DNA of 64,000 nucleotides from Verrucomicrobiota bacterium. GTDB lineage: Bacteria > Verrucomicrobiota > Verrucomicrobiia > Verrucomicrobiales > DEV007. The position numbers and the translations under genes are program-made. Below are positions 1 through 64,000 of the stretch, one piece after another. The DNA lies in assembly GCA_018970725.1 (NCBI GenBank), contig JAGWVU010000004.1, forward strand, positions 1 to 64,000. The letters run 5' to 3'. The notes beneath the pieces are model-generated. The model did no database searches. It was not told the origin of the DNA and saw only the letters and a program-made list of their open reading frames with translations. Within the stretch, counting starts at the first letter, position 1. The number at the start of each line of letters is the position of its first letter.

Positions 1-130
1 CGGCGGAGCGACTCCGGAACCACCTTGAGGAAAAAAGCCGATGCCGTCTCCGCCATCCCGAACATGCGGCGGAAGAAATGATCGTGCGGATGATGCAGGT
101 CAAAGTCCCGCTCCCTGCCATCCTCTCCCG
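1..130. repeat. 130-bp direct repeat, copy 1
   Basis: Bases 1-130 are identical, by eye, to 1015-1144 (offset 1014). The repeat covers codons about 7-49 of two tandem Rpn-family genes and may continue beyond the left edge. Just upstream of the identical block the two copies differ in the first six codons, then share another short block around the start codon. Confidence 0.9.
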
Positions 131-149
131 CTGTCTCCTTGCTGCCCAT
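1..149 (-). CDS. Rpn-family nuclease/transposase-like protein, 5' end only
   Basis: Only the first 49 codons are inside the window; the gene runs off the left edge. Reading from the ATG at 147-149 on the minus strand gives MGSKETAGEDGRERDFDLHH, then HDHFFRRMFG and ASAFFLKVVPESLR, which matches the N-terminus of the neighbouring gene at 192-1163. The HD..F...F opening is typical of the Rpn (YhgA-like, PD-(D/E)XK) family, whose characterised members are recombination-promoting DNA nucleases. From about codon 7 onward it is identical at DNA level to its neighbour, so this is a recent tandem duplicate. Whether the remainder is intact cannot be seen. Confidence 0.8.
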   Translation of the reverse strand, partial: MGSKETAGEDGRERDFDLHHPHDHFFRRMFGMAETASAFFLKVVPESLR

Positions 150-191
150 GCGGAATGCTCCCCATCCACCCCGGCGGAGATCCTCCCCAAA

Positions 192-1163
192 TCAGCCCAA
201 CCCCAAAAGCCGCCGGGCATCCTCGGGTTTCATGCCGGAGGCGCAGAGCCGCTCCAAAGCCAGCTGCAAACCTTCCTCCCGCCCCTTCTCCATACCCTTC
301 TCCATCCCCTCCTCGATCCCATCGAGGATCAAGGCCTCCAAGGCGGAGCGCGCCTCCGTCCCGACCTTTGTCTTCGTCGCTTCAAGTTCCTGAATCATGG
401 CTCTGCGATCCTCCGGTCGCGCCGCGGCAAACAAATACAGCAACGCGACCCGGATCACCTTACCGTGCTCCCCAACTTCCGGCAAGCGTTCGATGGCCTC
501 GAACACCAACGGCAGGCCGCTACCGGCCGCCCCCCGGCCCACCAGCTTCATGACCATCAATACCAGCCGCAGCATCTCCGGGCTCACTTCATCCCATTCG
601 GTCCCCTGCAACGACTCCAGACGGTAGGTGAAATCCGGCACGAACCCGCGCACATCCGCCCCAGGCACCTCCACCATCTCCCCGAAGAAGAGTGGTGCGC
701 TCCACGGCGCGCTTCCTTGGTAAAGCACCAACGGCAGGATAAACGGCAAACTCACCGGCCCCTCGGCCGAGGCGACGTCCGACCTCAGGTGACGTTCCCA
801 AATCTTCACCAGATAAAACAACAGCCGCACGGGCATGAGCCGGTCCGGCTCCCGTTGATGCTCAAAGAGCACATACACGTAAACCGCCTGCCCCTCCTCC
901 TTCTCCTCCGCTGCCGCCTCACAACGCCACAGCAGGTCCGATTGCGCGCCCCGCAGTTCCTCCGAGACAAAACTGACGTTCTCCAGCCCCATCCTCCCTG
1001 GGTCGGACACAAAGCGGCGGAGCGACTCCGGAACCACCTTGAGGAAAAAAGCCGATGCCGTCTCCGCCATCCCGAACATGCGGCGGAAGAAATGATCGTG
1101 CGGATGATGCAGGTCAAAGTCCCGCTCCCTGCCATCCTCTCCCGCAGCTTCCCCGCTGTCCAT
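192..1163 (-). CDS. Rpn-family recombination-promoting nuclease / putative transposase
   Basis: A 323-residue protein. The N-terminal HDHFFRRMF motif, the acidic SDLLW strand and the YVLFEHQREPDRLMPVRL segment are hallmarks of the Rpn/YhgA-like PD-(D/E)XK nuclease family. Characterised E. coli members (RpnA-E) are Ca-stimulated DNases that promote RecA-independent recombination. The C-terminus has the family's usual charged, repeat-prone region (EEGMEKGMEKGREEG, then a short helix ending LLGLG), which often varies in length between paralogues. I start at the ATG at 1161-1163 because homology to the upstream copy begins there; a GTG at 1193 would add ten residues. The gene sits 42 bp downstream of the partial paralogue's start codon, in the same orientation. 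Confidence 0.85.
   Translation of the reverse strand: MDSGEAAGEDGRERDFDLHHPHDHFFRRMFGMAETASAFFLKVVPESLRRFVSDPGRMGLENVSFVSEELRGAQSDLLWRCEAAAEEKEEGQAVYVYVLFEHQREPDRLMPVRLLFYLVKIWERHLRSDVASAEGPVSLPFILPLVLYQGSAPWSAPLFFGEMVEVPGADVRGFVPDFTYRLESLQGTEWDEVSPEMLRLVLMVMKLVGRGAAGSGLPLVFEAIERLPEVGEHGKVIRVALLYLFAAARPEDRRAMIQELEATKTKVGTEARSALEALILDGIEEGMEKGMEKGREEGLQLALERLCASGMKPEDARRLLGLG
1015..1144. repeat. 130-bp direct repeat, copy 2
   Basis: This is the second copy of the perfect repeat at 1-130, inside the 5' part of the intact Rpn-family gene. Perfect identity at third codon positions points to recent duplication or gene conversion rather than purifying selection alone. Confidence 0.9.
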
Positions 1164-1381
1164 GCGGAATGCTCCCCCCGGCCTTGCAGTCACGCAAGGC
1201 GCTCTCCGGAGAATTTAGTTCCGTCGCCATGAGCATCAAACTTTCCAGCGTCGGTCAATTTCCAATCGCGACCATCCAGTCGCCCCCGACCTGCCAGATG
1301 ATCACCCAAGAAGAGCTCTGGCCCTGACCGAAGACAAGAAGACTGCGACGTTCGGTCGGACCAGCCAACTCCTACTTTTGA

Positions 1382-1392
1382 ACAAAATTTGT
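1382..1392. promoter_or_regulatory. 11-bp palindrome upstream of the histidine kinase
   Basis: ACAAA-A-TTTGT is a perfect inverted repeat in an AT-rich patch that stands out in a GC-rich neighbourhood, 23 bp before the first candidate start codon of the kinase. A wider CGGTCG...CGACCG pair flanks it. It could be an operator or part of a promoter. No convincing -35/-10 pair was found, so the role is a guess. Confidence 0.2.
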
Positions 1393-1414
1393 CCATGACG
1401 ACCGACCAGTCTGC

Positions 1415-2806
1415 ATGCTTTTTGATCAGTCTCCCATGAACCGCTTTCATCCCACGCGCTCAGCGCTCGGTCGCCGGGTCTCTTTCGCCCTCGCCGCGTG
1501 CACCTTTCTCACCACCGTAGCCACTGCGATCATCACGGACTTGGCCGAGCGTCGCCATGATCGCGAACGCTTTGAAGCACTGGCCCTCGCCAATCGCGCC
1601 TTTGTCGAGAACTCCCTGTTACCTCCGAGTCAATCCTTGGCCCGCAAACTTTCGGGGGTTCTCGGCCTCGATGTCGGCTTCCGCCTCCCCGGTGGAACCC
1701 TCGTCCTCGGTAACGGAGACGCTGTAGCATGGAACGCCCTCCTCCAAAAGCTTCCCGCGGGAGAAAATCAGTTTTGTCGCGCTGCCGGCAGGGAACTCCG
1801 CTGCCTCCGGCTCCGTTCCGGAGTCGAAATGCTCTTCGCCCGGCCCGGACCGGGCTGGAGCGTGATCTGGACTCCGGCCCTCCTCGCCTCACTCCTCATC
1901 CTGCCCACCCTGGCCCTGCTGCCCGCGTTGGCTTTGGCCCGAGACCTCGTGATCCCCCTTCAACGCCTCAGCGCTTGGCTTCCCCACCTCGGACACGACG
2001 CCATCGACGGTCCAGAATCTCCCGTTCCCCTGCCGCCGGCCCCCGCTAGCCGCTCCGATGAGATCGGCGACCTCGCCCGTGCTCTCTTCCAAGCCCGCGA
2101 GCGCCTGACCGAACAAGTGCAACTCCGCCGCCAGAGCGAACGCATGGCCACCTTCGGACGCATGGCCACCAGTCTGGCCCATGAAATCAAAAACCCGGCC
2201 GCCGCCATCCGACTCCACACGGAGCTCCTTAGCGAACCTGGCGCCCCCGGCTTCGACCCTTCATCCTCGCTCAACGCCATCAGGACTTCGACCGACCGCA
2301 TCGTTGCGCTCGTCCACCAATGGCTCTTCGTGGTGCGTCCCTCCCCGCCCCACCGCAGTCCCCATGACCTCTGCGAGATCGTCTTCGCCTGCCTGAGGGA
2401 TCTCCGCTCCTCAGCCGCGCATCATGGGATCACCTTCACCGAGCGGGACCGACCTCCCGGCCCGGTTCTTCTGATCGTCGACCGGCTCCGCATCGAGCAT
2501 GCCCTGCGGAACCTCCTCGCCAACGCCTGCGAGGCCATGCCGCTCGGTGGCGAAGTCCAAATCTCGTGGACCGATCAACCCGAGATCGCCCTCACCATCC
2601 TCGATTCCGGCACCGGGTTCTCGTCGGAAGCCCTCCAACACCTCGGTGAACCGTTTTACTCCACCAAGGAAGGCGGGCTCGGACTCGGACTCAACCTTGC
2701 GACCGAAGTGATCCAGGCGCATGGAGGCTCTCTCTCCGTTTCCCGGAACCCCTCAGGCTCGGGCGCCGCCGTAACCCTCACCTTTCCCCGCTCCCTCAGA
2801 CCATGA
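1415..2806 (+). CDS. two-component sensor histidine kinase
   Basis: A 463-residue membrane sensor kinase. TM helices lie at about residues 22-42 and 152-176 and bracket a short periplasmic domain of roughly 110 residues. Next come a HAMP-like linker and a HisKA domain with the H-box LAHEIKNP (phosphoacceptor His about 256). The HATPase domain has the N-box RNLLANACEA (about 365), DSGTGF (397) and GGLGLGL (420). The G-box context resembles NtrB/AtoS-type kinases. It phosphorylates a partner regulator, here surely the gene downstream, which overlaps it by 4 bp (ATGA). The signal sensed cannot be read. An alternative ATG at 1436 removes seven residues; neither start has a clear Shine-Dalgarno sequence. 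Confidence 0.9.
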   Translation: MLFDQSPMNRFHPTRSALGRRVSFALAACTFLTTVATAIITDLAERRHDRERFEALALANRAFVENSLLPPSQSLARKLSGVLGLDVGFRLPGGTLVLGNGDAVAWNALLQKLPAGENQFCRAAGRELRCLRLRSGVEMLFARPGPGWSVIWTPALLASLLILPTLALLPALALARDLVIPLQRLSAWLPHLGHDAIDGPESPVPLPPAPASRSDEIGDLARALFQARERLTEQVQLRRQSERMATFGRMATSLAHEIKNPAAAIRLHTELLSEPGAPGFDPSSSLNAIRTSTDRIVALVHQWLFVVRPSPPHRSPHDLCEIVFACLRDLRSSAAHHGITFTERDRPPGPVLLIVDRLRIEHALRNLLANACEAMPLGGEVQISWTDQPEIALTILDSGTGFSSEALQHLGEPFYSTKEGGLGLGLNLATEVIQAHGGSLSVSRNPSGSGAAVTLTFPRSLRP

Positions 2807-4110
2807 ATTCCCCTGTCCAGGTTCTCATCGTCGAGGACGACGCCCCTTTGGCCACCGCCTTCAGCGTCGTCGTGCGGAGGGTTGGCGGCATTCCCGTCCC
2901 GGTTCACTCCGCTTCACGCGCCGCCGCCATTCTCGACAGCGGGGGTATCGGACTCATGATCCTCGATATCGGTCTTCCGGACCGCAACGGACTCGACTTC
3001 CTCCGCGAGCGCTCCTTTTCGGCTCACCCCGTTCCGCCAGTCCTTCTGGTCACCGCCCATGGAAGCCTCACCAACGCGATCGAAGCCAAACGACTCGGTG
3101 TCCTCGATTTTCTCGAGAAACCAGTCGATCTCGCCACCCTCCAACCGCTCCTCGCCGCCGCGCTCGAAGCCATCACGGCCCCGCACTCCTCTCCCCGGTT
3201 CATCTCCCCGCCGCTGTCCTACATTGGGGCCGCGGATTCCATGCGGCCCGTCTTCCAAGGGATCGCACATGCCTGCAGCAGCCGCACCACCGTGCTCATT
3301 GAAGGCGGGACCGGCACCGGCAAAACCACCACGGCCCACCTCATCGCCCGGAACGATCCGCTCGCTGCGCCAGCCACCACCCTATCGGCCACCGAAGACG
3401 CCCGCATCCGCGATTTCCTCGGCAACGCGGCCCCTCACGTCCTCATCATCGAGGAAGTCGCAAGCCTCTCCCCGGATAGCCAAAGCGCCCTTTCCCGGAT
3501 CATCGATGCCACCGATCCCGCCCTCCGCATCATCTCAACTTCGACTCACCCGCTTTGGCCCTTGGTCCGCGACGGGCTCTTTTCCCCTGCGCTCTACTAC
3601 CGACTGCAGCCGGCCCGGATCCTCCTGCCCCCGCTCCGGGACCGGGTCACCGATTTGCCCGCTTTCGCATCCTGGTTCCTCGGACAACTCCGCCCCGGAA
3701 TCGCCTGCCACCTGAAGCCGGAATCCTTGCAGGCCCTCGAGCGCCACGATTGGCCCGGCAACCTTCGCGAACTCCACAACGCATTAGCCTGGGCTTGCTT
3801 CTCGTCCGGTCCTCGGCTCGAAATCGAGGTCCGCGACCTCCCCCCGGAAATTACCCGGCCCCGTGGATTATCCGACCCGCTCCACGGTTCACTGACCCAC
3901 GCGATCCGTCCCTGGCTCGACAACCGACTCCGCACCGAACCGGCTCTCGACTACCGCAGCCTGATCGATGAACTCGAGCGTTCCCTCTTGCTCGAATTGC
4001 TCCTCCATCACCAAAACAAACCCAGCCGTCTTGCCAGCGTCCGCGGCCTCAACCGCTCCACCCTCCGCAAGCGACTCCAGGACCTCGGCATCGATCCCCG
4101 TCGCTCCTGA
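2803..4110 (+). CDS. NtrC-type response regulator without GAFTGA loop
   Basis: A 435-residue cytoplasmic regulator of three domains. The receiver domain has D12/D13, phosphoacceptor D55 (LDIGLPD), T84 and K106. The AAA+ domain has Walker A GGTGTGKTT (168-176), Walker-B-like LIIEEV (214-219), LYYRL and LPPLRDR. A Fis-type HTH occupies about 394-432. Only about 43 residues separate Walker A and Walker B, against roughly 65 in NtrC. The ELFG...GAFTGA segment that contacts sigma-54 is missing and the usual Walker B Asp is Glu. So it is unlikely to activate sigma-54 promoters and may work like TyrR-type members or as a plain DNA-binding regulator. It is translationally coupled to the kinase. Confidence 0.88.
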   Translation: MNSPVQVLIVEDDAPLATAFSVVVRRVGGIPVPVHSASRAAAILDSGGIGLMILDIGLPDRNGLDFLRERSFSAHPVPPVLLVTAHGSLTNAIEAKRLGVLDFLEKPVDLATLQPLLAAALEAITAPHSSPRFISPPLSYIGAADSMRPVFQGIAHACSSRTTVLIEGGTGTGKTTTAHLIARNDPLAAPATTLSATEDARIRDFLGNAAPHVLIIEEVASLSPDSQSALSRIIDATDPALRIISTSTHPLWPLVRDGLFSPALYYRLQPARILLPPLRDRVTDLPAFASWFLGQLRPGIACHLKPESLQALERHDWPGNLRELHNALAWACFSSGPRLEIEVRDLPPEITRPRGLSDPLHGSLTHAIRPWLDNRLRTEPALDYRSLIDELERSLLLELLLHHQNKPSRLASVRGLNRSTLRKRLQDLGIDPRRS

Positions 4111-4128
4111 AACCCCTTGGTTTTCAGG
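4106..4128 (+). terminator. hairpin at the 3' end of the two-component operon
   Basis: CCTGAAACC pairs with GGTTTTCAGG across a 4-base loop, with one bulged base, starting inside the stop codon of the regulator. It is followed by a G tract rather than U residues, so it may act as a weak terminator or 3' stabiliser between convergent genes. Confidence 0.4.
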
Positions 4129-4227
4129 GGGGGCCATAACCGCCCACTTCATCCTGACTCTGGATGACCCGGCCCCTACCTTCCCGAAGATCCCGGTTTA
4201 ACCCACGATGGAAAATGGCTCTCCGCC

Positions 4228-6135
4228 TCACCGATTATCGGCCTTGGTCAGCTCGAACCCATCGAAGAGCCGGCCTTCGAGGTCATAGGCCTTGAATTGG
4301 ATGGTGCGGTCGTGAACCGTGGCAAAACAGTAGTGGTGGCCGCGCTGCACATGGATCGAGAACCACGACCGCTGCGGCGCGGCCTGCTCCAGCCCGCCTC
4401 CGCCTCCTCCGCTCACGATGTAGCGCACGCCACGCTTCTGGTTGACCGCCATGTTCAAGATGGGCCAAGTGCGCTCATAGCTGTGAATGTGACCGGCAAA
4501 GGCAATGTCAATCCCGTGTTTTTCGTAAAGCGGGATCAAATGCCCCACCCCGCTCTCTCCCCATCCCATCGGCTCCTTGCCCGGCTTGCCGGTCCATTTG
4601 TCCCCATAATCGTTCTCGTCCGAACTGAAGCAGGGATGATGATGGGCCGCGAATTTCCACACTGCGCTGGAACCCTCGAGCGCCTTCTCCAACCGCTGGT
4701 ATTGCTCGCTGCCCGGACTACAATCCTTGTTGGAATCCACCATGAAGAACTCTGCGTTGCCCACCTTGAACGTGTAAAACCACTCCGGCCCTGGCAGGCT
4801 GAAATAGTCGTAATACCAATGGGAATTCCTCTCATGGTTCCCAATCACCGGAAAGACCGGCACATGCGCAAACACCCTCCCGCAGGGTTCGAACAGGTCG
4901 TTGACCCACTGATGCTTCGCGAATCCGTCGTCCACCACGTCCCCGCAATGCAGCATGAAATTGGGCCGCAACGCGAAGATTCCTTCCGCGCATTTTCGCG
5001 TGACCTCCGGATTGCGCTGGGTATCCCCCAAAATACCGAAGGCCCAAGGCAGCTCCGGTCCCGGCAAGGTCTGGAAGGAACAGACCTCGCTGCGGACGCT
5101 GTTGCCCCGGGCATCCACGCAGGTGACCCGGTAAAAACACGGGGTATGTGGCTTGAGCCCCTCCAAACGGACCTCGTTGATCGCACCCGCCTCCGCGGCG
5201 GTGACCCGGTTGGAAAACGGCTGACGCTCCCCGTATTCCACCGTCATCTTCGAGGGCAGGGTCGTTTCGCAGAGAATGCGCAGGGAACTCGCCGTGGCAT
5301 GCTGGAGATACGGTTTCACCGTGAACTGGAGCACCGGGTTCGCCGCGCCGGGAGCCTCGATCAATTTGCGGCTGCGCTCGACCGCCTGCCCGATCTCCGC
5401 CGCCTGAAGCTCCCGGGCGAACACTTTGACTTCGTAAACCGCACCATTCATCGGGTTCAACTCGTTGTCGTCCGCATAGGCGCCGAGGACATAGCGCCCG
5501 CGCTCCGGGTAGAGAATTTCCCCGGACTGTTCGGCGCTTTCCCCCTCCAACCTCCCGTTCACGTAAAGGCGCATCGTCTTCCCATCAAAAGTTGCGGCCA
5601 CGTGGCTCCAGCGCCCCACCGCGATCTCCGACCGTCCCACCAGCCGGGTCAGCCTGCCATTGCCGTCGTCGGTGCCCTTGGTCGACAGGGTGAAGGTGAA
5701 GTGCCGCCCATTGTAACCCAGCACCCAACCTTTCTCGAAATCGGCGTTGTCCTGCGCCAAGCCGATGATCCCACCATCCTCGCGCGGTTCGTTGATCATG
5801 ACCCACGCCGCCACACTGAACGCCTCGCGCGGGAGAATCTTTTCCGCCCCCGCCGGAGAATCCGCCAGAACGAGATAATCGCCACCCCCTCCCAAGGCCA
5901 CCGCCTGCGCCGGCCCGATGTCCGTCCAAACCGGCGCCCCGACCAAACGGGCGGAAGCGTTGTGCGTCAGATCCTGCCAGACGCCGCCCTCCGGCGCGTG
6001 CGCCCCCGTGGCAAAATGCGTCACCAAATCCCGCTCCACCTTGTCCGGGTGAGCCAACCCCTCACCCCCCCAAGCAGCCAGGGCCAGAACCAGCCCCCAA
6101 CGGCCGCGGGTTTCACCCGGTCTCGATCGACTCAT
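4228..6135 (-). CDS. secreted LamG plus purple-acid-phosphatase-like phosphoesterase
   Basis: A 635-residue exported protein. The start at 6135 is chosen over an upstream ATG (6237) because an AAAGAGG ribosome-binding site lies 5 nt before it and a signal peptide (GLVLALAAWGGEGLA) follows. Residues about 60-260 form a LamG/concanavalin-like lectin domain. A fibronectin-III-like purple acid phosphatase N-domain precedes a calcineurin-type metallophosphoesterase. The metal-site motifs are GDTQ, CGDVVDDG, GNHERN, AHHHP and GHIHSYERTWP. The usual GDxxY is GDVVDD, so the purple-acid Tyr ligand seems absent and the metal centre may not be the Fe(III) type. The likely role is extracellular phosphate-ester hydrolysis on a glycan surface. 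It is a single gene between convergent neighbours. Confidence 0.85.
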   Translation of the reverse strand: MSRSRPGETRGRWGLVLALAAWGGEGLAHPDKVERDLVTHFATGAHAPEGGVWQDLTHNASARLVGAPVWTDIGPAQAVALGGGGDYLVLADSPAGAEKILPREAFSVAAWVMINEPREDGGIIGLAQDNADFEKGWVLGYNGRHFTFTLSTKGTDDGNGRLTRLVGRSEIAVGRWSHVAATFDGKTMRLYVNGRLEGESAEQSGEILYPERGRYVLGAYADDNELNPMNGAVYEVKVFARELQAAEIGQAVERSRKLIEAPGAANPVLQFTVKPYLQHATASSLRILCETTLPSKMTVEYGERQPFSNRVTAAEAGAINEVRLEGLKPHTPCFYRVTCVDARGNSVRSEVCSFQTLPGPELPWAFGILGDTQRNPEVTRKCAEGIFALRPNFMLHCGDVVDDGFAKHQWVNDLFEPCGRVFAHVPVFPVIGNHERNSHWYYDYFSLPGPEWFYTFKVGNAEFFMVDSNKDCSPGSEQYQRLEKALEGSSAVWKFAAHHHPCFSSDENDYGDKWTGKPGKEPMGWGESGVGHLIPLYEKHGIDIAFAGHIHSYERTWPILNMAVNQKRGVRYIVSGGGGGGLEQAAPQRSWFSIHVQRGHHYCFATVHDRTIQFKAYDLEGRLFDGFELTKADNR

Positions 6136-6140
6136 GCGCA

Positions 6141-6147
6141 CCTCTTT
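6141..6147 (-). promoter_or_regulatory. ribosome-binding site deciding the phosphoesterase start
   Basis: On the minus strand AAAGAGG is followed by a 5-nt spacer and the ATG at 6133-6135. It is one of the clearest Shine-Dalgarno sites in the window and argues against the longer frame that opens at 6237. Confidence 0.6.
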
Positions 6148-6437
6148 CATCCTGAACCCGGTGAGGCGGTCAACGCAAGCCTTGTTCAAAAAACAAAGAA
6201 CACCGGCAACAAAACTTCGGAACCCGCGGATGCCCATTCAGGGCCGGATCACCGTTTCATCCTGCGTGCAGGAAACTTGGAAGTCAGACCTGCGGTGTGC
6301 CCCTCTGTCCTGGCACCGTCTTCCTGCCGGCATCCGTTCCGGGCTCCGGGAAATGTGGACCAGCAAATCACTTGCATGCCGCGAAATTCCATCTCTGTTA
6401 AACGTTGTTTCGCGTCCGGGACCCCCATTCACCCGCC

Positions 6438-7886
6438 ATGAGCCTCATCACCCGTGTTCTCGATGCCGCCTATTGCAGCACGACCCACCACAAGCTGGCG
6501 CTCGATGCCCTCGATCATCTCCGGGCAGCCAGGGGGCCATCCTGGCGGAACTTTCTCCTGACCCATCACCGGGTCTATTTGGAAGGGGCGATGGATCCTG
6601 ACCGAACGTTCAAGGACTTCAGCCACCATGTCCTCCATGTCCGGGAGGATTACTGGGGAGGTGCACGGGAAGCGGTCCGCCACTGGTATGGGGCCACCGT
6701 CAGGGCACTTTGGCGCAAGGAATGGAGTCTGGCCGCCTACAATGCCGGGGTGCTGGGGCACTATGTGACGGACCCGCTGATGCCGTTTCACACCGGCCAG
6801 ACCAAGGAAAGTGCCGACATCCACCACGCCGTGGAGTGGTCCATCCGGCACAGCTACGACGAACTGCGCGCCCTTGCCAAGTCCCGGACGGGCTACCCCC
6901 ACCTCGAGGCCGGAACGCATCCCGGGTGGCTCGACGAACTCGTGACCGCCGGGGCCGAGATTTCCAACGGCTATTACGAGGCGCTGATCGGACACTTCAA
7001 CTTCGCCCGCTCTATCAAGGATCCCAGAGCCGGGCTGGATCAGGAGGGACGCGAGATGGTCTCCCAATTGCTCGGCTTTGCCACCGTCACCTTGGCGCGA
7101 ATTCTCGACCGGGCCTTTGTCGAAGCGGGCGTGGCCCCGCCGCAGACCCATCCATCCCTCGAGGGCTGCTTCGCCCTGCTGGATGTTCCCATCGCCTGGG
7201 TCTCAAGGAATCTGTCAGACGCCCGGGAGCGCGGTCTGCTCGAAGCCCAGTATCGCGAATGGGTCGCGACCGGCCGGGTCGAGCGGACCCTGACACCCAA
7301 TGTGCGCCAGGTCCGTGGCGAGCTGGCGAAGGTGCGAGCCCAAGCAGCCCAAGCGGCCCCGCCCCCCCCGGTGGCCCAAGTCAAAGAGGTTCCCGTTTCC
7401 GGCCCCCTGCAGCTGACCGATGCCGTGGAGCGGGCGCCCTCAATCGGTCCGAAGACCGCGGAGTGCCTCAACGCCTGCGGGGTGTGGACGGTCGGGGACC
7501 TGATGCAGATCCAACCCGATGATCTCGCCCGGCGTTTGGGTGGCAACCGGAGTTTGGAAAGCAACCGGAGTTCCGCGGGAATGGTGGTCGATTGGCAGGA
7601 TCAGGCCCGGCTCATGCTGGAGATTCCGGCGTTGGAGGCAACCCAAGCCGCGATCCTCACCAGCGCTGGTTACCGCACCGTCTCCGCGCTTGCCAGTGCC
7701 CGTCCGGAGGAGCTTCTTGAGGACATCATCGGATTCCTCCGGGGACCTCACGGTCGGCGCTCGCTCCGCGGCGAGGCCCTGCCCACCCTGCGGGACGCCA
7801 CCACCCTCATCGCCTGGGCGGAAGCCGCCTCGGGCGCGGGGCCCCGGCCATGCAAGGACCCGGGCAAGGTGGTGCTGCCCTCCTGA
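6438..7886 (+). CDS. zinc-dependent phospholipase C family protein with DUF4332 tail
   Basis: A 482-residue protein. The N-terminal half (about 1-290) matches the zinc-dependent phospholipase C / S1-P1-nuclease-like fold. It is rich in helices bearing ligand-type histidines: THHKLALDAL, FSHHVLHVREDYW, LGHYVTDPLMPFHTGQT and IHHAVEW. After a Pro/Ala linker the C-terminus (about 335-465) contains two helix-hairpin-helix-like DUF4332 units (SIGPKTAECLNACGVWTVGD and a second near ILTSAGYRTVSAL). No signal peptide is obvious, which is odd for a phospholipase C. Substrate unknown. The ATG at 6438 is preferred; an earlier in-frame start at 6405 adds eleven residues without better context. Confidence 0.8.
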   Translation: MSLITRVLDAAYCSTTHHKLALDALDHLRAARGPSWRNFLLTHHRVYLEGAMDPDRTFKDFSHHVLHVREDYWGGAREAVRHWYGATVRALWRKEWSLAAYNAGVLGHYVTDPLMPFHTGQTKESADIHHAVEWSIRHSYDELRALAKSRTGYPHLEAGTHPGWLDELVTAGAEISNGYYEALIGHFNFARSIKDPRAGLDQEGREMVSQLLGFATVTLARILDRAFVEAGVAPPQTHPSLEGCFALLDVPIAWVSRNLSDARERGLLEAQYREWVATGRVERTLTPNVRQVRGELAKVRAQAAQAAPPPPVAQVKEVPVSGPLQLTDAVERAPSIGPKTAECLNACGVWTVGDLMQIQPDDLARRLGGNRSLESNRSSAGMVVDWQDQARLMLEIPALEATQAAILTSAGYRTVSALASARPEELLEDIIGFLRGPHGRRSLRGEALPTLRDATTLIAWAEAASGAGPRPCKDPGKVVLPS

Positions 7887-7953
7887 GGTCTGGTTGAAAG
7901 GCTCCTGATTTCCCGCGAAAGCGCGCCGCTTCGGGTTGGTTACGCGATCCCCG

Positions 7954-9321
7954 CTACGCAAGGATCGGCCGGATCACCTCGCCATGGACATCGGTCAGTC
8001 GGAAGTCCCTCCCGGCAAACCGATGGGTGAGGCGCTCGTGATCGATACCGAGCAAGTGGAGAATGGTGGCGTGGAGGTCATGCACACTGACCGGCTGGTG
8101 CTCAGCCGCGAACCCGAACTCATCCGTGGCTCCGTGAACCGTGCCTCCCTTGATGCCTCCCCCCGCCATCCAGACGCTGAATCCGTAATGATTGTGGTCC
8201 CGCCCGAGCTTCGACTTCGTTCCGCTCATCTCCACCGTCGGAGTCCGGCCGAATTCCCCACCCCACAGCACGATGGTCTCCTCCAGCATACCGCGTTGCT
8301 TCAAATCGAATAACAAGGCGGCGATGGGTTGATCGATCTCCCCGGCCAGCCTGCGGTGGTTGGCCTCGATGTTCTCGTGATTGTCCCAAGGTTGTCCCGC
8401 TCCGTGCCACAACTGGACCATGCGCACGCCGCGCTCCAACAACCGCCTGGCCATGAGGGTTTGGCGACCGTGAACGCCGTGCCCGTAAAGCTCGCGGATT
8501 GAGGCAGGTTCCTTGGTAAGATCGAAGGCTTCCGCCGCCTCCATCTGCATCCGGAAGGCCAGCTCGAAACTCTGGATCCGCGCTTCCAGACGGGGGTCGG
8601 ATCGCTGCGCCCGATGATCCGCATTGATCCGGCGAAGCAGTTCAATCTGGCGGAGTTGGATGTTCCGATCCGCGTGCGGGCTCCGGATGTTCTCGATGAG
8701 GCGGTCGACCGACTCGTGCTTTGAATCGATGTGGGTCCCCTGAAACGCCCCCGGCAGGAACGCCGCCTGCCAATTCTCGGCTCCCTTGATCGGCAACCCG
8801 CCGGGACACATCGCGACGAATCCGGGCAAGTTTGCATTGTCGCTGCCCAATCCATAAGTCAGCCATGCCCCGAGGCTGGGTCGCGGCTGGATGGAATCCC
8901 CGCAATTCATCAGCATCAACGACGGTTCATGATTCGGAACCTGGGCCTGCATCGAGCGGATCACTGCGATCTCATCAATGTGCGCCGCCGTCTTCTCGAA
9001 CAACTCGCTCACCTCGATGCCGCTTTCTCCATGGCGCTGGAACTTGAAGGGGGAAGGCAGGGCCGCTCCTGTCTTCCGCTCAGTGATGCGATGGCTCGGC
9101 ACGGGTTGGCCGGCATACCGGGAAAGCGCCGGTTTCGGATCGAAGGTATCGACATGCGAGGGGCCGCCATTGAGAAAGAAATGGATCAGCCTCTTGGCCT
9201 TCGGCGGGTGGTGCGTGCGGGCCGCCTCCAAATCGGCGAGCCCCAAGGCCGCCATCCCCATCCCGGATCGGGCCAGAAACTCGCGACGGCTGGACGTTGC
9301 AATCTTCACTTCAATCGACAA
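7954..9321 (-). CDS. DUF1501 family Tat-exported protein
   Basis: A 455-residue member of the DUF1501 (sulfatase/alkaline-phosphatase-superfamily-like) group, abundant in Planctomycetes and Verrucomicrobia. The twin-arginine signal SRREFLARSGMGMAALGL is at residues 12-29. The body has FFLNGGPSHVDTFDPKP, WGGEFGRTPT and HNHYGF, all characteristic of the family. Biochemical function is not established for the family; it is thought to act outside the cytoplasm, and is usually paired with a DUF1549/DUF1553 protein, as here. Its start overlaps the 3' end of that upstream gene by 11 bp, so the two are translationally coupled. Confidence 0.9.
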   Translation of the reverse strand: MSIEVKIATSSRREFLARSGMGMAALGLADLEAARTHHPPKAKRLIHFFLNGGPSHVDTFDPKPALSRYAGQPVPSHRITERKTGAALPSPFKFQRHGESGIEVSELFEKTAAHIDEIAVIRSMQAQVPNHEPSLMLMNCGDSIQPRPSLGAWLTYGLGSDNANLPGFVAMCPGGLPIKGAENWQAAFLPGAFQGTHIDSKHESVDRLIENIRSPHADRNIQLRQIELLRRINADHRAQRSDPRLEARIQSFELAFRMQMEAAEAFDLTKEPASIRELYGHGVHGRQTLMARRLLERGVRMVQLWHGAGQPWDNHENIEANHRRLAGEIDQPIAALLFDLKQRGMLEETIVLWGGEFGRTPTVEMSGTKSKLGRDHNHYGFSVWMAGGGIKGGTVHGATDEFGFAAEHQPVSVHDLHATILHLLGIDHERLTHRFAGRDFRLTDVHGEVIRPILA

Positions 9322-11437
9322 ACATGAACTCGTTCGACAGCATCAGCACTTGGGCGAGTTGCTCCCAAGAGGTGAGGGTCTTGCGCGGGCCGGAGCCGGG
9401 ATCGGCCTTCCCTGCCGAATCAGCCCGCCCCATGACCGGAGAGTCACCCGCGGCCACAAAGCCGAGGGCTGCCGACCGCTCGCCATCCGCCGGATCGCGC
9501 TGGAAAATAAGACGATACATGCAATCGACCCTCTCCATGGGAGGGGCCCCGGCCGGGAGCCGTTTTACCAAAGCCGCGGCCTGCTCGACCACAAAGGGGT
9601 GATTGAGACTGAACAGCGCCTGTTGCGGCACGGTGGTTTCGCTGCGCTGCGGAATCGAGAGATCGGGATTGGCAAAATCAAAAACCCGCATCACCGCGGG
9701 CAGGTTTCCCCGGTCCACCGTGGCATAGAGAGTGCGACGGTGGTTCCCACCCGCGAAAAGGGGAAAGGGTCGTCCCCCGACCCGGAGGTCGAGGTGCCCC
9801 GAGGCAGCGAGCCAGGCATCACGCGCCTCCTCGAATCCCAACCGGTGCGGGGTGAAACGGGCAAGCGCCTGTTGCAGACCGGGAAGATCAGCGGATTCCT
9901 GGTCCGTCACCCGGTCGCTGCGCTGCGTGTAAGTGTCCGAAAGCATGATCAACCGGTGCATGTGCTTGAGGCTCCAACCGCTGCGCATGAACTCGGCAGC
10001 GAGCCAATCGAGCAGGGCGGGATGCGTCGGGAGACTGCCCTGGGCCCCGAAGTCACTCGGTGTCGCGACGATCCCCCGCCCAAAATGATGCTGCCAGATC
10101 CGGTTCACCATCACCCGGGCAGTCAACGGGTTGCAAGGATCGATGATGGCCGCGGCAAGTTCGAGCCGCCCGCTTCCTTTGCGGAAGGGCTTCTGATTCC
10201 CGAACAGACCGAGGTATTGCCGCGGCACGGCTTCGCCCTTGTTGAGAGGATTGCCGCGGAGGAAAACGCGGGGGATCGCGGCTTCATTGCGATCGGTCAG
10301 GATGGTGGCGTGCGCCGGAGCGGCCGGGTTTTGGACCAGATAACGGTCCACCTCCCCCTGAGCCTTCCACAACTCCGTGATGACACCGGTCGGAAAGTAG
10401 AGTTCGATGTTCGCGATGTGCTCGTCCGGAACAAAACAGGGAGAATCCGGCCCGTTCAAAACCTTTCCGGAGATCTCGATCCCAGGGTTCCGGCGCATCC
10501 ATTCGGTCCAACGGTGCACGATGAACGGGTTGAGGTCGTTTGCATCGAGGATTTGGTCGAACCCCTGTTCCGGGTATTTCGAGAGTTCCCGTTGCGCGGC
10601 GAGATAGTCCGCCGCCCGGGCCCGGGTGCGCTCCATTTGCTCTTCACGACGTTTTGTCCGGATTTCCAGATTCTTCCGCACCAAACCCTCCAGCACGGGA
10701 TCGCGGCCGGGACCGCAAGGGACAAGAGCCTCGGCGCAACTCTGGAAGACCCCGTAAAGCGAATAATAATCCCGCGTCGGGATGGGATCGAACTTGTGAT
10801 CATGGCATCGGGCGCAGGCCACGGTCAGCCCCTGCGTGCCTCGCATGAGCACATCGATCCGATCATCGATGATGTCGTGCGTCACCCCGAGAAAGCGACG
10901 CCCGAGGGTCAGGAACCCCATGGCCGCCAGATCCGGGGAACCCGCCGGCACCACCTGATCCGCGGCGATCTGGAGGAGCAGGAAACGGTCGTAGGGCATG
11001 TCCGCGTTCAGCGCGCGCACCACCCAATCCCGGTAGGCCGACGCATGGACCCAGTTCTTTTCCTCCCTGGCGTAGACATAACCTTTTGTGTCCGAATATC
11101 GGGCGATATCGAGCCAATGCCGGGCCCAATGTTCCCCATAGTGCGGCGAATCGAGAAGCCGGTCGATGATCTTCGCATATTCCTCACTGGACCATTCCGC
11201 GGCCCCGGGAAGAGCGGATGGAGGCAGCCCGGTGAGATCGAAATGGGCCCGGCGGATCAGGGTGCGGGCATCGGCCCGGGGTGCCTGCCGGAGCCCCTGC
11301 CGGTCGAGGGTCTTTCGCACCAAGGCATCAATACCCGGCTCTTGTCCCGGATCGAGCGGCTCAAAGGACCAATGGCCGGCGGCCGGGGAGAGCGCCGGAA
11401 TCAAAAGGACCATCGCGAGAAGGCCGTGCTTCACCAA
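9311..11437 (-). CDS. DUF1549/DUF1553 (PSCyt2-PSD1) secreted protein
   Basis: A 708-residue protein with a signal peptide ([21 protein letters not shown]). A DUF1549 domain follows at about residues 35-240 ([55 protein letters not shown]), then a DUF1553 domain at about 430-690 ([32 protein letters not shown]). The [11 protein letters not shown] segment contains a CxxCH motif that could bind a c-type haem. The separate N-terminal cytochrome (PSCyt1) domain of many homologues is missing. Role unknown; it is the obligate-looking partner of the downstream DUF1501 gene. Confidence 0.9.
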
Positions 11438-11454
11438 GGCAACACGATCCGCCC

Positions 11455-11483
11455 GGGCCCGGCCTTTCCGTAAAGGCGGGCCG
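11455..11483 (-). terminator. hairpin between the secreted protein gene and the DUF1549/DUF1501 pair
   Basis: GGCCCGGCCTTT pairs with AAAGGCGGGCC around a 4-base loop, with one extra base. It lies 3' of the minus-strand gene ending at 11513 and upstream of the next start. No strong U tract follows, so termination efficiency is uncertain. Confidence 0.4.
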
Positions 11484-11512
11484 AGCCATCCAAACGCGGA
11501 GTTCGTGCGGAC

Positions 11513-14059
11513 TCACTCCACCACCACCCGGTAGAACCTGCTGGTCCCGGTGCCGCTCGACACCGAGGTGGAGGTCAGGACATCGATGGCCGTCACCCGG
11601 GTGCCCGTCACCTCGTTCCAGGCACTCAGGTCACTGGAGCCCTCGACGTGGTAGGTCTTCCCGATCACGCTGCTCCAGTTGATGGTCACGGAGGCACTGC
11701 CCAAGCCCCAGGAGTTCACCGTGAGACGGGACGCGACGTCCCGTGGGTCCGTGCCGGCGGCGATCTCCGCGCTCTCCGTGAATCCGTCTCCATCATCGTC
11801 CGCTTTGGCCACGACCAAGGTCAAGGCGCGTTCCCCGGTGTTACCGCCGCCATCCGTCCAACGGATTCTCAGTCGCCTGACCGGTTGTGCGGCGGAGAGC
11901 ACCCCGGCATTCCGCAGGGTGCTTCCGCTGATGGTGAAGGACGCGTTGTCGTCGCTCCCGCTGCCCCCAACCAACGTGTAACTGCAGAGCATGCCGCTTT
12001 CCACCCCGCCGCCGATGATTTCGGCCAGCACCGTGCCCGCCGGAGCGCCCTCGACCACTTCGGTGAAACTCAAACCGACGGGTCGCGCCGCCTCCTCCCC
12101 GAGCATCGAGAGGATATCCCGGCCGTCCAATGGATTCAGACTCGTGCGCTGCCCCGCCGCAGCGGAGACAATCCCGGTGTAAATCGCCCGGCGCCGGTCC
12201 CGCTCACCGGCGCCCAGTTCGACCGCCCAATTCGCCTGATTGGCAGGGGCCCAGTCCGGCGATCGCTTGTCGAGCATGTAGATCTTGTTCCAGGCGGACT
12301 CCGTGGCAATCAGATCGTTGTCATGGAGTTTCACGCCGACGAAATACGGAGCCCTGGCTCCCGAGGCGGCGCGCCCGTTGGCGACGGCTTCGTCCAACGT
12401 GTTCGCCGGAGTCTGGGTCGACCTCGAGGGATCAAAGGTTTCGATCAAACGCCAATCATAACTCTCGGGCCGCACATTCATGCTCTGCGTGCCTGCGTTC
12501 CACGTGGTCCCGAAATTCACCGCGTTATTGTCATCGTGCTGGACGATCATGCGGACGCCGGCGGTGGCGAAGTAGGGCAATACGGTGGTTCTGGCATTCG
12601 CGTCGCTGGCATTTGGCCCCACCAATCTGGGGGCGGCTCCGTAGAGCGAGGCCAGCTTTCCGAATCCGCCGCTTGCACCGGAATCCGGTTGGCCGGTCAC
12701 CATGTCAAGGCGGGAGGTTTCATAGGTGGCGACGTCGCCACTCGTGTAACCACGCCACACATAAGAGGTGTTGCCATTGTAAGCATACGGCTTCGGCGCG
12801 CGGACATGATAGGCGAGATGGACCCATCGGCTGCCACACAGCCTTCCGAGGAGTTCCGGCGCCTCCGCCTCAAGAATGTCCGTCTGCCAGGTGGTCAGGA
12901 AGACATCGACCGGAATCCGCTGGCTCTCGTGATGGTTGAGCAAGGTGCGCAGGTCGTCGGCACTGCGTTTGGTGTAACAAAAATCCTGCCAATTCAAAGA
13001 AAAGCTCACGTTGTTCTCAGGCCGGACATGAAGGCTCGGGGCGGAGAGATAGGTCCCCTGCCATTCCGCATAAAGATCCTCGAACGTTTTTACCTGGAAC
13101 CTTCCGGCGTCACGCCAGCGTTGGATGGTATCGAGAATCGCCGGGGCAACCGTTGCGAGATAACCTGTGGTCAGGAGATCCCGGTGATTCACCACCCTGC
13201 CGCAGGTCCAAAGTTTGTTCTGGTGAGGCAGGGAATCATCCTCAAGCATCCGCAAGAGACGATCCGTCTCGAACAGGTCCTGCTCCCAGTTCCCCACCGC
13301 GGCGAGGGTTCCGCCATGGGTGAAAAAGTTGTTCGCGTCCAAGGGTTTCCATAAGCCCGAGACATGGGGATCGTCCCGGTGGGTATCCCCGCCTCCTCCC
13401 ATGAGCAGATGGGGAGTCCATCGATACGGACTTCCGTTCACCGTAAAGGTGGCTGCGTCCAGCCCGGAGATGAACTTCGGCCAGTTCTGGAATTTGCTGG
13501 AGCTGGGGTCACAAACATGTCCTCCCACCACTTGGGTCACGTCCGTATCACATCCCACATCGATGAGCCAGGCCACGTCCGCGTAATTGTAAGCCGGGTT
13601 CGTCTCATGAGAGTGCGGATCCAGATTCACCCCGAGGTTTTCGTGGAGATATTTCAGGACGTTTTTTCCTCCGGTGTTCGTGGACGTGGTCCCCCCCCCA
13701 TAAGTGTAGGCGGAGAGTGCGGCGTTCGAGTAAGTGCCATTCATGATCTGCGCCCCGGTCAATCCTCCCCGGACCTCGAAGCGACGCACCCCTTCGAGAA
13801 AGTTGTAGTCGCTCTGGAACTGCCAGGAAAGGTTCCGCGCCTGACACTGTTTGGCAAAATGAATCAGGGCCTCGCGCCATTGCACGTAGGTTAGCGTGGT
13901 GGTACTCACGCTGGTGAAATTCGGCGTGAACGGGATGCCACTGGTGCCGCCGCCACCGGTGGTTTCGCTGTGCATGGTCAGGGCGAATCGGACCTGCTGG
14001 CCCGTCGCCCACAATGGAAGAGGCAGGAGCAGGTGGAGAGAAAGGAGGAGGGATTTCAT
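11513..14059 (-). CDS. large secreted multidomain protein, function unknown
   Basis: An 848-residue protein with a signal peptide (MKSLLLSLHLLLPLPLWATG). The first about 600 residues are not a family I can name with confidence. They contain FALTMHSET (near 30) and NLDPHSHET (about 145-153), reminiscent of metal-binding strand ends in polysaccharide-deacetylase or amidohydrolase barrels, but this is only a resemblance. The C-terminus looks clearer: a cadherin-like repeat (FTEVVEGAPAGTVLAEI...), a thrombospondin-3-like calcium motif DDDGDGFTESAE, and a final beta domain (YHVEGSSDLSAWNEV) common at C-termini of verrucomicrobial exported proteins. Probably surface-exposed or secreted. Monocistronic, with a hairpin downstream. 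Confidence 0.7.
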   Translation of the reverse strand: MKSLLLSLHLLLPLPLWATGQQVRFALTMHSETTGGGGTSGIPFTPNFTSVSTTTLTYVQWREALIHFAKQCQARNLSWQFQSDYNFLEGVRRFEVRGGLTGAQIMNGTYSNAALSAYTYGGGTTSTNTGGKNVLKYLHENLGVNLDPHSHETNPAYNYADVAWLIDVGCDTDVTQVVGGHVCDPSSSKFQNWPKFISGLDAATFTVNGSPYRWTPHLLMGGGGDTHRDDPHVSGLWKPLDANNFFTHGGTLAAVGNWEQDLFETDRLLRMLEDDSLPHQNKLWTCGRVVNHRDLLTTGYLATVAPAILDTIQRWRDAGRFQVKTFEDLYAEWQGTYLSAPSLHVRPENNVSFSLNWQDFCYTKRSADDLRTLLNHHESQRIPVDVFLTTWQTDILEAEAPELLGRLCGSRWVHLAYHVRAPKPYAYNGNTSYVWRGYTSGDVATYETSRLDMVTGQPDSGASGGFGKLASLYGAAPRLVGPNASDANARTTVLPYFATAGVRMIVQHDDNNAVNFGTTWNAGTQSMNVRPESYDWRLIETFDPSRSTQTPANTLDEAVANGRAASGARAPYFVGVKLHDNDLIATESAWNKIYMLDKRSPDWAPANQANWAVELGAGERDRRRAIYTGIVSAAAGQRTSLNPLDGRDILSMLGEEAARPVGLSFTEVVEGAPAGTVLAEIIGGGVESGMLCSYTLVGGSGSDDNASFTISGSTLRNAGVLSAAQPVRRLRIRWTDGGGNTGERALTLVVAKADDDGDGFTESAEIAAGTDPRDVASRLTVNSWGLGSASVTINWSSVIGKTYHVEGSSDLSAWNEVTGTRVTAIDVLTSTSVSSGTGTSRFYRVVVE

Positions 14060-14215
14060 CGGGATGGGGAGTGTTCAATTTCCAGATGGCCGTTTTCTCC
14101 CGCCCAATTACAGGGCACCAAAAAAAACCACAGACACGAAAATCGGCCCAAGGCGTCATCCTCGCCGCTTGCGCTTCGCCAGTCCGGGGCGAGCCTTGGG
14201 ACCGGAAGTTCCGCC

Positions 14216-14938
14216 ATGTCGTCCCCGCAACCCGCCCAAGCTTTTCCGGTCACGATGTGGAGCAAAGTCCTGCGCACACGCGAGGAGCCGGTGGCGCAAG
14301 CCGCGCTGGAGCAGCTCTGCGCGATCTACTGGGCCCCGGTGGTCGGCTAAATCCGGGCGCTGGGTTGCGGTTTTGACGAGGCGGAGGACATCGCCCAGGA
14401 ATTCTTCGCCACGTTCCTGCAGCGGGATGGCTTCCAACGGGCGGACCAGGAGCGGGGATCGTTGCGCTCTTACCTCAAGACGGCCATCCGGCACCAGGTG
14501 ATGCATTGGCGAAGGCAGCGGACCGCGAAACGCCGCGGCGGCGGAACCGAAACGATCCCGTTGGATCCGGACGACGGCTCCGGATGGACTGCGAACGACC
14601 TCCCTGCGGTTCATTACGATGAACAATGGGCCCTCACGGTGCTGGAGCGAGCCTTGGGCACGATGCGGGAGAGCTACGCCAAACGGGGCAAGGCGGAGCT
14701 GTTTGAACGGCTGAAGCCCACCTTGATGCAGCCTGCGCCCGAGGAATCCCGCACCATGGCCGCCGAACTCGGCATCGTCCGCGGCTCCCTCGCCGTGGAA
14801 CAACACCGCGCCCGCCGCCGCCTGGCCGACCTGCTCCGCGCGGAAGTCGCCCAGACAGTCGAGGATCCGGCGGATGCGGAAGCCGAACTGATGCACCTGC
14901 TGCGCGTGCTGGCCCAGACCGATCTTTCCGGATCATGA
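14216..14938 (+). pseudogene. ECF-type sigma factor interrupted by in-frame TAA
   Basis: From the ATG at 14216 one reading frame encodes a sigma factor except for a TAA at 14348-14350. Before it: MSSPQPAQAFPVTMWSKVLR...LCAIYWAPVVG. After it, same frame: IRALGCGFDEAEDIAQEFFA, LRSYLKTAIRHQVMHW and a C-terminal region-4-like helix set. Homologues of this PVC-type family read PVYxYIR here, so TAC or TAT to TAA is the simplest explanation: a single-base nonsense change, or a sequence error. The stop falls in region 2.1, removing core-binding function unless read through. The gene overlaps the kinase gene by 4 bp (ATGA) and would normally be its operon partner. Confidence 0.8.
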
Positions 14939-16686
14939 GTGCTTGCGCGGTTTGCGGCAGCCATCTGCGGAACATCGATGGCCTCTGCCCAGGATGCCTG
15001 GCCCGGTCCATCACCCCCTTTCTTGGGCAATCATCCGCAAGCGGAGTGCCGGGCTATCACCTTCACGAAGCGATTGGCGCCGGCGGCATGGGGATCGTGT
15101 TCGCGGCGACCCATGTTTCGGACTGCCGGAAAGTGGCCATCAAATGGCTCCCCGACCACCTGGCGGACGACGACGAGTTCGCGACCCGTCTGCTTCGTGA
15201 GGCAGAAGCGCTGGCGGCTTTGGATCATCCCCATGTCCTGCGCGTTCTGGACTCGGGAGTGACCCCGGACGGAAGGGTCTTCCTCGTCACCGAATTTGCC
15301 CCGGGAGGCGACCTTGCGCAACGTCTGCGGCAGGGACCCGTTCCGGTGGAAGACGCCCTCAGGATGTTCCGGGAGGTGCTCGGAGCGGTTGAAGCAGCCC
15401 ATGTCCTCGGAATGGTGCATCGCGATCTCAAACCCGCGAATATCCTCTTGGATGCCGGGGGCAGTGTCCGTGTGGCCGATTTCTCATTGGCCAAACTTTC
15501 CGGGGATGGCGAAGGTCCCCGGCTCAGCCTGACCCGCGAAACGGATGTCTTCGGCACCCCCTACTACATCGCGCCCGAAGGGCGGCAGGGGTCCGCCGGG
15601 GTCGATCAACGCGTCGACATTTTTTCGCTCGGGGTCCTGCTTCATGAACTCCTCACCGGCCGGATCCCCATCGGCCGCTACGAGCCTTCCTCCCGGCTGG
15701 CCAAGGTGCCCCGGGGAATGGATCGGATCATCGCCCGTTGTCTCAGCGAGTCGCCGGAGAAGAGGTTCCAAACCGTCGCATCTTTGCGCCAGGCTCTGGA
15801 GGCGAGTCTCGCCCCGAGGCCGGTGGGGCGGGCGCTGGCGGTGCTCGCGGGCGTTTTCCTACTGGCCCTCGGTCTCTCCGGACGGTTTCCCCTGGGAGGC
15901 CGGGGACCCGCGCCCTCGCCCCGCGTAGCGAGTCCGTCCCGACCTTGGACCAACACCCTGGGCATGCAATTCGTCCCGGTGCCGGGAACCGGAACACTAT
16001 TTTCGGTCTGGGAGACCCGGCGCTCCGACTTCGCCGTTTTCGTCCGGGAGAATCCCGGTCCGGACGGGGACCAGGTCTGGGAACATCCCGAGGGAGCGCC
16101 GGGTCCGGATCATCCGGTTTCATGGGTCAGCTGGCTCCGGGCGGAGCAATTCTGCGATTGGCTCACACGGAAGGAACATGCGGGCGGCGCCCTGCCCCGG
16201 TCCATGCGCTACCGCCTGCCCCGGGATTGGGAGTGGAGCCTTGCCGCCGGGCTTTCGGTCGAACCGGGCGGGACCCCGGAAGAGCGGACCCGGACCCTCA
16301 TTCCCTCCGGGCAGGCACCTTATCCCTGGGGAAACTTCTGGCCTCCTCCTCCAGAAGGCATTCAGGCCAATTTCGCGGGTCAAGAGGCGGCCCAGGTGGT
16401 CCCGCCGTTCGCCCGCCCGGTGTTGCGGCATCGGGACGATTGGCCCCGGACCGCGCCGGTGGGGACCTTTGCGCCGAATCGCTTCCATCTCTTCGACCTG
16501 AGCGGCAACGTGGCCGAGTGGTGTCTCGATGAGTGGAACGGACAGTCCCCGGACAAGACAGTTCGGGGAGGCGCACACAACCAAACCACGGCGCCGGTCT
16601 TGCGTCTGGACGGGCGGGAACACCTCAGCCCGAGACGGCAGCTGCCCGGGATCGGCTTCCGTGTGGTGATCGAAACGGGGACCTGA
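14935..16686 (+). CDS. Ser/Thr protein kinase fused to a formylglycine-generating-enzyme (SUMF1) domain
   Basis: A 583-residue protein. A zinc-ribbon-like CxxC...CxxC lies at residues 4-21. A Hanks-type kinase domain spans about 40-290, with glycine loop GAGGMGIVF, VAIK (K70), HRDLKPANI (162) and APE (213). A TM helix sits at about 295-320, then an extracytoplasmic SUMF1/FGE-like domain (NTLGMQFVPVPG, PVSWVSWLRAEQFC, LFDLSGNVAEWCLDEW, VRGGA). The DFG motif reads DFS (182-184); the Mg-binding Asp is kept but the Gly is lost. The kinase likely phosphorylates proteins in response to an external signal bound by the SUMF1 domain, which may be a binding module rather than an enzyme. Coupled to the broken sigma gene upstream. 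Confidence 0.9.
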   Translation: MSACAVCGSHLRNIDGLCPGCLARSITPFLGQSSASGVPGYHLHEAIGAGGMGIVFAATHVSDCRKVAIKWLPDHLADDDEFATRLLREAEALAALDHPHVLRVLDSGVTPDGRVFLVTEFAPGGDLAQRLRQGPVPVEDALRMFREVLGAVEAAHVLGMVHRDLKPANILLDAGGSVRVADFSLAKLSGDGEGPRLSLTRETDVFGTPYYIAPEGRQGSAGVDQRVDIFSLGVLLHELLTGRIPIGRYEPSSRLAKVPRGMDRIIARCLSESPEKRFQTVASLRQALEASLAPRPVGRALAVLAGVFLLALGLSGRFPLGGRGPAPSPRVASPSRPWTNTLGMQFVPVPGTGTLFSVWETRRSDFAVFVRENPGPDGDQVWEHPEGAPGPDHPVSWVSWLRAEQFCDWLTRKEHAGGALPRSMRYRLPRDWEWSLAAGLSVEPGGTPEERTRTLIPSGQAPYPWGNFWPPPPEGIQANFAGQEAAQVVPPFARPVLRHRDDWPRTAPVGTFAPNRFHLFDLSGNVAEWCLDEWNGQSPDKTVRGGAHNQTTAPVLRLDGREHLSPRRQLPGIGFRVVIETGT

Positions 16687-16701
16687 AACTTCTGTCTCCG
16701 C

Positions 16702-16730
16702 TTGACTGGAGCCCGTCGCCCGAATTGAAT
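16702..16730 (+). promoter_or_regulatory. candidate sigma-70-like promoter for the DUF4407 gene
   Basis: TTGACT (16702-16707) and TTGAAT (16725-16730) are separated by 17 bp, about 26 bp before the start codon. The -10 matches consensus at four of six positions. Assigned from spacing and sequence only. Confidence 0.3.
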
Positions 16731-16756
16731 AACATTCCGCACCAGCCCGGTCCTAC

Positions 16757-18565
16757 ATGGGGACCATGAGTGACCATCCCGCTCCGAACGGCAGCCCAGT
16801 TCCCAATCCTCCATATCACACCGCCCGCGCTACCTCACCCTTCGCTTCCGGAGGTTCCATCCCGCTCATCGCCCCTTCCGGGACTCCCCTGGATTGGTCG
16901 AACCCATCCCTCCCGCTTCAGGACTCCTTTCTTCCCTCTTCGCACCCCCATTCCATGAGTTCCGATTCCCCCCCGCCCGACGGGGACACCGCCAAACCGG
17001 CCAAGCCCGAACCCCAACCGATGGACCGGAACCTCGGGGCGTGGTTGGCCGGAGCCGGTCCGTCCGATCTCCGTGAATGCTCCGACACGGAACGGCGGAA
17101 AGTCTGCGCCATCGGCTACACGGTGCTCGTTCCCACCATCTTCGCATTCATCGCCGCTTCCTACGCGGTCTCCACGTTGACCGACAATCCGGCGGTCATC
17201 TACCTGATCGCGGTCGCCTGGGCGGCGATCATCCTGCTGGTGGACCGTGCCATCATCACCTCCTACTCCCCCTTCATGAAGAAAGGGAGCAAGGCCGCCG
17301 TGGTGAGCCTGAGAATGGCTGTCGCGGTGCTGATGGGCCTGACCGTCTCCCACCCCCTGACCCTGCTGCTGTTCAAGGATACCATCACCAACCAGATCGA
17401 GGCTCAGCGGGCCAACGATGTCGACCAACTCGCCAAGGTGTATGCCGCCCGTAAGGCCGAGATCGAAGGGCGGAAAGCCATGGCCATCGCTGAGCGGGAC
17501 AAGCTGGACAAAGCCCTGAAGGAAACCTTTGAGAACAACTTCATCAAGCCGGCCGAAAAACCGACGGTAGCCATCGACATCGGATTGACCGCTCAGGAAA
17601 GACTGGATCTGGACAAGAGAATTGAGGAGTCGACCAAGGCCTTGAAAGCGGATCTGACCAAGTTGGAAACGGCCACGGCGGAATTGGAAGCGAGGAAAGC
17701 GGAGCTGCAAACCGAGATCAACGACTGGCAGAAGCAATTCGAGGACGAGCTCAACGGGAAACGCAGCGGTCGCCCCGGAAAGGGACCGAGATCCGATAGC
17801 ATTCTCCAAGATCAACTCGCTCCCCGCCGCACGGACATGACGCGGATGACTACGGAACTGGCGGGCATGAACGTGCGCAGGGAGGAACTCGCCAAGACCA
17901 TCACCGCCGCCGCCGATGCCATCCGCAAGGAGGTCGAACGTTCTGCGGTCGAACGGGCTGCACGGGCCGAGGAAGATGCCAAGCGGTTGGCGGACTTGCA
18001 ACGCCAGGACGAGGAGAAGCGACTCGCTGATTACCAGAAAGCGCGGGAAGCGCTTCGCGAGCAAATCAACGTCTCTATCAAGGTTGTCGAGGAGGATCGC
18101 AACCGCGCCTCGGAGGAACTCACGGCATTGGGGCGGGAGGAATCCAAGGCCATGGAAGCACTCTCCACCGCTCCCCGGGAGGACCTCCTGGCGCAAACCC
18201 TGGCGCTCCACCATCTCTTCAAGGATCCCGAGGCGGGCGGCACCTTTGCCCTGATGGCGTATCTGGTCCTCGCGGGGCTCTTCCTCGCCGTGGACACCAT
18301 GCCCATCTTGGTGAAATTCACGTCGAAAAAGGGCGAATTCGATGTCCGGCGCGAGCAAGCCTTGATAGAAGTGGATGAGGGCATCCTGAAAAACATCCCT
18401 TCTTCAGCACGCCAGATCAAGCCCAACGAACTTGATGCGTTGCACGAAAAGGTTGTCACGCATTACCGAAATGAACTGGATCGGCAACTGGCAAAGCCCG
18501 CCCAAACACAGCCCGGCGCCGCAAGCAACGGCTCTACTCCGGACGGTTCCGGACCCGTAAGTTGA
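16757..18565 (+). CDS. DUF4407 membrane protein
   Basis: A 602-residue protein. A low-complexity Ser/Pro-rich N-terminus (1-90) precedes a pair of TM helices (about 115-160), a third near 190-210, then a roughly 280-residue charged coiled coil (215-495) rich in KAEIEGRK-type heptads, and a final TM at about 505-530. This is the DUF4407 architecture, whose function is unknown; the coiled coil would project from the membrane as a long stalk. Start choice is loose: ATGs at 16757, 16766 and 16955 are all in frame. The 3' end overlaps the convergent TerC gene by 32 bp. Confidence 0.85.
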   Translation: MGTMSDHPAPNGSPVPNPPYHTARATSPFASGGSIPLIAPSGTPLDWSNPSLPLQDSFLPSSHPHSMSSDSPPPDGDTAKPAKPEPQPMDRNLGAWLAGAGPSDLRECSDTERRKVCAIGYTVLVPTIFAFIAASYAVSTLTDNPAVIYLIAVAWAAIILLVDRAIITSYSPFMKKGSKAAVVSLRMAVAVLMGLTVSHPLTLLLFKDTITNQIEAQRANDVDQLAKVYAARKAEIEGRKAMAIAERDKLDKALKETFENNFIKPAEKPTVAIDIGLTAQERLDLDKRIEESTKALKADLTKLETATAELEARKAELQTEINDWQKQFEDELNGKRSGRPGKGPRSDSILQDQLAPRRTDMTRMTTELAGMNVRREELAKTITAAADAIRKEVERSAVERAARAEEDAKRLADLQRQDEEKRLADYQKAREALREQINVSIKVVEEDRNRASEELTALGREESKAMEALSTAPREDLLAQTLALHHLFKDPEAGGTFALMAYLVLAGLFLAVDTMPILVKFTSKKGEFDVRREQALIEVDEGILKNIPSSARQIKPNELDALHEKVVTHYRNELDRQLAKPAQTQPGAASNGSTPDGSGPVS

Positions 18566-19322
18566 TCATCTCCACCGCGAGGGAGAAGGTCATGGCGAAA
18601 TAGATGTATCCCTTGGGGATGTGAAAGTGGAGACCGTCGGCCACCAGAGCGGTTCCGATGAGCAACAAAAAGGACAGGGCCAGCACCTTGATCGTCGGGT
18701 GCTTACCCACGAAGTCGCTGATCGGCCCCGCTGCCCAGAGCATGACCAAGACCGCGATCACGATCGCCGAAGCCATCACGGAAAGATTTTGTGCCATCCC
18801 CACCGCCGTGATCACGGAATCGAGAGAGAAAACGATGTCGATCACGGCGATCTGGGCGATCACCCCGTAAAGGGTCGCCCCGGCCCCGCGCATTTTCGGC
18901 AGACCTGCCGCGATGTCCGCGTCATCGTCCTCCTCCAACTTGTGGTGGATCTCGTGGGTCGATTTATAGAGCAAAAACAACCCGCCCACCAATAGGATCA
19001 GGTCCTTGCCGGAAATCCCGAGCGTCCCGTTGGCGTCTGGTTCCCGGTGTTGGCCGGACAAGCCGTGGAGGAACTCCGGCCACGGGACCTGAAACAGCGG
19101 TTCCTTGAGTCCCATGATCCAGGAAAGGGAGAAAAGCAGGCAGAGGCGGGTGACCAAGGCCAGGCCGAGCCCGAGATTCCTCCCCAAGGGACGCTGCGCC
19201 GCAGGCAAACGATCCACGAGGATGGAGATGAAGACGATGTTGTCGATCCCGAGAACGATCTCCAAAAGGGTCAGGGTGGCCAGGGCTGCCCAGGCGCTCG
19301 GATCATGGAACCATTCAAGCAT
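18534..19322 (-). CDS. TerC family integral membrane protein
   Basis: A 262-residue polytopic protein with the TerC signature LEIVLGIDNIVFISILVDRLP near the N-terminus and the matching second half VIDIVFSLDSVITAVGM. The acidic residues in these two half-repeats are the conserved metal-site candidates. Seven or so TM helices alternate with a cytoplasmic acidic loop HHKLEEDDDAD. TerC/Alx proteins are linked to tellurite resistance and, in E. coli Alx and YoaE-like members, manganese export; the substrate here is not determinable. It converges on DUF4407 with a 32-bp overlap. Confidence 0.93.
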   Translation of the reverse strand: MLEWFHDPSAWAALATLTLLEIVLGIDNIVFISILVDRLPAAQRPLGRNLGLGLALVTRLCLLFSLSWIMGLKEPLFQVPWPEFLHGLSGQHREPDANGTLGISGKDLILLVGGLFLLYKSTHEIHHKLEEDDDADIAAGLPKMRGAGATLYGVIAQIAVIDIVFSLDSVITAVGMAQNLSVMASAIVIAVLVMLWAAGPISDFVGKHPTIKVLALSFLLLIGTALVADGLHFHIPKGYIYFAMTFSLAVEMINLRVRNRPE

Positions 19323-19370
19323 GGCCCAGCCGTAACCTGTTCCTGACGGATTTCCAGCGCAAATCGCGAT

Positions 19371-19910
19371 TCAGAGGCGTTCCGGAGGCCCCTCTACCCG
19401 GGTGCGCCGGCCATCAACCTCCAACCAAAGATCCACGTGCGCCTGCGGCTCCTCCACCCAATAGCGCAACTCCACCGTCCCCTCGGTCTTGGGCGGGATC
19501 TCGGGCAGGGGTGCGGCGGCAAGGAAAAACGGCTCCACTTCCACTCCGCCCCCGGTCACCACGGCGGCCTTGGGACGGGAGAGAATCTCCGGTGCCTCGG
19601 AGTCGTTGCGGTAACGGACCTTCATTTCCAGCAGCCAGTGGGCCGCTCCCTGAGACCGCCATTCCACCGCCTCCACGGCAAAGGGTAGCGGTGCGGGCGC
19701 GGCTTCCCGATTCTCCGGCGCAGCGGCCGGGGCGACCGGGTCGAGGACCACCTGAACCGCCTCCCGCGGGATGAGCAGACGCTGGTGCAGGCTTTGGGTC
19801 ACCAGCACGTAGGTCACTCCAAAAAGGAGGAACGCGATGACAACCCACACATCAAATCTCCGGAAAAAAGCCACCGGATATAGCAAACCATATCCGGGCC
19901 GCGCACTCAA
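19371..19910 (-). CDS. single-pass membrane protein of unknown function
   Basis: A 179-residue protein with one N-terminal TM helix (FDVWVVIAFLLFGVTYVLV, about 19-38), a Pro/Ala-rich linker, and a roughly 110-residue C-terminal beta-rich domain (VEAVEWRSQGAAHWLLEMKV, GTVELRYWVEEPQAHVDLWL). I do not recognise the family. The domain would face the periplasm with an N-in topology. It is on the same strand as TerC (48 bp upstream of it) and the YbjN-like gene, so may be co-transcribed. Confidence 0.6.
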   Translation of the reverse strand: MSARPGYGLLYPVAFFRRFDVWVVIAFLLFGVTYVLVTQSLHQRLLIPREAVQVVLDPVAPAAAPENREAAPAPLPFAVEAVEWRSQGAAHWLLEMKVRYRNDSEAPEILSRPKAAVVTGGGVEVEPFFLAAAPLPEIPPKTEGTVELRYWVEEPQAHVDLWLEVDGRRTRVEGPPERL

Positions 19911-19989
19911 GGACCTCTTGCAATTCCCGGGAATTTCGCGAACTGCCGCCTCAGGGGCCGAACCTTTGTTGAAGTTCGTCCCTGCTCCA

Positions 19990-20520
19990 TCAACCGGGAG
20001 CGCCGTCCCCCGCCCCCTTCACCCCGGACTCGGGCAGGAGATCGCTCCGGGCGAGGAGTTCCTCCGGGGCGAGCAAAAGCAATTCGCCGGGACGCGCTGT
20101 GGCGATCAGCGCGAGACAAGGGGCGATCCGGTCCATTTCGACGATGGCGATCTCGACAAGAAAAGAGAGAACCTCCGGCTCGATCCGGCCCTCCGGAAAC
20201 ACATTGCCGATCCGAAACAGGATCTCCCCCTCGTCCCAACGCAATTCAAAGCCGCCCAGATTGATGCGCTCATTGGCCCGCATCAGGAGTTCGACGGTCT
20301 TGGCGCGGGCGGCGGCCGAACCGACCACGGTTGGGCTAACCGCTACGACTGAGACCGCACCGATCGCGCCATAGGCCTGAACATGCAGGTGCAACCGGCC
20401 GTGATGGGCTTCGAAGCCGGTCTCCACCACAGGAATCCCGGGCACGGTCTCGCACGCCCATCCGTTCTGTTGGAAGACTTCGCGGATGCCGGTGATCAAG
20501 GTTTCGTCAGGACTGGGCAT
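19990..20520 (-). CDS. YbjN-like / type III chaperone-like fold protein
   Basis: A 176-residue soluble protein (MPSPDETLITGIREVFQQNGW...). It has an alpha-beta pattern with the strand RLHLHVQAYG, a helix RAKTVELLMRANERINLGGFEL and the strand GEILFRIGNV. The spacing of LLMRANE.N...F matches the YbjN/CesT-like fold seen in many bacterial hypothetical proteins. Function unknown. I prefer the ATG at 20520; an in-frame ATG at 20538 gives six more residues. Either start overlaps the 3' end of the upstream membrane protein gene (stop at 20507). Confidence 0.6.
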   Translation of the reverse strand: MPSPDETLITGIREVFQQNGWACETVPGIPVVETGFEAHHGRLHLHVQAYGAIGAVSVVAVSPTVVGSAAARAKTVELLMRANERINLGGFELRWDEGEILFRIGNVFPEGRIEPEVLSFLVEIAIVEMDRIAPCLALIATARPGELLLLAPEELLARSDLLPESGVKGAGDGAPG

Positions 20521-21442
20521 AATGGGCACGTTCGTCACGCTTGGGCGCTTTGTCGATGATCAGGCCGATCCAGGAGAAGAGCAGGCTCGATGCAATTCCG
20601 GGCAGGCCGCACATCATGGCGGGGAGGCCGATCAGAACGGGCGCGAAAAGATAGAGAACCACCACCTGACTCCCCGGATTGGGATCGAGCGGGTCCTCGA
20701 ACGCCCGCAGGCGGACCCGGGCCATCTGCAACCCGAGAATACTGAGAAGAACGGCAGCCGCCAGCGCGTTCCCAGCCAACATGGTCAGCAGGAACCACCC
20801 GGTTCCCGCCGCATCGATACAACCTGCCATGACCAGCGCCGGAGTCGAAACACAGAGCGAGCCCACGAGCAACCCGCCCAGCAACATGCCGATCCGCGCG
20901 AAGGAGCCGTCGAAGGCCGAGACGCCGATGACCAGGGCGGAGAGCACCGAGCCGTTCGCAATCACCCATCCGCCGATCACCAGGTTCGGCGCCAACTCGA
21001 GACCGCCGAAGAAGTAGCGCAGGATGAGGTAGGGAAACACCGAGACCAGCACCAACAAATTGATCATCATCGAGACCATCCACTTTCCGCGGACGATTCT
21101 CCAACGGTCGACGCCCGAGAGCAGCAGCAGCTCGGCGTTGCGCCCTTTGAACTCCTGCTGCATGTCCCGGAACCGGGTGAGCGGGACCACGATCATCATC
21201 ATCAGGGCCACACAGCCCCAAAACGTCACCGCGTAGCGACGCGCCCCCTCCTCGAAAATCTGCAAGTCTGCGATGCCGTCGGACAGGTCCCACCATTCCA
21301 CCGCCGCGACCGAGAACATCAGGATCTGAAGGCCGACGAACGGAAAAACGAACTGCCGGGCGCGCAGCCCCTGACGGAATTCCTTCACCGTCATCGGGTC
21401 CATGCGTTCGGGGAAATCTTCCGCAAACAGGCCGGCGAACAT
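20507..21442 (-). CDS. ABC-2-like multi-pass membrane protein
   Basis: A 311-residue protein with about six to seven TM helices. The opening TVKEFRQGLRARQFVFPFVG and the cytoplasmic FKGRNAELLLLSGVDRWRIVRGKW resemble ABC-2-type permeases and their relatives. No ATPase gene lies next to it. The frame is open back to 21640, but that extension runs through the tRNA-Pro gene, so it is not coding. ATGs at 21442, 21403 and 21394 are possible starts. It overlaps the YbjN-like gene. Substrate unknown. Confidence 0.7.
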   Translation of the reverse strand: MFAGLFAEDFPERMDPMTVKEFRQGLRARQFVFPFVGLQILMFSVAAVEWWDLSDGIADLQIFEEGARRYAVTFWGCVALMMMIVVPLTRFRDMQQEFKGRNAELLLLSGVDRWRIVRGKWMVSMMINLLVLVSVFPYLILRYFFGGLELAPNLVIGGWVIANGSVLSALVIGVSAFDGSFARIGMLLGGLLVGSLCVSTPALVMAGCIDAAGTGWFLLTMLAGNALAAAVLLSILGLQMARVRLRAFEDPLDPNPGSQVVVLYLFAPVLIGLPAMMCGLPGIASSLLFSWIGLIIDKAPKRDERAHYAQS

Positions 21443-21482
21443 CGGAGGCGGAGTGGTCGGGGACGTAGGCAAACGAGGGAAG

Positions 21483-21556
21483 TCGGGGTGGCCAGATTCG
21501 AACTGACGACATCCTGCTCCCAAAGCAGGCGCTCTACCAGGCTGAGCTACACCCCG
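21483..21556 (-). tRNA. tRNA-Pro (anticodon TGG)
   Basis: The 74-nt minus-strand gene folds as a cloverleaf. The acceptor CGGGGTG pairs with CACCCCG. The D-arm is GCTC...GAGC. The anticodon stem CCTGC/GCAGG carries loop TTTGGGA (anticodon TGG), and the T-arm is GTCAG-TTCGAAT-CTGGC, with discriminator A at 21483. The 3' CCA is not encoded, so a CCA-adding enzyme is needed. It lies between the ABC-2-like gene and thrS. Confidence 0.95.
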
Positions 21557-21691
21557 TTTCCCCGATGGAGATCCACAATCTTCCGGTCCCGCGCCGCTTT
21601 CAAGTGCAAAGGAGGAAAATAGGCCACCCTCCTCCCGCATTCAGTTGAAATTCCCTCCTTTGGCCGGAAGATGCTTCCCCACGTTTTCACC

Positions 21692-23599
21692 ATGCCAGAC
21701 CAACCACAAGCGGCGCGCAAAACCCTCGAAGAACGCAACCAGATGGACGATCTCCAGCGGTTGCGCCACTCCTGCGCCCACGTCATGGCCACTGCCATCC
21801 TCAGGATTTGGCCAGACGCCCAATTCGCCTACGGACCGCCGATCGACCACGAAGTCTACGGTTTCTACTACGACCTCGACATGCGTCACCGGATCACCCC
21901 GGACGATTTCCCGGCCATCGAGGAGGAGATGCGCAAGGTGGTCAAGGAGAACCAGGCCTTCGAGCGCATGGTCGTTTCGCGCCAGGAAGCCTTGGAAATG
22001 GCCCGCGTCGGGAGACTCGGTGCCTTGGTGCCCCGCCCCGAGCCGAGCCGGTTCAAGCTTGACCTCCTCGATGCCATCCCCGAGGGCGAGGAAATCTCGA
22101 TCTTCAAAAACGGGGACTTCTGGGATCTCTGCGCGGGTCCGCACGTCGCCCGGACGGGAAATTGCAAGGCCTTCAAGGTCATGAGTGTGGCCAGTGCCTT
22201 TTACAAGGGCGATGCCAACAATCCCCAACTGCAACGGCTCTACGGGACCTGTTTTAAGAACAAGGCCGCGCTCGACGAGCACCTTGAACGGGTGGAGCAA
22301 GCCAAACAGCGGGACCACCGGAAGTTGGGCAAGGAATTGGAACTGTTCAAAATCGACGAACAGGTGGGCCAGGGATTGGTTCTCTGGTTGCCCAACGGAG
22401 CCATTGTGCGCAACGAACTGCAAAAGTTCATCTCCGAGCAACTCGAAAAACAGGGCTACTCCCAGGTCTACACCCCGCACATCGGCAAGCTGGACCTCTA
22501 TCGCACCTCCGGGCACTTCCCCTATTACGAGGAGTCCCAGTTTCCTCCGATCGCGGAACGGGAGGTCATCGAGCGTCTCAGCGATGGCAACTGTTCCTGC
22601 GCCGACCTCCACAACGCCCTGCGCAGCGGTGAGGAGAGCGGCTTCCTTTTGAAGCCGATGAACTGCCCGCATCACATCCGGATTTTCGACAGCAAACCGC
22701 ATTCCTACCGGGACCTGCCGGTGCGCCTCGCTGAGTTCGGCACGGTTTACCGGTGGGAGCAGAGCGGCGAACTTGGCGGCATGACCCGGGTGCGATGTTT
22801 CACCCAGGACGACGCCCACCTTTTCGTCACACCGGAGCAACTCGACCGCGAAATCCAGGGTTGCCTGGAATTGGTCAAGATCGTTCTCGGCACGCTGCGC
22901 ATGGATGATTATCGCGTTCGCGTCAGTTTGCGGGATCCCGCATCCGACAAATACGTGGGGGATCCGGCCAACTGGGAACGGGCCGAAAACGCCCTCCGGG
23001 ACGCGGCCCGCTCGCTGGGCAAACCATTCACCGAGGAACCGGGTGAGGCCGCCTTTTACGGCCCGAAAATCGATTTCGTGGTCAAGGACGTGATCGGCCG
23101 CGAATGGCAACTGGGCACGGTCCAGGTGGACTACAACCTGCCGGAACGCTTCAACCTCTCCTACATCGGTCCCGACAACGAGAAGCACCGCCCGGTGATG
23201 ATCCACCGGGCGCCGTTCGGGTCGATGGAACGCTTCGTCGGTGTCCTCATCGAACACTTCGCGGGTCACTTCCCCGTCTGGCTGGCCCCCGAGCAGGTCC
23301 GCATCCTTACCATCTCGGAGAAGTTCGACGACTACGCGGAATCGATCTTCGCCCGGTTGCGGGAGCGTGGTGTCAGGGTGAAGATGGATCTCGCGAGTGA
23401 CAAGGTCGGAGCCAAGATTCGTCTTGCCCAGTTGGCAAAGGTTCCGTATATGTTGGTTTTGGGAGCCAAGGAGGAGGAGCAGCAGGCGGTGTCCGTGAGG
23501 CATCGCCACTCCGGAGACCTCGGCATGCAACCGATCGATGAATTTGTTCTCCGTATCACCCGCGAAATTGCCGAAAGGGCGCTGGACAACGCCGGGTGA
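21692..23599 (+). CDS. thrS: threonyl-tRNA synthetase
   Basis: A 635-residue class II aminoacyl-tRNA synthetase that charges tRNA-Thr. The N-terminal TGS domain is absent: the protein starts almost directly in the editing domain, with HSCAH (26-30) and the DLCAGPHV motif. The catalytic core shows the zinc-site MNCPHH and DDAHLF, motif 2 YRWEQSGELGG and motif 3 GSMERFVGVLIEHFAG; the anticodon-binding domain follows (LAPEQVRILTISEKF). An insertion (REVIERLSDGNCSCADLHNA) precedes MNCP. I use the ATG at 21692 (MPDQPQ), seven codons inside the longer frame. infC follows after a 178-bp leader, the classic thrS-infC order. Confidence 0.97.
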   Translation: MPDQPQAARKTLEERNQMDDLQRLRHSCAHVMATAILRIWPDAQFAYGPPIDHEVYGFYYDLDMRHRITPDDFPAIEEEMRKVVKENQAFERMVVSRQEALEMARVGRLGALVPRPEPSRFKLDLLDAIPEGEEISIFKNGDFWDLCAGPHVARTGNCKAFKVMSVASAFYKGDANNPQLQRLYGTCFKNKAALDEHLERVEQAKQRDHRKLGKELELFKIDEQVGQGLVLWLPNGAIVRNELQKFISEQLEKQGYSQVYTPHIGKLDLYRTSGHFPYYEESQFPPIAEREVIERLSDGNCSCADLHNALRSGEESGFLLKPMNCPHHIRIFDSKPHSYRDLPVRLAEFGTVYRWEQSGELGGMTRVRCFTQDDAHLFVTPEQLDREIQGCLELVKIVLGTLRMDDYRVRVSLRDPASDKYVGDPANWERAENALRDAARSLGKPFTEEPGEAAFYGPKIDFVVKDVIGREWQLGTVQVDYNLPERFNLSYIGPDNEKHRPVMIHRAPFGSMERFVGVLIEHFAGHFPVWLAPEQVRILTISEKFDDYAESIFARLRERGVRVKMDLASDKVGAKIRLAQLAKVPYMLVLGAKEEEQQAVSVRHRHSGDLGMQPIDEFVLRITREIAERALDNAG

Positions 23600-23675
23600 C
23601 GGGATGTGCCCATGATGGCCGATTCCGCAAACAAGGTGCATGCCCGCCCGTTCCCGGACTTTTCCCCGCGCGACT

Positions 23676-23690
23676 TGGGCCGCAGGCCCA
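23676..23690 (+). promoter_or_regulatory. short hairpin in the thrS-infC leader
   Basis: TGGGCC-GCA-GGCCCA forms a 6-bp stem with a 3-base loop in the leader between thrS and infC. It could contribute to leader folding with the attenuator-like hairpin 40 bp downstream. Confidence 0.3.
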
Positions 23691-23730
23691 TGGTTTTCGC
23701 TCCCACCCCTTTCCGGCGATGTCCGATCCC

Positions 23731-23752
23731 ACCGGTTGCCCACCGGTTTTTT
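23731..23752 (+). terminator. attenuator-like terminator upstream of infC
   Basis: ACCGGT-TGCCC-ACCGGT followed by TTTTT makes a 6-bp GC-rich stem, 5-base loop and U tract ending 26 bp before the predicted infC start. It looks like a rho-independent terminator, either ending thrS transcripts or attenuating readthrough into infC. Confidence 0.55.
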
Positions 23753-23777
23753 CTGAACGACCAACCTCTACCGAGTT

Positions 23778-24491
23778 ATTTCTAAGCCAAAGAAGACCGT
23801 CCGCACCCAGCGGGACACCACGCGCATCAACGACCGCATCCGCGCCATGGAGGTGCGCGTCCTGTATCAGGACCTCAGCGTTGTCCTTCCCACCCGGAAG
23901 GCCTTGGCCAAGGCCAAGGAACTGGGACTCGACCTCGTGGAAATCGCTCCCAACGCGAACCCACCGGTCTGCCGCATCGTCGATTACGGAAAGTTTAAAT
24001 ACGACCAGTCCAAGCAGAAAAAGGATCGGATCAAGCCCGCGACCAAACTCAAGGAGATCAAGTTCCGCGTCCGCATCGAGGAACACGATTACCGGATCAA
24101 GATGGCGCGCGCCGAGGGCTTCCTCGATCACGGGGACAAGCTGCGCATCCAACTCCAGTTCCGGGGTCGGGAAATGGCTCACAAGGAACTCGGCTTCCAA
24201 CTTCTGAACCGGGTCAAGGACGATCTCAAGACCATGGCCAAGGCGGATCTCGATGCCCGCCTGGCCGGTCGCCAGATCACCATGATGCTGTCCCCGCTGC
24301 CCAAGAACCAGCGGGTCAGGAAGTTCAGGGTGGAGATCCCGGACGACTATGTCGACCAAGACGATCTGGAGGATGACGACCACGAGGACGATCACGCTCA
24401 CGAGGCGCACGAAAACCACGCGGATCCCGAGGCTCATGACGACGACGCGGCCGGGGATGCCCCGACCGGCGACGCGAAAGGTGATGCTTGA
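23778..24491 (+). CDS. infC: translation initiation factor IF-3, AUU start
   Basis: IF-3 binds the 30S subunit and enforces start-codon fidelity. The N-domain begins TTRINDRIRAMEVRVL, followed by PTRKALAKAKELGLDLVEIAP and CRIVDYGKFKY; the linker and C-domain contain KEIKFRVRIEEHDY and FRGREMAHKELG. The family N-terminus extends upstream of the first ATG (23847). The frame is open only to TGA at 23754, and the best non-standard start is ATT at 23778 (then SKPKKTVRTQRD), the rare start used by E. coli infC for autoregulation. The protein is 237 residues because of a roughly 45-residue Asp/His/Glu-rich tail, absent from typical 175-185-residue IF-3. rpmI and rplT do not follow. Confidence 0.93.
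   Translation: MSKPKKTVRTQRDTTRINDRIRAMEVRVLYQDLSVVLPTRKALAKAKELGLDLVEIAPNANPPVCRIVDYGKFKYDQSKQKKDRIKPATKLKEIKFRVRIEEHDYRIKMARAEGFLDHGDKLRIQLQFRGREMAHKELGFQLLNRVKDDLKTMAKADLDARLAGRQITMMLSPLPKNQRVRKFRVEIPDDYVDQDDLEDDDHEDDHAHEAHENHADPEAHDDDAAGDAPTGDAKGDA
24477..24484 (+). promoter_or_regulatory. ribosome-binding site supporting a TTG start
   Basis: AAAGGTGA inside the last codons of infC lies 7 nt before the TTG at 24492, supporting that codon as the HAD phosphatase start. Confidence 0.5.
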
Positions 24492-25205
24492 TTGAAGCAA
24501 CTCCTCCTTTTTGACATTGACGGCACCCTCGTCGATACCGGCGGGGTCGGATTGGCCGCCTTGCTCGACGGGTTGCGCCTGTCCTTTCCCTCGCAAGCCG
24601 CGGGCGCCCTTCCCGCTTTGGATTTGCGGGGTGCCACGGATGCCGGCGTGATCCGCACCCTGTTCACCGCCTGCGCCATCGCGGATTCCCCGCACAACCG
24701 GCGGCGGTTCGTCGAGGCCTATCTGCGGTGCCTGACGCTGGGCTTGCAGGATCCGGTTCCCCCTTGCGCCCCACGGATGCTCCCTGGGGTCGACTCGTTG
24801 TTGGCTGGCCTTGCGCAATCACCCGACCGTTTTACCCTCGGGCTCCTCACCGGGAACCTCGAGGCCGGAGCGTTCGCCAAGTTGCGTCGGTTCGCGATCG
24901 ATCGGTATTTCCGCTTCGGGGCCTATGGTTTGGACCATGAGGATCGGCTTGGACTGGGACCGATCGCCCTGGAACGGGCAAAACTGGCCACGGGCCGGCA
25001 TTTCCGACCATCTGAGACTGTGATCATCGGAGATACCCCCCGGGACATTGCTTGCGCCCGCGCCTTCGGAGCCAGATGCATTGCGGTCAGCACCGGGGGA
25101 TTCCCTGCTGAAGAATTAGCCGGGCATGAGCCGGATGCGCTGCTTCCCGGACTTCATGCGCCGGCCCAATTCATCGGGATCCTCGATACCCTGCTCGCGT
25201 CCTGA
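24492..25205 (+). CDS. HAD-superfamily hydrolase (phosphoglycolate-phosphatase-like)
   Basis: A 237-residue cytoplasmic phosphatase-type protein. HAD motif I is FDIDGTLVDT (nucleophile Asp8), motif II is GLLTGN (Thr), a Lys in the ALERAKLA helix and motif IV IIGDTPRDIACA complete the active site; a helical cap lies between I and II. The family removes phosphate from small metabolites such as 2-phosphoglycolate; the substrate here is not fixed by sequence. The start is TTG directly abutting the infC stop (0-nt gap), so the gene depends on infC translation or transcription. Confidence 0.88.
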   Translation: MKQLLLFDIDGTLVDTGGVGLAALLDGLRLSFPSQAAGALPALDLRGATDAGVIRTLFTACAIADSPHNRRRFVEAYLRCLTLGLQDPVPPCAPRMLPGVDSLLAGLAQSPDRFTLGLLTGNLEAGAFAKLRRFAIDRYFRFGAYGLDHEDRLGLGPIALERAKLATGRHFRPSETVIIGDTPRDIACARAFGARCIAVSTGGFPAEELAGHEPDALLPGLHAPAQFIGILDTLLAS

Positions 25206-25280
25206 GTCCGCCTGCGGAAATGGGGATTCACCAAAAACAAATTGCCGTTCGCGGGGTTTTGAGGTTGGTCGTTCTGTTCC

Positions 25281-28200
25281 ATGTCCCTCGCCCGACAAGC
25301 ACTCCGCCATCCGTGGACGGTCATCGTGACCGTCACGGCGCTTTGTTTGGGGGCATGGCTCGGGTTGCAGAGGATGACCCGTGACATTTTCCCGCCGCTC
25401 GGGGTTCCGTCCATCTATGTGGCCCAGCCCTATGGTGGCATGGACCCGCTGCAGATGGAAGGCTACCTCACCTACCGTTACGAGTATCACTTCCTCTACA
25501 TTGCCAACATCGAGCACGTTGAATCGAAATCGATTCAGGGGGCGTCGATCATGAAGCTGCAGTTTCATCCGGGGACGGACATGAGTCAGGCCATGTCCGA
25601 GACGGTGGCCCAGGTGAACCGTTCGCGCGCGTTCATGCCGCCCGGCACCGTGGCCCCCTTCATCATGCGGTTTGATGCCGGCAGCGTGCCGGTGGGGCAC
25701 CTTGTGTTCTCCACCGATGATCCGGGGATCACGCTCAACCAGATGCAGGATCAGGCCCTCAACAAGGTGCGTCCGGCCTTCTCCACCCTGCCCGGCGTAT
25801 CCGCTCCGCCTCCCTTCGGCGGCAGTTCCCGGTCCGTCGTGGTCAACGTCAACCCAGACCGGATGCGGGCCTGCGGTCTCTCCCCGGATGAGATCGTGGG
25901 CGCCATCGCCAAAGGGAACCCCATCAGCCCTTCAGGAAACCTCAATCTGGACGGAAAATATCCCATCGTGCCGACAAACGCGATTGTCACCGACGTCAAG
26001 GAACTGGAATCGATCCCGCTGAAACGGGGCGGTTCGGGCACGGTCTTTGTCCGGGACGTCGCCTCGGTCAGTGACGGGGCGGATGTGACCACTTCCTACG
26101 CCTTGGCCAACGGCAAGCGGAGTGTCTACCTGCCGGTGACCAAACGGGCCGATGCCTCGACTCTCGCCGTGGTGGAGACGGTCCGTAGGGCGGTGCCCGA
26201 ATTCCAGAAACTGCTGCCGTCCGGGATCAAGGTGAGCTTTGAGTTCGACCAAAGCCCGGTGGTGCTGCGCTCGATCAAGGATCTCTTGAAGGAAGGCGGG
26301 GTGGGCGCCCTGCTGACCGGCTTGATGATCCTGATCTTTCTGCGCGACCCGAGGAGCGCCTTGGTCGTGGTCCTCAACATTCCGCTCTCCCTGTTGGGCG
26401 CCGCCCTCGGCCTATGGATCACCGGACACAACATCCATCTGATGACGCTCGGCGGCATGGCTTTGGCAGTCGGGATCCTGGTCGATGAAGCCACCGTGAC
26501 GATGGAGAACATCCACACCCACCTGGGACGTGGGAAGTCGCTCGCACGGGCGGCGCTGGACGGGACGGAGGAAACCACCCTTCCCCGCCTCCTCGCCATG
26601 CTCTGCGTTCTCGCCGTTTTCATCCCGGCATTCTTCATGATCGGAGCCGCCAAGGCGCTGTTCGTTCCCCTGGCCTTGGCCGTGGGATTCTCTATGGCGA
26701 CCTCCTTCGTCCTCTCCAGCACCCTCGTGCCGGTGCTTTCCGTCTGGCTCCCCGGAAAGACCGGCGGGCACGGATCCGGGCGCGGTTTCCTGACCCGGCT
26801 CTATTCCGGCATCGTCCGCGCGGCCGTCGCCATGCGTTGGATTTTGGTGCCCGCTTACCTCGGAGCTTGCGCTCTGCTGCTGACCGCTCTGCCGCCCTTT
26901 CTCGGCGCGGAGATTTTCCCGAAGGCGGACACCGGCCAGTTCGCCCTCCGCTTCCGTGCACCGAGTGGCACCCAGGTGGCCATCACCGAGGGCATCGCCC
27001 GGAAAATCCTCGCCACCATCGCCCGGGAGGCGGGTGGAGAAGAGAACATCGCGATGTCGATCGGAATGGTCGGGGTCCACAATGCCAGCTTCCCGGTGAA
27101 TCTGGTGCACCTCTGGAACGGAGGTCCGGAAGAGGGCTGGCTCGCGATCCAACTCAAGCCGGAGGCCCGCGTCCGGATGGATGCGTTTCAGGAACGGCTC
27201 CGTGAGGTCCTGTCCAAGGAACTGCCAGAGCTGCGCCTCTCCTTCGAGCCGCAGGACATCGTGAGCCGGGTCATGAGCTTCGGCTCCCCGACCCCCATCG
27301 AGGTCGCCGTGAGCGGCCCCAGTCTGGCGGCGAGTCAGGAACATGCCGGCAAACTGCTCACCAAGTTGCAGGCGCTTCCTTTCCTGCGCGACGTGCAAAT
27401 CGCCCAGACGCTCGATGCCCCCACGGTCAACGTCAAGATCGACCGGGAGCGCGCCGGACTCCTCGGCGTGACCGTGGAGGATGTGACGCGCTCGCTCGTC
27501 GCGGCAACCACCTCGAGTCGTTTCACCGTCCCCGTTTACTGGGCGGATCCGGCCACGGGCATCAGCATCAACGTTCAGGTTCAAATCCCGGAGGAACGGA
27601 CCCAATCCCTCGAGGATCTCGGCAACATCCCCGTCACGGCAGAGGACGGGGGCACGGTATTGCTGCGCAATCTGGCCAAGCTGGAGCCCGGCACCGCGGT
27701 CGGCACCTACGAACGTTACAACATGGTCCGCGTCGTCAGCCTCACCGCCAACTACCAAGGCGTTCCCTTCAACCGCGCCATCGACGGCGTCCGCGCCGCC
27801 ATCCGGGAGGTCGGCCCCCCGCCGGACGGCAAATCAAAGGTCGACCTGCGCGGACAGGTCGTTCCCTTTGAGCAACTGCGCGGCGGATTCACCTCGGGCT
27901 TGGTGATCGCAATGATCGTCATCGCCCTCTTGCTTTGCGCCAATTTCCAGTCCCTCCGGCTGACCTTCGCGGTTCTCTCCACCCTGCCGGCCGCGCTCGG
28001 CGGCGTCGTGCTGGCCCTGCTCCTCACCGGGACCACGCTCAACATCCAGTCCGGCATGGGCGCCATCATGTCGATCGGTGTGGCCGTGGCCAACGCCATC
28101 CTGCTCGTGACTTTCGCGGAGCGGACCCGCGTCGCCAACGGGGGCAACCGGATCGACGCCGCCATCGAGGGCGGCGTCAGCCGCTTGCGCCCCATTCTCA

Positions 28201-28430
28201 TGACCAGTTGCGCCATGATCGCCGGCATGCTGCCTCTCGCCCTTGGGCTCGGCGAGGGCGGCGAACAAACCGCGCCGCTCGGGCGCGCCGTCGCCGGGGG
28301 TCTCGCGCTGGCCACCTTCGCGACCCTCATCCTGCTGCCCCCGATCTACGCCCTCGTCGCCTCCCGCAAACCCGGCTCCGCTTCGCTCGATCCCGACGAT
28401 CCGTCCGGATCCAACTTCGAACCGACATGA
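25281..28430 (+). CDS. RND-family efflux permease
   Basis: A 1049-residue inner-membrane transporter of the resistance-nodulation-division superfamily. It has the duplicated plan: TM1, large periplasmic loop (about 35-330), TM2-6, cytoplasmic linker, TM7, second loop (about 550-850), TM8-12. The proton-relay segment MALAVGILVDEATVTMENI in TM4 has Asp-Glu where AcrB has Asp-Asp; GVAVANAILLVTFAERTR is the second-half counterpart. It exports substrates using the proton gradient through the adaptor and outer-membrane channel encoded next. It is first in an operon permease-adaptor-channel, overlapping the adaptor by 4 bp. Substrate class (drug, dye or metal) cannot be told. Confidence 0.95.
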   Translation: MSLARQALRHPWTVIVTVTALCLGAWLGLQRMTRDIFPPLGVPSIYVAQPYGGMDPLQMEGYLTYRYEYHFLYIANIEHVESKSIQGASIMKLQFHPGTDMSQAMSETVAQVNRSRAFMPPGTVAPFIMRFDAGSVPVGHLVFSTDDPGITLNQMQDQALNKVRPAFSTLPGVSAPPPFGGSSRSVVVNVNPDRMRACGLSPDEIVGAIAKGNPISPSGNLNLDGKYPIVPTNAIVTDVKELESIPLKRGGSGTVFVRDVASVSDGADVTTSYALANGKRSVYLPVTKRADASTLAVVETVRRAVPEFQKLLPSGIKVSFEFDQSPVVLRSIKDLLKEGGVGALLTGLMILIFLRDPRSALVVVLNIPLSLLGAALGLWITGHNIHLMTLGGMALAVGILVDEATVTMENIHTHLGRGKSLARAALDGTEETTLPRLLAMLCVLAVFIPAFFMIGAAKALFVPLALAVGFSMATSFVLSSTLVPVLSVWLPGKTGGHGSGRGFLTRLYSGIVRAAVAMRWILVPAYLGACALLLTALPPFLGAEIFPKADTGQFALRFRAPSGTQVAITEGIARKILATIAREAGGEENIAMSIGMVGVHNASFPVNLVHLWNGGPEEGWLAIQLKPEARVRMDAFQERLREVLSKELPELRLSFEPQDIVSRVMSFGSPTPIEVAVSGPSLAASQEHAGKLLTKLQALPFLRDVQIAQTLDAPTVNVKIDRERAGLLGVTVEDVTRSLVAATTSSRFTVPVYWADPATGISINVQVQIPEERTQSLEDLGNIPVTAEDGGTVLLRNLAKLEPGTAVGTYERYNMVRVVSLTANYQGVPFNRAIDGVRAAIREVGPPPDGKSKVDLRGQVVPFEQLRGGFTSGLVIAMIVIALLLCANFQSLRLTFAVLSTLPAALGGVVLALLLTGTTLNIQSGMGAIMSIGVAVANAILLVTFAERTRVANGGNRIDAAIEGGVSRLRPILMTSCAMIAGMLPLALGLGEGGEQTAPLGRAVAGGLALATFATLILLPPIYALVASRKPGSASLDPDDPSGSNFEPT

Positions 28431-29413
28431 TCCGCTCCCTCCTTCTCCTCTGCGTCGCCCTCGGCCCGGTCCATGCCTTGGAAGTCTCCGCCGCCAAGCC
28501 GGAGCGCGGCACCATCCATCGCTGGGTCACCCTGCCCGCCGAGTTCGCCCCCTGGCAACACGTGGACCTGCACGCCCGGATCGATGGATTCGTCAACTCG
28601 ATCCGTGTGGATCTCGGAGATCGTGTCCAGCAAGGGGACCTGCTCGTCCGGATCGATGTCCCGGAACTGCAAGCCGACCTGATCCGTCAGGACGCCGAGG
28701 TGGCCGCCGCCGAGTCCGCCGCCAAGCGGTTGCAGGAAGCCTTCGCGAAGTCTCCCGATCTGGTCCTCCCCCAGGAGGTCGATGACGCCTCCGCGCGCCT
28801 TGCCGTGGCCAGGGCGAACCAGAGCCGGGCCAGGACGCTGCTCGATTTCGCACAGGTCAAGGCACCCTTTGCCGGGATTGTGACAGAACGGCTCCTCCAC
28901 CCGGGCGCCTTTGTGTCCGCGGGGGGCACTCCACTGCTGCGATTGGCCGATACCGCCACGCTCCGGCTGCGAATCCCGATGGTCGAGATCGAAGCCTCTT
29001 TGGTGACCAAGGGACAACCCGTGCAAGCCAAGGTCGAAGCCCTCGGTGGCGTGGTCCTGCCCGGCACCGTGTCCAGGGTCGGCGGAGACTTGGATCCGAA
29101 GTCGCGGACCCTGATGATCGAGGCGGACTTTGCCAATCCGGACGGTCGTCTCCGGCCCGGTCTCTTCGCCTCGGCCCGGGTCGGTGTGGAGCGCCATGAA
29201 GGAGCCACCCTGATTCCGGTCGCTGGCTTGGTGAAAGAGAAGGCCGCCAGCTTTGTCTTCAAGCACATCGGCGGCAAGGCGGTGAAGACCCCGGTCAAGC
29301 CCGGCTTCAACGACGGCATCAAAGTCGAGGTGCCCGGCCTGCTGCCGGACGATCTCATTCTTTTGCCCGGATCCACCCCATTGACGGACGGGCAGGAAGT
29401 GACCATCAAATAA
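28427..29413 (+). CDS. RND efflux periplasmic adaptor (membrane fusion protein)
   Basis: A 328-residue adaptor with signal peptide MIRSLLLLCVALGPVHA. The barrel-sandwich halves are VDLHARIDGFVNSIRVDLGDRVQQGDLLVRID and VKAPFAGIVTERLLHPGAFV (each longer than one motif, given here as landmarks), flanking a short alpha-hairpin (about 75-130). A beta-barrel (LRLRIPMVEIEASLV) and a membrane-proximal domain follow. It bridges the permease and the TolC-like channel. The start overlaps the permease stop (ATGA). Confidence 0.93.
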   Translation: MIRSLLLLCVALGPVHALEVSAAKPERGTIHRWVTLPAEFAPWQHVDLHARIDGFVNSIRVDLGDRVQQGDLLVRIDVPELQADLIRQDAEVAAAESAAKRLQEAFAKSPDLVLPQEVDDASARLAVARANQSRARTLLDFAQVKAPFAGIVTERLLHPGAFVSAGGTPLLRLADTATLRLRIPMVEIEASLVTKGQPVQAKVEALGGVVLPGTVSRVGGDLDPKSRTLMIEADFANPDGRLRPGLFASARVGVERHEGATLIPVAGLVKEKAASFVFKHIGGKAVKTPVKPGFNDGIKVEVPGLLPDDLILLPGSTPLTDGQEVTIK

Positions 29414-29424
29414 CGTCTGTTCCC

Positions 29425-30786
29425 ATGTCGATCGGTGAGGAGCTTGTCAGAATTTGTTTGGATCTGTTAAGATTCAGGCTACGGTGGGAGGTGGTTTTTT
29501 CCCGCGCCGGCCTTCTGGTTTTTCTGTGGTCCTGGCAAGGAGCCCTCGCCGCCGCACCGGCCTTTGTCGATCTCCCCGCCGTCATGGAGTTGGCCGGGGC
29601 GAACAACGACGAGGTCAAGCTGGCCCGGCTCAAGCATTCCGAAACCCTGATTGAAGAGCGCATGGCTTGGCAGCGTTTCTGGCCTTCCTTCAGTCTTGGC
29701 ACCGCCTTCCGGGGACACGACGGCCGCGTTCAGGATATCGCGGGCCTCGTGTTCGATGCCAGCAAACGACAATACAGCCTGGGCACCGAGATCCTGCTCG
29801 ACTGGGCCCCGGGACATCTCTACTTCTCGGCCCTTGCGGCCAAGCAGAGCGCCCTGGCGGCCGGGCATCTGGCGGAATCCGCCCGGCGCGACATCGTGCT
29901 CGAAGCGGTGCGCCGCTATTACCGCCTGCTGACTGCGGAAGTGGAACTTGCGATCCTCGAGGAAGACCTGCAGCTCGTCCGGGAATACGGTCGCCAGTTG
30001 CACGGTGCGGTGGATGCGGGCACCGCCTTTCGGACGGACGAGTTGCGCGTGGAACTCGAGGTCAGCCGGCAGGAACGCAGGTTGCGGGAGTCCGCTGAAG
30101 CCCGGGACCTGGCCGCCGCCGCCCTCGCGGAAACTTTGCGGGTGCCCCCGGAAACCGAGCTGAGGCCTGCCAAGATCGATCTCCTCCCCGTCCGCCTCAT
30201 CGCCCCGCTCGATGACTCCACGCATCTGGCCGAAGCCGCCCGGAACCGTCCGGAGATGCACGCCGCCGCCGCCACCCGGGAGGCTGCGGAACTGGAGCGC
30301 GACCGCGCCCGGCTGGCCCCTGTCATCCCGAACGTCCGTGGAGGCTACACCTTCGGTGGCTTGGCCGGCGGGATCACCGGCAACCCCGGAAACCTTGGTG
30401 ACAGCAACGACTACTTCATGGGCTTCGGTTGGAAGGTCGGCCCCGGCGGTCTTTTCGACAAGCAAAGCCGCAAACTCGCCGAAACCCGGAGGGACGCCGC
30501 CACTCTGCAAGCGGGGGAGGTTCGCGCCAGCATTGGTCGCGAGGTGGTCGAGGCCTCCGCCCGGTCGCGCTCCGCCCGGGACCGCATCACACTCAGTGAA
30601 AAATCAGTCACCGCAGCGGGCCAGATGGCGACCCTGGCCCGGGAACGACAAGCCAGTCAGGTCGGCGTGGTGCTCGAATACCTTCTGGCCCGCGAGCTGT
30701 TGACCGAGGCGAAGCAGAATCGCGCCCGCGCCGTCACGGAATACAACACCGCGCAACACGAGCTGCGGGTCGCCCTGGGTCGCTGA
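29425..30786 (+). CDS. TolC-family outer-membrane efflux protein
   Basis: A 453-residue protein with an N-terminal hydrophobic export segment (AGLLVFLWSWQGALAAAP). Two repeats of long amphipathic helices (VKLARLKHSETLIEERMAWQ; ERDRARLAPVIP) alternate with strands, the OEP/TolC plan. It forms the outer-membrane duct for the RND pump. The start at 29425 leaves a roughly 22-residue stretch before the signal core; a GTG at 29491 would give a more ordinary signal peptide. It is last in the operon, with a strong terminator 18 bp downstream. Confidence 0.92.
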   Translation: MSIGEELVRICLDLLRFRLRWEVVFSRAGLLVFLWSWQGALAAAPAFVDLPAVMELAGANNDEVKLARLKHSETLIEERMAWQRFWPSFSLGTAFRGHDGRVQDIAGLVFDASKRQYSLGTEILLDWAPGHLYFSALAAKQSALAAGHLAESARRDIVLEAVRRYYRLLTAEVELAILEEDLQLVREYGRQLHGAVDAGTAFRTDELRVELEVSRQERRLRESAEARDLAAAALAETLRVPPETELRPAKIDLLPVRLIAPLDDSTHLAEAARNRPEMHAAAATREAAELERDRARLAPVIPNVRGGYTFGGLAGGITGNPGNLGDSNDYFMGFGWKVGPGGLFDKQSRKLAETRRDAATLQAGEVRASIGREVVEASARSRSARDRITLSEKSVTAAGQMATLARERQASQVGVVLEYLLARELLTEAKQNRARAVTEYNTAQHELRVALGR

Positions 30787-30803
30787 ACCAACCGCTCCCG
30801 ACC

Positions 30804-30837
30804 GGGCATCGAGACAGATGCTCCTTTTTTATTTTTT
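30804..30837 (+). terminator. rho-independent terminator of the RND efflux operon
   Basis: GGGCATC-gagaca-GATGCTC (7-bp stem with one G-T pair) is followed by TTTTTTATTTTTT. It closes the permease-adaptor-channel unit and abuts the sigma-54 promoter of amt. Confidence 0.75.
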
Positions 30838-30852
30838 GGCACGGCACGTGCT
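30837..30852 (+). promoter_or_regulatory. sigma-54 (-24/-12) promoter of amt
   Basis: TGGCACG-GCAC-GTGCT matches the consensus TGGCACG-N4-TTGCW at all but one informative base. The invariant GG (30838-30839) and GC (30850-30851) are exactly 10 bp apart. Transcription would start near 30863, about 60 bp before the amt ATG. Nitrogen-controlled sigma-54 transcription of ammonium transporters is well established in other bacteria, which makes position and function agree. Confidence 0.75.
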
Positions 30853-30922
30853 CCAACCGATCGGACGTTGGCGCCCTGCAATAGCGGCTCCGGCAAATAC
30901 CAAGCAATCCCAAACTCGACGA

Positions 30923-32374
30923 ATGAATCGACACACCATCCTTCCAAATCATCTGGCTGCAGCGTTGACCGCCGCCGCCATGTTCACGGTGACCTCCTGG
31001 TTGCCAGCACAGGAAACCCCGGCCGCACCTGCTGGTCCCTCTTTGGAGCAGCGGGTCATGGACTTGGAAAAGTATGTCACCAACGGGCAAGCCGGCGTGG
31101 ACGGCGATACCAAGTGGGAGTCCAAGATCGCTGGCCCGGGCCCAGGTCACAACTCCTGGCAGATGACCAGTACCGCCTTGGTTTTGTTCATGACCCTGCC
31201 TGGCCTTGCCCTCTTCTATGGTGGTCTGGTCCGGAAGAAAAACGTTCTGTCCGTCCTTGCCCAATGTCTTGGCATCGCCGGCCTCGTCACCATTCTCTGG
31301 TGGGCCGTCGGTTACAGCTTGAGCTTCGGCGGCGGGTCCAATCCGTTCCTCGGAGATCTATCCGTGGCCTGCTTGAACGGCCTGTCACCCTATAAGTCGG
31401 GAGCGGGTTACTGGTGGATCTCGGACGCGATGTGGTGCATGTTCCAGTTGACCTTCGCGATCATCACCCCGGCCCTCATCGTCGGCGCCATCGCCGAGCG
31501 GATGAAGTTCATTTCCGTCCTCGTCTTCGTGACCCTCTGGATGTTCGCGGTCTACTTCCCGTTTGCCCACATGGTGTGGAGCACGGTTGGCTTCATGTGC
31601 GGGCCGCTCAACCCGAACGCCACGATCAAGGCGATCGACTTCGCCGGTGGCACCGTCGTCCACATGACCTCGGGATGGAGCGCCTTGGTGCTCTGCCTTC
31701 TCATCGGCAAGCGCACCGGGTTCGGCAAGGCCCCAATGTCCCCCCACAGCATGGTTCTTTGCATGGTGGGCACCGGAATGCTCTGGGTGGGTTGGTATGG
31801 TTTCAATGCCGGTTCGGCCCTTGGCGCGGACGGGATTGCTTCCAACGCCTTCATGACCACCACTTTGGCCGCCGCGGTCGCCAGCTTCGTCTGGGCACTC
31901 CTCGAGTGGATTCTTCGCGGCAAGCCGAGCGTTCTCGGCTTCTGCTCCGGTGTCGTCGCCGGATTGGTCGTCATTACTCCCGCAGCGGGTTTCGTGACCG
32001 CCAATTCCGCCGTCATCATGGGCGTGGTGGCTGGGGTGGTTCCCTTCTTTGCCTGCGTCTACTTGAAGAAATGGCTCGGCTATGACGATGCTCTCGACAC
32101 CTTCGGCGTCCATGGCGTCGGCGGGACCCTTGGGGCGATCCTTACTGGCGTGTTCGCCTCATCCGAGGCCAACTCGATCGTTGAGGGTCTCAAGGAAGGG
32201 CTCCTCATGAACCAGCTCAAGGCCGTTGCCCTGACCATCGGCTGGAGCGTGGTGGCCTCTCTTGTGATTGGCCTTCTCGTGAAGCTCGTTCTGGGGCTCC
32301 GCCCGTCCGAGGAGGTAGAAGAGCAAGGGCTCGACCTGCCGGAGCACGGCGAGGCGGGCTATGAGCTTCATTGA
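30923..32374 (+). CDS. amt: ammonium transporter (Amt family)
   Basis: A 483-residue transporter that moves ammonium/ammonia across the inner membrane. The N-terminus has a cleavable-looking signal (ALTAAAMFTVTSWLPAQ) and a roughly 60-residue periplasmic stretch before 11 TM helices, starting at TALVLFMTLPGLALFYGGLV. The twin pore histidines are in GGTVVHMTSGWSAL and GVHGVGGTLGAIL. The ATG at 30923 is used; the frame opens earlier (30818) but that region contains the terminator and promoter. No glnK/PII gene is adjacent. Expression probably rises under nitrogen limitation through the sigma-54 promoter, and a terminator follows directly. Confidence 0.96.
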   Translation: MNRHTILPNHLAAALTAAAMFTVTSWLPAQETPAAPAGPSLEQRVMDLEKYVTNGQAGVDGDTKWESKIAGPGPGHNSWQMTSTALVLFMTLPGLALFYGGLVRKKNVLSVLAQCLGIAGLVTILWWAVGYSLSFGGGSNPFLGDLSVACLNGLSPYKSGAGYWWISDAMWCMFQLTFAIITPALIVGAIAERMKFISVLVFVTLWMFAVYFPFAHMVWSTVGFMCGPLNPNATIKAIDFAGGTVVHMTSGWSALVLCLLIGKRTGFGKAPMSPHSMVLCMVGTGMLWVGWYGFNAGSALGADGIASNAFMTTTLAAAVASFVWALLEWILRGKPSVLGFCSGVVAGLVVITPAAGFVTANSAVIMGVVAGVVPFFACVYLKKWLGYDDALDTFGVHGVGGTLGAILTGVFASSEANSIVEGLKEGLLMNQLKAVALTIGWSVVASLVIGLLVKLVLGLRPSEEVEEQGLDLPEHGEAGYELH

Positions 32375-32403
32375 TCCCTCCTGACCTGGTTTCAGGTCTT
32401 CCC

Positions 32404-32437
32404 AGCGCCGGCGGGTCCGCCCGTCGGCGCTTTTTTT
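32404..32437 (+). terminator. rho-independent terminator after amt
   Basis: AGCGCCG-gCGGG-tccg-CCCGt-CGGCGCT folds into a long GC-rich hairpin directly followed by TTTTTTT, 30 bp after the amt stop. Confidence 0.85.
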
Positions 32438-32516
32438 ATTCTGGTCCGATGCTCCGGCACAAAATTCACTCGCCTGACCAAATTCCCGCTCGACTTTTTC
32501 CGCCCCCGCGCAATGG

Positions 32517-35426
32517 GTGCATTCGTTGCCCACTTCCCCATCATTTTCCCTACCTCTATTTTGCCTTTTGTGCTTGTCATTCCTACCCCGGGAACATCTT
32601 TCCGGTCAAGAATCGCAGGTTCCGCTGGTTCTTCTGCAGGATGCGAACTCGGCCTATGTTTCCGCCGATTGGGCTGAATCTGCCCGTCTTTTCTCAAGAT
32701 TTCTCGATACTTATGGTAGTGACCCGACCCTTGCCGATCCCGCCAGAAAAGTGCGCCCTCTTCTGGCCCTGTCGTATTTCCGGCAAGGCGATTTTGAAAA
32801 TGCAAAAGATCCCACCGCAGAGGCCCTGACTGATTCTTCGCTGGATGCCGCAGTGCGCGCCGAGTTGCGCTTTTTCACCGCGATCGGGTGCTTAACTGAG
32901 GGCAAGCACGAGGAGGCCCGGAGCCGGCTCGGAGAAGTCTTCAATGATCCGAGAGTCGATCCATCGCGTCGGATGGAATCACTCATTCTCGGAGGGAACA
33001 GTTATGTCATGGAAGGGAACTGGGCCGGAGCCATCACTTTCTTCGAGAGTCATGGCCGGGAGATCCGCCAGGCCAGCCCCGAGGCGGGATCCCGCGCGGA
33101 CATTCTCCATCTGCACTCCTTGATGCAGGCGGAGCGTTGGGATGAATCCATTCTCCTCGCCCAGGACATCTCCACCCGGATCGATCAGGTGCGTCAGGTG
33201 GTGACGTTTTCCTCTCTCCTCATCGCCCTCGGTTCCCGCTTCCTCGAGGACCACCAGCCTTACAAGGCGATTGCCGTGTTGCGCATGGTCCGCCACCGCA
33301 CGGAAATCGTGCAGCTGCAGGAAACCAGGCTCGCGGAGACCCGCGCTGATTTCACTTACGCGGAACAAAGCCGGAACGCGGTCCGGCAAAACCAACTCCG
33401 GACCTGTGTGGCGGAAATGGAGAAGGACCTCGCGAACATTGGGACACTGCCCCAGTTCGATTCCGCCGCGCGACTCCGCCTGGCCCAAGCCTACAGTGAT
33501 CTCGGCCGGACTCGCGAGGCAGCGCTGCTCCTCGATCAGATGGTCCGCCAGATGCCGCCCGATGAGTTGGTCGAATCCGCGACAGTCAATCTCATCAGCG
33601 GATGGATGTCCCTGGACCGGTGGGGACGGGCCGCCCGCGCCGCGGATGTGTATTTGGAAAGGCTCGGCCAATTGCCCATCGCGAAGAACCTGCCGGGCGT
33701 CCTCTTTGCCAAGGCGCAGGCCACGGAAGGCCAGCTCGAACATGCGTTGGCGGCGAGCCTTTACGCGGAGATGGCGAACCGCTTTCCGGACGATGCCTTG
33801 GCGCGCAAGGCCCGTTTTCTCCAAGCCTACAACCGCATCCAACTGGATGACCACGCGGGGGCCGCCGTGCTGCTCGACGCGTTGCTGGCCGACCTTCCTG
33901 TCTCCGATGAGATGTGGGAACACGCCTTTTTCTGGCGGGCCATGACGGATTACTTCGAGCAGAACTGGGAATCGGCCCGGAAGCGGCTCGCGCGGTTGCT
34001 TGATCCGCCATCCAAAGACGCAGGCACGGGCAGCTACACGGACGACGCGATTTTCCGGATCGGTTATGCCTATTTTTCCGAGGCGCTCCACGAGCCGGCG
34101 ATCCGGGAGATGACCCGGCTGGAGAGGGAACATCCCGCGAGCGAGTGGTTGCCGGAAGCGCTTCTGACTCTGGGCGACGCCCGCGCGGCGCTGGGGGATT
34201 TGGACGAGGCCTTGCTCGCCTACCAACGCATCAGCGCCGAGGCCCCTGGTTTCCACGATGAAGGGTGGATGAAGCGCGGCCAGATCCTCAAGGCCCGCAA
34301 GGACCTCGAGGGAATGCGTTCCCTGTTCGAGAATTTTCTCAGGCTCCGACCGGAGAGCCCGAGGATCGCCGAAGCCCTTCACTGGCTCGGCTGGGTGGCG
34401 AAGCAGCAGGGTGACCCCGGACTGGCCCGCCGCATTTCCTGGGATGCCTTGCGCCGGCTCGGCAATGACAAGGTCAGGCCCGGTCTCGAGGAGATTTTCC
34501 TCGGCCTTGCCCCCCTCTATCCCGGTGACCAAAAGGCGGATCTCCGCGCCGCGCTGCAACAGGAGAAAACCGCGGCCGCGGCCCGGCAACAAGCCCGCTA
34601 CCTCGTGAGGCTCGGCTGGGCCGAACTCCAGCTTTTCCAGCAACGGGGCTCCGCGGAAACCGGGGAAGCCTGGCGTGCCCTCGCCGCCCAAATCGAACCT
34701 AAGGAAACCGCGCCGCGGATCCTCATCGACTGCGCCGAGGCCCTCGCCGGAGGCCGCGACCGCGAGGAAGTCTTCCGCCTCCTCGAGGGTCTCCGCAAAT
34801 GGTATCCACGCGCTCCGGAGCGGGACCGGGCCTTTGCCGGACTCGGCTTCCTCGCCTTGGAGCGCGGGGATAGAGCCGCGGCTTTGGCCTTGTTCGACCG
34901 ATTCGAGAAAACCGCTGTCATGCCAAAATCGGCCCCCGACGCGAACGGAATCTCCATCGTCGAGGCGGAGATCGGCGGCAAGGTGGCGCTGGCGCGGGCC
35001 GGACTCCTTGAGGCGACGAAACCGGACGTCGCCTTGCTGGTCTACAGCGCGGTGCAGAAATCCCGGGCGATGCCATCGCGGATCCGGGCGGAGGCTTTTC
35101 TGGGAGCCGCGCGGCTTCAGGCCGGACGGAAACGATTCCGGGAATCCCTCCCTCTTTACGAACAGATCTATGTGCTCTACAACCGCCATCCGGACCTTGT
35201 GGCCGAGGCGTATTGGGGTCGGGGACAGGCGCTGGAGGGCATCGGCAGTCCGGATCTGGCCCGTGAAGTCTACTCGGAGTTGGCCTGCCGTGAGGATTTG
35301 CGGAAAACCCAACAAGCTTCCGCGGGTCGGGCCCGGGCGATTGCCTTGGGCGGAGTCATCGAACCGAGGATTCCGCAGGAAGGGGAAATCCCGCCAAGGC
35401 CGACCGCGGCAACAGGAGGACCATGA
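32517..35426 (+). CDS. long TPR-repeat periplasmic protein
   Basis: A 969-residue protein starting at GTG with a signal peptide (LPLFCLLCLSFLPREHLSGQ). The whole mature chain is a solenoid of tetratricopeptide-like helical pairs (SARLFSRFLDTYGSDP, EALLTLGDARAALGDLDEALLAYQRI, EAYWGRGQALEGIG). TPR solenoids are protein-binding scaffolds. It heads the twelve-gene ExbB/ExbD/TonB locus and overlaps the next gene by 4 bp, so it is probably a periplasmic partner or assembly platform for these motor complexes. No enzymatic motif is visible. Confidence 0.8.
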   Translation: MHSLPTSPSFSLPLFCLLCLSFLPREHLSGQESQVPLVLLQDANSAYVSADWAESARLFSRFLDTYGSDPTLADPARKVRPLLALSYFRQGDFENAKDPTAEALTDSSLDAAVRAELRFFTAIGCLTEGKHEEARSRLGEVFNDPRVDPSRRMESLILGGNSYVMEGNWAGAITFFESHGREIRQASPEAGSRADILHLHSLMQAERWDESILLAQDISTRIDQVRQVVTFSSLLIALGSRFLEDHQPYKAIAVLRMVRHRTEIVQLQETRLAETRADFTYAEQSRNAVRQNQLRTCVAEMEKDLANIGTLPQFDSAARLRLAQAYSDLGRTREAALLLDQMVRQMPPDELVESATVNLISGWMSLDRWGRAARAADVYLERLGQLPIAKNLPGVLFAKAQATEGQLEHALAASLYAEMANRFPDDALARKARFLQAYNRIQLDDHAGAAVLLDALLADLPVSDEMWEHAFFWRAMTDYFEQNWESARKRLARLLDPPSKDAGTGSYTDDAIFRIGYAYFSEALHEPAIREMTRLEREHPASEWLPEALLTLGDARAALGDLDEALLAYQRISAEAPGFHDEGWMKRGQILKARKDLEGMRSLFENFLRLRPESPRIAEALHWLGWVAKQQGDPGLARRISWDALRRLGNDKVRPGLEEIFLGLAPLYPGDQKADLRAALQQEKTAAAARQQARYLVRLGWAELQLFQQRGSAETGEAWRALAAQIEPKETAPRILIDCAEALAGGRDREEVFRLLEGLRKWYPRAPERDRAFAGLGFLALERGDRAAALALFDRFEKTAVMPKSAPDANGISIVEAEIGGKVALARAGLLEATKPDVALLVYSAVQKSRAMPSRIRAEAFLGAARLQAGRKRFRESLPLYEQIYVLYNRHPDLVAEAYWGRGQALEGIGSPDLAREVYSELACREDLRKTQQASAGRARAIALGGVIEPRIPQEGEIPPRPTAATGGP

Positions 35427-36466
35427 GAATGCTCCTTGCCTGCCTCCTCCTCATGGGCGTCGCGTCCGGTCAGACTGCGGAGCAGGCGGCCGAAGCGTTG
35501 GCGCGCCGGGCGGATCTGGACGAAATCCGTTGGAAGGATCCCGCCCGGGGGGCGGCCTTCCGCGCCGGGATCGTGCGGGCCACGCCAGAGGGCTTGGAAG
35601 TCCAGCGGGGAACGGCGAAGCGCCTTTTGGCTTATGATCAGGTGGGCGGAATCCGTTTCGGTCTGTCCATGGGAGAACGGCAACTGATCGCGGAGGCGAA
35701 GCCGGAATCGATCCCCGCCCTGCGGGTATTCTGGGAGGCCCGCCGCCTCACGCTCGGCATTGCGGGGTCGAATGTCGGCGACTTCGGTTTGGCCCTCGCC
35801 CGGGCCCTGCGCCAAGAGGAAGCCTTTGCCGATGCGCTGGCCATCGCCCGGGAAATCGCCCGCGGAGATCACGATCCCTCGCGCAAGGGCAGGGCCCTTC
35901 AGGAGAGCGAGACCCTCGACTTCATCCAATTCCTGCGGACGGCCAAGCCAGTGGAGATCGAGAAGCGGGCCTGGAGCCTGATCGAGTCCGCCGATGAATC
36001 CAACCCCGACCTGATGCTTCTCCTCACCGGCTACCTCATGCTCAAAGAATTCGAGGCGCTGCGCCGGCTGGAAGAGGAGAATCCCAAATGGATGGAGGAC
36101 GATGAAGTCCGCCCCGCAAGGGACCGGCACTACCACCGCTCCCTCGACCTGGCGCTTTACCCCGGTCTGTTCCATCCCTCACGGACCACCGAAGCGGCGG
36201 CGGGGCTCTGGCAGGCCGCCCAAGTCTACCGCCACACCCGGGAGGAGGAACGGGAGGCAAACGCGCTCGAAGATCTCCTGGCCCTCTATCCGGGAACCGC
36301 CCGGAGCGCCGAGGCCCGGGACCGGCTCCTCCCTCTCCGAGCCCAACTGAATCGCCCGGCTCCCGGAGAGCCTGCCCATGATCCCGCCGAAGAAGAAAAG
36401 CCGAAGGCCGAAAAACCGGCGGAGCCACCGCCTCCACCCAAACGATACAACCTGTTTGAAGACTAG
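35423..36466 (+). CDS. secreted helical protein of unknown function in the ExbB/ExbD locus
   Basis: A 347-residue protein with signal peptide MRMLLACLLLMGVASG. A small beta-rich stretch comes first (FRAGIVRATPEGLEVQR...YDQVGGIRFGL), then alpha-helical, TPR-like repeats (REEEREANALEDLLALYPGT), and a charged Pro-rich C-terminus (EEEKPKAEKPAEPPPPP). I cannot assign a family. It is coupled to the TPR gene before it (ATGA overlap) and 4 bp before the first ExbB, so it very likely works with that complex in the periplasm. Confidence 0.65.
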   Translation: MRMLLACLLLMGVASGQTAEQAAEALARRADLDEIRWKDPARGAAFRAGIVRATPEGLEVQRGTAKRLLAYDQVGGIRFGLSMGERQLIAEAKPESIPALRVFWEARRLTLGIAGSNVGDFGLALARALRQEEAFADALAIAREIARGDHDPSRKGRALQESETLDFIQFLRTAKPVEIEKRAWSLIESADESNPDLMLLLTGYLMLKEFEALRRLEEENPKWMEDDEVRPARDRHYHRSLDLALYPGLFHPSRTTEAAAGLWQAAQVYRHTREEEREANALEDLLALYPGTARSAEARDRLLPLRAQLNRPAPGEPAHDPAEEEKPKAEKPAEPPPPPKRYNLFED

Positions 36467-36470
36467 CACC

Positions 36471-37244
36471 ATGTCCACCCGACTCCCCGTCCGCGCTTTT
36501 GCGATCTCCGCCTGCGCCGTCCTCTGGCTTACCCTGACCGGGATCCAGCCGATGGCGGCCCAAGAAGCCCCGGCCCCTGCGCGCGAGGAGGCCACGGTCC
36601 ACTCCAAAACGCTCATCGATCTCTATCAGGAAGGCGGCTGGGTGATGCACATGATCGCCCTCACCAGCATCGCCACACTCGCCGTCCTCAGCTTCTGCCT
36701 CGTTTCCCTGAACAAGGGCAGGCTCATGCCCGGCCGGGTCGTCACCGCCCTCAATGACGCGCTCCGGGCGCAGGACGCCGCCAAGGCCATCGCCATCTGC
36801 AACACCACGCCCTCCGTTCTCAGCACCGTGATCCGCGAGGCCTTGGAAAAGGCCGGCACCGGCGTAACCGAATACACCAAGGCGGATCTCGAGGCCGCCG
36901 CCGGGGAATCCATCTTCCATGAGGAAACCCGCCTCATGCTCTGGGTTAACATGCTCAACGCATTCGCCGCCGTCGCTCCCATGATCGGACTACTCGGCAC
37001 GGTGTCCGGGATGATCCAAAGTTTCGAGAAACTTTCTGCCGGAGCCGCCAAACCGTCCGATTTCGCCGGCGGGATCGGTGAGGCCATGGTCGGCACCGCC
37101 GGGGGCCTGCTCGTCGCCATCCCGGCCATGTTCGCCTACTTCTATTTCAAAAACTCCCTCCAATCCCTGATGTCGGAGGTGGCACGCTCCGCCTCCAACC
37201 TCATCGGCCGGTTCGTCACCGGCGCCCCGCAACCCGCGGCCTGA
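36471..37244 (+). CDS. MotA/TolQ/ExbB proton channel family protein (copy 1)
   Basis: A 257-residue inner-membrane protein with an N-terminal signal-like segment and a short periplasmic region, TM1 at about 58-80, a cytoplasmic loop, then TM2-TM3 (NAFAAVAPMIGLLGTVSGMI and GTAGGLLVAIPAMFAYFYF). The conserved threonines of both motifs that line the ExbB proton path are present. It builds the pentameric stator around an ExbD dimer and uses the proton gradient. The neighbouring ExbD genes at 37246 and 37682 are its probable partners. Start at 36471; the longer frame to 36378 lies in the previous gene. Confidence 0.9.
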   Translation: MSTRLPVRAFAISACAVLWLTLTGIQPMAAQEAPAPAREEATVHSKTLIDLYQEGGWVMHMIALTSIATLAVLSFCLVSLNKGRLMPGRVVTALNDALRAQDAAKAIAICNTTPSVLSTVIREALEKAGTGVTEYTKADLEAAAGESIFHEETRLMLWVNMLNAFAAVAPMIGLLGTVSGMIQSFEKLSAGAAKPSDFAGGIGEAMVGTAGGLLVAIPAMFAYFYFKNSLQSLMSEVARSASNLIGRFVTGAPQPAA

Positions 37245-37245
37245 C

Positions 37246-37662
37246 ATGATCATCCGCCGCCGCCACAGCGAGGACATCGGCTTCCAAATCGCGCCGATGA
37301 TCGATATCACCTGGATCCTCATCATCTTCTTCATGGTGACCATGCACCTGACGGAAAACGAGTTCTCCGTGGACGTCGCCCTGCCCGTCGCCAGCGCCGC
37401 CGAAGTCCCCCCGGATTTGAATGGACGGGTCGTCGTCAACATCGATCAGGCCGGGAACTACTTCGTCGGCAATGAAGCCATGACGCTCTCCCAGCTCACC
37501 GCCCATCTCAAGATGCGACTCCTCAAATATCCCCCTCTCAAGGTCTACCTCCGGGCCGATGCCGGAATCCCGGCCCGCAAGACCAAGGAATTCTACCGCG
37601 CCTGCGCGGAGTCCGGAGCCGTCGAGGTCATTCTCGCCAGCTTCCGCGAGAGCCAGAACTAA
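37246..37662 (+). CDS. ExbD/TolR biopolymer transport protein (copy 1)
   Basis: A 138-residue protein with one N-terminal TM helix (IAPMIDITWILIIFFMVTM) carrying the essential membrane Asp, then a periplasmic ExbD/TolR domain ending VEVILASFRE. It pairs with the ExbB one base upstream (the stop and ATG are separated by a single base). Two successive ExbD genes behind one ExbB suggest a heterodimeric ExbD1-ExbD2 core. Confidence 0.9.
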   Translation: MIIRRRHSEDIGFQIAPMIDITWILIIFFMVTMHLTENEFSVDVALPVASAAEVPPDLNGRVVVNIDQAGNYFVGNEAMTLSQLTAHLKMRLLKYPPLKVYLRADAGIPARKTKEFYRACAESGAVEVILASFRESQN

Positions 37663-37681
37663 GCTTCACCCGGATACCCCC

Positions 37682-38137
37682 ATGATGTCCCGCCGCCGCG
37701 AGGAGCCCCCCACTGAGATGCAGATCGCCCCCATGGCGGACATCGGCTTCCTGTTGCTCTGTTTTTTCATCGTCTCGGCCAAACCGCCGCGCCATGAAGC
37801 GGACATCAGCATGACCTTGCCCGGCTCGGTCTCGGACGAAGTGAGCGTCGATCTTCCTGAGGAAGTGCGGGTGGCGATCCGCCCGGACGGAGCCGTGGAG
37901 GTCAATGAGGGCATCCTTGGAGAACCATCCGACCGGGAACTGACCGTCCTCAAGGACACCCTGCAACGCTTCCGCGAATCCGCGACCAACAACCACACGA
38001 TGTCCCTCGTGACCCTGGACGTGGCAAATCAAAGCACCCATCAGCGGATCGTCGACGTTCTCAACGCTTGCGCCCGGGCCCGGATCAAGGGAGTCACCCT
38101 CAACAGCGAAGACGATCCGGAGGCAATCGAGCCATGA
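37682..38137 (+). CDS. ExbD/TolR biopolymer transport protein (copy 2)
   Basis: A 151-residue protein. TM helix IAPMADIGFLLLCFFIVSA retains the functional Asp, followed by the periplasmic TolR-like domain (LPEEVRVAIRPDGAVEVNEG, TLDVANQSTHQRIVDVLNAC). Two tandem ATGs (37682 and 37685) are possible. The stop overlaps the ATG of the VWA protein (ATGA), tying this ExbD pair directly to that protein. Confidence 0.9.
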   Translation: MMSRRREEPPTEMQIAPMADIGFLLLCFFIVSAKPPRHEADISMTLPGSVSDEVSVDLPEEVRVAIRPDGAVEVNEGILGEPSDRELTVLKDTLQRFRESATNNHTMSLVTLDVANQSTHQRIVDVLNACARARIKGVTLNSEDDPEAIEP

Positions 38138-39183
38138 GCCGCCAACCTTTCGACGCCGCACCCTCCGCGAACCCCGCATCGAAGGGGGCCGGAGCCGCCC
38201 TCATGGGCAGCCTCGCCGTTCACGCCCTCCTCGCCCTAGCGGGCGGGGCCTTCATCGTGGCCAAATCCATCCAAGCGCCACCACCCAAGTTTGTGGCGCC
38301 GCCGGCCCCCAAAATCAAGATTCCCCCGCAGACCAGGCAGCACCGGATGAACCTGGCCTCGCACGCCGGGCTCGCCTCCAAACCGACCTTCAAACAGCGC
38401 CTCGTCAGCCTGCGCCCCACCGCGTTCGCCCTCCCGGAAGCTCCCCGGATCGGACTCGATGCCAATCTGGTGCCGGATCCCTCCAGTGTGGTCTCCAGCC
38501 TGGTCACCGGCCTGAGCGGGGCCGGTGGACTGGGCAACGGAGCCGGGTTCGGTCTCGGCGGCTCGGGTGGATTGGCCAAGGGTCTCGGCGGTTTCACCTT
38601 CATGGGACTCAAGGCGCAGGGCCAGAAGATCGTGCTCTGCTTCGATGTCTCCGCCAGCGTCGTCAACAAGGCCGGGGCCAGCGGTGTTCCCCTTGCCAAG
38701 ATCAAGGAGGAAACCATCAAGCTGATTTCCGGCCTTCCCTCCGGGGCGGAGTTCGGGCTCATCCAATTCGTCCGCAACTTCAAACCCTTCAAACCGGAAC
38801 TCACCGCGATGACCCCGGCCAACCGCGATCTCGCGACCTCCTGGATCGAGCGGGAGTGGAACGAAAGCGGCCAGATGCCCAAAGGGGGGAACGGCGTGGT
38901 CAGCCCGCCCGCCAACGGAGTCCCCCGAGTGCTCGAGGCCGCCTTCGCAATGAAACCCGACGTCATCTTCGTGATCTCCGACGGCCAATTCGAGCAGACC
39001 ACCCCCGATGAACCCAACCGCCGGATCCCTTCCGAGGAAATCGAGGATCAAGTGAAGGGGTTTCAAAAGGCGGGTTCCAAAACCTCCCTCCACTTCATCG
39101 GCTTCCAAATGCGCGAGGAGGACAAGGACGCTTGGGAGAACATCACCCGGAGGACCGGCGGACGGCTGCGCGAAATCCGTTGA
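38134..39183 (+). CDS. TonB-like N-terminus fused to a von Willebrand factor A domain
   Basis: A 349-residue protein. A short cytoplasmic N-terminus precedes one TM helix (MGSLAVHALLALAGGAFIVA, about 24-43), a Pro-rich periplasmic segment (APPPKFVAPPAPKIKIPP), a Gly-rich hinge (about 126-153) and a VWA domain with intact MIDAS: DVSAS (171-175), a Thr/Ser-rich middle and FVISDGQ with Asp283. The layout up to the hinge mimics TonB, but the TonB C-terminal domain is replaced by a metal-dependent protein-binding VWA module. Being coupled to ExbB-ExbD-ExbD, it is probably the moving output of that motor. The last gene of this sub-operon. Confidence 0.8.
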   Translation: MSRQPFDAAPSANPASKGAGAALMGSLAVHALLALAGGAFIVAKSIQAPPPKFVAPPAPKIKIPPQTRQHRMNLASHAGLASKPTFKQRLVSLRPTAFALPEAPRIGLDANLVPDPSSVVSSLVTGLSGAGGLGNGAGFGLGGSGGLAKGLGGFTFMGLKAQGQKIVLCFDVSASVVNKAGASGVPLAKIKEETIKLISGLPSGAEFGLIQFVRNFKPFKPELTAMTPANRDLATSWIEREWNESGQMPKGGNGVVSPPANGVPRVLEAAFAMKPDVIFVISDGQFEQTTPDEPNRRIPSEEIEDQVKGFQKAGSKTSLHFIGFQMREEDKDAWENITRRTGGRLREIR

Positions 39184-39238
39184 TCGATTGCCGCCTGCGC
39201 CCTAGGGCCGCCCCTTGACGAACGACTGCGAATCGGGG

Positions 39239-39267
39239 TTGACTCCCGGTGCGGGTGGCGCTATTGC
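39239..39267 (+). promoter_or_regulatory. candidate promoter for the DUF3450-TonB half of the locus
   Basis: TTGACT (39239-39244) and TATTGC (39262-39267) are 17 bp apart, about 23 bp before the ATG at 39291, in the only sizeable gap (107 bp) inside the ExbB/ExbD/TonB locus. The -10 is a weak match. Confidence 0.3.
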
Positions 39268-39290
39268 GACTGAGTCTCAATCCCTCCCCC

Positions 39291-40091
39291 ATGATTTCGC
39301 TTCGCGCGCTTCTCCTCGCCGCAGGGCTCCTCTCCTTTTCCGGACCGGAGCTTCTGCGGGCTCAATCCGCTCCGCCGGCTCCCGTTCCGCCGGCCGACCC
39401 GGCGACGGTGGCCGTTCTCCGGGAGACCATCGCCCAATGGATCGAAACGGAACGGCTCATCTCGGAGGAAACCCAGGGCTGGGTGGGGCGCAAGGCAGCG
39501 ATGAACGAGTTGCTGGAGGTTTACCATCAGGAACTGGTACTCCTCGATGAAGAACTGGCCAAGGCCGGACAATCGGCCGCCTCATTCGATACCGAAAGAA
39601 CCGCGCTCCAATCCCGGATCGCCGCGCAAAAGGCCGCCCGGACAGATACCGCCCGTGCCATCGCAACGGCAAGGGAACAACTTCTGGAGCTGGGCCGACT
39701 CTTCCCGCCGCCGCTGCTCGAGACCGTTTCCCCGGATCTTGAAATCCTCAAGGGCTGGAAGGGAAGCGAAGAAGACGTGCGGGCCGCCCTCCAGGCGTTG
39801 CTCCGAATTCTGGAGCAGGCACAACGCTTTGCCTCGCACATCTCTCACGCCCGCGAGATCCGGGACGGGCGCGAACTGGAGGTCGTCTATCTGGGCGTGG
39901 CCTGCGCTTACTACACCGGCGGCGCAGGCATCGCGGGGATGGGGCGCCCCGGAAAAGGCGGCTGGCAATGGGAGGACCGCCCCGACCTCGCTCTCCGGAT
40001 CCGCCTCATCGTGGAACAGCTCGCAGGGGATGCTCCGCCCCGGCTCCTTACCCTTCCCGTCCCCGCGCGTTCCGCAGCGTCCCAACCATGA
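39291..40091 (+). CDS. DUF3450-like periplasmic coiled-coil protein
   Basis: A 266-residue protein with signal peptide (MISLRALLLAAGLLSFSG). A long coiled coil follows (about 40-125: VLRETIAQWIETERLISEE, VYHQELVLLDEELAKAG), then a globular region with LEVVYLGVACAYYTGG, matching the DUF3450 family. In Vibrio and relatives DUF3450 genes sit at the head of TtpC-ExbB-ExbD-TonB2-TPR clusters, exactly as here. Its biochemical role is unknown; it is probably a periplasmic accessory of the TtpC-like ExbB, whose gene overlaps it by 4 bp. Confidence 0.8.
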   Translation: MISLRALLLAAGLLSFSGPELLRAQSAPPAPVPPADPATVAVLRETIAQWIETERLISEETQGWVGRKAAMNELLEVYHQELVLLDEELAKAGQSAASFDTERTALQSRIAAQKAARTDTARAIATAREQLLELGRLFPPPLLETVSPDLEILKGWKGSEEDVRAALQALLRILEQAQRFASHISHAREIRDGRELEVVYLGVACAYYTGGAGIAGMGRPGKGGWQWEDRPDLALRIRLIVEQLAGDAPPRLLTLPVPARSAASQP

Positions 40092-41467
40092 GCCCGTCCG
40101 CGTTTTTCCGTATTCTGGTCGTCTTGACTCTCGCCGGGGGCTTTTCGCTTTCGGCTCAGGGCCAGACCGTTCCCTTGGATCAGGCCAAGACCAAGGCCGA
40201 GGCGGATCTGCAAGACGCCCTCAAGCGTTTGGGCGAAGCCCGGGCCGCTGTCGCCGCCGAGGAGCCCCGTCTCTCCGCGGACTTCTCAAAGATCGAGGTG
40301 GAACTCCGGGAGAAACGAAGACTGGCCCGACTCGCCCGCACCGCGGTGAGCGATCGGCGCGAGGTGCTCCGGGAACTCGAAAACACCGACTACCGGCTCG
40401 CCCAAGACACTTCCGCCCTGTCCGGCCTGCTTCGCGATCATGCTTTGAAAGTGGATCCCCGGAAGATCCCGGGCGCTCCGCCCCTCTCCGTGGGCAAGGA
40501 GGTCATCGTTCCGAAGTCCGACACCCCGCCACCGGCTGTGCTCGAAGCTCGCGTCGCCGTCATCAACGCCTCGATCGAACGGCTCGGCAAACTCTTCGCA
40601 GGGTCCACCTCCCCGGGGATCGCCGTGGCGGCTGATGGCTCGGTTCAGGAGGGCACTTTTGCGGCCTTGGGGCCGGAGAGTTGGTTCTCCTCACTCGACG
40701 GGCAGGCCGGCGGCCCGGTCGAGCCTGGGAAAAACGGTTCAGCGCCGCGGATCCTGCCCGGGGACGCCGCCGCCGCCGCCCGCTTGATTTCCGGCGGTGC
40801 GACGGAACTGGAGATCGATTTCACCGGGGGAAAAGCCCGCTTGGTGGAGGAGTCGACCCATTTCGGGGTTTGGGAATCGATCCAGGCCGGTGGCTTTTGG
40901 GTGTGGCCGATTCTGGCGTTGGGCCTCATCTCCTTTGCCTTCGGCGGCTTCAAGATCCTTCAATTCTCCAGGGTCCGGAGGCCCGGCCTGGCTTGGATGG
41001 AAGGCATCATCAAAGCGGTCAAACAAGGCGACCGGAGCCAAGCCGCGGAGTTGGCCCGACGGGCGAAGCACCCAGCCGGAGAGGTGTTGCACAAAGCGGT
41101 CCAAGCCTCGGGACAGGGGCTGGAAGCGATCGAGGAGACGATTTACGAAGCCTTGATCGGAGTGAAGGCGTGGTCGGGCTCCCACCTCCCATTCATTGCC
41201 GTGACCGCCGCCACGGCTCCGTTGTTGGGCCTGCTCGGCACGGTCTCGGGTATGATCCAGACCTTCCAAATGATCACCGTGGTCGGTTCGGGCGATCCCA
41301 AGCCTTTGGCGGGCGGCATTTCCGAGGCCTTGACCGCCACAGCGTGGGGATTGGTGGTGGCGGTGCCCTCGCTGCTGCTCCACGCTTACCTGACGCGCCG
41401 CAGTCAGGATATTCTCCAATCTTCCGAGCAGTTGGGACTCGTGTTTGTCAATAGCCTCCGCGACTGA
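40088..41467 (+). CDS. TtpC-like long MotA/TolQ/ExbB protein
   Basis: A 459-residue protein. A signal peptide (ILVVLTLAGGFSLSAQGQ) and a roughly 240-residue periplasmic N-domain with coiled coil (AKTKAEADLQDALKRLGEA) precede an ExbB core: TM1 (FWVWPILALGLISFAFGGF), then LPFIAVTAATAPLLGLLGTVSGMI and SEALTATAWGLVVAVPSLLL with the conserved proton-path threonines. This is the architecture of Vibrio TtpC, needed for TonB2-dependent uptake. ATGA overlap with the DUF3450 gene upstream; a second, short ExbB follows 7 bp later. Confidence 0.88.
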   Translation: MSPSAFFRILVVLTLAGGFSLSAQGQTVPLDQAKTKAEADLQDALKRLGEARAAVAAEEPRLSADFSKIEVELREKRRLARLARTAVSDRREVLRELENTDYRLAQDTSALSGLLRDHALKVDPRKIPGAPPLSVGKEVIVPKSDTPPPAVLEARVAVINASIERLGKLFAGSTSPGIAVAADGSVQEGTFAALGPESWFSSLDGQAGGPVEPGKNGSAPRILPGDAAAAARLISGGATELEIDFTGGKARLVEESTHFGVWESIQAGGFWVWPILALGLISFAFGGFKILQFSRVRRPGLAWMEGIIKAVKQGDRSQAAELARRAKHPAGEVLHKAVQASGQGLEAIEETIYEALIGVKAWSGSHLPFIAVTAATAPLLGLLGTVSGMIQTFQMITVVGSGDPKPLAGGISEALTATAWGLVVAVPSLLLHAYLTRRSQDILQSSEQLGLVFVNSLRD

Positions 41468-41474
41468 GACCTTG

Positions 41475-42005
41475 ATGCAACAGGCCCTGCAAGACACGAT
41501 CCGTGAGGGGGGCGTTGTGCTCTGGGCCCTGCTGGTGCTGGCGTCGTTCATCTACGCCCTCCTGGCCGCCATCTGGAGCGGACTGCGGCAGGCGCGCAAC
41601 CGCTTGCGCGCCTTGCAACCCGCTGCGGACTCACCGGACCCGGGGTATCCATTCGCTTCCTTCGAGCTGACGGAACTCGCTTGGGTCCGGCAACGCCTTC
41701 CGTTCGTCGCAGTGCTCATCACCGGGGCCCCGCTTCTCGGATTGCTCGGAACTGTCTCCGGCATGTTGCAGACCTTTCGCGGCTTGGCCCACTCGCGGAA
41801 CGGTGTCCCGGTGGCGGGTGTCTCCCAGGGCATCTCCGAGGCGCTCGTGGCCACCCAGGCCGGACTCATCGTGGCCGTCCCCGCCGCCTTTTTCCTCGCA
41901 CTGCTCCATCGCTCTGCCGAGCTCACCCAATTTGAACTCTGGAAGCGCTGGCACCACAGCCAGGTGCCCGTTCCCCAGCCTCCTTGTGCCTCACCCTCCG
42001 AATGA
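41475..42005 (+). CDS. short MotA/TolQ/ExbB protein (third ExbB of the locus)
   Basis: A 176-residue ExbB with three TM helices (VVLWALLVLASFIYALLAAIW; LPFVAVLITGAPLLGLLGTV; SEALVATQAGLIVAVPAAFF) and the conserved Thr residues. It matches ExbB2 of TonB2-type systems in size and place. I start at the ATG at 41475; a TTG ten codons earlier lies inside the TtpC-like gene. The stop overlaps the next ExbD start (ATGA). Confidence 0.9.
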   Translation: MQQALQDTIREGGVVLWALLVLASFIYALLAAIWSGLRQARNRLRALQPAADSPDPGYPFASFELTELAWVRQRLPFVAVLITGAPLLGLLGTVSGMLQTFRGLAHSRNGVPVAGVSQGISEALVATQAGLIVAVPAAFFLALLHRSAELTQFELWKRWHHSQVPVPQPPCASPSE

Positions 42006-42418
42006 AACGACGCGGCCTGCTCCAGGAAGAAGCTTCCACTGAGATTCACCTCAATCTCACCCCGCTGATCGATATCATGCTGGTGCTCCTGATTTTCTTC
42101 ATCGCCACCACGGTTTTCCTCGAGGAAGCAGGCGTGGAGGTTTCCAAACCAAGGGCCGCCACCGCCGTCGAACTGGACAACAAGGCGATCCTCCTGGCGC
42201 TCACCGCCGACGGCCGGGTCTTCCAAGGGGGACGCGAGATCGGCATGGACGGGGTCGGGGCGGTCATCGGCTCCCTTCTCGAGGAGGATCCCTCCGCGCC
42301 AGTGGTCATCCGCGCCGATGCCCAGACCACCACCGAACTCACCGTCAGCCTAATCGATGCCGCCAAGTTGGCGGGGGCCACCGTGGTTTCCCTGGCCACC
42401 GAACGCGCCACGCCATGA
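42002..42418 (+). CDS. ExbD/TolR biopolymer transport protein (copy 3)
   Basis: A 138-residue single-pass protein. TM helix HLNLTPLIDIMLVLLIFFIA has the essential Asp in the canonical context, and the periplasmic domain (KAILLALTADGRVFQGGREI, PVVIRADAQTTTELTVSLI) is typical ExbD. It is flanked by ATGA overlaps with the short ExbB before and TonB after, so these three are almost certainly made as one complex. Confidence 0.93.
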   Translation: MKRRGLLQEEASTEIHLNLTPLIDIMLVLLIFFIATTVFLEEAGVEVSKPRAATAVELDNKAILLALTADGRVFQGGREIGMDGVGAVIGSLLEEDPSAPVVIRADAQTTTELTVSLIDAAKLAGATVVSLATERATP

Positions 42419-43164
42419 ACTTCACCGCCGCGCTGACCGGTTTGCTCTCCGCCGCGTGTGTCCTGGCCGCGTTGGTCGTCCCGCGCTTTTTCCTTCCGAC
42501 CCCGGTCGAGCCCGGAATCCTTGACCTTCGGGAAGTCGAACTGGCTTTCGAGGAACCTCCCCCGCCACCGCCACCGCCACCGCCGCCGGCAGGTTCCGGT
42601 GACGAGGAACCCGGTCCGCCACCTCCTCCGATCGCGTTGACCGGCCTGAGTGATCTTCCCGATCCCTCGATGGTGGCGCTCCCCGTTGTGGACATTCCAC
42701 TACCGCCGGACCTCCCGGTCGATGCCTTCCAGTTCGCAGCCCGTTCCGGTCTTCCCGCCATGGGCAGCCTCGGAGCGACCGGAAACGGAACTGGTGGCTT
42801 GGGGGGGGCCGGAACCGGGCTGGGCAAGGGCATCGGTCCGGGACGTCCCGGGACCCCCTCCGCGCCCGGAAAAGCTTCCTACCGGGTGACGGAATTGGAC
42901 GGTTCCCCGAGACTGCTCCACCATCCGGGAGTGACCTTTCCCTCCCGCCTCGCCGCCGCCGGGGTCAGGGCTGGGACGGTGGTGCTCGAGGTCGAGTTGT
43001 CCGAGGCCGGGCGGGTCTCCGTCCGGCGCGTTGTCTCCTCGACGCATCCTGAATTGGTCGCCCCGGCCCGCTATCTGGCCCAGGGGTCCCGATACACCCC
43101 GCCGAAGATGAACGGTGTTGCGGTCAAAGCCGTGATGCGGTGGCCCATCACCATCACGCAATGA
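42415..43164 (+). CDS. tonB: TonB family energy transducer
   Basis: A 249-residue protein: N-terminal TM (about 6-27), an acidic and polyproline periplasmic spacer with eleven consecutive prolines (about 48-58) and a second run of five, a Gly-rich stretch (about 130-155), and a TonB C-terminal domain (VRAGTVVLEVELSEAGRVSV, PARYLAQGSRYTPPKMNG). It transmits ExbB/ExbD motor energy to outer-membrane TonB-dependent receptors, none of which is encoded in this window. The TM lacks the His that is functional in E. coli TonB. Coupled to ExbD copy 3. Confidence 0.88.
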   Translation: MNFTAALTGLLSAACVLAALVVPRFFLPTPVEPGILDLREVELAFEEPPPPPPPPPPPAGSGDEEPGPPPPPIALTGLSDLPDPSMVALPVVDIPLPPDLPVDAFQFAARSGLPAMGSLGATGNGTGGLGGAGTGLGKGIGPGRPGTPSAPGKASYRVTELDGSPRLLHHPGVTFPSRLAAAGVRAGTVVLEVELSEAGRVSVRRVVSSTHPELVAPARYLAQGSRYTPPKMNGVAVKAVMRWPITITQ

Positions 43165-43174
43165 CTTTTTCCTC

Positions 43175-44533
43175 ATGACCCGAATCCTCCTGACCCTTTT
43201 CTCCGCTCATGCCGCTTTAGCCGGCGCGGTGGAGCCCTTGCCCATCTCCCCGCAATACTGGCGGGAACCGGCTTTCCTCAAGGCGTTCACCGGCTCCTAT
43301 GAAATTGAGTTCCGGATCGAGCCGTCCGTCACCGCCGCGGAAAGTGAACTTCTGGTTCAGGTGCAAAAGCTCATGGCTGCCGGGAAGCGTCCCGACGCCC
43401 TGCGACTCCTTGAGCAAAGTTCACTGCTGCCGGGGTCCGCCGCCCTCCAGTTTAACCGGGGCAACCTGCTTTTCGAGGAGGGAAAACTCGAGAACGCCCT
43501 CACCGCCTACGAAGCGGCCATCAAGTTGGTCCCGTCCTTCCGCCGGGCCCATCGCAATCTTGCCCTGACCATCCTGCGCAAGGATTCGTTTGCCAAGGCT
43601 CTTCCGCCCTTGCTCGAGGCCATCCGGCTCGGGGATCAGGATGGCCTCACCTATGGCTTGCTGGGCTACTGCCGGCTTCAGGAAGAACACTGGGCCAGCG
43701 CCCTCCAAGCCTATCGCATGGCCCTCCTCATGGAACCGGAATCGGTCGAATGGAAAAGCGGCCTTGCCCAGTGCCTCCAACACCTCGACCAAAACGAGGA
43801 GGCCGTGGCCCTTTTGGACGAGGTCATCGCCGCCCGTCCCGACCAAGCCTCCTACGCCATGGTCCAGGCCGGCATTTATCTGGCCATGGACCGCCATGAA
43901 CCAGCCATCGCCGCCCTCGAACTGCCGCGCCGCCTCGGCACCCTCGATGGAGAAGGTCTGCTCCTGCTGGCCGAGCTGCATCTCCGGGCCGGTCGCGAGC
44001 CTCTGGCCGTCCCTCTCGTCACGGAAGCTTTCGCCCAAAGTTCGCCCCCACCTCCGGCGCGCATTCTCGGCGCCCTGCGAAGCGCGACGAATCTGGCGGC
44101 TTGGACCCTCGCCCGGGACTTGGAAACACAGGCCTTCCACCATGCCCCGCCCGAGGCCACGGCCTACCGTGCCGACCTCTCAAGGGAGCAGGCGCGCATC
44201 GACCTTTCTTCCGGTCAAAACGTCGAGCGCGGTCTCAAGACCTTGCGGACTCTGGTCGCGGCCAAGCCGGACGACGGCTCTTCCCTGGTGATTCTGGGCG
44301 GGCATCTCGCCAAAACCGGTGCCGCCGAGGAGGCGGAAATGCTGTTCCTCCGGGCCGCCAAGACGGAAGCGGTCGCCTTCGATGCCTGGTTTGAACTGGT
44401 ACGCCTGCGGGTCGACCAACGCCGTTACGAGGCAGCGGTCGCCGCCGTTGACAATGCCCTGGCACTCCGCAAGTCCGAAGATCTCAGCCGCTACCGTGAA
44501 GCGTTGACCGGACTGATCGAGGCTGCGCAGTGA
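43175..44533 (+). CDS. TPR protein closing the TonB locus
   Basis: A 452-residue protein with a short signal peptide (ILLTLFSAHAALAGA) and at least eight TPR-like units (ALQFNRGNLLFEEGKLENAL, YGLLGYCRLQEEHWASALQA). A TPR protein directly behind TonB is a hallmark of Vibrio TonB2/TtpC clusters, where it aids assembly of the complex in the periplasm. Eleven bases separate it from tonB. No enzymatic residues seen. Confidence 0.8.
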   Translation: MTRILLTLFSAHAALAGAVEPLPISPQYWREPAFLKAFTGSYEIEFRIEPSVTAAESELLVQVQKLMAAGKRPDALRLLEQSSLLPGSAALQFNRGNLLFEEGKLENALTAYEAAIKLVPSFRRAHRNLALTILRKDSFAKALPPLLEAIRLGDQDGLTYGLLGYCRLQEEHWASALQAYRMALLMEPESVEWKSGLAQCLQHLDQNEEAVALLDEVIAARPDQASYAMVQAGIYLAMDRHEPAIAALELPRRLGTLDGEGLLLLAELHLRAGREPLAVPLVTEAFAQSSPPPPARILGALRSATNLAAWTLARDLETQAFHHAPPEATAYRADLSREQARIDLSSGQNVERGLKTLRTLVAAKPDDGSSLVILGGHLAKTGAAEEAEMLFLRAAKTEAVAFDAWFELVRLRVDQRRYEAAVAAVDNALALRKSEDLSRYREALTGLIEAAQ

Positions 44534-44558
44534 CCTGCCCCCGCCCTCAGGTTTTTTC
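44533..44558 (+). terminator. terminator of the TonB locus
   Basis: ACCTG pairs with CAGGT across a C-rich 10-base loop and is followed by six T residues (44552-44557). It spans the gap between the TPR gene and the convergent helicase gene, reaching into the helicase 3' end. Confidence 0.45.
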
Positions 44559-46556
44559 CGAGAGCATGGCGCGCAATTGCCCGAAGAAATTCGCGGTGGA
44601 TTCCTCGCTCGCCGGTTGATTCATGTGATCGTCATAGAGGATTTCCTGCAACCAGTTGCGATCCAGTTCCTTGATGAACGAGCTGGGCTGGCAGGGCTGT
44701 TTCTCCCCATACTTTTTGCGGCTATGACAATAGGTCAGGGTCAATGAAGTCATGGCCCGGGTGATCCCGACATAGAGCAGCCGCCGCTCCTCATCCCGCG
44801 TTCCTTCCAACAGGGAACGGCTGTGTGGCAGGATCCCCTCCTCCAACCCCACCAGATAGACGTGTGGAAATTCCAATCCTTTGGCCGCGTGCAGCGTGAT
44901 CAGGCAAACGCCCTTTTTCTTGCTGATATCATCATCGTCCCGGTCCGAGGCCAGAGCGATTTCATCGAGAAAATGCTGCAAACCCTTGGCTTTTTGTGAG
45001 GATCGCGCGCGATGCTCAAACAGTCCGTCGATGAACTCCCGCGCATTCTGCTCGCGCATGTCCGCCTCCGCCGGGGTTTTACAAGTGCGCCCCAGATAGT
45101 CGAAATATTCGATTTCCGTCAGGAGATCCCCGGTCATGCCCGCATAATCCGCCGAGCCGTCACGTGCCAACTCTCCGAAACGCTCGATCAATTCGACGAA
45201 GCGGCCCAAGGCGTTTTGTCCCTTGGCGGAACGTGAGACCAGAAAATCCTCACGCTTGATCGCCTCCCAAACACTGATCCCGTGCTCCGAACTGAAGTCT
45301 GTCGCCGACTCGATCAGCCCCTCACCAATGCCTCTGGGAGGGTTGTTGAGAATCCGCAACAGATTGACATCGTCCACCGGATTCACCAACACCTGAAGAT
45401 AGGAGAGGATATCCTTGATCTCCCGGCGGTCGAAGAAACTCATTCCTCCCACAACCCGGTAGGGGACCTGATGCTCACGCAACGCTTGTTCAAGAGGACG
45501 CGACTGCGCGTTCATCCGAAACAGAATCGCGAAGTCCTCCCATGTCCGTTTTTCCGTTTGCTTGACCGCTAACATTTCACCGACGATCGCCTGCGCTTCC
45601 TCCTCCGCGCTCGGCATGCCCATCAAGCGCACCAGTTCATCGCTCTCCTTGGCGCTCCACAGGGTTTTTTCACGCCGCCCCTGATTGTGCCGAATGATGC
45701 TGTTCGCCAAGTGGAGAACCGGCATGGGGCATCGGTAGTTTTCCTCCAGCTTCACCACTAGCGGATCCGGAAAAAATCGCTCGAACTCAAGGATATTGGA
45801 AATTTCCGCGCCCCGCCAACCATAGATCGATTGGTCGTCATCTCCCACCACGCAAACGTTCTGCCGGGTGCCGGCCAAGGACCGGAGCAGCGCCATCTGC
45901 AATCCGTTGGTATCCTGAAACTCATCGACCATGATGTAGGGAAACCGGCGCTGCCAACTCTCCGCCACATCCCCGTGATCATTGAGAAGTCTCACCGCGA
46001 GGATCAGCAGATCATCGAAGTCGACCGAGTTCATCAGCTTCAGTTCCTGCTGATAGGCCTGGGCGATCTCCACGCCGAAGGAGTGGTTGATCGATTCCAA
46101 GGGAAGCCCCCGGCTCTTGGCATTCCCGATCAGGGAAAGAGCCACCTTGGGATCCAATTCGGCGTTTTTGCCGCCCCGCTTCACGACCAGTTTGCGCACC
46201 AGCCCCAACTGATCCGCGCCGGAGTAGATCCCGAAATTCTTCTTGTATCCGAGGCGGTCGATGTTCTGACGCAAGATCTTGACACAGAGCGAATGAAAGG
46301 TGGAGACCGTCACTTTCTTCGCGTCCTCCGCCTTGATCATGTGGCCGACGCGCTCGCGCATCTCCGAGGCCGCCTTGTTCGTGAAGGTGACCGCCAAAAT
46401 GTTTTCCGACGGAATCCCCCGGGCAATCATGTGGGCGATCCGGGTGGTGATCACCCGCGTCTTTCCCGTGCCGGCCCCCGCCAGAATCAAGAGCGGGCCC
46501 TTGGTGTGCCGGGCCGCGGCGCGCTGGGGTTCATTCAGTCCGTTGAGTCCCTGCAT
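44547..46556 (-). CDS. UvrD/Rep-type ATP-dependent DNA helicase
   Basis: A 669-residue SF1A 3'-5' helicase. Motif Ia region follows Walker A AGAGTGKT (26-33); motif II VDEFQDTN, motif III GDDDQSIYGWRGAEI, motif IV region KLEENYRCP, motif V TLHAAKGLEFPHVYLVG, motif VI LLYVGITRAMTSLTL. Length, the ADQLGLVRKLV segment and the EFPHVYLVG variant are closer to E. coli Rep (673 aa) than to UvrD. It would unwind DNA in repair or clear replication blocks. Translation starts 36 bp downstream of the RfaE2-PurN stop on the same strand. Confidence 0.95.
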   Translation of the reverse strand: MQGLNGLNEPQRAAARHTKGPLLILAGAGTGKTRVITTRIAHMIARGIPSENILAVTFTNKAASEMRERVGHMIKAEDAKKVTVSTFHSLCVKILRQNIDRLGYKKNFGIYSGADQLGLVRKLVVKRGGKNAELDPKVALSLIGNAKSRGLPLESINHSFGVEIAQAYQQELKLMNSVDFDDLLILAVRLLNDHGDVAESWQRRFPYIMVDEFQDTNGLQMALLRSLAGTRQNVCVVGDDDQSIYGWRGAEISNILEFERFFPDPLVVKLEENYRCPMPVLHLANSIIRHNQGRREKTLWSAKESDELVRLMGMPSAEEEAQAIVGEMLAVKQTEKRTWEDFAILFRMNAQSRPLEQALREHQVPYRVVGGMSFFDRREIKDILSYLQVLVNPVDDVNLLRILNNPPRGIGEGLIESATDFSSEHGISVWEAIKREDFLVSRSAKGQNALGRFVELIERFGELARDGSADYAGMTGDLLTEIEYFDYLGRTCKTPAEADMREQNAREFIDGLFEHRARSSQKAKGLQHFLDEIALASDRDDDDISKKKGVCLITLHAAKGLEFPHVYLVGLEEGILPHSRSLLEGTRDEERRLLYVGITRAMTSLTLTYCHSRKKYGEKQPCQPSSFIKELDRNWLQEILYDDHMNQPASEESTANFFGQLRAMLSEKT

Positions 46557-46592
46557 GACCGGTTTCGTGGCCCACAGGAAAGCGTAGGTTTG

Positions 46593-47690
46593 TCAGGGTT
46601 GCAAGCCCGGGAGAAAGTTTGCCGCGTATTCCTCGATCGCGGCAGGAAGCAGAAGATGTTCCTGAACCTGAATCCGGGAATAGAGCGTCTCCGCCGTATC
46701 CCCCGGCTCCACCGGAACGCGGGCCTGTTTCAGGATCGGCCCGGCATCCACTTCCGCCGTCACCAAATGCACCGTGCAACCCGCTTCCTCTTCCCCCGCC
46801 CGCAGCGCTTGCACCCACGCGTCCTTACCGGGATACTTCGGCAGCAAGGACGGGTGCAGGTTCAAGATCCGCTCCGGGAACGCTCCCAGAACGGGCTCCT
46901 CCAAAATCCGCATGAACCCGGCCAGAATCACCAAATCCGCGCCCGACGCCCGGATCCGGTCGACCAAGTCCTTGGCCCCCGCCGCATCGATCCGCGCCCG
47001 CCGCGCCCCGCAGTCCACCACCAGGTGAGGCAGGCCCGCGTCCCGCGCCAGGTCAAGGATTCCCGCCCCCGGCACGTCACTGATCACCACGGCGATGTCC
47101 GCGTGCAATCGCCCCTCGTTGATGGCTCCCAGCATCGCACGGAAATTCGAGCCCTTGCCGGACCCCAACACCGCGAGACGGGGCCTCCGTTTCGTTCCGG
47201 CCCCACCCCCGCCCATCCGGGAGATCGTCGCACTGGTGGACCGCCCCGGCACCAATGAGAGGATCCGAACCTCGGCCCCAACGCGACGCAAAGCTTCCCG
47301 CTCCTCCGGCGGAAGGGTTTCCGGACGGTGATCGCCTCCTTTGGCGTAAATGTGGGGCCGGATCCGGTCGATCAAACCGTCCACCCGCCGGTCATGGAAC
47401 ACCATCACCCGGTCCACACAGGCCAGCGCCGCCAGCACTTCCGCCCGGTCACCCTCGGAGTTCACCGGTCGCCCCAACCCCTTCAACTCCCTCACCGAGG
47501 CATCGCTGTTCAATCCAACCGCCAGGGCATCGCCCAACGCACGCGCTTCCCGGAGGTAGCGGACATGACCGATATGCAGAATATCAAAGCATCCGTTGGT
47601 GAAGACCAGCTTGCGCCCCGCACGATCAAGTTCATCACGCCAGGCCACGACGGCATCCAACTCCGCAGGGACGAACTCAGGAGATTCCAT
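46593..47690 (-). CDS. RfaE2 nucleotidyltransferase fused to PurN formyltransferase
   Basis: A 365-residue bifunctional-looking protein. Residues 1-158 are the RfaE2 (HldE C-terminal) adenylyltransferase: VFTNGCFDILHIGHVRYL with HIGH at 39-42, RPVNSEGDRAEVLAAL and AKGGDH. It attaches AMP to heptose-1-phosphate in ADP-heptose synthesis for LPS core. A Gly-rich linker (160-165) leads to residues 170-365, a glycinamide ribonucleotide formyltransferase (PurN): GSGKGSNF, LAGFMRIL, NLHPSLLPKYPG with catalytic Asn277/His279, and EVDAGPIL with Asp315. Both active sites look intact. The two pathways, LPS core and purine synthesis, have no obvious shared metabolite. No stop or frameshift lies between the domains. 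Confidence 0.93.
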   Translation of the reverse strand: MESPEFVPAELDAVVAWRDELDRAGRKLVFTNGCFDILHIGHVRYLREARALGDALAVGLNSDASVRELKGLGRPVNSEGDRAEVLAALACVDRVMVFHDRRVDGLIDRIRPHIYAKGGDHRPETLPPEEREALRRVGAEVRILSLVPGRSTSATISRMGGGGAGTKRRPRLAVLGSGKGSNFRAMLGAINEGRLHADIAVVISDVPGAGILDLARDAGLPHLVVDCGARRARIDAAGAKDLVDRIRASGADLVILAGFMRILEEPVLGAFPERILNLHPSLLPKYPGKDAWVQALRAGEEEAGCTVHLVTAEVDAGPILKQARVPVEPGDTAETLYSRIQVQEHLLLPAAIEEYAANFLPGLQP

Positions 47691-47747
47691 GGTCCATGCT
47701 AAAGGCAGATCCGCCCGATTGCCAAGCGGCGTGATCGAAGAATCCGT

Positions 47748-48752
47748 TCACGGTGCCGCGACGGGTTCCGCGGCCACCGGCCTGGCCGAAAGGACTTGCG
47801 GGGTTAGCGATGACTCGATCCGGTCCACGCCCCGCAACAAATGGATCTCCGCCGCCCGGCCCGGTGTCAGCGTGTAACAACTGTCCGAAAGATCATCGAT
47901 CGTATCGATCCGGGCCCCGGCGAAATGGATCACCACATCCCCGGGGAGCACCCCGCACGCGGCACCGGGCGAGCCGGGCCGGACTCCGATGACCTTCGCC
48001 GTGGTGGTTCCGGTGTTGAACCGAAGCCCGATCCAAGCCTCCATCCGACGCCCGTAAACCTTGAGGTCCGAGACCAGTTTCGCGGCCACCTCAATCGGCA
48101 AGGCGTGAAACTCCGCTCCCCCGGCATCTAGTTCCCGCCCCAAATCCAAGCCAACCACCCGACCCGCCCCATCGAAAATCGGCATCCCTTTGACCGATCC
48201 CCCACCTTCCACCCGAACCCGGAGGTAGGCCACCTCAAGCAGTTTGCCCTCCACTTTCCGATCCCGCCCCACCAGAATGCCGACTTCCGTTTTTTCAGGC
48301 AGCCCGGAAAGCGGAACCACCCGCAAGGCGAAGACCGAGTCCCCGATGAACAGGGCGCGACTCGAACCGAAGCCCAACGGTTCCAAGGATTCCTCGAGAC
48401 GGGAAGCGCAATGCAACACCACGAGCCCCGAGGCCGGGTCCACCAGCACCACCCGTCCCTCCCGCTCTCCTTCCGCCGTCCGCAAGACCACCTCATCCGA
48501 AAGCGCCGCGCCCGGCTTCACCGAAAGGAAGGTGCCGTCCCCCACGAAAAAGGCCTGGGTGAAGTCCGGCCCTCCAACCGCCTCCTGCCACAGAGCCCGG
48601 GCCACGGAACCGCTCACCCGCTGGAGCATGGAGTCTGCCAAGCCGCGCAAACCGTCCGGCACTGGCAAACGCTCCTGCGCCCGGGTGCCAAGCGGAAAGC
48701 AAAGACCGCCGAGGATCGCCGTGATCAGGATTGCGAAGCGACGCATCTCCAT
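47748..48752 (-). CDS. HtrA-like trypsin fold plus PDZ, catalytically inactive
   Basis: A 334-residue exported protein (signal FAILITAILGGLCFPLGTRA). A degenerate HtrA/DegP fold at about 55-210 is followed by a PDZ domain (236-315: WIGLRFNTGTTTAKV, VRPGSPGAACGVLPGDVV). The triad is gone: the TNxHV position reads SVKPG, the DIAVL Asp is Gly109 (SGLVVLHC), and GNSGGP reads VKGMP with Lys188 where Ser should be. It probably binds, rather than cuts, unfolded or signalling peptides in the periplasm. It follows an ECF sigma factor and a TM anti-sigma-like gene. ATGs at 48752 and 48746 both follow AAGGTGG. Confidence 0.82.
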   Translation of the reverse strand: MEMRRFAILITAILGGLCFPLGTRAQERLPVPDGLRGLADSMLQRVSGSVARALWQEAVGGPDFTQAFFVGDGTFLSVKPGAALSDEVVLRTAEGEREGRVVLVDPASGLVVLHCASRLEESLEPLGFGSSRALFIGDSVFALRVVPLSGLPEKTEVGILVGRDRKVEGKLLEVAYLRVRVEGGGSVKGMPIFDGAGRVVGLDLGRELDAGGAEFHALPIEVAAKLVSDLKVYGRRMEAWIGLRFNTGTTTAKVIGVRPGSPGAACGVLPGDVVIHFAGARIDTIDDLSDSCYTLTPGRAAEIHLLRGVDRIESSLTPQVLSARPVAAEPVAAP

Positions 48753-48760
48753 CACCACCT

Positions 48761-49126
48761 TCAAAACTCCCGCACCAAAGTCACCCCAGCGAGAGCCGGA
48801 TGACCGCCGGAGAGGGAGACGTTCTCCGGGCCGGGCACTTCCGCGTCCCGGAACGAGTCTTGGGCAGTCAGGAAGCAGCAGACCCCGACGACGGTCGCCA
48901 GACCGGCTGCGGTGGCCATGCGCCCGACGAGCGAGAAGCTCCTCCACCAAGTCAAAAGGCGGTCCTTGGCCAAGGTAACGACCGACAAGCGCAGCGCCTC
49001 GGAACGCTGCCGCTCGCGCAACTCCTCGAGGAAGCCCTCGAAATACCCCTCACCGGGGGTCTCGTAGCGCTTGAGGCGGATCAACCGAGCCGCCCAATCT
49101 TCGGGTTGTGCCTCGTTTCCCTTCAT
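48761..49126 (-). CDS. single-pass membrane protein, probable anti-sigma factor
   Basis: A 121-residue protein with a charged cytoplasmic N-terminus (PEDWAARLIRLKRYETPGEGYFEGFLEELRERQRSE), one TM helix (about 69-88, TAAGLATVVGVCCFLTA) and a roughly 30-residue periplasmic tail. The N-terminal helix pattern is that of short anti-sigma factors though no zinc-binding HxxxCxxC is present. Its ATG overlaps the sigma-factor stop by 4 bp, the usual sigma/anti-sigma arrangement. Function inferred from context. Confidence 0.65.
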   Translation of the reverse strand: MKGNEAQPEDWAARLIRLKRYETPGEGYFEGFLEELRERQRSEALRLSVVTLAKDRLLTWWRSFSLVGRMATAAGLATVVGVCCFLTAQDSFRDAEVPGPENVSLSGGHPALAGVTLVREF

Positions 49127-49761
49127 CGCCGGAACTCCTCCAGATAATTTTGCAGCTGCCGATGGGCATAGAAAAGACGCGAGCGGACCGTGCCCGGAGA
49201 CACACCCAGAATTTCGCTGATCTGATTGTGGGGCATACCCATGATGTCAAACATCGTCACCACCGCGCGATGATCATCGGACAACGTCTGCATGGCGGCG
49301 TTCAATCTCTGTTGCAACTCCAAAATATTGACCTCTTTGACAGGGTCCGTCTTCGAGGTCTGCTCGATGAAATCCGCATCATTCTGGATGTTTTGATCTA
49401 CGTCATCCAAGCTGAACTTGCGCTGCCGGTTCCGCTTCTTCAGGAAGTTCAGGGTCATGTTCACCGCGATCGAATAGATCCAGGTGTAAAAGGCGGACTT
49501 CCCTTGGAAGCGCTTCAAACTGCGGTAAGCCTTGGCGAAGATGTCTTGGAGCAGGTCGTTCGTGTCCTCGTGATTCGAGGTCATGTTGTAGACCAGGCTG
49601 TAAAGTTTGGTGCTGTGCTTGCGCACCAACTCGTCAAACGCCTTCGTATCGCCAGACTGCGCCAACGCCACCAGATCGCGATCCTCATCCGGCTTCCGCG
49701 GTGCCGCCGACACCTCTTCCGCCTCCATCCCGAACCCCTCAGTGGCGCTTTTCCCCGTCAT
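49123..49761 (-). CDS. ECF-type RNA polymerase sigma factor (RpoE-like)
   Basis: A 212-residue sigma-70 family protein. Region 2 spans about 28-105 (AFDELVRKHSTKLYSLVYNM, DLLQDIFAKAYRSLKRF, FYTWIYSIAVNMTLNFLKKR). Region 4 is about 150-205 (LSDDHRAVVTMFDIMGMPHN, VSPGTVRSRLFYAHRQLQ). It directs RNA polymerase to a stress or envelope regulon. Coupled by 4-bp overlaps to folB upstream and the putative anti-sigma gene downstream; the dead HtrA follows, echoing rpoE-rseA-htrA logic. Confidence 0.93.
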   Translation of the reverse strand: MTGKSATEGFGMEAEEVSAAPRKPDEDRDLVALAQSGDTKAFDELVRKHSTKLYSLVYNMTSNHEDTNDLLQDIFAKAYRSLKRFQGKSAFYTWIYSIAVNMTLNFLKKRNRQRKFSLDDVDQNIQNDADFIEQTSKTDPVKEVNILELQQRLNAAMQTLSDDHRAVVTMFDIMGMPHNQISEILGVSPGTVRSRLFYAHRQLQNYLEEFRR

Positions 49762-50117
49762 GCGTCCCCCCGGGTTCGTCGCAACACCACCTCGACGGAA
49801 GCAGCGTCGCTCAGGATGAACTTCCGCACCACCACCTCCACTTCACGCAAGCCGAACCTTCCCAGCAAGCCCGACGCGAGCTCCAAAGCCAGCGTCTCAA
49901 TGAGCCTCCGCGGGCGCGCCGCGGTCTCCTCCCGCACCCACTCGGACACGGTATAATAATCGACCGTGAGGGCCACGTCATCCCCCAAGGCGCCATCCCA
50001 GCCCCGCGCGGGGACCAACTCCAAGTCGACCTCGAGCGATTGAGCCCGACGCCGTTCCTCATCGCCTACACCGATGTGCGCGGTGACCCGCAATTGTTTC
50101 AGTCGTATCCGGTCCAT
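49758..50117 (-). CDS. folB: dihydroneopterin aldolase family protein
   Basis: A 119-residue protein of FolB size that begins MDRIRLKQLRVTAHIGVGDEE. The strand-helix pattern HIGVGDEERRRAQSLEVDLEL, DYYTVSEWVREE, RRLIETLALELASGLL and VVVRKF corresponds to dihydroneopterin aldolase, which cleaves 7,8-dihydroneopterin in folate synthesis; the active-site Glu and Lys positions are plausible (E of GDEE, K of VVRKF). I start at the ATG at 50117; a GTG at 50141 adds eight residues. Its stop overlaps the sigma factor start, an unusual coupling. Confidence 0.88.
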   Translation of the reverse strand: MDRIRLKQLRVTAHIGVGDEERRRAQSLEVDLELVPARGWDGALGDDVALTVDYYTVSEWVREETAARPRRLIETLALELASGLLGRFGLREVEVVVRKFILSDAASVEVVLRRTRGDA

Positions 50118-50248
50118 CCGGGGAGAATGATGGCGCGCCACACGACGCGTTCTACGTTTACCCCCCTCATACGCTTCAGGTCAAGGATGCAGCGCAGGCA
50201 ATGCGGCTCTTTTGAACCATCGGCCCCACCAAAAAAGACGGGTGGTGC

Positions 50249-50608
50249 TCAGTTCCCGGTGCGGAAGCGCAGGCTGCGGACGGTATCCCGCCCGAACCGC
50301 TCCTGCAGCTGGGTGAGGATGAACCCGGCGTGGAAACGCTCCAGGGTGTATTTCAGGGCGGGCTGGGCAACGGCGACGATCAACTCTCCCTTCCGCAAGC
50401 TAACGGGGCGGCTGAAGGCGGCGTTGGCGGGACCGACGACGCTTTCCCAAGAATCCAGAATCTGGCTCTCGGCCACCTGATCCCGCAGGCCAAACCGCTC
50501 AAGATGCGGCTGGAGAAGGTCCACCAAGGTCTTCGGCCCCCGTTGGGACTCCGCACTCGGCAGCATCCCGCGGTCCCGGAGGAGCTGCCGAAGTTCCTCC
50601 TCCGTCAT
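50249..50608 (-). CDS. DUF721 (DciA-like) protein
   Basis: A 119-residue protein. Its C-terminal two-thirds (LQPHLERFGLRDQVAESQIL, SWESVVGPANAAFSRPVSLR, GELIVAVAQPALKYTLERF) is the DUF721 domain. DciA members load the replicative helicase in bacteria without DnaC; whether this one does is not shown. It starts 3 bp after the ferredoxin stop and is followed by a 131-bp gap before folB that contains no gene. Confidence 0.85.
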   Translation of the reverse strand: MTEEELRQLLRDRGMLPSAESQRGPKTLVDLLQPHLERFGLRDQVAESQILDSWESVVGPANAAFSRPVSLRKGELIVAVAQPALKYTLERFHAGFILTQLQERFGRDTVRSLRFRTGN

Positions 50609-50611
50609 GAA

Positions 50612-50845
50612 TTACTTTCCGTTGTTGCCGATCGCCTCCACCGGACAGCCTTCCATGGCCTCCTCGCAAAGCGCCATCTCCTCATCGCTCTCCGGTTGCT
50701 TGTAGACGAAAGAATAACCCCCGTCATCGCTGCGAGTGAAATTCGAGGGCGCCGTCTCGCGACAAAGGTCGCAATCGATGCACTGGTCATCCACAAAAAA
50801 TTTCCCGGTGACGTTCTCCGGCCACTTGTTCTCGATATCAGCCAT
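50612..50845 (-). CDS. small 4Fe-4S-type ferredoxin
   Basis: A 77-residue protein with CIDCDLCRE (Cys22, 25, 28) and a distal Cys-Pro (GCPVEA, Cys67), enough for one 4Fe-4S cluster; Cys60 is an extra cysteine. The second CxxCxxC typical of two-cluster ferredoxins is missing. It is a soluble electron carrier of the monocluster type common in Verrucomicrobia. Partner enzyme unknown. The reading frame stays open far upstream to 51685 through thiG on the opposite strand, which is a shadow. It is divergent from thiG. Confidence 0.88.
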   Translation of the reverse strand: MADIENKWPENVTGKFFVDDQCIDCDLCRETAPSNFTRSDDGGYSFVYKQPESDEEMALCEEAMEGCPVEAIGNNGK

Positions 50846-50974
50846 GTGACGGTGGTTTCCTTGCTTTGACCCGATTGTAGCCGGAGGATCCCCCATCGCA
50901 ACCGATTTCACTGCACCTGTCCGCCGACTTGTCTTGAAATGCCCGCGATCCGCCGTAAGTCTCCCGTTTCGCCC

Positions 50975-51766
50975 ATGTCCGCTCCGCTCGTCATCGCCGG
51001 CCGCTCCTTTGCCTCCCGACTTTTGGTCGGCACCGGAAAATTCGCTTCGAACGCGATCATGCGCGATGCCTTGGAAGCCAGCGGCACGGAAATCGTCACG
51101 GTGGCTTTGCGCCGGGCCAGCCTTTCCACCCGACCGGATGCCTTCGCGGACATTCTCGATTTCATCGATCAGGACCGCTACCTCATCCTTCCCAACACGA
51201 GCGGCGCGATGAACGCCGGGGAAGCGGTCCGCCTGGCGCGTCTCGCGGTCACCGCCGGACTCCCCCCGTGGGTCAAACTCGAGATCCATCCGGACCCGGC
51301 CTACCTCCTTCCGGACCCGATCGAAACGTTTCGCGCCACCGAAGAACTGGTCAAGGAAGGTTTCACGGTCCTCCCCTACATCAACGCGGATCCCGTGCTC
51401 GCCAAACGCCTCCAGGACGTCGGGGCTGCCACCGTGATGCCCTTGGGCTCGCCGATCGGCTCCAACCGCGGAATCGAAACCCGGGCGCAAATCGAGATCA
51501 TCCTCCGTCAGGCGACCGTTCCGGTCGTGATCGATGCCGGTCTGGGCGCTCCGAGCCATGCCGCCGCCGCCATGGAAATGGGCGCGGATGCGGTGCTCGT
51601 CAACACCGCCCTCGCGGTCAACGGGGATCCCGCGGCCATGGCCCGCGCCTTCCGCCTCGCGGTCGAAGCCGGCCGGTCCGCCCATGAAATCGGACTCGCC
51701 CCCACCGGGACCTTGGCATCCCCCACGAGCCCGCTCACCGCCTTCCTCAGCCCGGGCCCCAGCTGA
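50975..51766 (+). CDS. thiG: thiazole synthase
   Basis: A 263-residue TIM-barrel enzyme that makes the thiamin thiazole ring from 1-deoxy-D-xylulose 5-phosphate, ThiS-thiocarboxylate and dehydroglycine. Landmarks: [12 protein letters not shown], the Schiff-base lysine in [10 protein letters not shown] (K101), [30 protein letters not shown] and [15 protein letters not shown]. Start at ATG 50975; the frame opens at 50939. No thiS, thiF or thiH is next to it; an ABC ATPase-like gene follows 3 bp later. Confidence 0.95.
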
Positions 51767-51769
51767 TTC

Positions 51770-52558
51770 ATGGCCCTTCTACGCGTCGAAAACCTCTCGT
51801 CCGTCCACCGGACCGGAGGCGGGTGGTTCTCCGGTGCCCCGCGCGTCGAGGTCAGGGCTGTCGATGCCGTCGGGTTCACGATCGAGGAGGGCCGGGCGGT
51901 GGGCATCGCTGGGGAGACCGGTTGCGGCAAGACCACGCTGGCCCTCACCCTTTTGCGGATCCTGCCCCCTGCCGGCGGCACCGTCCACTTTGCCGAACGA
52001 CCGGTTTTCCGAATGAGCAGCCACCGTTTCCAACGCCTCCGGAGCGATCTCCAGATGCTTTTTTCCCACCCCAACGACGCCTTCCGGCCGGGCTGGACGA
52101 TCCGCCGCCTCTTTCAGGAAGTCCTCCGGCTGCATCAACGGGAACTGGGCCGCAAGGAATCCCGGGACCGGATGGAGACGCTCCTTGACGCTGTCGGGCT
52201 TTCCCGGGATTGCCTGAGCCTTTTCCCCGGGGACCTCAATCTCTTCGACCGACAGCGGGTCTGCCTCGCCCGGGCCTTGGCCGCGCAACCCCGACTTCTG
52301 ATTTGCGACGACCCGACGCGCTATCTGGACACGGTGAGCCAGGCCCGGATCCTCGACATCCTCCGGGAGATCCGGATCCAGCGGCGCATCACCCTGCTCT
52401 ACCTCGCGCGGGAATACGCCGTGGCCGAGCACCTGAGCGATGAAATGCACATCATGAACCGCGGTCGAATCGTGGAGTCGGGTTCTCCGGACGAGCTTTT
52501 CCACTCGGCCCGTCACGAATGCACCCGGCAGTTGCTCGCCTCGGGCGGGATGATGTGA
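51770..52558 (+). CDS. OppF/DppF-like ABC ATPase with degenerate catalytic motifs
   Basis: A 262-residue ABC ATPase-type protein of the oligopeptide-transporter branch. Walker A is intact (GETGCGKTT, 48-56). Other motifs are not: the Q-loop Gln is Ser99 (FSHPNDAFRP), the signature SGGQ reads NLFD (157-160), the Walker B catalytic Glu is Asp181 (LLICDDPT), and the switch His is Arg214 (LAREYAVAEHL). It can probably bind nucleotide but hydrolysis is doubtful. There is no permease or binding protein nearby; it lies between thiG and rodA. It may be a regulatory or structural ABC protein, or a decaying gene that is still free of stops. Confidence 0.85.
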   Translation: MALLRVENLSSVHRTGGGWFSGAPRVEVRAVDAVGFTIEEGRAVGIAGETGCGKTTLALTLLRILPPAGGTVHFAERPVFRMSSHRFQRLRSDLQMLFSHPNDAFRPGWTIRRLFQEVLRLHQRELGRKESRDRMETLLDAVGLSRDCLSLFPGDLNLFDRQRVCLARALAAQPRLLICDDPTRYLDTVSQARILDILREIRIQRRITLLYLAREYAVAEHLSDEMHIMNRGRIVESGSPDELFHSARHECTRQLLASGGMM

Positions 52559-52579
52559 TATCTTTGAGGTCGACCGGCG

Positions 52580-53764
52580 ATGACTCCGCTCCTCCGCAAA
52601 CTTCTCGGCATGAACTGGTTCATGGTGGCGAACATGTTTGCCCTCATCGCTTTCGGCATCGCGGCCATCTATGCCGCGGGCTGGATGAAGGAGGAGGCGT
52701 CCCTCGTAAATGCATGGAACCGCCAGATGGTCTGGGTGGGGGTCGGCACCGTGATTTTCTTTGCGGCCAGCCTCATCGATTATTCGTGGGTCGGTTGGGG
52801 AGCCATTCCGGTGTATCTCTGCGGGATCGTCCTCTCCCTGCTGGCTCTGGCCGCGGCGGAATCGATCCATGGCCACGAGAGCTGGCTGCAACTCGGTCCG
52901 GTCCGTTTCCAACCTTCCCAGATCGCCGTGGCCGGCACCATCCTGCTGGTGGCGCTGCTCCTCGGAGGCCTTCATCACGTCCATCCCTTCTTCCGGAATC
53001 CCTTCGTCAAGCTGGGGCTCGCGGCCGGTTGCTGCATCCTCCCCTTCGGCATCGTGCTGGCCCAGGGCGACTTCGGCTCGGCGATGGTCTTTCTGCCGGT
53101 CGCCGCGGCGATGATCCTCGTGGGTAACATCCCTTTTCGCTACATGATCGTCGTCGCCCTGATCGGTCTCTCCGCCGTTCCATGGGCCTTTTTTTTCGGA
53201 TTGGAGCCGCACCAGAAGACCCGGATCACCGTCTTCATGGATATGCTGTCCGGGAAGCCGGTGGACACCCAGGGGGACGCTTATGCGGCGCATTACATCA
53301 TCCAAGCGGTCGGCTCCGGTGGCCTCGCCGGCAAAGGTTTCCTCGAGCCGAAGACGATCAACAATCTCGGTTTCATCCCGAAGCGCACCGCGATCAACGA
53401 CTTCATTTTCGCGGTCATCGCAGAGGAATGGGGGTTCTACGTCACCGCGGCGCTCATCGCGGGACTCGCCCTCCTCTTGCTGCAGTGCCTCTTCATCGCC
53501 CTCTACAGCCGCGACGGCCTCGGCCGCATCCTTTGCGCCGGGGTGGCGGCCTTGTTCTTCGCCCATGTGTTCCAGCACGTGGGCATGAATCTCCTCATCA
53601 TGCCCATCACCGGCATCCCCCTGCCCTTCATCAGCTACGGCGGCACCTTCCTGCTCATTTGCATGTTCCTCTGCGGCATGGTCCAGAGCATCTGGGTTCA
53701 CCGGGACGGTGCCAGCCAGCGCATTGCCAACGCGGGCCCCTCCCTTGGCGACTTCCGCCCGTGA
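52580..53764 (+). CDS. rodA: RodA/FtsW-family peptidoglycan glycosyltransferase
   Basis: A 394-residue polytopic (SEDS) protein with about ten TM helices and the family core: GHESWLQLGPVRFQPSQIA, AQGDFGSAMVFLPVAAAM, GSGGLAGKGFLEP, IPKRTAINDFIFAVIAEEWG and GIPLPFISYGGT. The Asp in TINDFIF-like loop (AINDFIF) is the conserved catalytic-region acid. It polymerises lipid II during lateral wall growth. mreB/mreC/pbp2 are not in the window. It begins 21 bp after the ABC ATPase-like gene. Confidence 0.92.
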   Translation: MTPLLRKLLGMNWFMVANMFALIAFGIAAIYAAGWMKEEASLVNAWNRQMVWVGVGTVIFFAASLIDYSWVGWGAIPVYLCGIVLSLLALAAAESIHGHESWLQLGPVRFQPSQIAVAGTILLVALLLGGLHHVHPFFRNPFVKLGLAAGCCILPFGIVLAQGDFGSAMVFLPVAAAMILVGNIPFRYMIVVALIGLSAVPWAFFFGLEPHQKTRITVFMDMLSGKPVDTQGDAYAAHYIIQAVGSGGLAGKGFLEPKTINNLGFIPKRTAINDFIFAVIAEEWGFYVTAALIAGLALLLLQCLFIALYSRDGLGRILCAGVAALFFAHVFQHVGMNLLIMPITGIPLPFISYGGTFLLICMFLCGMVQSIWVHRDGASQRIANAGPSLGDFRP

Positions 53765-53773
53765 GTCTTCCCC

Positions 53774-54376
53774 TTGGACCGATTTCCACAAAAAGATAAG
53801 AACAGCACCCGGCCTCGGACCATTACCCAATCAGTGGGCCCTTCCCGAACAGATCCCGGCGCTCCGGATGCCTTTGTCGCCCTCGTCCTGGCCAACCAGC
53901 TCCGGATCCGCAATTTCATCCGGTCCCTCGTCGCCAACCGGCACGATGCCGAGGATCTTTACCAACGGACCAGCGTGGTGCTTTGGAAGAAGTTCGACCA
54001 ATACGAACCCGGAAGCAGCTTCGCCTCTTGGGCCATGCGGGTGGCCTACTTCGAAATTTGCGACTACCGCAAACGACTGGCCCGGGCCAAGGTGACCTTC
54101 AGTCAGGAGATCTTCGATGCGCTGGCGGAGAAAGTCGCCAAACTCAACGAAGAGGAAGACGACGATCGCCGCGAAGCCCTCGAAGCCTGCCTTGCGGGAC
54201 TCAGCGAACAAAACCGCGAACTCATCCGGATGCGCTATCTGGAAGGATTGGATGTCGAGGACGTGTCCAAACTGGTCGATCGCCCGGCCAAGACGGTCTA
54301 CCGGATCCTCCAACAGGTGCGCAACTGGCTCCAAGGCTGCATCCAACATCGCCTGACCCGGCAACCCTCCCCATGA
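53774..54376 (+). CDS. ECF sigma factor, PVC type
   Basis: A 200-residue sigma-70 family protein: region 2 (AFVALVLANQLRIRNFIRSL, DAEDLYQRTSVVLWKKFDQY, FASWAMRVAYFEICDYRKR) and region 4 (LSEQNRELIRMRYLEGLDVE, AKTVYRILQQVRNWLQ). Start uncertain: TTG at 53774 or GTG at 53834, with no clear ribosome-binding site. It is coupled by an ATGA overlap to the FecR-LamG gene, which is its probable anti-sigma partner. Confidence 0.9.
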   Translation: MDRFPQKDKNSTRPRTITQSVGPSRTDPGAPDAFVALVLANQLRIRNFIRSLVANRHDAEDLYQRTSVVLWKKFDQYEPGSSFASWAMRVAYFEICDYRKRLARAKVTFSQEIFDALAEKVAKLNEEEDDDRREALEACLAGLSEQNRELIRMRYLEGLDVEDVSKLVDRPAKTVYRILQQVRNWLQGCIQHRLTRQPSP

Positions 54377-55962
54377 ACGGACTTTCCTCCCAGTCCCGCC
54401 CCCGCGAATTGATCCTTCGTTGGTGCGACGACCGCATCACCGAAGCCGAAACCTTGGAATTGGAGACCTTGCTCCGGCAGGATCCCTGTCTCGCCCGTCT
54501 TTTCGCGGAGCTGACCCACGTCCATGCCACCCTGGAGAACCTCGGACCGGCCTCGTCGCCATCCCGAGCCTGTTTGCCCCTCCCGCTTCAAGCCTTGCGA
54601 CCGCCGCGCTCCCCGTGGATCCGCCACCTGCTCTCCCTCGCCGCCGCCCTGCTCCTCCTCGGAATTCCCGCCGCCCTCCTCGTGCGGTCCCGGCCCGGCG
54701 AGTCTCCCGGCCCGACCGGACTGCCGACCCGCAGTTTGGCCGTCGTCAACCACATCCTCGACGCCACTTGGCAGGCAGACGACCTCGCCCTTCGCCCCGG
54801 AGATCTCATCGGGCCCTCCCGGATCCGCTTGGCAGCCGGCTTGATCCAACTCCAGTTTTTCAACGGGGTCCAGGCCGTCATCGAAGGCCCGGCGGACTTT
54901 GAGATCGTCTCGGGCGAGGAGGCCTACTGTCACCTCGGACGTTTTCACGCCATCGTCCCACCGCAGGCGGATTGTTTCCGGGTGCGCACCCGGCAGGGGG
55001 AATTGATCGATTTCGGCACGGAATTCGGCCTTGAAGTCAAACCGGAGGGCGCCGAGGTCCATGTCTTCGACGGGGAGGTCGCGTTCCAAACTGGTGAGGA
55101 CCGGATCCCCACCCGGCTCGGCGTGGGGCGCGCCGCCCTCATCGCCACGGATGGCACGGCCGAAGCCAGGGAAGCCGACGCCGACTTGTTCGCCTCCTAC
55201 CGGGAAGTCAACCAGATGCAGGCGATGTCCACCGAGAAGCGACTCACCGAGTGGTATCAATCCAGCCTTTTCTGGAGAACCCACCCGGGCATCCTCGCTT
55301 ACTTCGACTTTGAAGAGAAGGATTACCTGACCGGAACCTTCCAAGGCCAGAGCACCGGCCCTTATCGTGATCCGGTTTCCGGTCTGGTGGTCGGCGCCGT
55401 GTCAAGCCAGGGACGCTGGCCCGGGAAGGCCGGACTTTCCTTCTCGCGCACCAGCGACCGGGTGAGGATCCATATCCCAGGAACCCATCGGGCGCTCACC
55501 CTCGCCGCTTGGATCCGGGTCGATGACCTGAAACCGCGTCAACACGGCCTCCTGATGTCCGAGGGCGAGAGCGAGGGTTCCGTGCAATGGTCGATCGATG
55601 GCGCGGCCCGCCGCCTCAACTTCCGGGCGGTCCCGCCCTCCGGTGATCCCGGGGAAACCATTTCCCTTGCTTCCGAACCGTTGCCCCTCGCGGACCTGCT
55701 GAATCAATGGGTTTTCCTCGCCACCTGCTACGACGCGGACCGGCAAACCGTCGAACATTACCTCAACGGGGAACTTGTCGGACGCGGGGACCTGCCACGG
55801 GCACCGTCCTTGCGCATCGGCGTGGCCGATATCGGCAATTGGACCTCCCCGACCATGGAGGATTCTCACTTCGAGGGCATGATCGACGAGTTGATGACCT
55901 TCTCCCTCCGGTTCACGGAGGATCAATTGGCCGGCATCGCCAGGTCCGGCCGTCCCTATTGA
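54373..55962 (+). CDS. FecR-like anti-sigma regulator with C-terminal LamG domain
   Basis: A 529-residue single-pass protein. The cytoplasmic N-terminus (1-75; RELILRWCDDRITEAETLEL, anti-sigma-like helices) precedes a TM helix (about 85-106) and a FecR periplasmic domain (about 120-285; LIDFGTEFGLEVKPEGAEVH, VFDGEV). A LamG/concanavalin-like domain (about 370-525; LTLAAWIRVDDL, HYLNGELVG, GMIDELMTFS) ends the protein. The pairing suggests glycan-responsive control of the upstream sigma factor. Convergent 7-bp overlap with rsmB. Confidence 0.88.
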   Translation: MNGLSSQSRPRELILRWCDDRITEAETLELETLLRQDPCLARLFAELTHVHATLENLGPASSPSRACLPLPLQALRPPRSPWIRHLLSLAAALLLLGIPAALLVRSRPGESPGPTGLPTRSLAVVNHILDATWQADDLALRPGDLIGPSRIRLAAGLIQLQFFNGVQAVIEGPADFEIVSGEEAYCHLGRFHAIVPPQADCFRVRTRQGELIDFGTEFGLEVKPEGAEVHVFDGEVAFQTGEDRIPTRLGVGRAALIATDGTAEAREADADLFASYREVNQMQAMSTEKRLTEWYQSSLFWRTHPGILAYFDFEEKDYLTGTFQGQSTGPYRDPVSGLVVGAVSSQGRWPGKAGLSFSRTSDRVRIHIPGTHRALTLAAWIRVDDLKPRQHGLLMSEGESEGSVQWSIDGAARRLNFRAVPPSGDPGETISLASEPLPLADLLNQWVFLATCYDADRQTVEHYLNGELVGRGDLPRAPSLRIGVADIGNWTSPTMEDSHFEGMIDELMTFSLRFTEDQLAGIARSGRPY

Positions 55963-57152
55963 GACTCCGCCCCGGAACGCAACACCGCGGCGTAAAAACC
56001 ATCCCAACCGGTTTCGGCCGGGGAGATCTGCTCTTCCTCGATCCAGCGCAGCCCGGCCCCTGCCGTCACCCGCTCGACGGCGCGATGGTTCTCCTCCGGC
56101 AGGATGGAGCAGGTGGCGTAGACCATCACGCCCCCGGGGCGCAACATCGCAGGGCAGGAATCGAGCAATTCGTCCTGGATCCGGCGCACGCGCCCGATGT
56201 CTGACGGCGTGAGCCGCCACTTCAGATCCGGCTGCCGCTTCAAAGTTCCCAAGCCGGAACAAGGCGCATCGACGAGCACCCGGTCAGCTTGCCCAGCCAA
56301 AGCGGCAAGGGTCACCGGATTCATCGGGGCCACCCGGATGTTGGTGACCCCCGCGGCAGCGGACCGGCGCTGCAACTCCCGCAGCCGACGCGGATCCACG
56401 TCCAACGCATGGATGAGGCCGCGATTCGCCATCAACGCGGCGAGGTGCAAGGTCTTGCCCCCGGCACCGGCACAGGCATCGACCACGATTTCATCGGGAC
56501 GCGCCCCGAGCAAGGGAGCGATCCGCTGGGAAGCGGCATCCTGGATTTCCACCCGGCCCTCGAGCAGCAATCCCTTGGGGATCACCCGGCCCTCCGGAAG
56601 CTCCAAGGCCTCCGGCATCCCGGCCACCGGCGTGGCCTCAATCCCATGACCCGATAACCACGCCCGGGCCTCGCACGGACTGTTGCGCAAGGTATTGACC
56701 CGTAGATAGACGCGGGCCCTCCGGTTCAGGGCCGTGAGTTCGGCCTCCCATCGCGCCCCCAATCCGGCCACGCCCCATTCGTCGAGCCAGTCCGGGATCG
56801 ACTCCCGGACGGCGCGTCCCTGCCCGGCCAGCGCCGTCTCCCGTTCCGCCATCTCCGCGTCCCCGGCCCCTTCATGACGCCACCAGGAAGGCAATTCGAA
56901 CCCCATGCGCCGCCACTGCGCCGCGCAGAGGGCCGCGGTGTCCCCTTCCGCGACATCCGCGATGAACGCCAAGGCGCGTCGCCACCGGACGACCTCGAAA
57001 ACGGTTCCGGCGACGAACGCGCGGTCCCGTTTTCCCCACTTCGGATGCCGCGCGAAGGCCGCACCGAGTTCGTGATCCAGCACCTTGCGACGCGCGAAAA
57101 CCCCGTCCGCCACCTCGACGGCCGCTTCAGCAAGAATCCGGTGCAGGATCAT
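55956..57152 (-). CDS. rsmB: RsmB-type 16S rRNA (cytosine-C5) methyltransferase
   Basis: A 398-residue protein. The NusB-like N-domain (HRILAEAAVEVADGVFARRK, RDRAFVAGTVFEVVRWRR) precedes the SAM-dependent methyltransferase domain: DACAGAGGKTLHLAAL, DAPCSGLGTLKRQPDLKW and YATCSILPEEN with the two catalytic cysteines. The RQPDLKW signature is that of RsmB (C967 in E. coli). A GGAGG ribosome-binding site 9 nt upstream supports ATG 57152; the frame opens at a TTG at 57188. Confidence 0.9.
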   Translation of the reverse strand: MILHRILAEAAVEVADGVFARRKVLDHELGAAFARHPKWGKRDRAFVAGTVFEVVRWRRALAFIADVAEGDTAALCAAQWRRMGFELPSWWRHEGAGDAEMAERETALAGQGRAVRESIPDWLDEWGVAGLGARWEAELTALNRRARVYLRVNTLRNSPCEARAWLSGHGIEATPVAGMPEALELPEGRVIPKGLLLEGRVEIQDAASQRIAPLLGARPDEIVVDACAGAGGKTLHLAALMANRGLIHALDVDPRRLRELQRRSAAAGVTNIRVAPMNPVTLAALAGQADRVLVDAPCSGLGTLKRQPDLKWRLTPSDIGRVRRIQDELLDSCPAMLRPGGVMVYATCSILPEENHRAVERVTAGAGLRWIEEEQISPAETGWDGFYAAVLRSGAESQ

Positions 57153-57161
57153 TCCCAGAAC

Positions 57162-57166
57162 CCTCC
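57162..57166 (-). promoter_or_regulatory. ribosome-binding site for rsmB
   Basis: GGAGG on the minus strand, 9 nt before the ATG at 57150-57152; it decides the start against the upstream TTG. Confidence 0.55.
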
Positions 57167-57228
57167 GGGCTTTCCGGTCCGATGGCAAGAGATTGCCTTG
57201 GGCCCCGTTTCCGGGTTATCCTGTCACC

Positions 57229-58188
57229 ATGAAACACTGGGTTTGGCTTGTCGCTTTTCTCGCCTTGGTTCCAGCCCGATGCCCGGCACAGACAGGGGGC
57301 TCGAGATTGCCCGATTTCTCCGTGCCCGAGGGAATGGAGCGCCGCGATTTTCCCCTCGGCCGGGCGGACCTCGAAACCGTGGAAGCCCTCTGCAAGGAAA
57401 CCATCGGCGAGGGCGGAAAATACCACATCCTGCGCTCGGTCCGCGTCCTCCGGGTGATCGCCCCCCCGGGTCAGGTGGAAACCGTCCGGCAAATGCTGGC
57501 CCACCTCACCGCACCTCCGCCCAATGTGAAAATCGAGTTCATTGCCCGGTCGGTCCGGGAGGAAACGACCCGCGGCTTTGATTTCGGCACCCGGGGCCCG
57601 ATTCCGCGGGGCGGAGCGATCGAAATCGATGTGCTCAACCAACGCACCCAAGGCGCCGGGCTGAACACCCAGTTCATTCTCGTGCAGTCCGGCAAGGAAG
57701 GCTTCATCGAAATCGCGCGCGACGTGCCGATGATCGACTACTTCACCCGCTATGTCGCGGACGGCCTTTACGGGGCGGTTTTGGGCGCCTCCCCCTTCGT
57801 GACCGGCAATCCGGAACTCATCATCCTGGCCACCGGGCACTTCGAAGTCCCGCAGATCCGCTGGGAGAAAGAGGGGACCCGGATGCTGGTCCTCCCGGTC
57901 GTGGAGGGTGACTTGATCCACCTCACCGTGATGCCGCAGATCTCCGCGATCACCATCGTCGATCCCGAGGTATTCCGGCAGCGCCGCCTCAACACCTACC
58001 TGACCGGCAGACAGCAGTTTGTCACCTACACCCATCTGGCCACCACCATCACCGTGAAGAGCGGGCAGGAAGTCAATGTCGGCGGCTTCGACAAGGCGGA
58101 ACCGGAATTCAACCGCTACTTCTTCGGGGCCGGGAAACACCAGACGAGCGCCGCCGGGACGTTCACGGTCCGGGCCACGATCCAGTGA
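57229..58188 (+). CDS. exported secretin-domain-like protein
   Basis: A 319-residue protein with signal peptide MKHWVWLVAFLALVPARCPA. The mature region has a secretin N-domain-like alpha/beta unit (ILRSVRVLRVIAPPGQVETV RQMLAHL, followed by NVKIEFIARSV) and a beta-rich C-terminal region (LTGRQQFVTYTHLATTITVK, QEVNVGGF). This resembles the short GspD/PilQ-like proteins of Planctomycetes and Verrucomicrobia, but it is too short for a full secretin gate. Function unknown. A monocistronic plus-strand gene, convergent with ispE 5 bp away. Confidence 0.6.
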   Translation: MKHWVWLVAFLALVPARCPAQTGGSRLPDFSVPEGMERRDFPLGRADLETVEALCKETIGEGGKYHILRSVRVLRVIAPPGQVETVRQMLAHLTAPPPNVKIEFIARSVREETTRGFDFGTRGPIPRGGAIEIDVLNQRTQGAGLNTQFILVQSGKEGFIEIARDVPMIDYFTRYVADGLYGAVLGASPFVTGNPELIILATGHFEVPQIRWEKEGTRMLVLPVVEGDLIHLTVMPQISAITIVDPEVFRQRRLNTYLTGRQQFVTYTHLATTITVKSGQEVNVGGFDKAEPEFNRYFFGAGKHQTSAAGTFTVRATIQ

Positions 58189-58193
58189 GGGGC

Positions 58194-59081
58194 TCAGGGC
58201 AAAATCGTCACCACGTCCGTCCACGTCGATTCGCCAAACTCCGCCAGAATCGCCTCGCGGATCGGCCCCGGGTTCGCGCCTTCCTCCAGAATCGCGAAGA
58301 CCACCGACCCGCTGCCGGACATCAGCGCCCCGGATACCCCGCTCCGGCTCGACAAAAACCGCTTGAGATCCGCAAGCACGAGGTGTTTGGCAAAAACCGG
58401 ACGTTCCAAACTGTTCACCAGTTCCCCCCAAGGCATCGGACGCGCCGCGTAATCAATTCCCGGGATCTCCTGTGAAGTCATCCATTCCCGGTAGGCCCAA
58501 GGCGTCGGCACCGCAAAAGCGGGCTTCACCAGGAGGAGCCGGGGCCGCCACGGAAAGGCGTCCGGCGCCAGTGGCACCACCTCCTCGCCCCGTCCGCGAC
58601 AGTCGCAGGCCCCTTCCCAGAGAAAGAAGGGAATATCCGAGCCCAGCCCCGAGGCCACCCGGGAGAGCGTCCCCAGGTCCAGTCCCAGTTCCAGCGCCTG
58701 ATTGATCCCGAGAAGGGCCGTGGCGGCATCGCTGCTGCCGCCTCCCAGCCCAGCTCCATGCGGAATCCGCTTGGTGAGATGAATCGCGAGATCGAAGGGC
58801 CGTTCCACCGCGTCCTCCAAAGCCCGCACCGCCTTGACCACCAGGTTGGAGGCATCGACGGGGAGAGTAGGGTCGTCACAAGTGAAGCGCAATCCACTTC
58901 CATCCGCTCCGCGCCAAGCCTCAAGCGTGTCGGCGAGCGAGATCCGCACCATCCTCGTATCGAGTTCATGAAAGCCGTCCGCCCGTTTGCCGAGGATTCG
59001 CAACCACAGGTTCACTTTGGCCGGGGCCTCCCGTCGGAAAATCAAGAAATCCGCGTTCATACCTTCCAGATTCGGGATCAT
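58194..59081 (-). CDS. ispE: 4-diphosphocytidyl-2-C-methyl-D-erythritol kinase
   Basis: A 295-residue GHMP kinase of the non-mevalonate isoprenoid pathway; it phosphorylates CDP-ME at the 2-position. Family landmarks: APAKVNLWLRILGKRADGFH (substrate-binding opening), PHGAGLGGGSSDAATAL (ATP loop) and SGSGSVVFAI near the C-terminus. The start at 59081 overlaps the pgeF stop by 4 bp (ATGA); an internal ATG at 59060 is less favoured for that reason. Confidence 0.95.
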   Translation of the reverse strand: MIPNLEGMNADFLIFRREAPAKVNLWLRILGKRADGFHELDTRMVRISLADTLEAWRGADGSGLRFTCDDPTLPVDASNLVVKAVRALEDAVERPFDLAIHLTKRIPHGAGLGGGSSDAATALLGINQALELGLDLGTLSRVASGLGSDIPFFLWEGACDCRGRGEEVVPLAPDAFPWRPRLLLVKPAFAVPTPWAYREWMTSQEIPGIDYAARPMPWGELVNSLERPVFAKHLVLADLKRFLSSRSGVSGALMSGSGSVVFAILEEGANPGPIREAILAEFGESTWTDVVTILP

Positions 59082-59782
59082 TCTCCGCCGCTTGAAACCG
59101 GTTTCCGCCAGGAGGCAAAGGCGAGATGCCGCCCTGTTTTGCCCTTCTCCATCCGGTAGGAGTAATAATTGGAGGGATGGGCCGAGGTGCAGGTGCCCGC
59201 ATCATGGATCGCCCCCTCCGGCACCCCGGCCACCCGGCACTGGTCGAGAATGCGCGCGGCAAAGTCCGTCTCATACGCGGGCGGACGGATGCAGGCGCTG
59301 AGTTGCACCACGAGATCCCGCGGTCGGCTCCCAAAGACCATTTCCATCATGGCCATGGTGAACGGCACAATCCCCAGCTCCGTCCCCTTTTTTCCAGAGT
59401 GCACCAGCCCGATGGCCCGGTGGACGGGGTCAACCAGATACACCGCACCGCAATCCGCCACGTGAATTCCCAGCACCACTTCAGGCAGCGCCGTAATCAG
59501 GGCATCCACCCCGGCCAGCGGCCAGCGCTCCGGATGCTGCAGGACCGACGCATCCACCAACCCCACCTTGCTCCCGTGAACCTGCTCCGCCGTGACCAAA
59601 AGCGAGTCATCGACTCCCATCCCGCGCAAAGCTTCCCGATGCCCCCCGCGCAAACGCCGCAACGCCTCGTCCTTATCGGCATCGTGCACGGCGATACCCG
59701 GCTCCCGCAACACGAACCCGTGCACCAAACCGGGAACGGCAAACAAAGAGGGGAAAGTTTCCAAAGGAGGAGCGTCGGTCAC
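59078..59782 (-). CDS. pgeF: PgeF/YfiH family polyphenol-oxidase-like protein
   Basis: A 234-residue protein of the YfiH fold, related to peptidoglycan editing factor and purine-nucleoside-active enzymes. The metal ligands are kept: His in EQVHG, Cys in VADCGAVYL and His in LVHSGKKG. The usual HAGWRG reads HSGKKG and the GPCIGP strand reads SACIRPP, so substrate specificity may differ. Ends YYSYRMEKGKTGRHLAF, as in the family. Translationally coupled to ispE. Confidence 0.82.
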   Translation of the reverse strand: MTDAPPLETFPSLFAVPGLVHGFVLREPGIAVHDADKDEALRRLRGGHREALRGMGVDDSLLVTAEQVHGSKVGLVDASVLQHPERWPLAGVDALITALPEVVLGIHVADCGAVYLVDPVHRAIGLVHSGKKGTELGIVPFTMAMMEMVFGSRPRDLVVQLSACIRPPAYETDFAARILDQCRVAGVPEGAIHDAGTCTSAHPSNYYSYRMEKGKTGRHLAFASWRKPVSSGGE

Positions 59783-59841
59783 CGGGCAAACTCACCCCGG
59801 TTCTCCCGGCGATCAACCGACAAGGACGACCCGAAGGAAGA

Positions 59842-61392
59842 TCAGCGCGCCGCCGTCTTGGCTGGAGCGACAGGGACCGGCATAGTGGTCGTGTTCCAGT
59901 CGTCCGTCCGGAAGGGCGTCAACGGGAGTCCCTCAGCGTTCTGGACGTTGCAGACCGGGTTGTCGGCCCATCCATAGCGAACCGCCAGCGGCTGGGCGAC
60001 AGAACTGTTCCAGACCTCGATCTTATTGGGGGCAACAATCTTCGCCTCGGCCCAAACGAACTTGTGATCCGCACCGGCGACGGCAAACCCCTTGGGTTCA
60101 CGGACGTCGAAGGTATCGAGCCCGCCCCCCGGTTGCTGAACGGTGACCACGACTTTGGAGCCCTGCACCTCATGGGAGAGATAGCGGGGGCTCTCGGCGA
60201 CGATCTTCATCCCGTAAACCTTGGCCAACGCGTGGCGCGCGAGGCGTTTGGCGACGTTCTGCTTGTCCTTGGGATGGATGTCATGAGCCTCTCCGAGGTC
60301 GTTGATTACGGCTTGCCCGGTGTTTGGCAGCTTGAGCGTCATGGTCTGCGCCTCTTGTAACTCGGCCCAAGCGCTGTCGCCCGGTTGCGCTTGCTCGTCC
60401 TTGAAATCCGCCAGTTGGACCCAGAAAAACGGGAAATCACCTTGGCCCCACTCCTTGCGCCATTGCGTGATCATCAGGGGAAAGAGCTTCCGGTAATTGT
60501 AGGCGCGGGCGGCATTGCTCTCACCCTGATACCAAATGGCCCCTTGGAGGGTGTAACCGATGATCGGGTGCAAGCAGCCGTTGTAGAGATTTCCCGGTCG
60601 GGCGTTTCCCTTCATCTGATCCACGGGGCTTTGCGGTGCGCGCCCCTGGGCCCCGCCGTCACGCCACTTCTCGAGAGCCTTCAACCAAGCCTCGGTGTTC
60701 GCCTCCAAATTCTTTTCCCGGGCCGTCCAATCATCGAGGTAGGACTTGAACTCCGGATCCGCCGCCAGAACATCGCGGGGCACCCAAGCCTCCGCCGCAG
60801 AACCACCCCAGGCGTTGTCGATCAGCCCGATGGGAATGCCCAGCGCCTGATGCAAGGTGCGGCCAAAGAAATAGCCGACGGCAGAAAACTGGCCGATCGT
60901 CTCCGGGGTGCACACGTCCCACTTGCCAACGAAGTCTTTCTGCGGTTGTTGGATTCCCACCTTGGGCACGGTGATGTGCCGGATCAAGGGATACTTGGCC
61001 GTAAGGGTCTCCAAATCCGGGTCGTCCGCGCTGGTCACGGACCACTCCATGTTGGATTGACCCGAGCAAAGCCACACTTCACCGACCAACACGTCCTGGA
61101 TCACGAGCGAACTCGATCCATCCACCTTGAGCTGCCGGGCCACCGCCGAGGCCTCCAAGGGCTGCAACCTGGCAACCCACTTGCCATCCGCCCCAGCCTT
61201 CGCCACCACGGATTGGCCCGCGAACTGCACGGTCACATTCTGTCCGGCACTGTCCCATCCCCACACGTTCACGGGGCGATTCCGCTGCAGAACCATGTGG
61301 TCGGTGAAGACCGCGGGCAATTTCACTTCGGCCAGGGCGAGACCGCTCGCCGCGAGCATGAAAATGGTGGCTACAAGGGTTTTCTTCATCAT
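59842..61392 (-). CDS. sialate O-acetylesterase family carbohydrate esterase
   Basis: A 516-residue exported esterase (signal [18 protein letters not shown] after tandem ATGs at 61392/61389). An N-terminal beta-domain precedes an SGNH-type hydrolase core: [12 protein letters not shown] with the nucleophile Ser, [32 protein letters not shown] and the [14 protein letters not shown] Asp-His pair. It removes acetyl groups from sugars, typically xylan or sialic-acid substrates in polysaccharide-degrading bacteria. A monocistronic minus-strand gene. Confidence 0.92.
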
Positions 61393-61406
61393 GAAAGGGT
61401 TTATTC

Positions 61407-61432
61407 GAAAAATCAAAAAGAGCAAATGCTCT
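61407..61432 (-). terminator. rho-independent terminator of the tolB-pal unit
   Basis: On the minus strand AGAGC-ATTT-GCTCT is followed by TTTTTGATTTTT. It lies 59 bp beyond the stop of the membrane-protein gene at 61491 and just upstream of the sialate esterase start. Confidence 0.7.
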
Positions 61433-61490
61433 GTGATCACGCCTCCGGGGTGGGGAAACTTTCCGTTCAGCGGAGAAATTCAACAACCTC

Positions 61491-62153
61491 TCAGGGAATC
61501 CGGGGCTTGGCCGGGACCACCACCACCAAACGCCCCGGCTCCATCCGGATTTCGGAGATCCTTTTCAAGGCAGCCTGCAACCCGGGCAGCTCCGCATCGA
61601 ACCGGAACATGTGCAGATTGCGATAGTTCTGGATAAACGCGGGCGGAACGGAGCGCCCGGGCACGACAATATCCTCCAGCATCAGTTGCCAGGTATTCGT
61701 TTCGGAGGGGGCCACCGTGAAGCGGAAGGTGCCGTTGAGAAAGCGTTTGCCCCGCAGTTCCTGACTCATCTCCGCCACCAACCCCTGCGGCGTGATCGAC
61801 CGGACCCGGGCCTTGGCCCGGTAATCCTCGAGCCATGGGGAGGTCGCGATCCACGTGTTAAGGGTTTCCACGGTCACCGGCACTTCCGCACTGCCCCCGG
61901 ACTCCGCCGCCTGCCGGATCTGCTCCGCGGCAAGTTTTGCCCGCTCCAACTCTCCCACCCCCGGTCGCAACGGCTCCAGCTCCAGCGGGTTCGGGTCGAC
62001 GAATCCAGCCAAAGCGTTGTGTTGCATCACGCCGGTCATCACACCGCAGGTGCCGAGCCCCAGGAAAAAAGAGAGCACGACGACGGGGAGGATACAGCCT
62101 CCCCATGAGGGCTCCGGCGGCGGATCTGAGACGGCGGAAGCCGGTTCGGTCAT
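61491..62153 (-). CDS. single-pass membrane protein of unknown function after pal
   Basis: A 220-residue protein: a short Pro-rich cytoplasmic N-terminus, TM helix (ILPVVVLSFFLGLGTCGVMT, about 21-40), then a roughly 175-residue domain with alternating strands and helices (VTVETLNTWIATSPWLEDYR, LRGKRFLNGTFRFTVAPSET, MEPGRLVVVVPAK). I do not recognise the family. It is third in the tolB-pal unit, 30 bp after the pal stop, and closed by the terminator at 61407-61432. Confidence 0.65.
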   Translation of the reverse strand: MTEPASAVSDPPPEPSWGGCILPVVVLSFFLGLGTCGVMTGVMQHNALAGFVDPNPLELEPLRPGVGELERAKLAAEQIRQAAESGGSAEVPVTVETLNTWIATSPWLEDYRAKARVRSITPQGLVAEMSQELRGKRFLNGTFRFTVAPSETNTWQLMLEDIVVPGRSVPPAFIQNYRNLHMFRFDAELPGLQAALKRISEIRMEPGRLVVVVPAKPRIP

Positions 62154-62183
62154 GGAGCAACAGACTCCCGGTGAAGCGCCCGG

Positions 62184-62729
62184 TCAACGATGGAAACCAA
62201 ACTCGGCCCGGCGGTTCGCCGCATGGGCGCTATCCGACTCGCTCGCGTCTGCAGGATAATCCTCGCCATAACTCACCGTCTGGACCCGACCCGGATCGAT
62301 CCCGAACCGCACCAAGGCGGCGCGCACCGCCTGGGCCCGCAGCTCCCCGAGGTTCCGGTTGTAATCGGGCGTCCCGACAGAATCCGTGTGCCCGGCCACG
62401 ATCAAGCGGGAGGGATCGCTCCGCAGATACTCCGCGACCCGCTGCACCTTGGCCAGCTCGCTGTTGGCGATCTCATATTGATCAAACCCGAATTGGACCG
62501 CCGGAAAAAGGTCCCGCTTCACGCTGGAACTGAAGAAATTCACCCCGTTGGTGCGACCCGCCAGCGGAAGATCGCCCCCGTATCCGCCCTCCGCGGAGCT
62601 GTCGTAAACGTCGCCGTAGGAACCGGCTTCTCCGGGGGCCGGACTGCCTTTGCGGTTGGCACAACCGGTCCAACCGAGTGAGACAATCAGAATACCCAAT
62701 GACAGAAGGGATGGACGAGACGATTTCAT
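62184..62729 (-). CDS. pal: peptidoglycan-associated OmpA-family lipoprotein
   Basis: A 181-residue lipoprotein. The signal peptide ends in lipobox GWTGC (Cys23). After a Gly/Ser-rich linker, the OmpA-like domain spans about 75-181, with VAGHTDSVGTPDYNRNLGEL and AHAANRRAEFGF, which binds peptidoglycan meso-diaminopimelate in the family. It anchors the outer membrane to the wall as part of the Tol-Pal system. The frame opens at 62912 in tolB; the ATG at 62729 is chosen for the lipoprotein signal. It lies 28 bp after the tolB stop. Confidence 0.92.
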   Translation of the reverse strand: MKSSRPSLLSLGILIVSLGWTGCANRKGSPAPGEAGSYGDVYDSSAEGGYGGDLPLAGRTNGVNFFSSSVKRDLFPAVQFGFDQYEIANSELAKVQRVAEYLRSDPSRLIVAGHTDSVGTPDYNRNLGELRAQAVRAALVRFGIDPGRVQTVSYGEDYPADASESDSAHAANRRAEFGFHR

Positions 62730-62757
62730 GAGATTTGCGGGTGGGGGAAAGGATCTT

Positions 62758-63930
62758 TCAACGGGACCAAGCCGGCTCGGAGACCTCTCCGAAACCGCTG
62801 ACGACCGGCGCGCGGGTCCCGCTCTCCACGTCGTGAACGTAAAGCGTGCCGGACTGGACATAGGCAAGGTGCTGGGAGTCCGCCCCCCAAACCGGGGTCT
62901 CCGCGCTGGCACCGCTCGTCAAAACGCGGGTTGTCCCCGTCCGCAGGTCGTGGACCGCCACCTGATTCCGTCCTCCCTCCCGCACATTGAAGGCGAGCCC
63001 GTGGCCGTTCGGAGCCCAGTCCGGCTCCACGCAATACGCGTGCCCGGTATCGATCCGCTGCGGTCGCCCGCCCTCGGCCGGAATCACGAAAAGCTGCGGA
63101 GCCCCCGTCGCGTCCGACACAAAAACAATCTTCCGCCCGTCCGGTGACCAGCAGGGCGAGGATTCCACATACCGGGAGTGCGTCAACCGCTTGGGACGTC
63201 CCCCACGCACCGGCAGCACGAACAACTCCGGATTCCCGCTCGCACTCATCGTGCAGGCAATCTGTTCGCCTCCCGGAGAAAAGGCGGCACCGGTGTTGGT
63301 TCCCGGTTCAGAGACGATCTTCTCCCGGCGCCCGGTGGACAGATCAATGAGATAAATGTCCGCGAAACCGTTCAGGTATCCCGTGTAAGCCAGCTGCCGG
63401 GCGCCGCGACTCAGGGCGGGGCTCACGCTGATCGAATTGTCCCGGGTCACCTGCTGCAGGTTGGCCCCATCGGCATCACAGAGATACAGCTCCTTGCGCC
63501 CCGCCTTCTTCACGGAGAACGCAAACCGCGAACCCGCGATGCCCGGCACTCCCGTGATCGCCCCAACCGCGTCATCGGCAAAGCGGTGCGCCAGCGCCCC
63601 CAGAGCTTCCCCGTTGTATTTGCGCTCCAGCAGGATCCGTCCGTCCGGTCCTACGACCCGTCCCTGCAAAACTCCTGCGCCCGTGCTCCCCTCCACCGTG
63701 AACGCCCCGGCGGGTGTCGGCTGCAAACGAATCCGGCCGGAGCGGCGCAAATCCGCACTCAGAGTCTCCATCGCTTCCACGCCCCCGGTTCCCTGGAAAC
63801 CACGCAAAGCGACGGGAAACCCCCGCTGTCCAGTGATTGTGATCTCCACTGGCTGACCGAGCAGGATGCTGGCGAAGCCGACGGCCGCCATCCCGATCAC
63901 GAGCAGAACCTGTAAAAACTCGGAGCGCAT
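62758..63930 (-). CDS. tolB: TolB-like beta-propeller protein
   Basis: A 390-residue periplasmic protein with an N-terminal hydrophobic export segment (FLQVLLVIGMAAVGFASILL), a TolB N-domain (about 30-130) and a six-bladed propeller of WD40-like/PD40 repeats (GARQLAYTGYLNGFADIYLI, CWSPDGRKIVFVSDATGAPQ, DWAPNGHGLAFNVREGG). It partners Pal in outer-membrane constriction and integrity. tolQ, tolR and tolA are not adjacent here; the window edge hides what lies upstream. Confidence 0.93.
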   Translation of the reverse strand: MRSEFLQVLLVIGMAAVGFASILLGQPVEITITGQRGFPVALRGFQGTGGVEAMETLSADLRRSGRIRLQPTPAGAFTVEGSTGAGVLQGRVVGPDGRILLERKYNGEALGALAHRFADDAVGAITGVPGIAGSRFAFSVKKAGRKELYLCDADGANLQQVTRDNSISVSPALSRGARQLAYTGYLNGFADIYLIDLSTGRREKIVSEPGTNTGAAFSPGGEQIACTMSASGNPELFVLPVRGGRPKRLTHSRYVESSPCWSPDGRKIVFVSDATGAPQLFVIPAEGGRPQRIDTGHAYCVEPDWAPNGHGLAFNVREGGRNQVAVHDLRTGTTRVLTSGASAETPVWGADSQHLAYVQSGTLYVHDVESGTRAPVVSGFGEVSEPAWSR

Positions 63931-64000
63931 TTACTTAATGTTCGCAGAAGATTTTAAAATGTCAAAGGTAAGAAACTCCTTGAAGTTGAGTTTCTCTTCA
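63931..64000 (-). other. AT-rich region directly upstream of tolB
   Basis: The last 70 bases are much more AT-rich than the rest. On the minus strand they contain TTGACA followed 17 bp later by AACATT (a candidate promoter with a weak -10), and an 8-bp inverted repeat AGAAACTC...GAGTTTCT (63971-63978 and 63988-63995). A 22-codon open frame ends in TAA immediately before the tolB ATG and could be the tail of an upstream gene. Neither reading is secure. Confidence 0.3.

Follow-up and report, generated by a model that had tools for sequence, protein, structure and literature searches.

Within a window of 64,000 nucleotides of DNA from a Verrucomicrobiota bacterium there is a block of six genes on the forward strand (32517-39183) in which the subunits of a putative proton motor are encoded next to a TonB-like protein that ends in a VWA domain. 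The locus raises the question of whether this is a motor system in its own right, and on what such a motor might act.

Content and conservation of the gene block

The six genes are as follows.

32517..35426, + strand: TPR1, 969 aa; signal-like N-terminus, then a TPR superhelix
35423..36466, + strand: S347, 347 aa; signal-like N-terminus, small five-stranded barrel (residues 33-78) and TPR-like helical solenoid
36471..37244, + strand: ExbB/TolQ-like proton channel, 257 aa; signal-like periplasmic extension at the N-terminus (MotA_ExbB, 3.5e-26)
37246..37662, + strand: ExbD1, 138 aa (Pfam ExbD, 5.3e-19)
37682..38137, + strand: ExbD2, 151 aa, unlike ExbD1 (Pfam ExbD, 4.5e-16)
38134..39183, + strand: TonB-like VWA protein, 349 aa

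A preliminary description had claimed an ExbB, two different ExbD proteins and a VWA protein at this locus, and all are present, ExbB and the ExbDs by Pfam and the VWA fold by an AF2 model. The close linkage that it had noted is borne out by the gene coordinates, with a 1 bp gap between ExbB and ExbD1, about 20 bp between ExbD1 and ExbD2, and an ATGA overlap at 38134-38137 between ExbD2 and the VWA gene, which starts at ATG 38134. The start of ExbB had been placed at 36378, which falls within S347, and ATG 36471 is the likelier start. None of the six proteins matched the PADLOC models for Zorya and other defence systems at E 0.1.

TPR1 matches Pfam TPR families (best 1.3e-17). The AF2 model of S347, with a mean pLDDT of 88.9, has the small five-stranded barrel followed by the helical solenoid; its Foldseek matches are weak and TPR-like, BamD included, and some orthologues carry TPR Pfams. 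The motor residues are kept, as had been claimed. The membrane Asp20 is present in 69/69 aligned sequences of ExbD1 and in 70/70 of ExbD2, and the proton-path residues Thr177 and Thr209 of ExbB are invariant in 64/64.

The six genes share one strand and one order in 49 of the 53 named Verrucomicrobiota loci that have at least 6.2 kb of upstream flank, with TPR1 always first and S347 second in the conserved block; the exceptions are L131, L136, L145 and L146. When the relatives of the window's organism were searched with the VWA protein, 46 of 57 genomes gave a match, and the six genes stand beside most of the strong ones. Scanning genome contigs with a VWA profile gave 74 loci, every record being titled as a Verrucomicrobiota group, and the 74 named VWA proteins fall into 36 clusters at 80% identity. 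Among genomes drawn from the phylum the profile matches 79 of 388 at a cut-off of 1e-15. The string TPR-ExbB-ExbD-ExbD-VWA is found in several of its distant genomes (L164-L171, L178-L182), and others have a stand-alone VWA gene (L172-L177, L183). These stand-alone proteins have no motor genes nearby, and their membrane His is replaced by Gln.

With the complete block intact in 49 of the 53 loci, the gene string is far from chance. It is conserved across Verrucomicrobiota and not unique to the window's genome. Conserved gene order denotes a functional link, not physical contact. Three loci (L059, L060 and L136) keep TPR1, S347 and the VWA gene in the absence of linked motor genes, which suggests that this triad is the functional output unit.

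The TonB-like VWA protein

The last protein of the block can be divided into four regions.

38191..38265, + strand: membrane helix, about residues 20-44; S26xxxH30 corresponds to docking residues of TonB/TolA type
38272..38331, + strand: Pro-rich juxtamembrane spacer, about residues 47-66; P49, F53 and P64 near-invariant
38332..38583, + strand: conserved linker with H70, M72, H77, P84, P95, P101, P104 and D115-P116, then Gly-rich (residues 129-150)
38584..39180, + strand: VWA domain, residues 151-349; D171, S173, S175 and D283 kept, V263 at the MIDAS Thr site

A membrane helix with an SxxxH motif, followed by a Pro-rich spacer, agrees with the TonB-style N-terminus previously described. In the AF2 model the helix spans residues 18-46. 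H30 is found in 71 and S26 in 62 of 75 aligned sequences. The His is kept in 75/77 VWA proteins that are linked to a motor and the Ser in 66/77, compared with 30/37 and 10/37 respectively for those that are not. A strict tie between a nearby motor gene and the membrane His was considered and rejected, as the residue is present in those 30 unlinked proteins and two motor-linked members (L102 and L118) have Val in its place. Because it is also kept where no motor is linked, the membrane His is not proof of coupling to the window's ExbB.

The Pro-rich segment sits where a motor box would be expected, the short strand that follows the membrane helix in the force transducers with a vWA domain that Williams-Jones et al. 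describe (2025, PMC12204202). The segment is conserved, but the AF2 model has no strand at this position; a motor-box function can be proposed for it by analogy with TonB and TolA. The linker columns are invariant or near-invariant, and the linker is largely of low confidence in the model. There is no match to Pfam TonB_C in the protein.

The C-terminal domain matches Pfam VWA with E = 0.0043, below the cut-off, and the AF2 model has a confident VWA fold in this region. On VIA alignment it superposes on the VWA domain of inter-alpha-inhibitor heavy chain with Z = 17.6 and 2.1 Å over 157 residues, and other neighbours by Foldseek and VIA-align include VWA domains of the proteasome and TFIIH. 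The domain had been described as MIDAS competent, and this holds for the DxSxS motif and the motif-3 Asp (D171, S173, S175 and D283), which are kept in 71-74 of 75 sequences. It does not hold for the MIDAS Thr, whose position is occupied by V, L, I or F throughout the window's subfamily. Since Thr occupies this position in many distant homologues, and the MIDAS of a sister subfamily is complete (GGT), loss of the Thr appears the likelier direction of change. Since the Thr is gone, the VWA domain of this subfamily is probably a protein-docking domain rather than a metal-dependent adhesin.

The earlier proposal of a metal-dependent adhesion domain moved by the motor is accordingly unsupported for the window's protein, and is the least probable of the readings considered, given the loss of Thr across the subfamily and the inner-membrane anchor of the domain, even though no sequence of the profile alignment departs from DxSxS or the motif-3 Asp and the MIDAS of the sister subfamily is complete.

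Relation to known systems and to neighbouring motors

A literature search for vWA transducers in a comparable setting found one paper. Williams-Jones et al. (2025, MBE, PMC12204202) describe vWA force transducers encoded in the PVC group downstream of a TPR gene, a tolQ and two unlike tolR genes, with a predicted pmf drive, AF3 models of motor docking and an SHLS motif. The Tichowtungia-type proteins share with the window's protein a helix with an SHLS-like motif, a Pro-rich linker and a C-terminal VWA domain. In the window we find an SHLS-type helix motif, of which the L and second S are not clear in this sequence, the C-terminal vWA fold, and a gene that comes after those for a TPR protein, a tolQ-like protein and two differing tolR-like proteins. 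The block is a deeply conserved member of this published family. The preliminary description had taken it for an undescribed system, but both the vWA family and the gene string had already been reported there. The window differs from the published transducers in the presence of S347, a gene that the text of that paper does not name, and in a subfamily that lacks the MIDAS Thr.

The block shares features with other systems as well. Motor subunits, Ser and His docking residues in an N-terminal helix and a Pro-rich periplasmic spacer are shared with TonB-ExbB-ExbD and TolA-TolQ-TolR. Unlike these, the window has a VWA domain in place of the TonB or TolA C-terminal domain, two unlike ExbDs, and the TPR and S347 genes. 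The Agl/Glt system of Myxococcus xanthus is similar in having one TolQ-type and two TolR-type subunits with TPR partners; the block differs in that no Glt barrel genes were seen in it and in the fusion of the VWA domain to an inner-membrane anchor.

Directly downstream, at 39249-44533 on the + strand, lies an operon of the Vibrio TonB2 kind, TtpB(DUF3450)-TtpC-ExbB2-ExbD2-TonB2-TPR. Like the Vibrio operon (TtpB-TtpC-ExbB2-ExbD2-TonB2-TtpD) it is also an ExbB/ExbD system, but a separate operon of the usual kind. Among the loci examined the two adjoin only in the window's genus, and we rejected the TonB2-type operon as a part of the VWA system on this ground. Genes of Tol-Pal type lie near the end of the window.

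62184-62912, - strand: Pal-like gene; OmpA-like by reading of the sequence rather than by model search
62758-63930, - strand: TolB-like gene (PD40, 2e-18)

These are followed just past the window's end by TolA-like (TonB_2), TolR-like and TolQ-like genes (contig C87, 64081-66531). With Tol-Pal-type and TonB2-type systems both close by, the VWA module is a third system, a stand-in for neither Ton nor Tol-Pal. Two distribution tests were discarded: TolB_N (PF04052) as a measure of Tol-Pal absence matched 13/388 genomes and missed the TolB-like gene of the window's own genome, and the distribution of Plug domains, for TonB-dependent receptors, does not discriminate.

A paralogous triad is present elsewhere in the same genome, on contig C43, where the T2SS genes E, F, G and K and a secretin gene are followed by genes for a TPR protein, an S347-like protein and a VWA protein that carries SxxxH. 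No ExbB or ExbD was found near it.

L184 7303-14430 and L063 3045-10276 (contig C43): T2SS operon ending in secretin, TPR, S347-like and VWA genes

The S347-like and VWA-like proteins of C43 gave hhalign values of 94.6% and 99.5% against the window's families. Among the genomes examined this linkage occurs in only three, all of the window's genus, and it was set aside as a general feature of the triad.

Other motor sets were also seen. A row of genes for a Ras-like GTPase (MglA-like), Roadblock/LC7, ExbB, ExbD and a TonB-like protein lies at L069 6234-9497 (contig C42). At L186 5222-9316 (contig C28, - strand) a TolQ-like protein with a zinc-ribbon-like start is encoded beside two Asp-helix proteins without a Pfam match; this set, with its N-terminal Asp-bearing helices, is similar to the second type of motor described by Williams-Jones et al. 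(PMC12204202). At L187 7518-12356 (contig C9) an ExbB and two ExbDs precede a PD40/M28 peptidase/PDZ protein.

A putative force transducer of the envelope

We think it likely that the block encodes a pmf-driven force transducer of TonB/TolA type with its own motor, acting on a periplasmic TPR scaffold. Such a motor, with a TonB-like VWA protein tied to it and the TPR and 347-aa proteins as partners, had been proposed in the preliminary description, and it is supported by the conservation of gene order and by the motor residues that are kept. We infer its stoichiometry, docking, force and partner as follows. A pentamer of ExbB would hold within its pore an unlike ExbD pair, one ExbD1 and one ExbD2, and protons passing the ExbD Asp residues would turn or cycle the motor. 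Through S26 and H30 the VWA protein could dock its single membrane helix on the outside of ExbB, its Pro-rich segment engaging the ExbD periplasmic domains. The motor cycle would then pull the flexible linker, such that the VWA domain tugs, releases or moves a partner in the periplasm or outer membrane, most likely the co-encoded TPR1/S347 scaffold.

As to the role in the cell, our first choice, a tentative one, is an envelope scaffold that positions or tensions a TPR assembly associated with the outer membrane. It seems rather less probable that the block maintains outer-membrane integrity in the manner of Tol-Pal, with TPR1 as a counterpart of CpoB. TPR1 does pass the NCBIfam tol_pal_ybgF model (92.9 bits against a cut-off of 90.1), and of the NCBIfam models those for TolQ and TolR score best for ExbB and both ExbDs, all of them far under cut-off. 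The Tol-Pal-type operon on the same contig argues against simple replacement, although action in parallel could occur.

Alternatively the module might energise TonB-dependent receptors or other import or export across the outer membrane, the VWA domain taking the place of the TonB C-terminal domain. The TonB-like topology, the three Plug domains in the genome and the paralogous triad in an operon with a secretin are consistent with this, but the TonB2-type operon directly downstream has its own TonB, and the VWA profile has no match in the listed genomes of g19, a genus that does have TonB-dependent receptors. We consider this role unlikely. More speculative is the idea that TPR1, S347 and the VWA protein form a portable trans-envelope output unit for different engines, which might be their own ExbB-ExbD1-ExbD2 in most genomes, a shared motor supplied in trans or possibly the T2SS. 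A motor in trans is proposed for loci where the linked motor genes are missing, and a T2SS drive for the window's genus, where the paralogous triad follows the secretin gene.

A gliding engine like that of Myxococcus, in which one TolQ and two TolRs would power an envelope-spanning assembly of TPR and TonB-like proteins whose output is a VWA adhesin, appears improbable. AglRQS does consist of a single TolQ-type protein with two of TolR type, TPR proteins belong to Glt (PMC3169522), and Williams-Jones et al. (PMC12204202) suggest that their vWA proteins have a role in gliding. Yet against the GltE model TPR1 reaches just 14.4 bits, where the cut-off is 225, and is not a GltE-type TPR lipoprotein, the block has no Glt barrel genes that we could see, the VWA domain stays attached to the inner membrane instead of being secreted, and the MglA-like gene of the genome sits with the other motor on contig C42.

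Returning to the force transducer, what is new here is the constancy of S347 as a gene of the block, which does not figure in the text of the published account (PMC12204202), the loss of the MIDAS Thr, the co-existence of the module with systems of Ton and Tol-Pal type, and the paralogous triad linked to the T2SS. Given the Thr loss, metal-dependent adhesion should not be presumed. The fixed set of six genes with its constant S347 offers defined genes and proteins for study, and a trans-envelope system that draws on the pmf, as a third next to Ton and Tol-Pal and conserved across much of a phylum, would widen the known roles of ExbBD-type motors.
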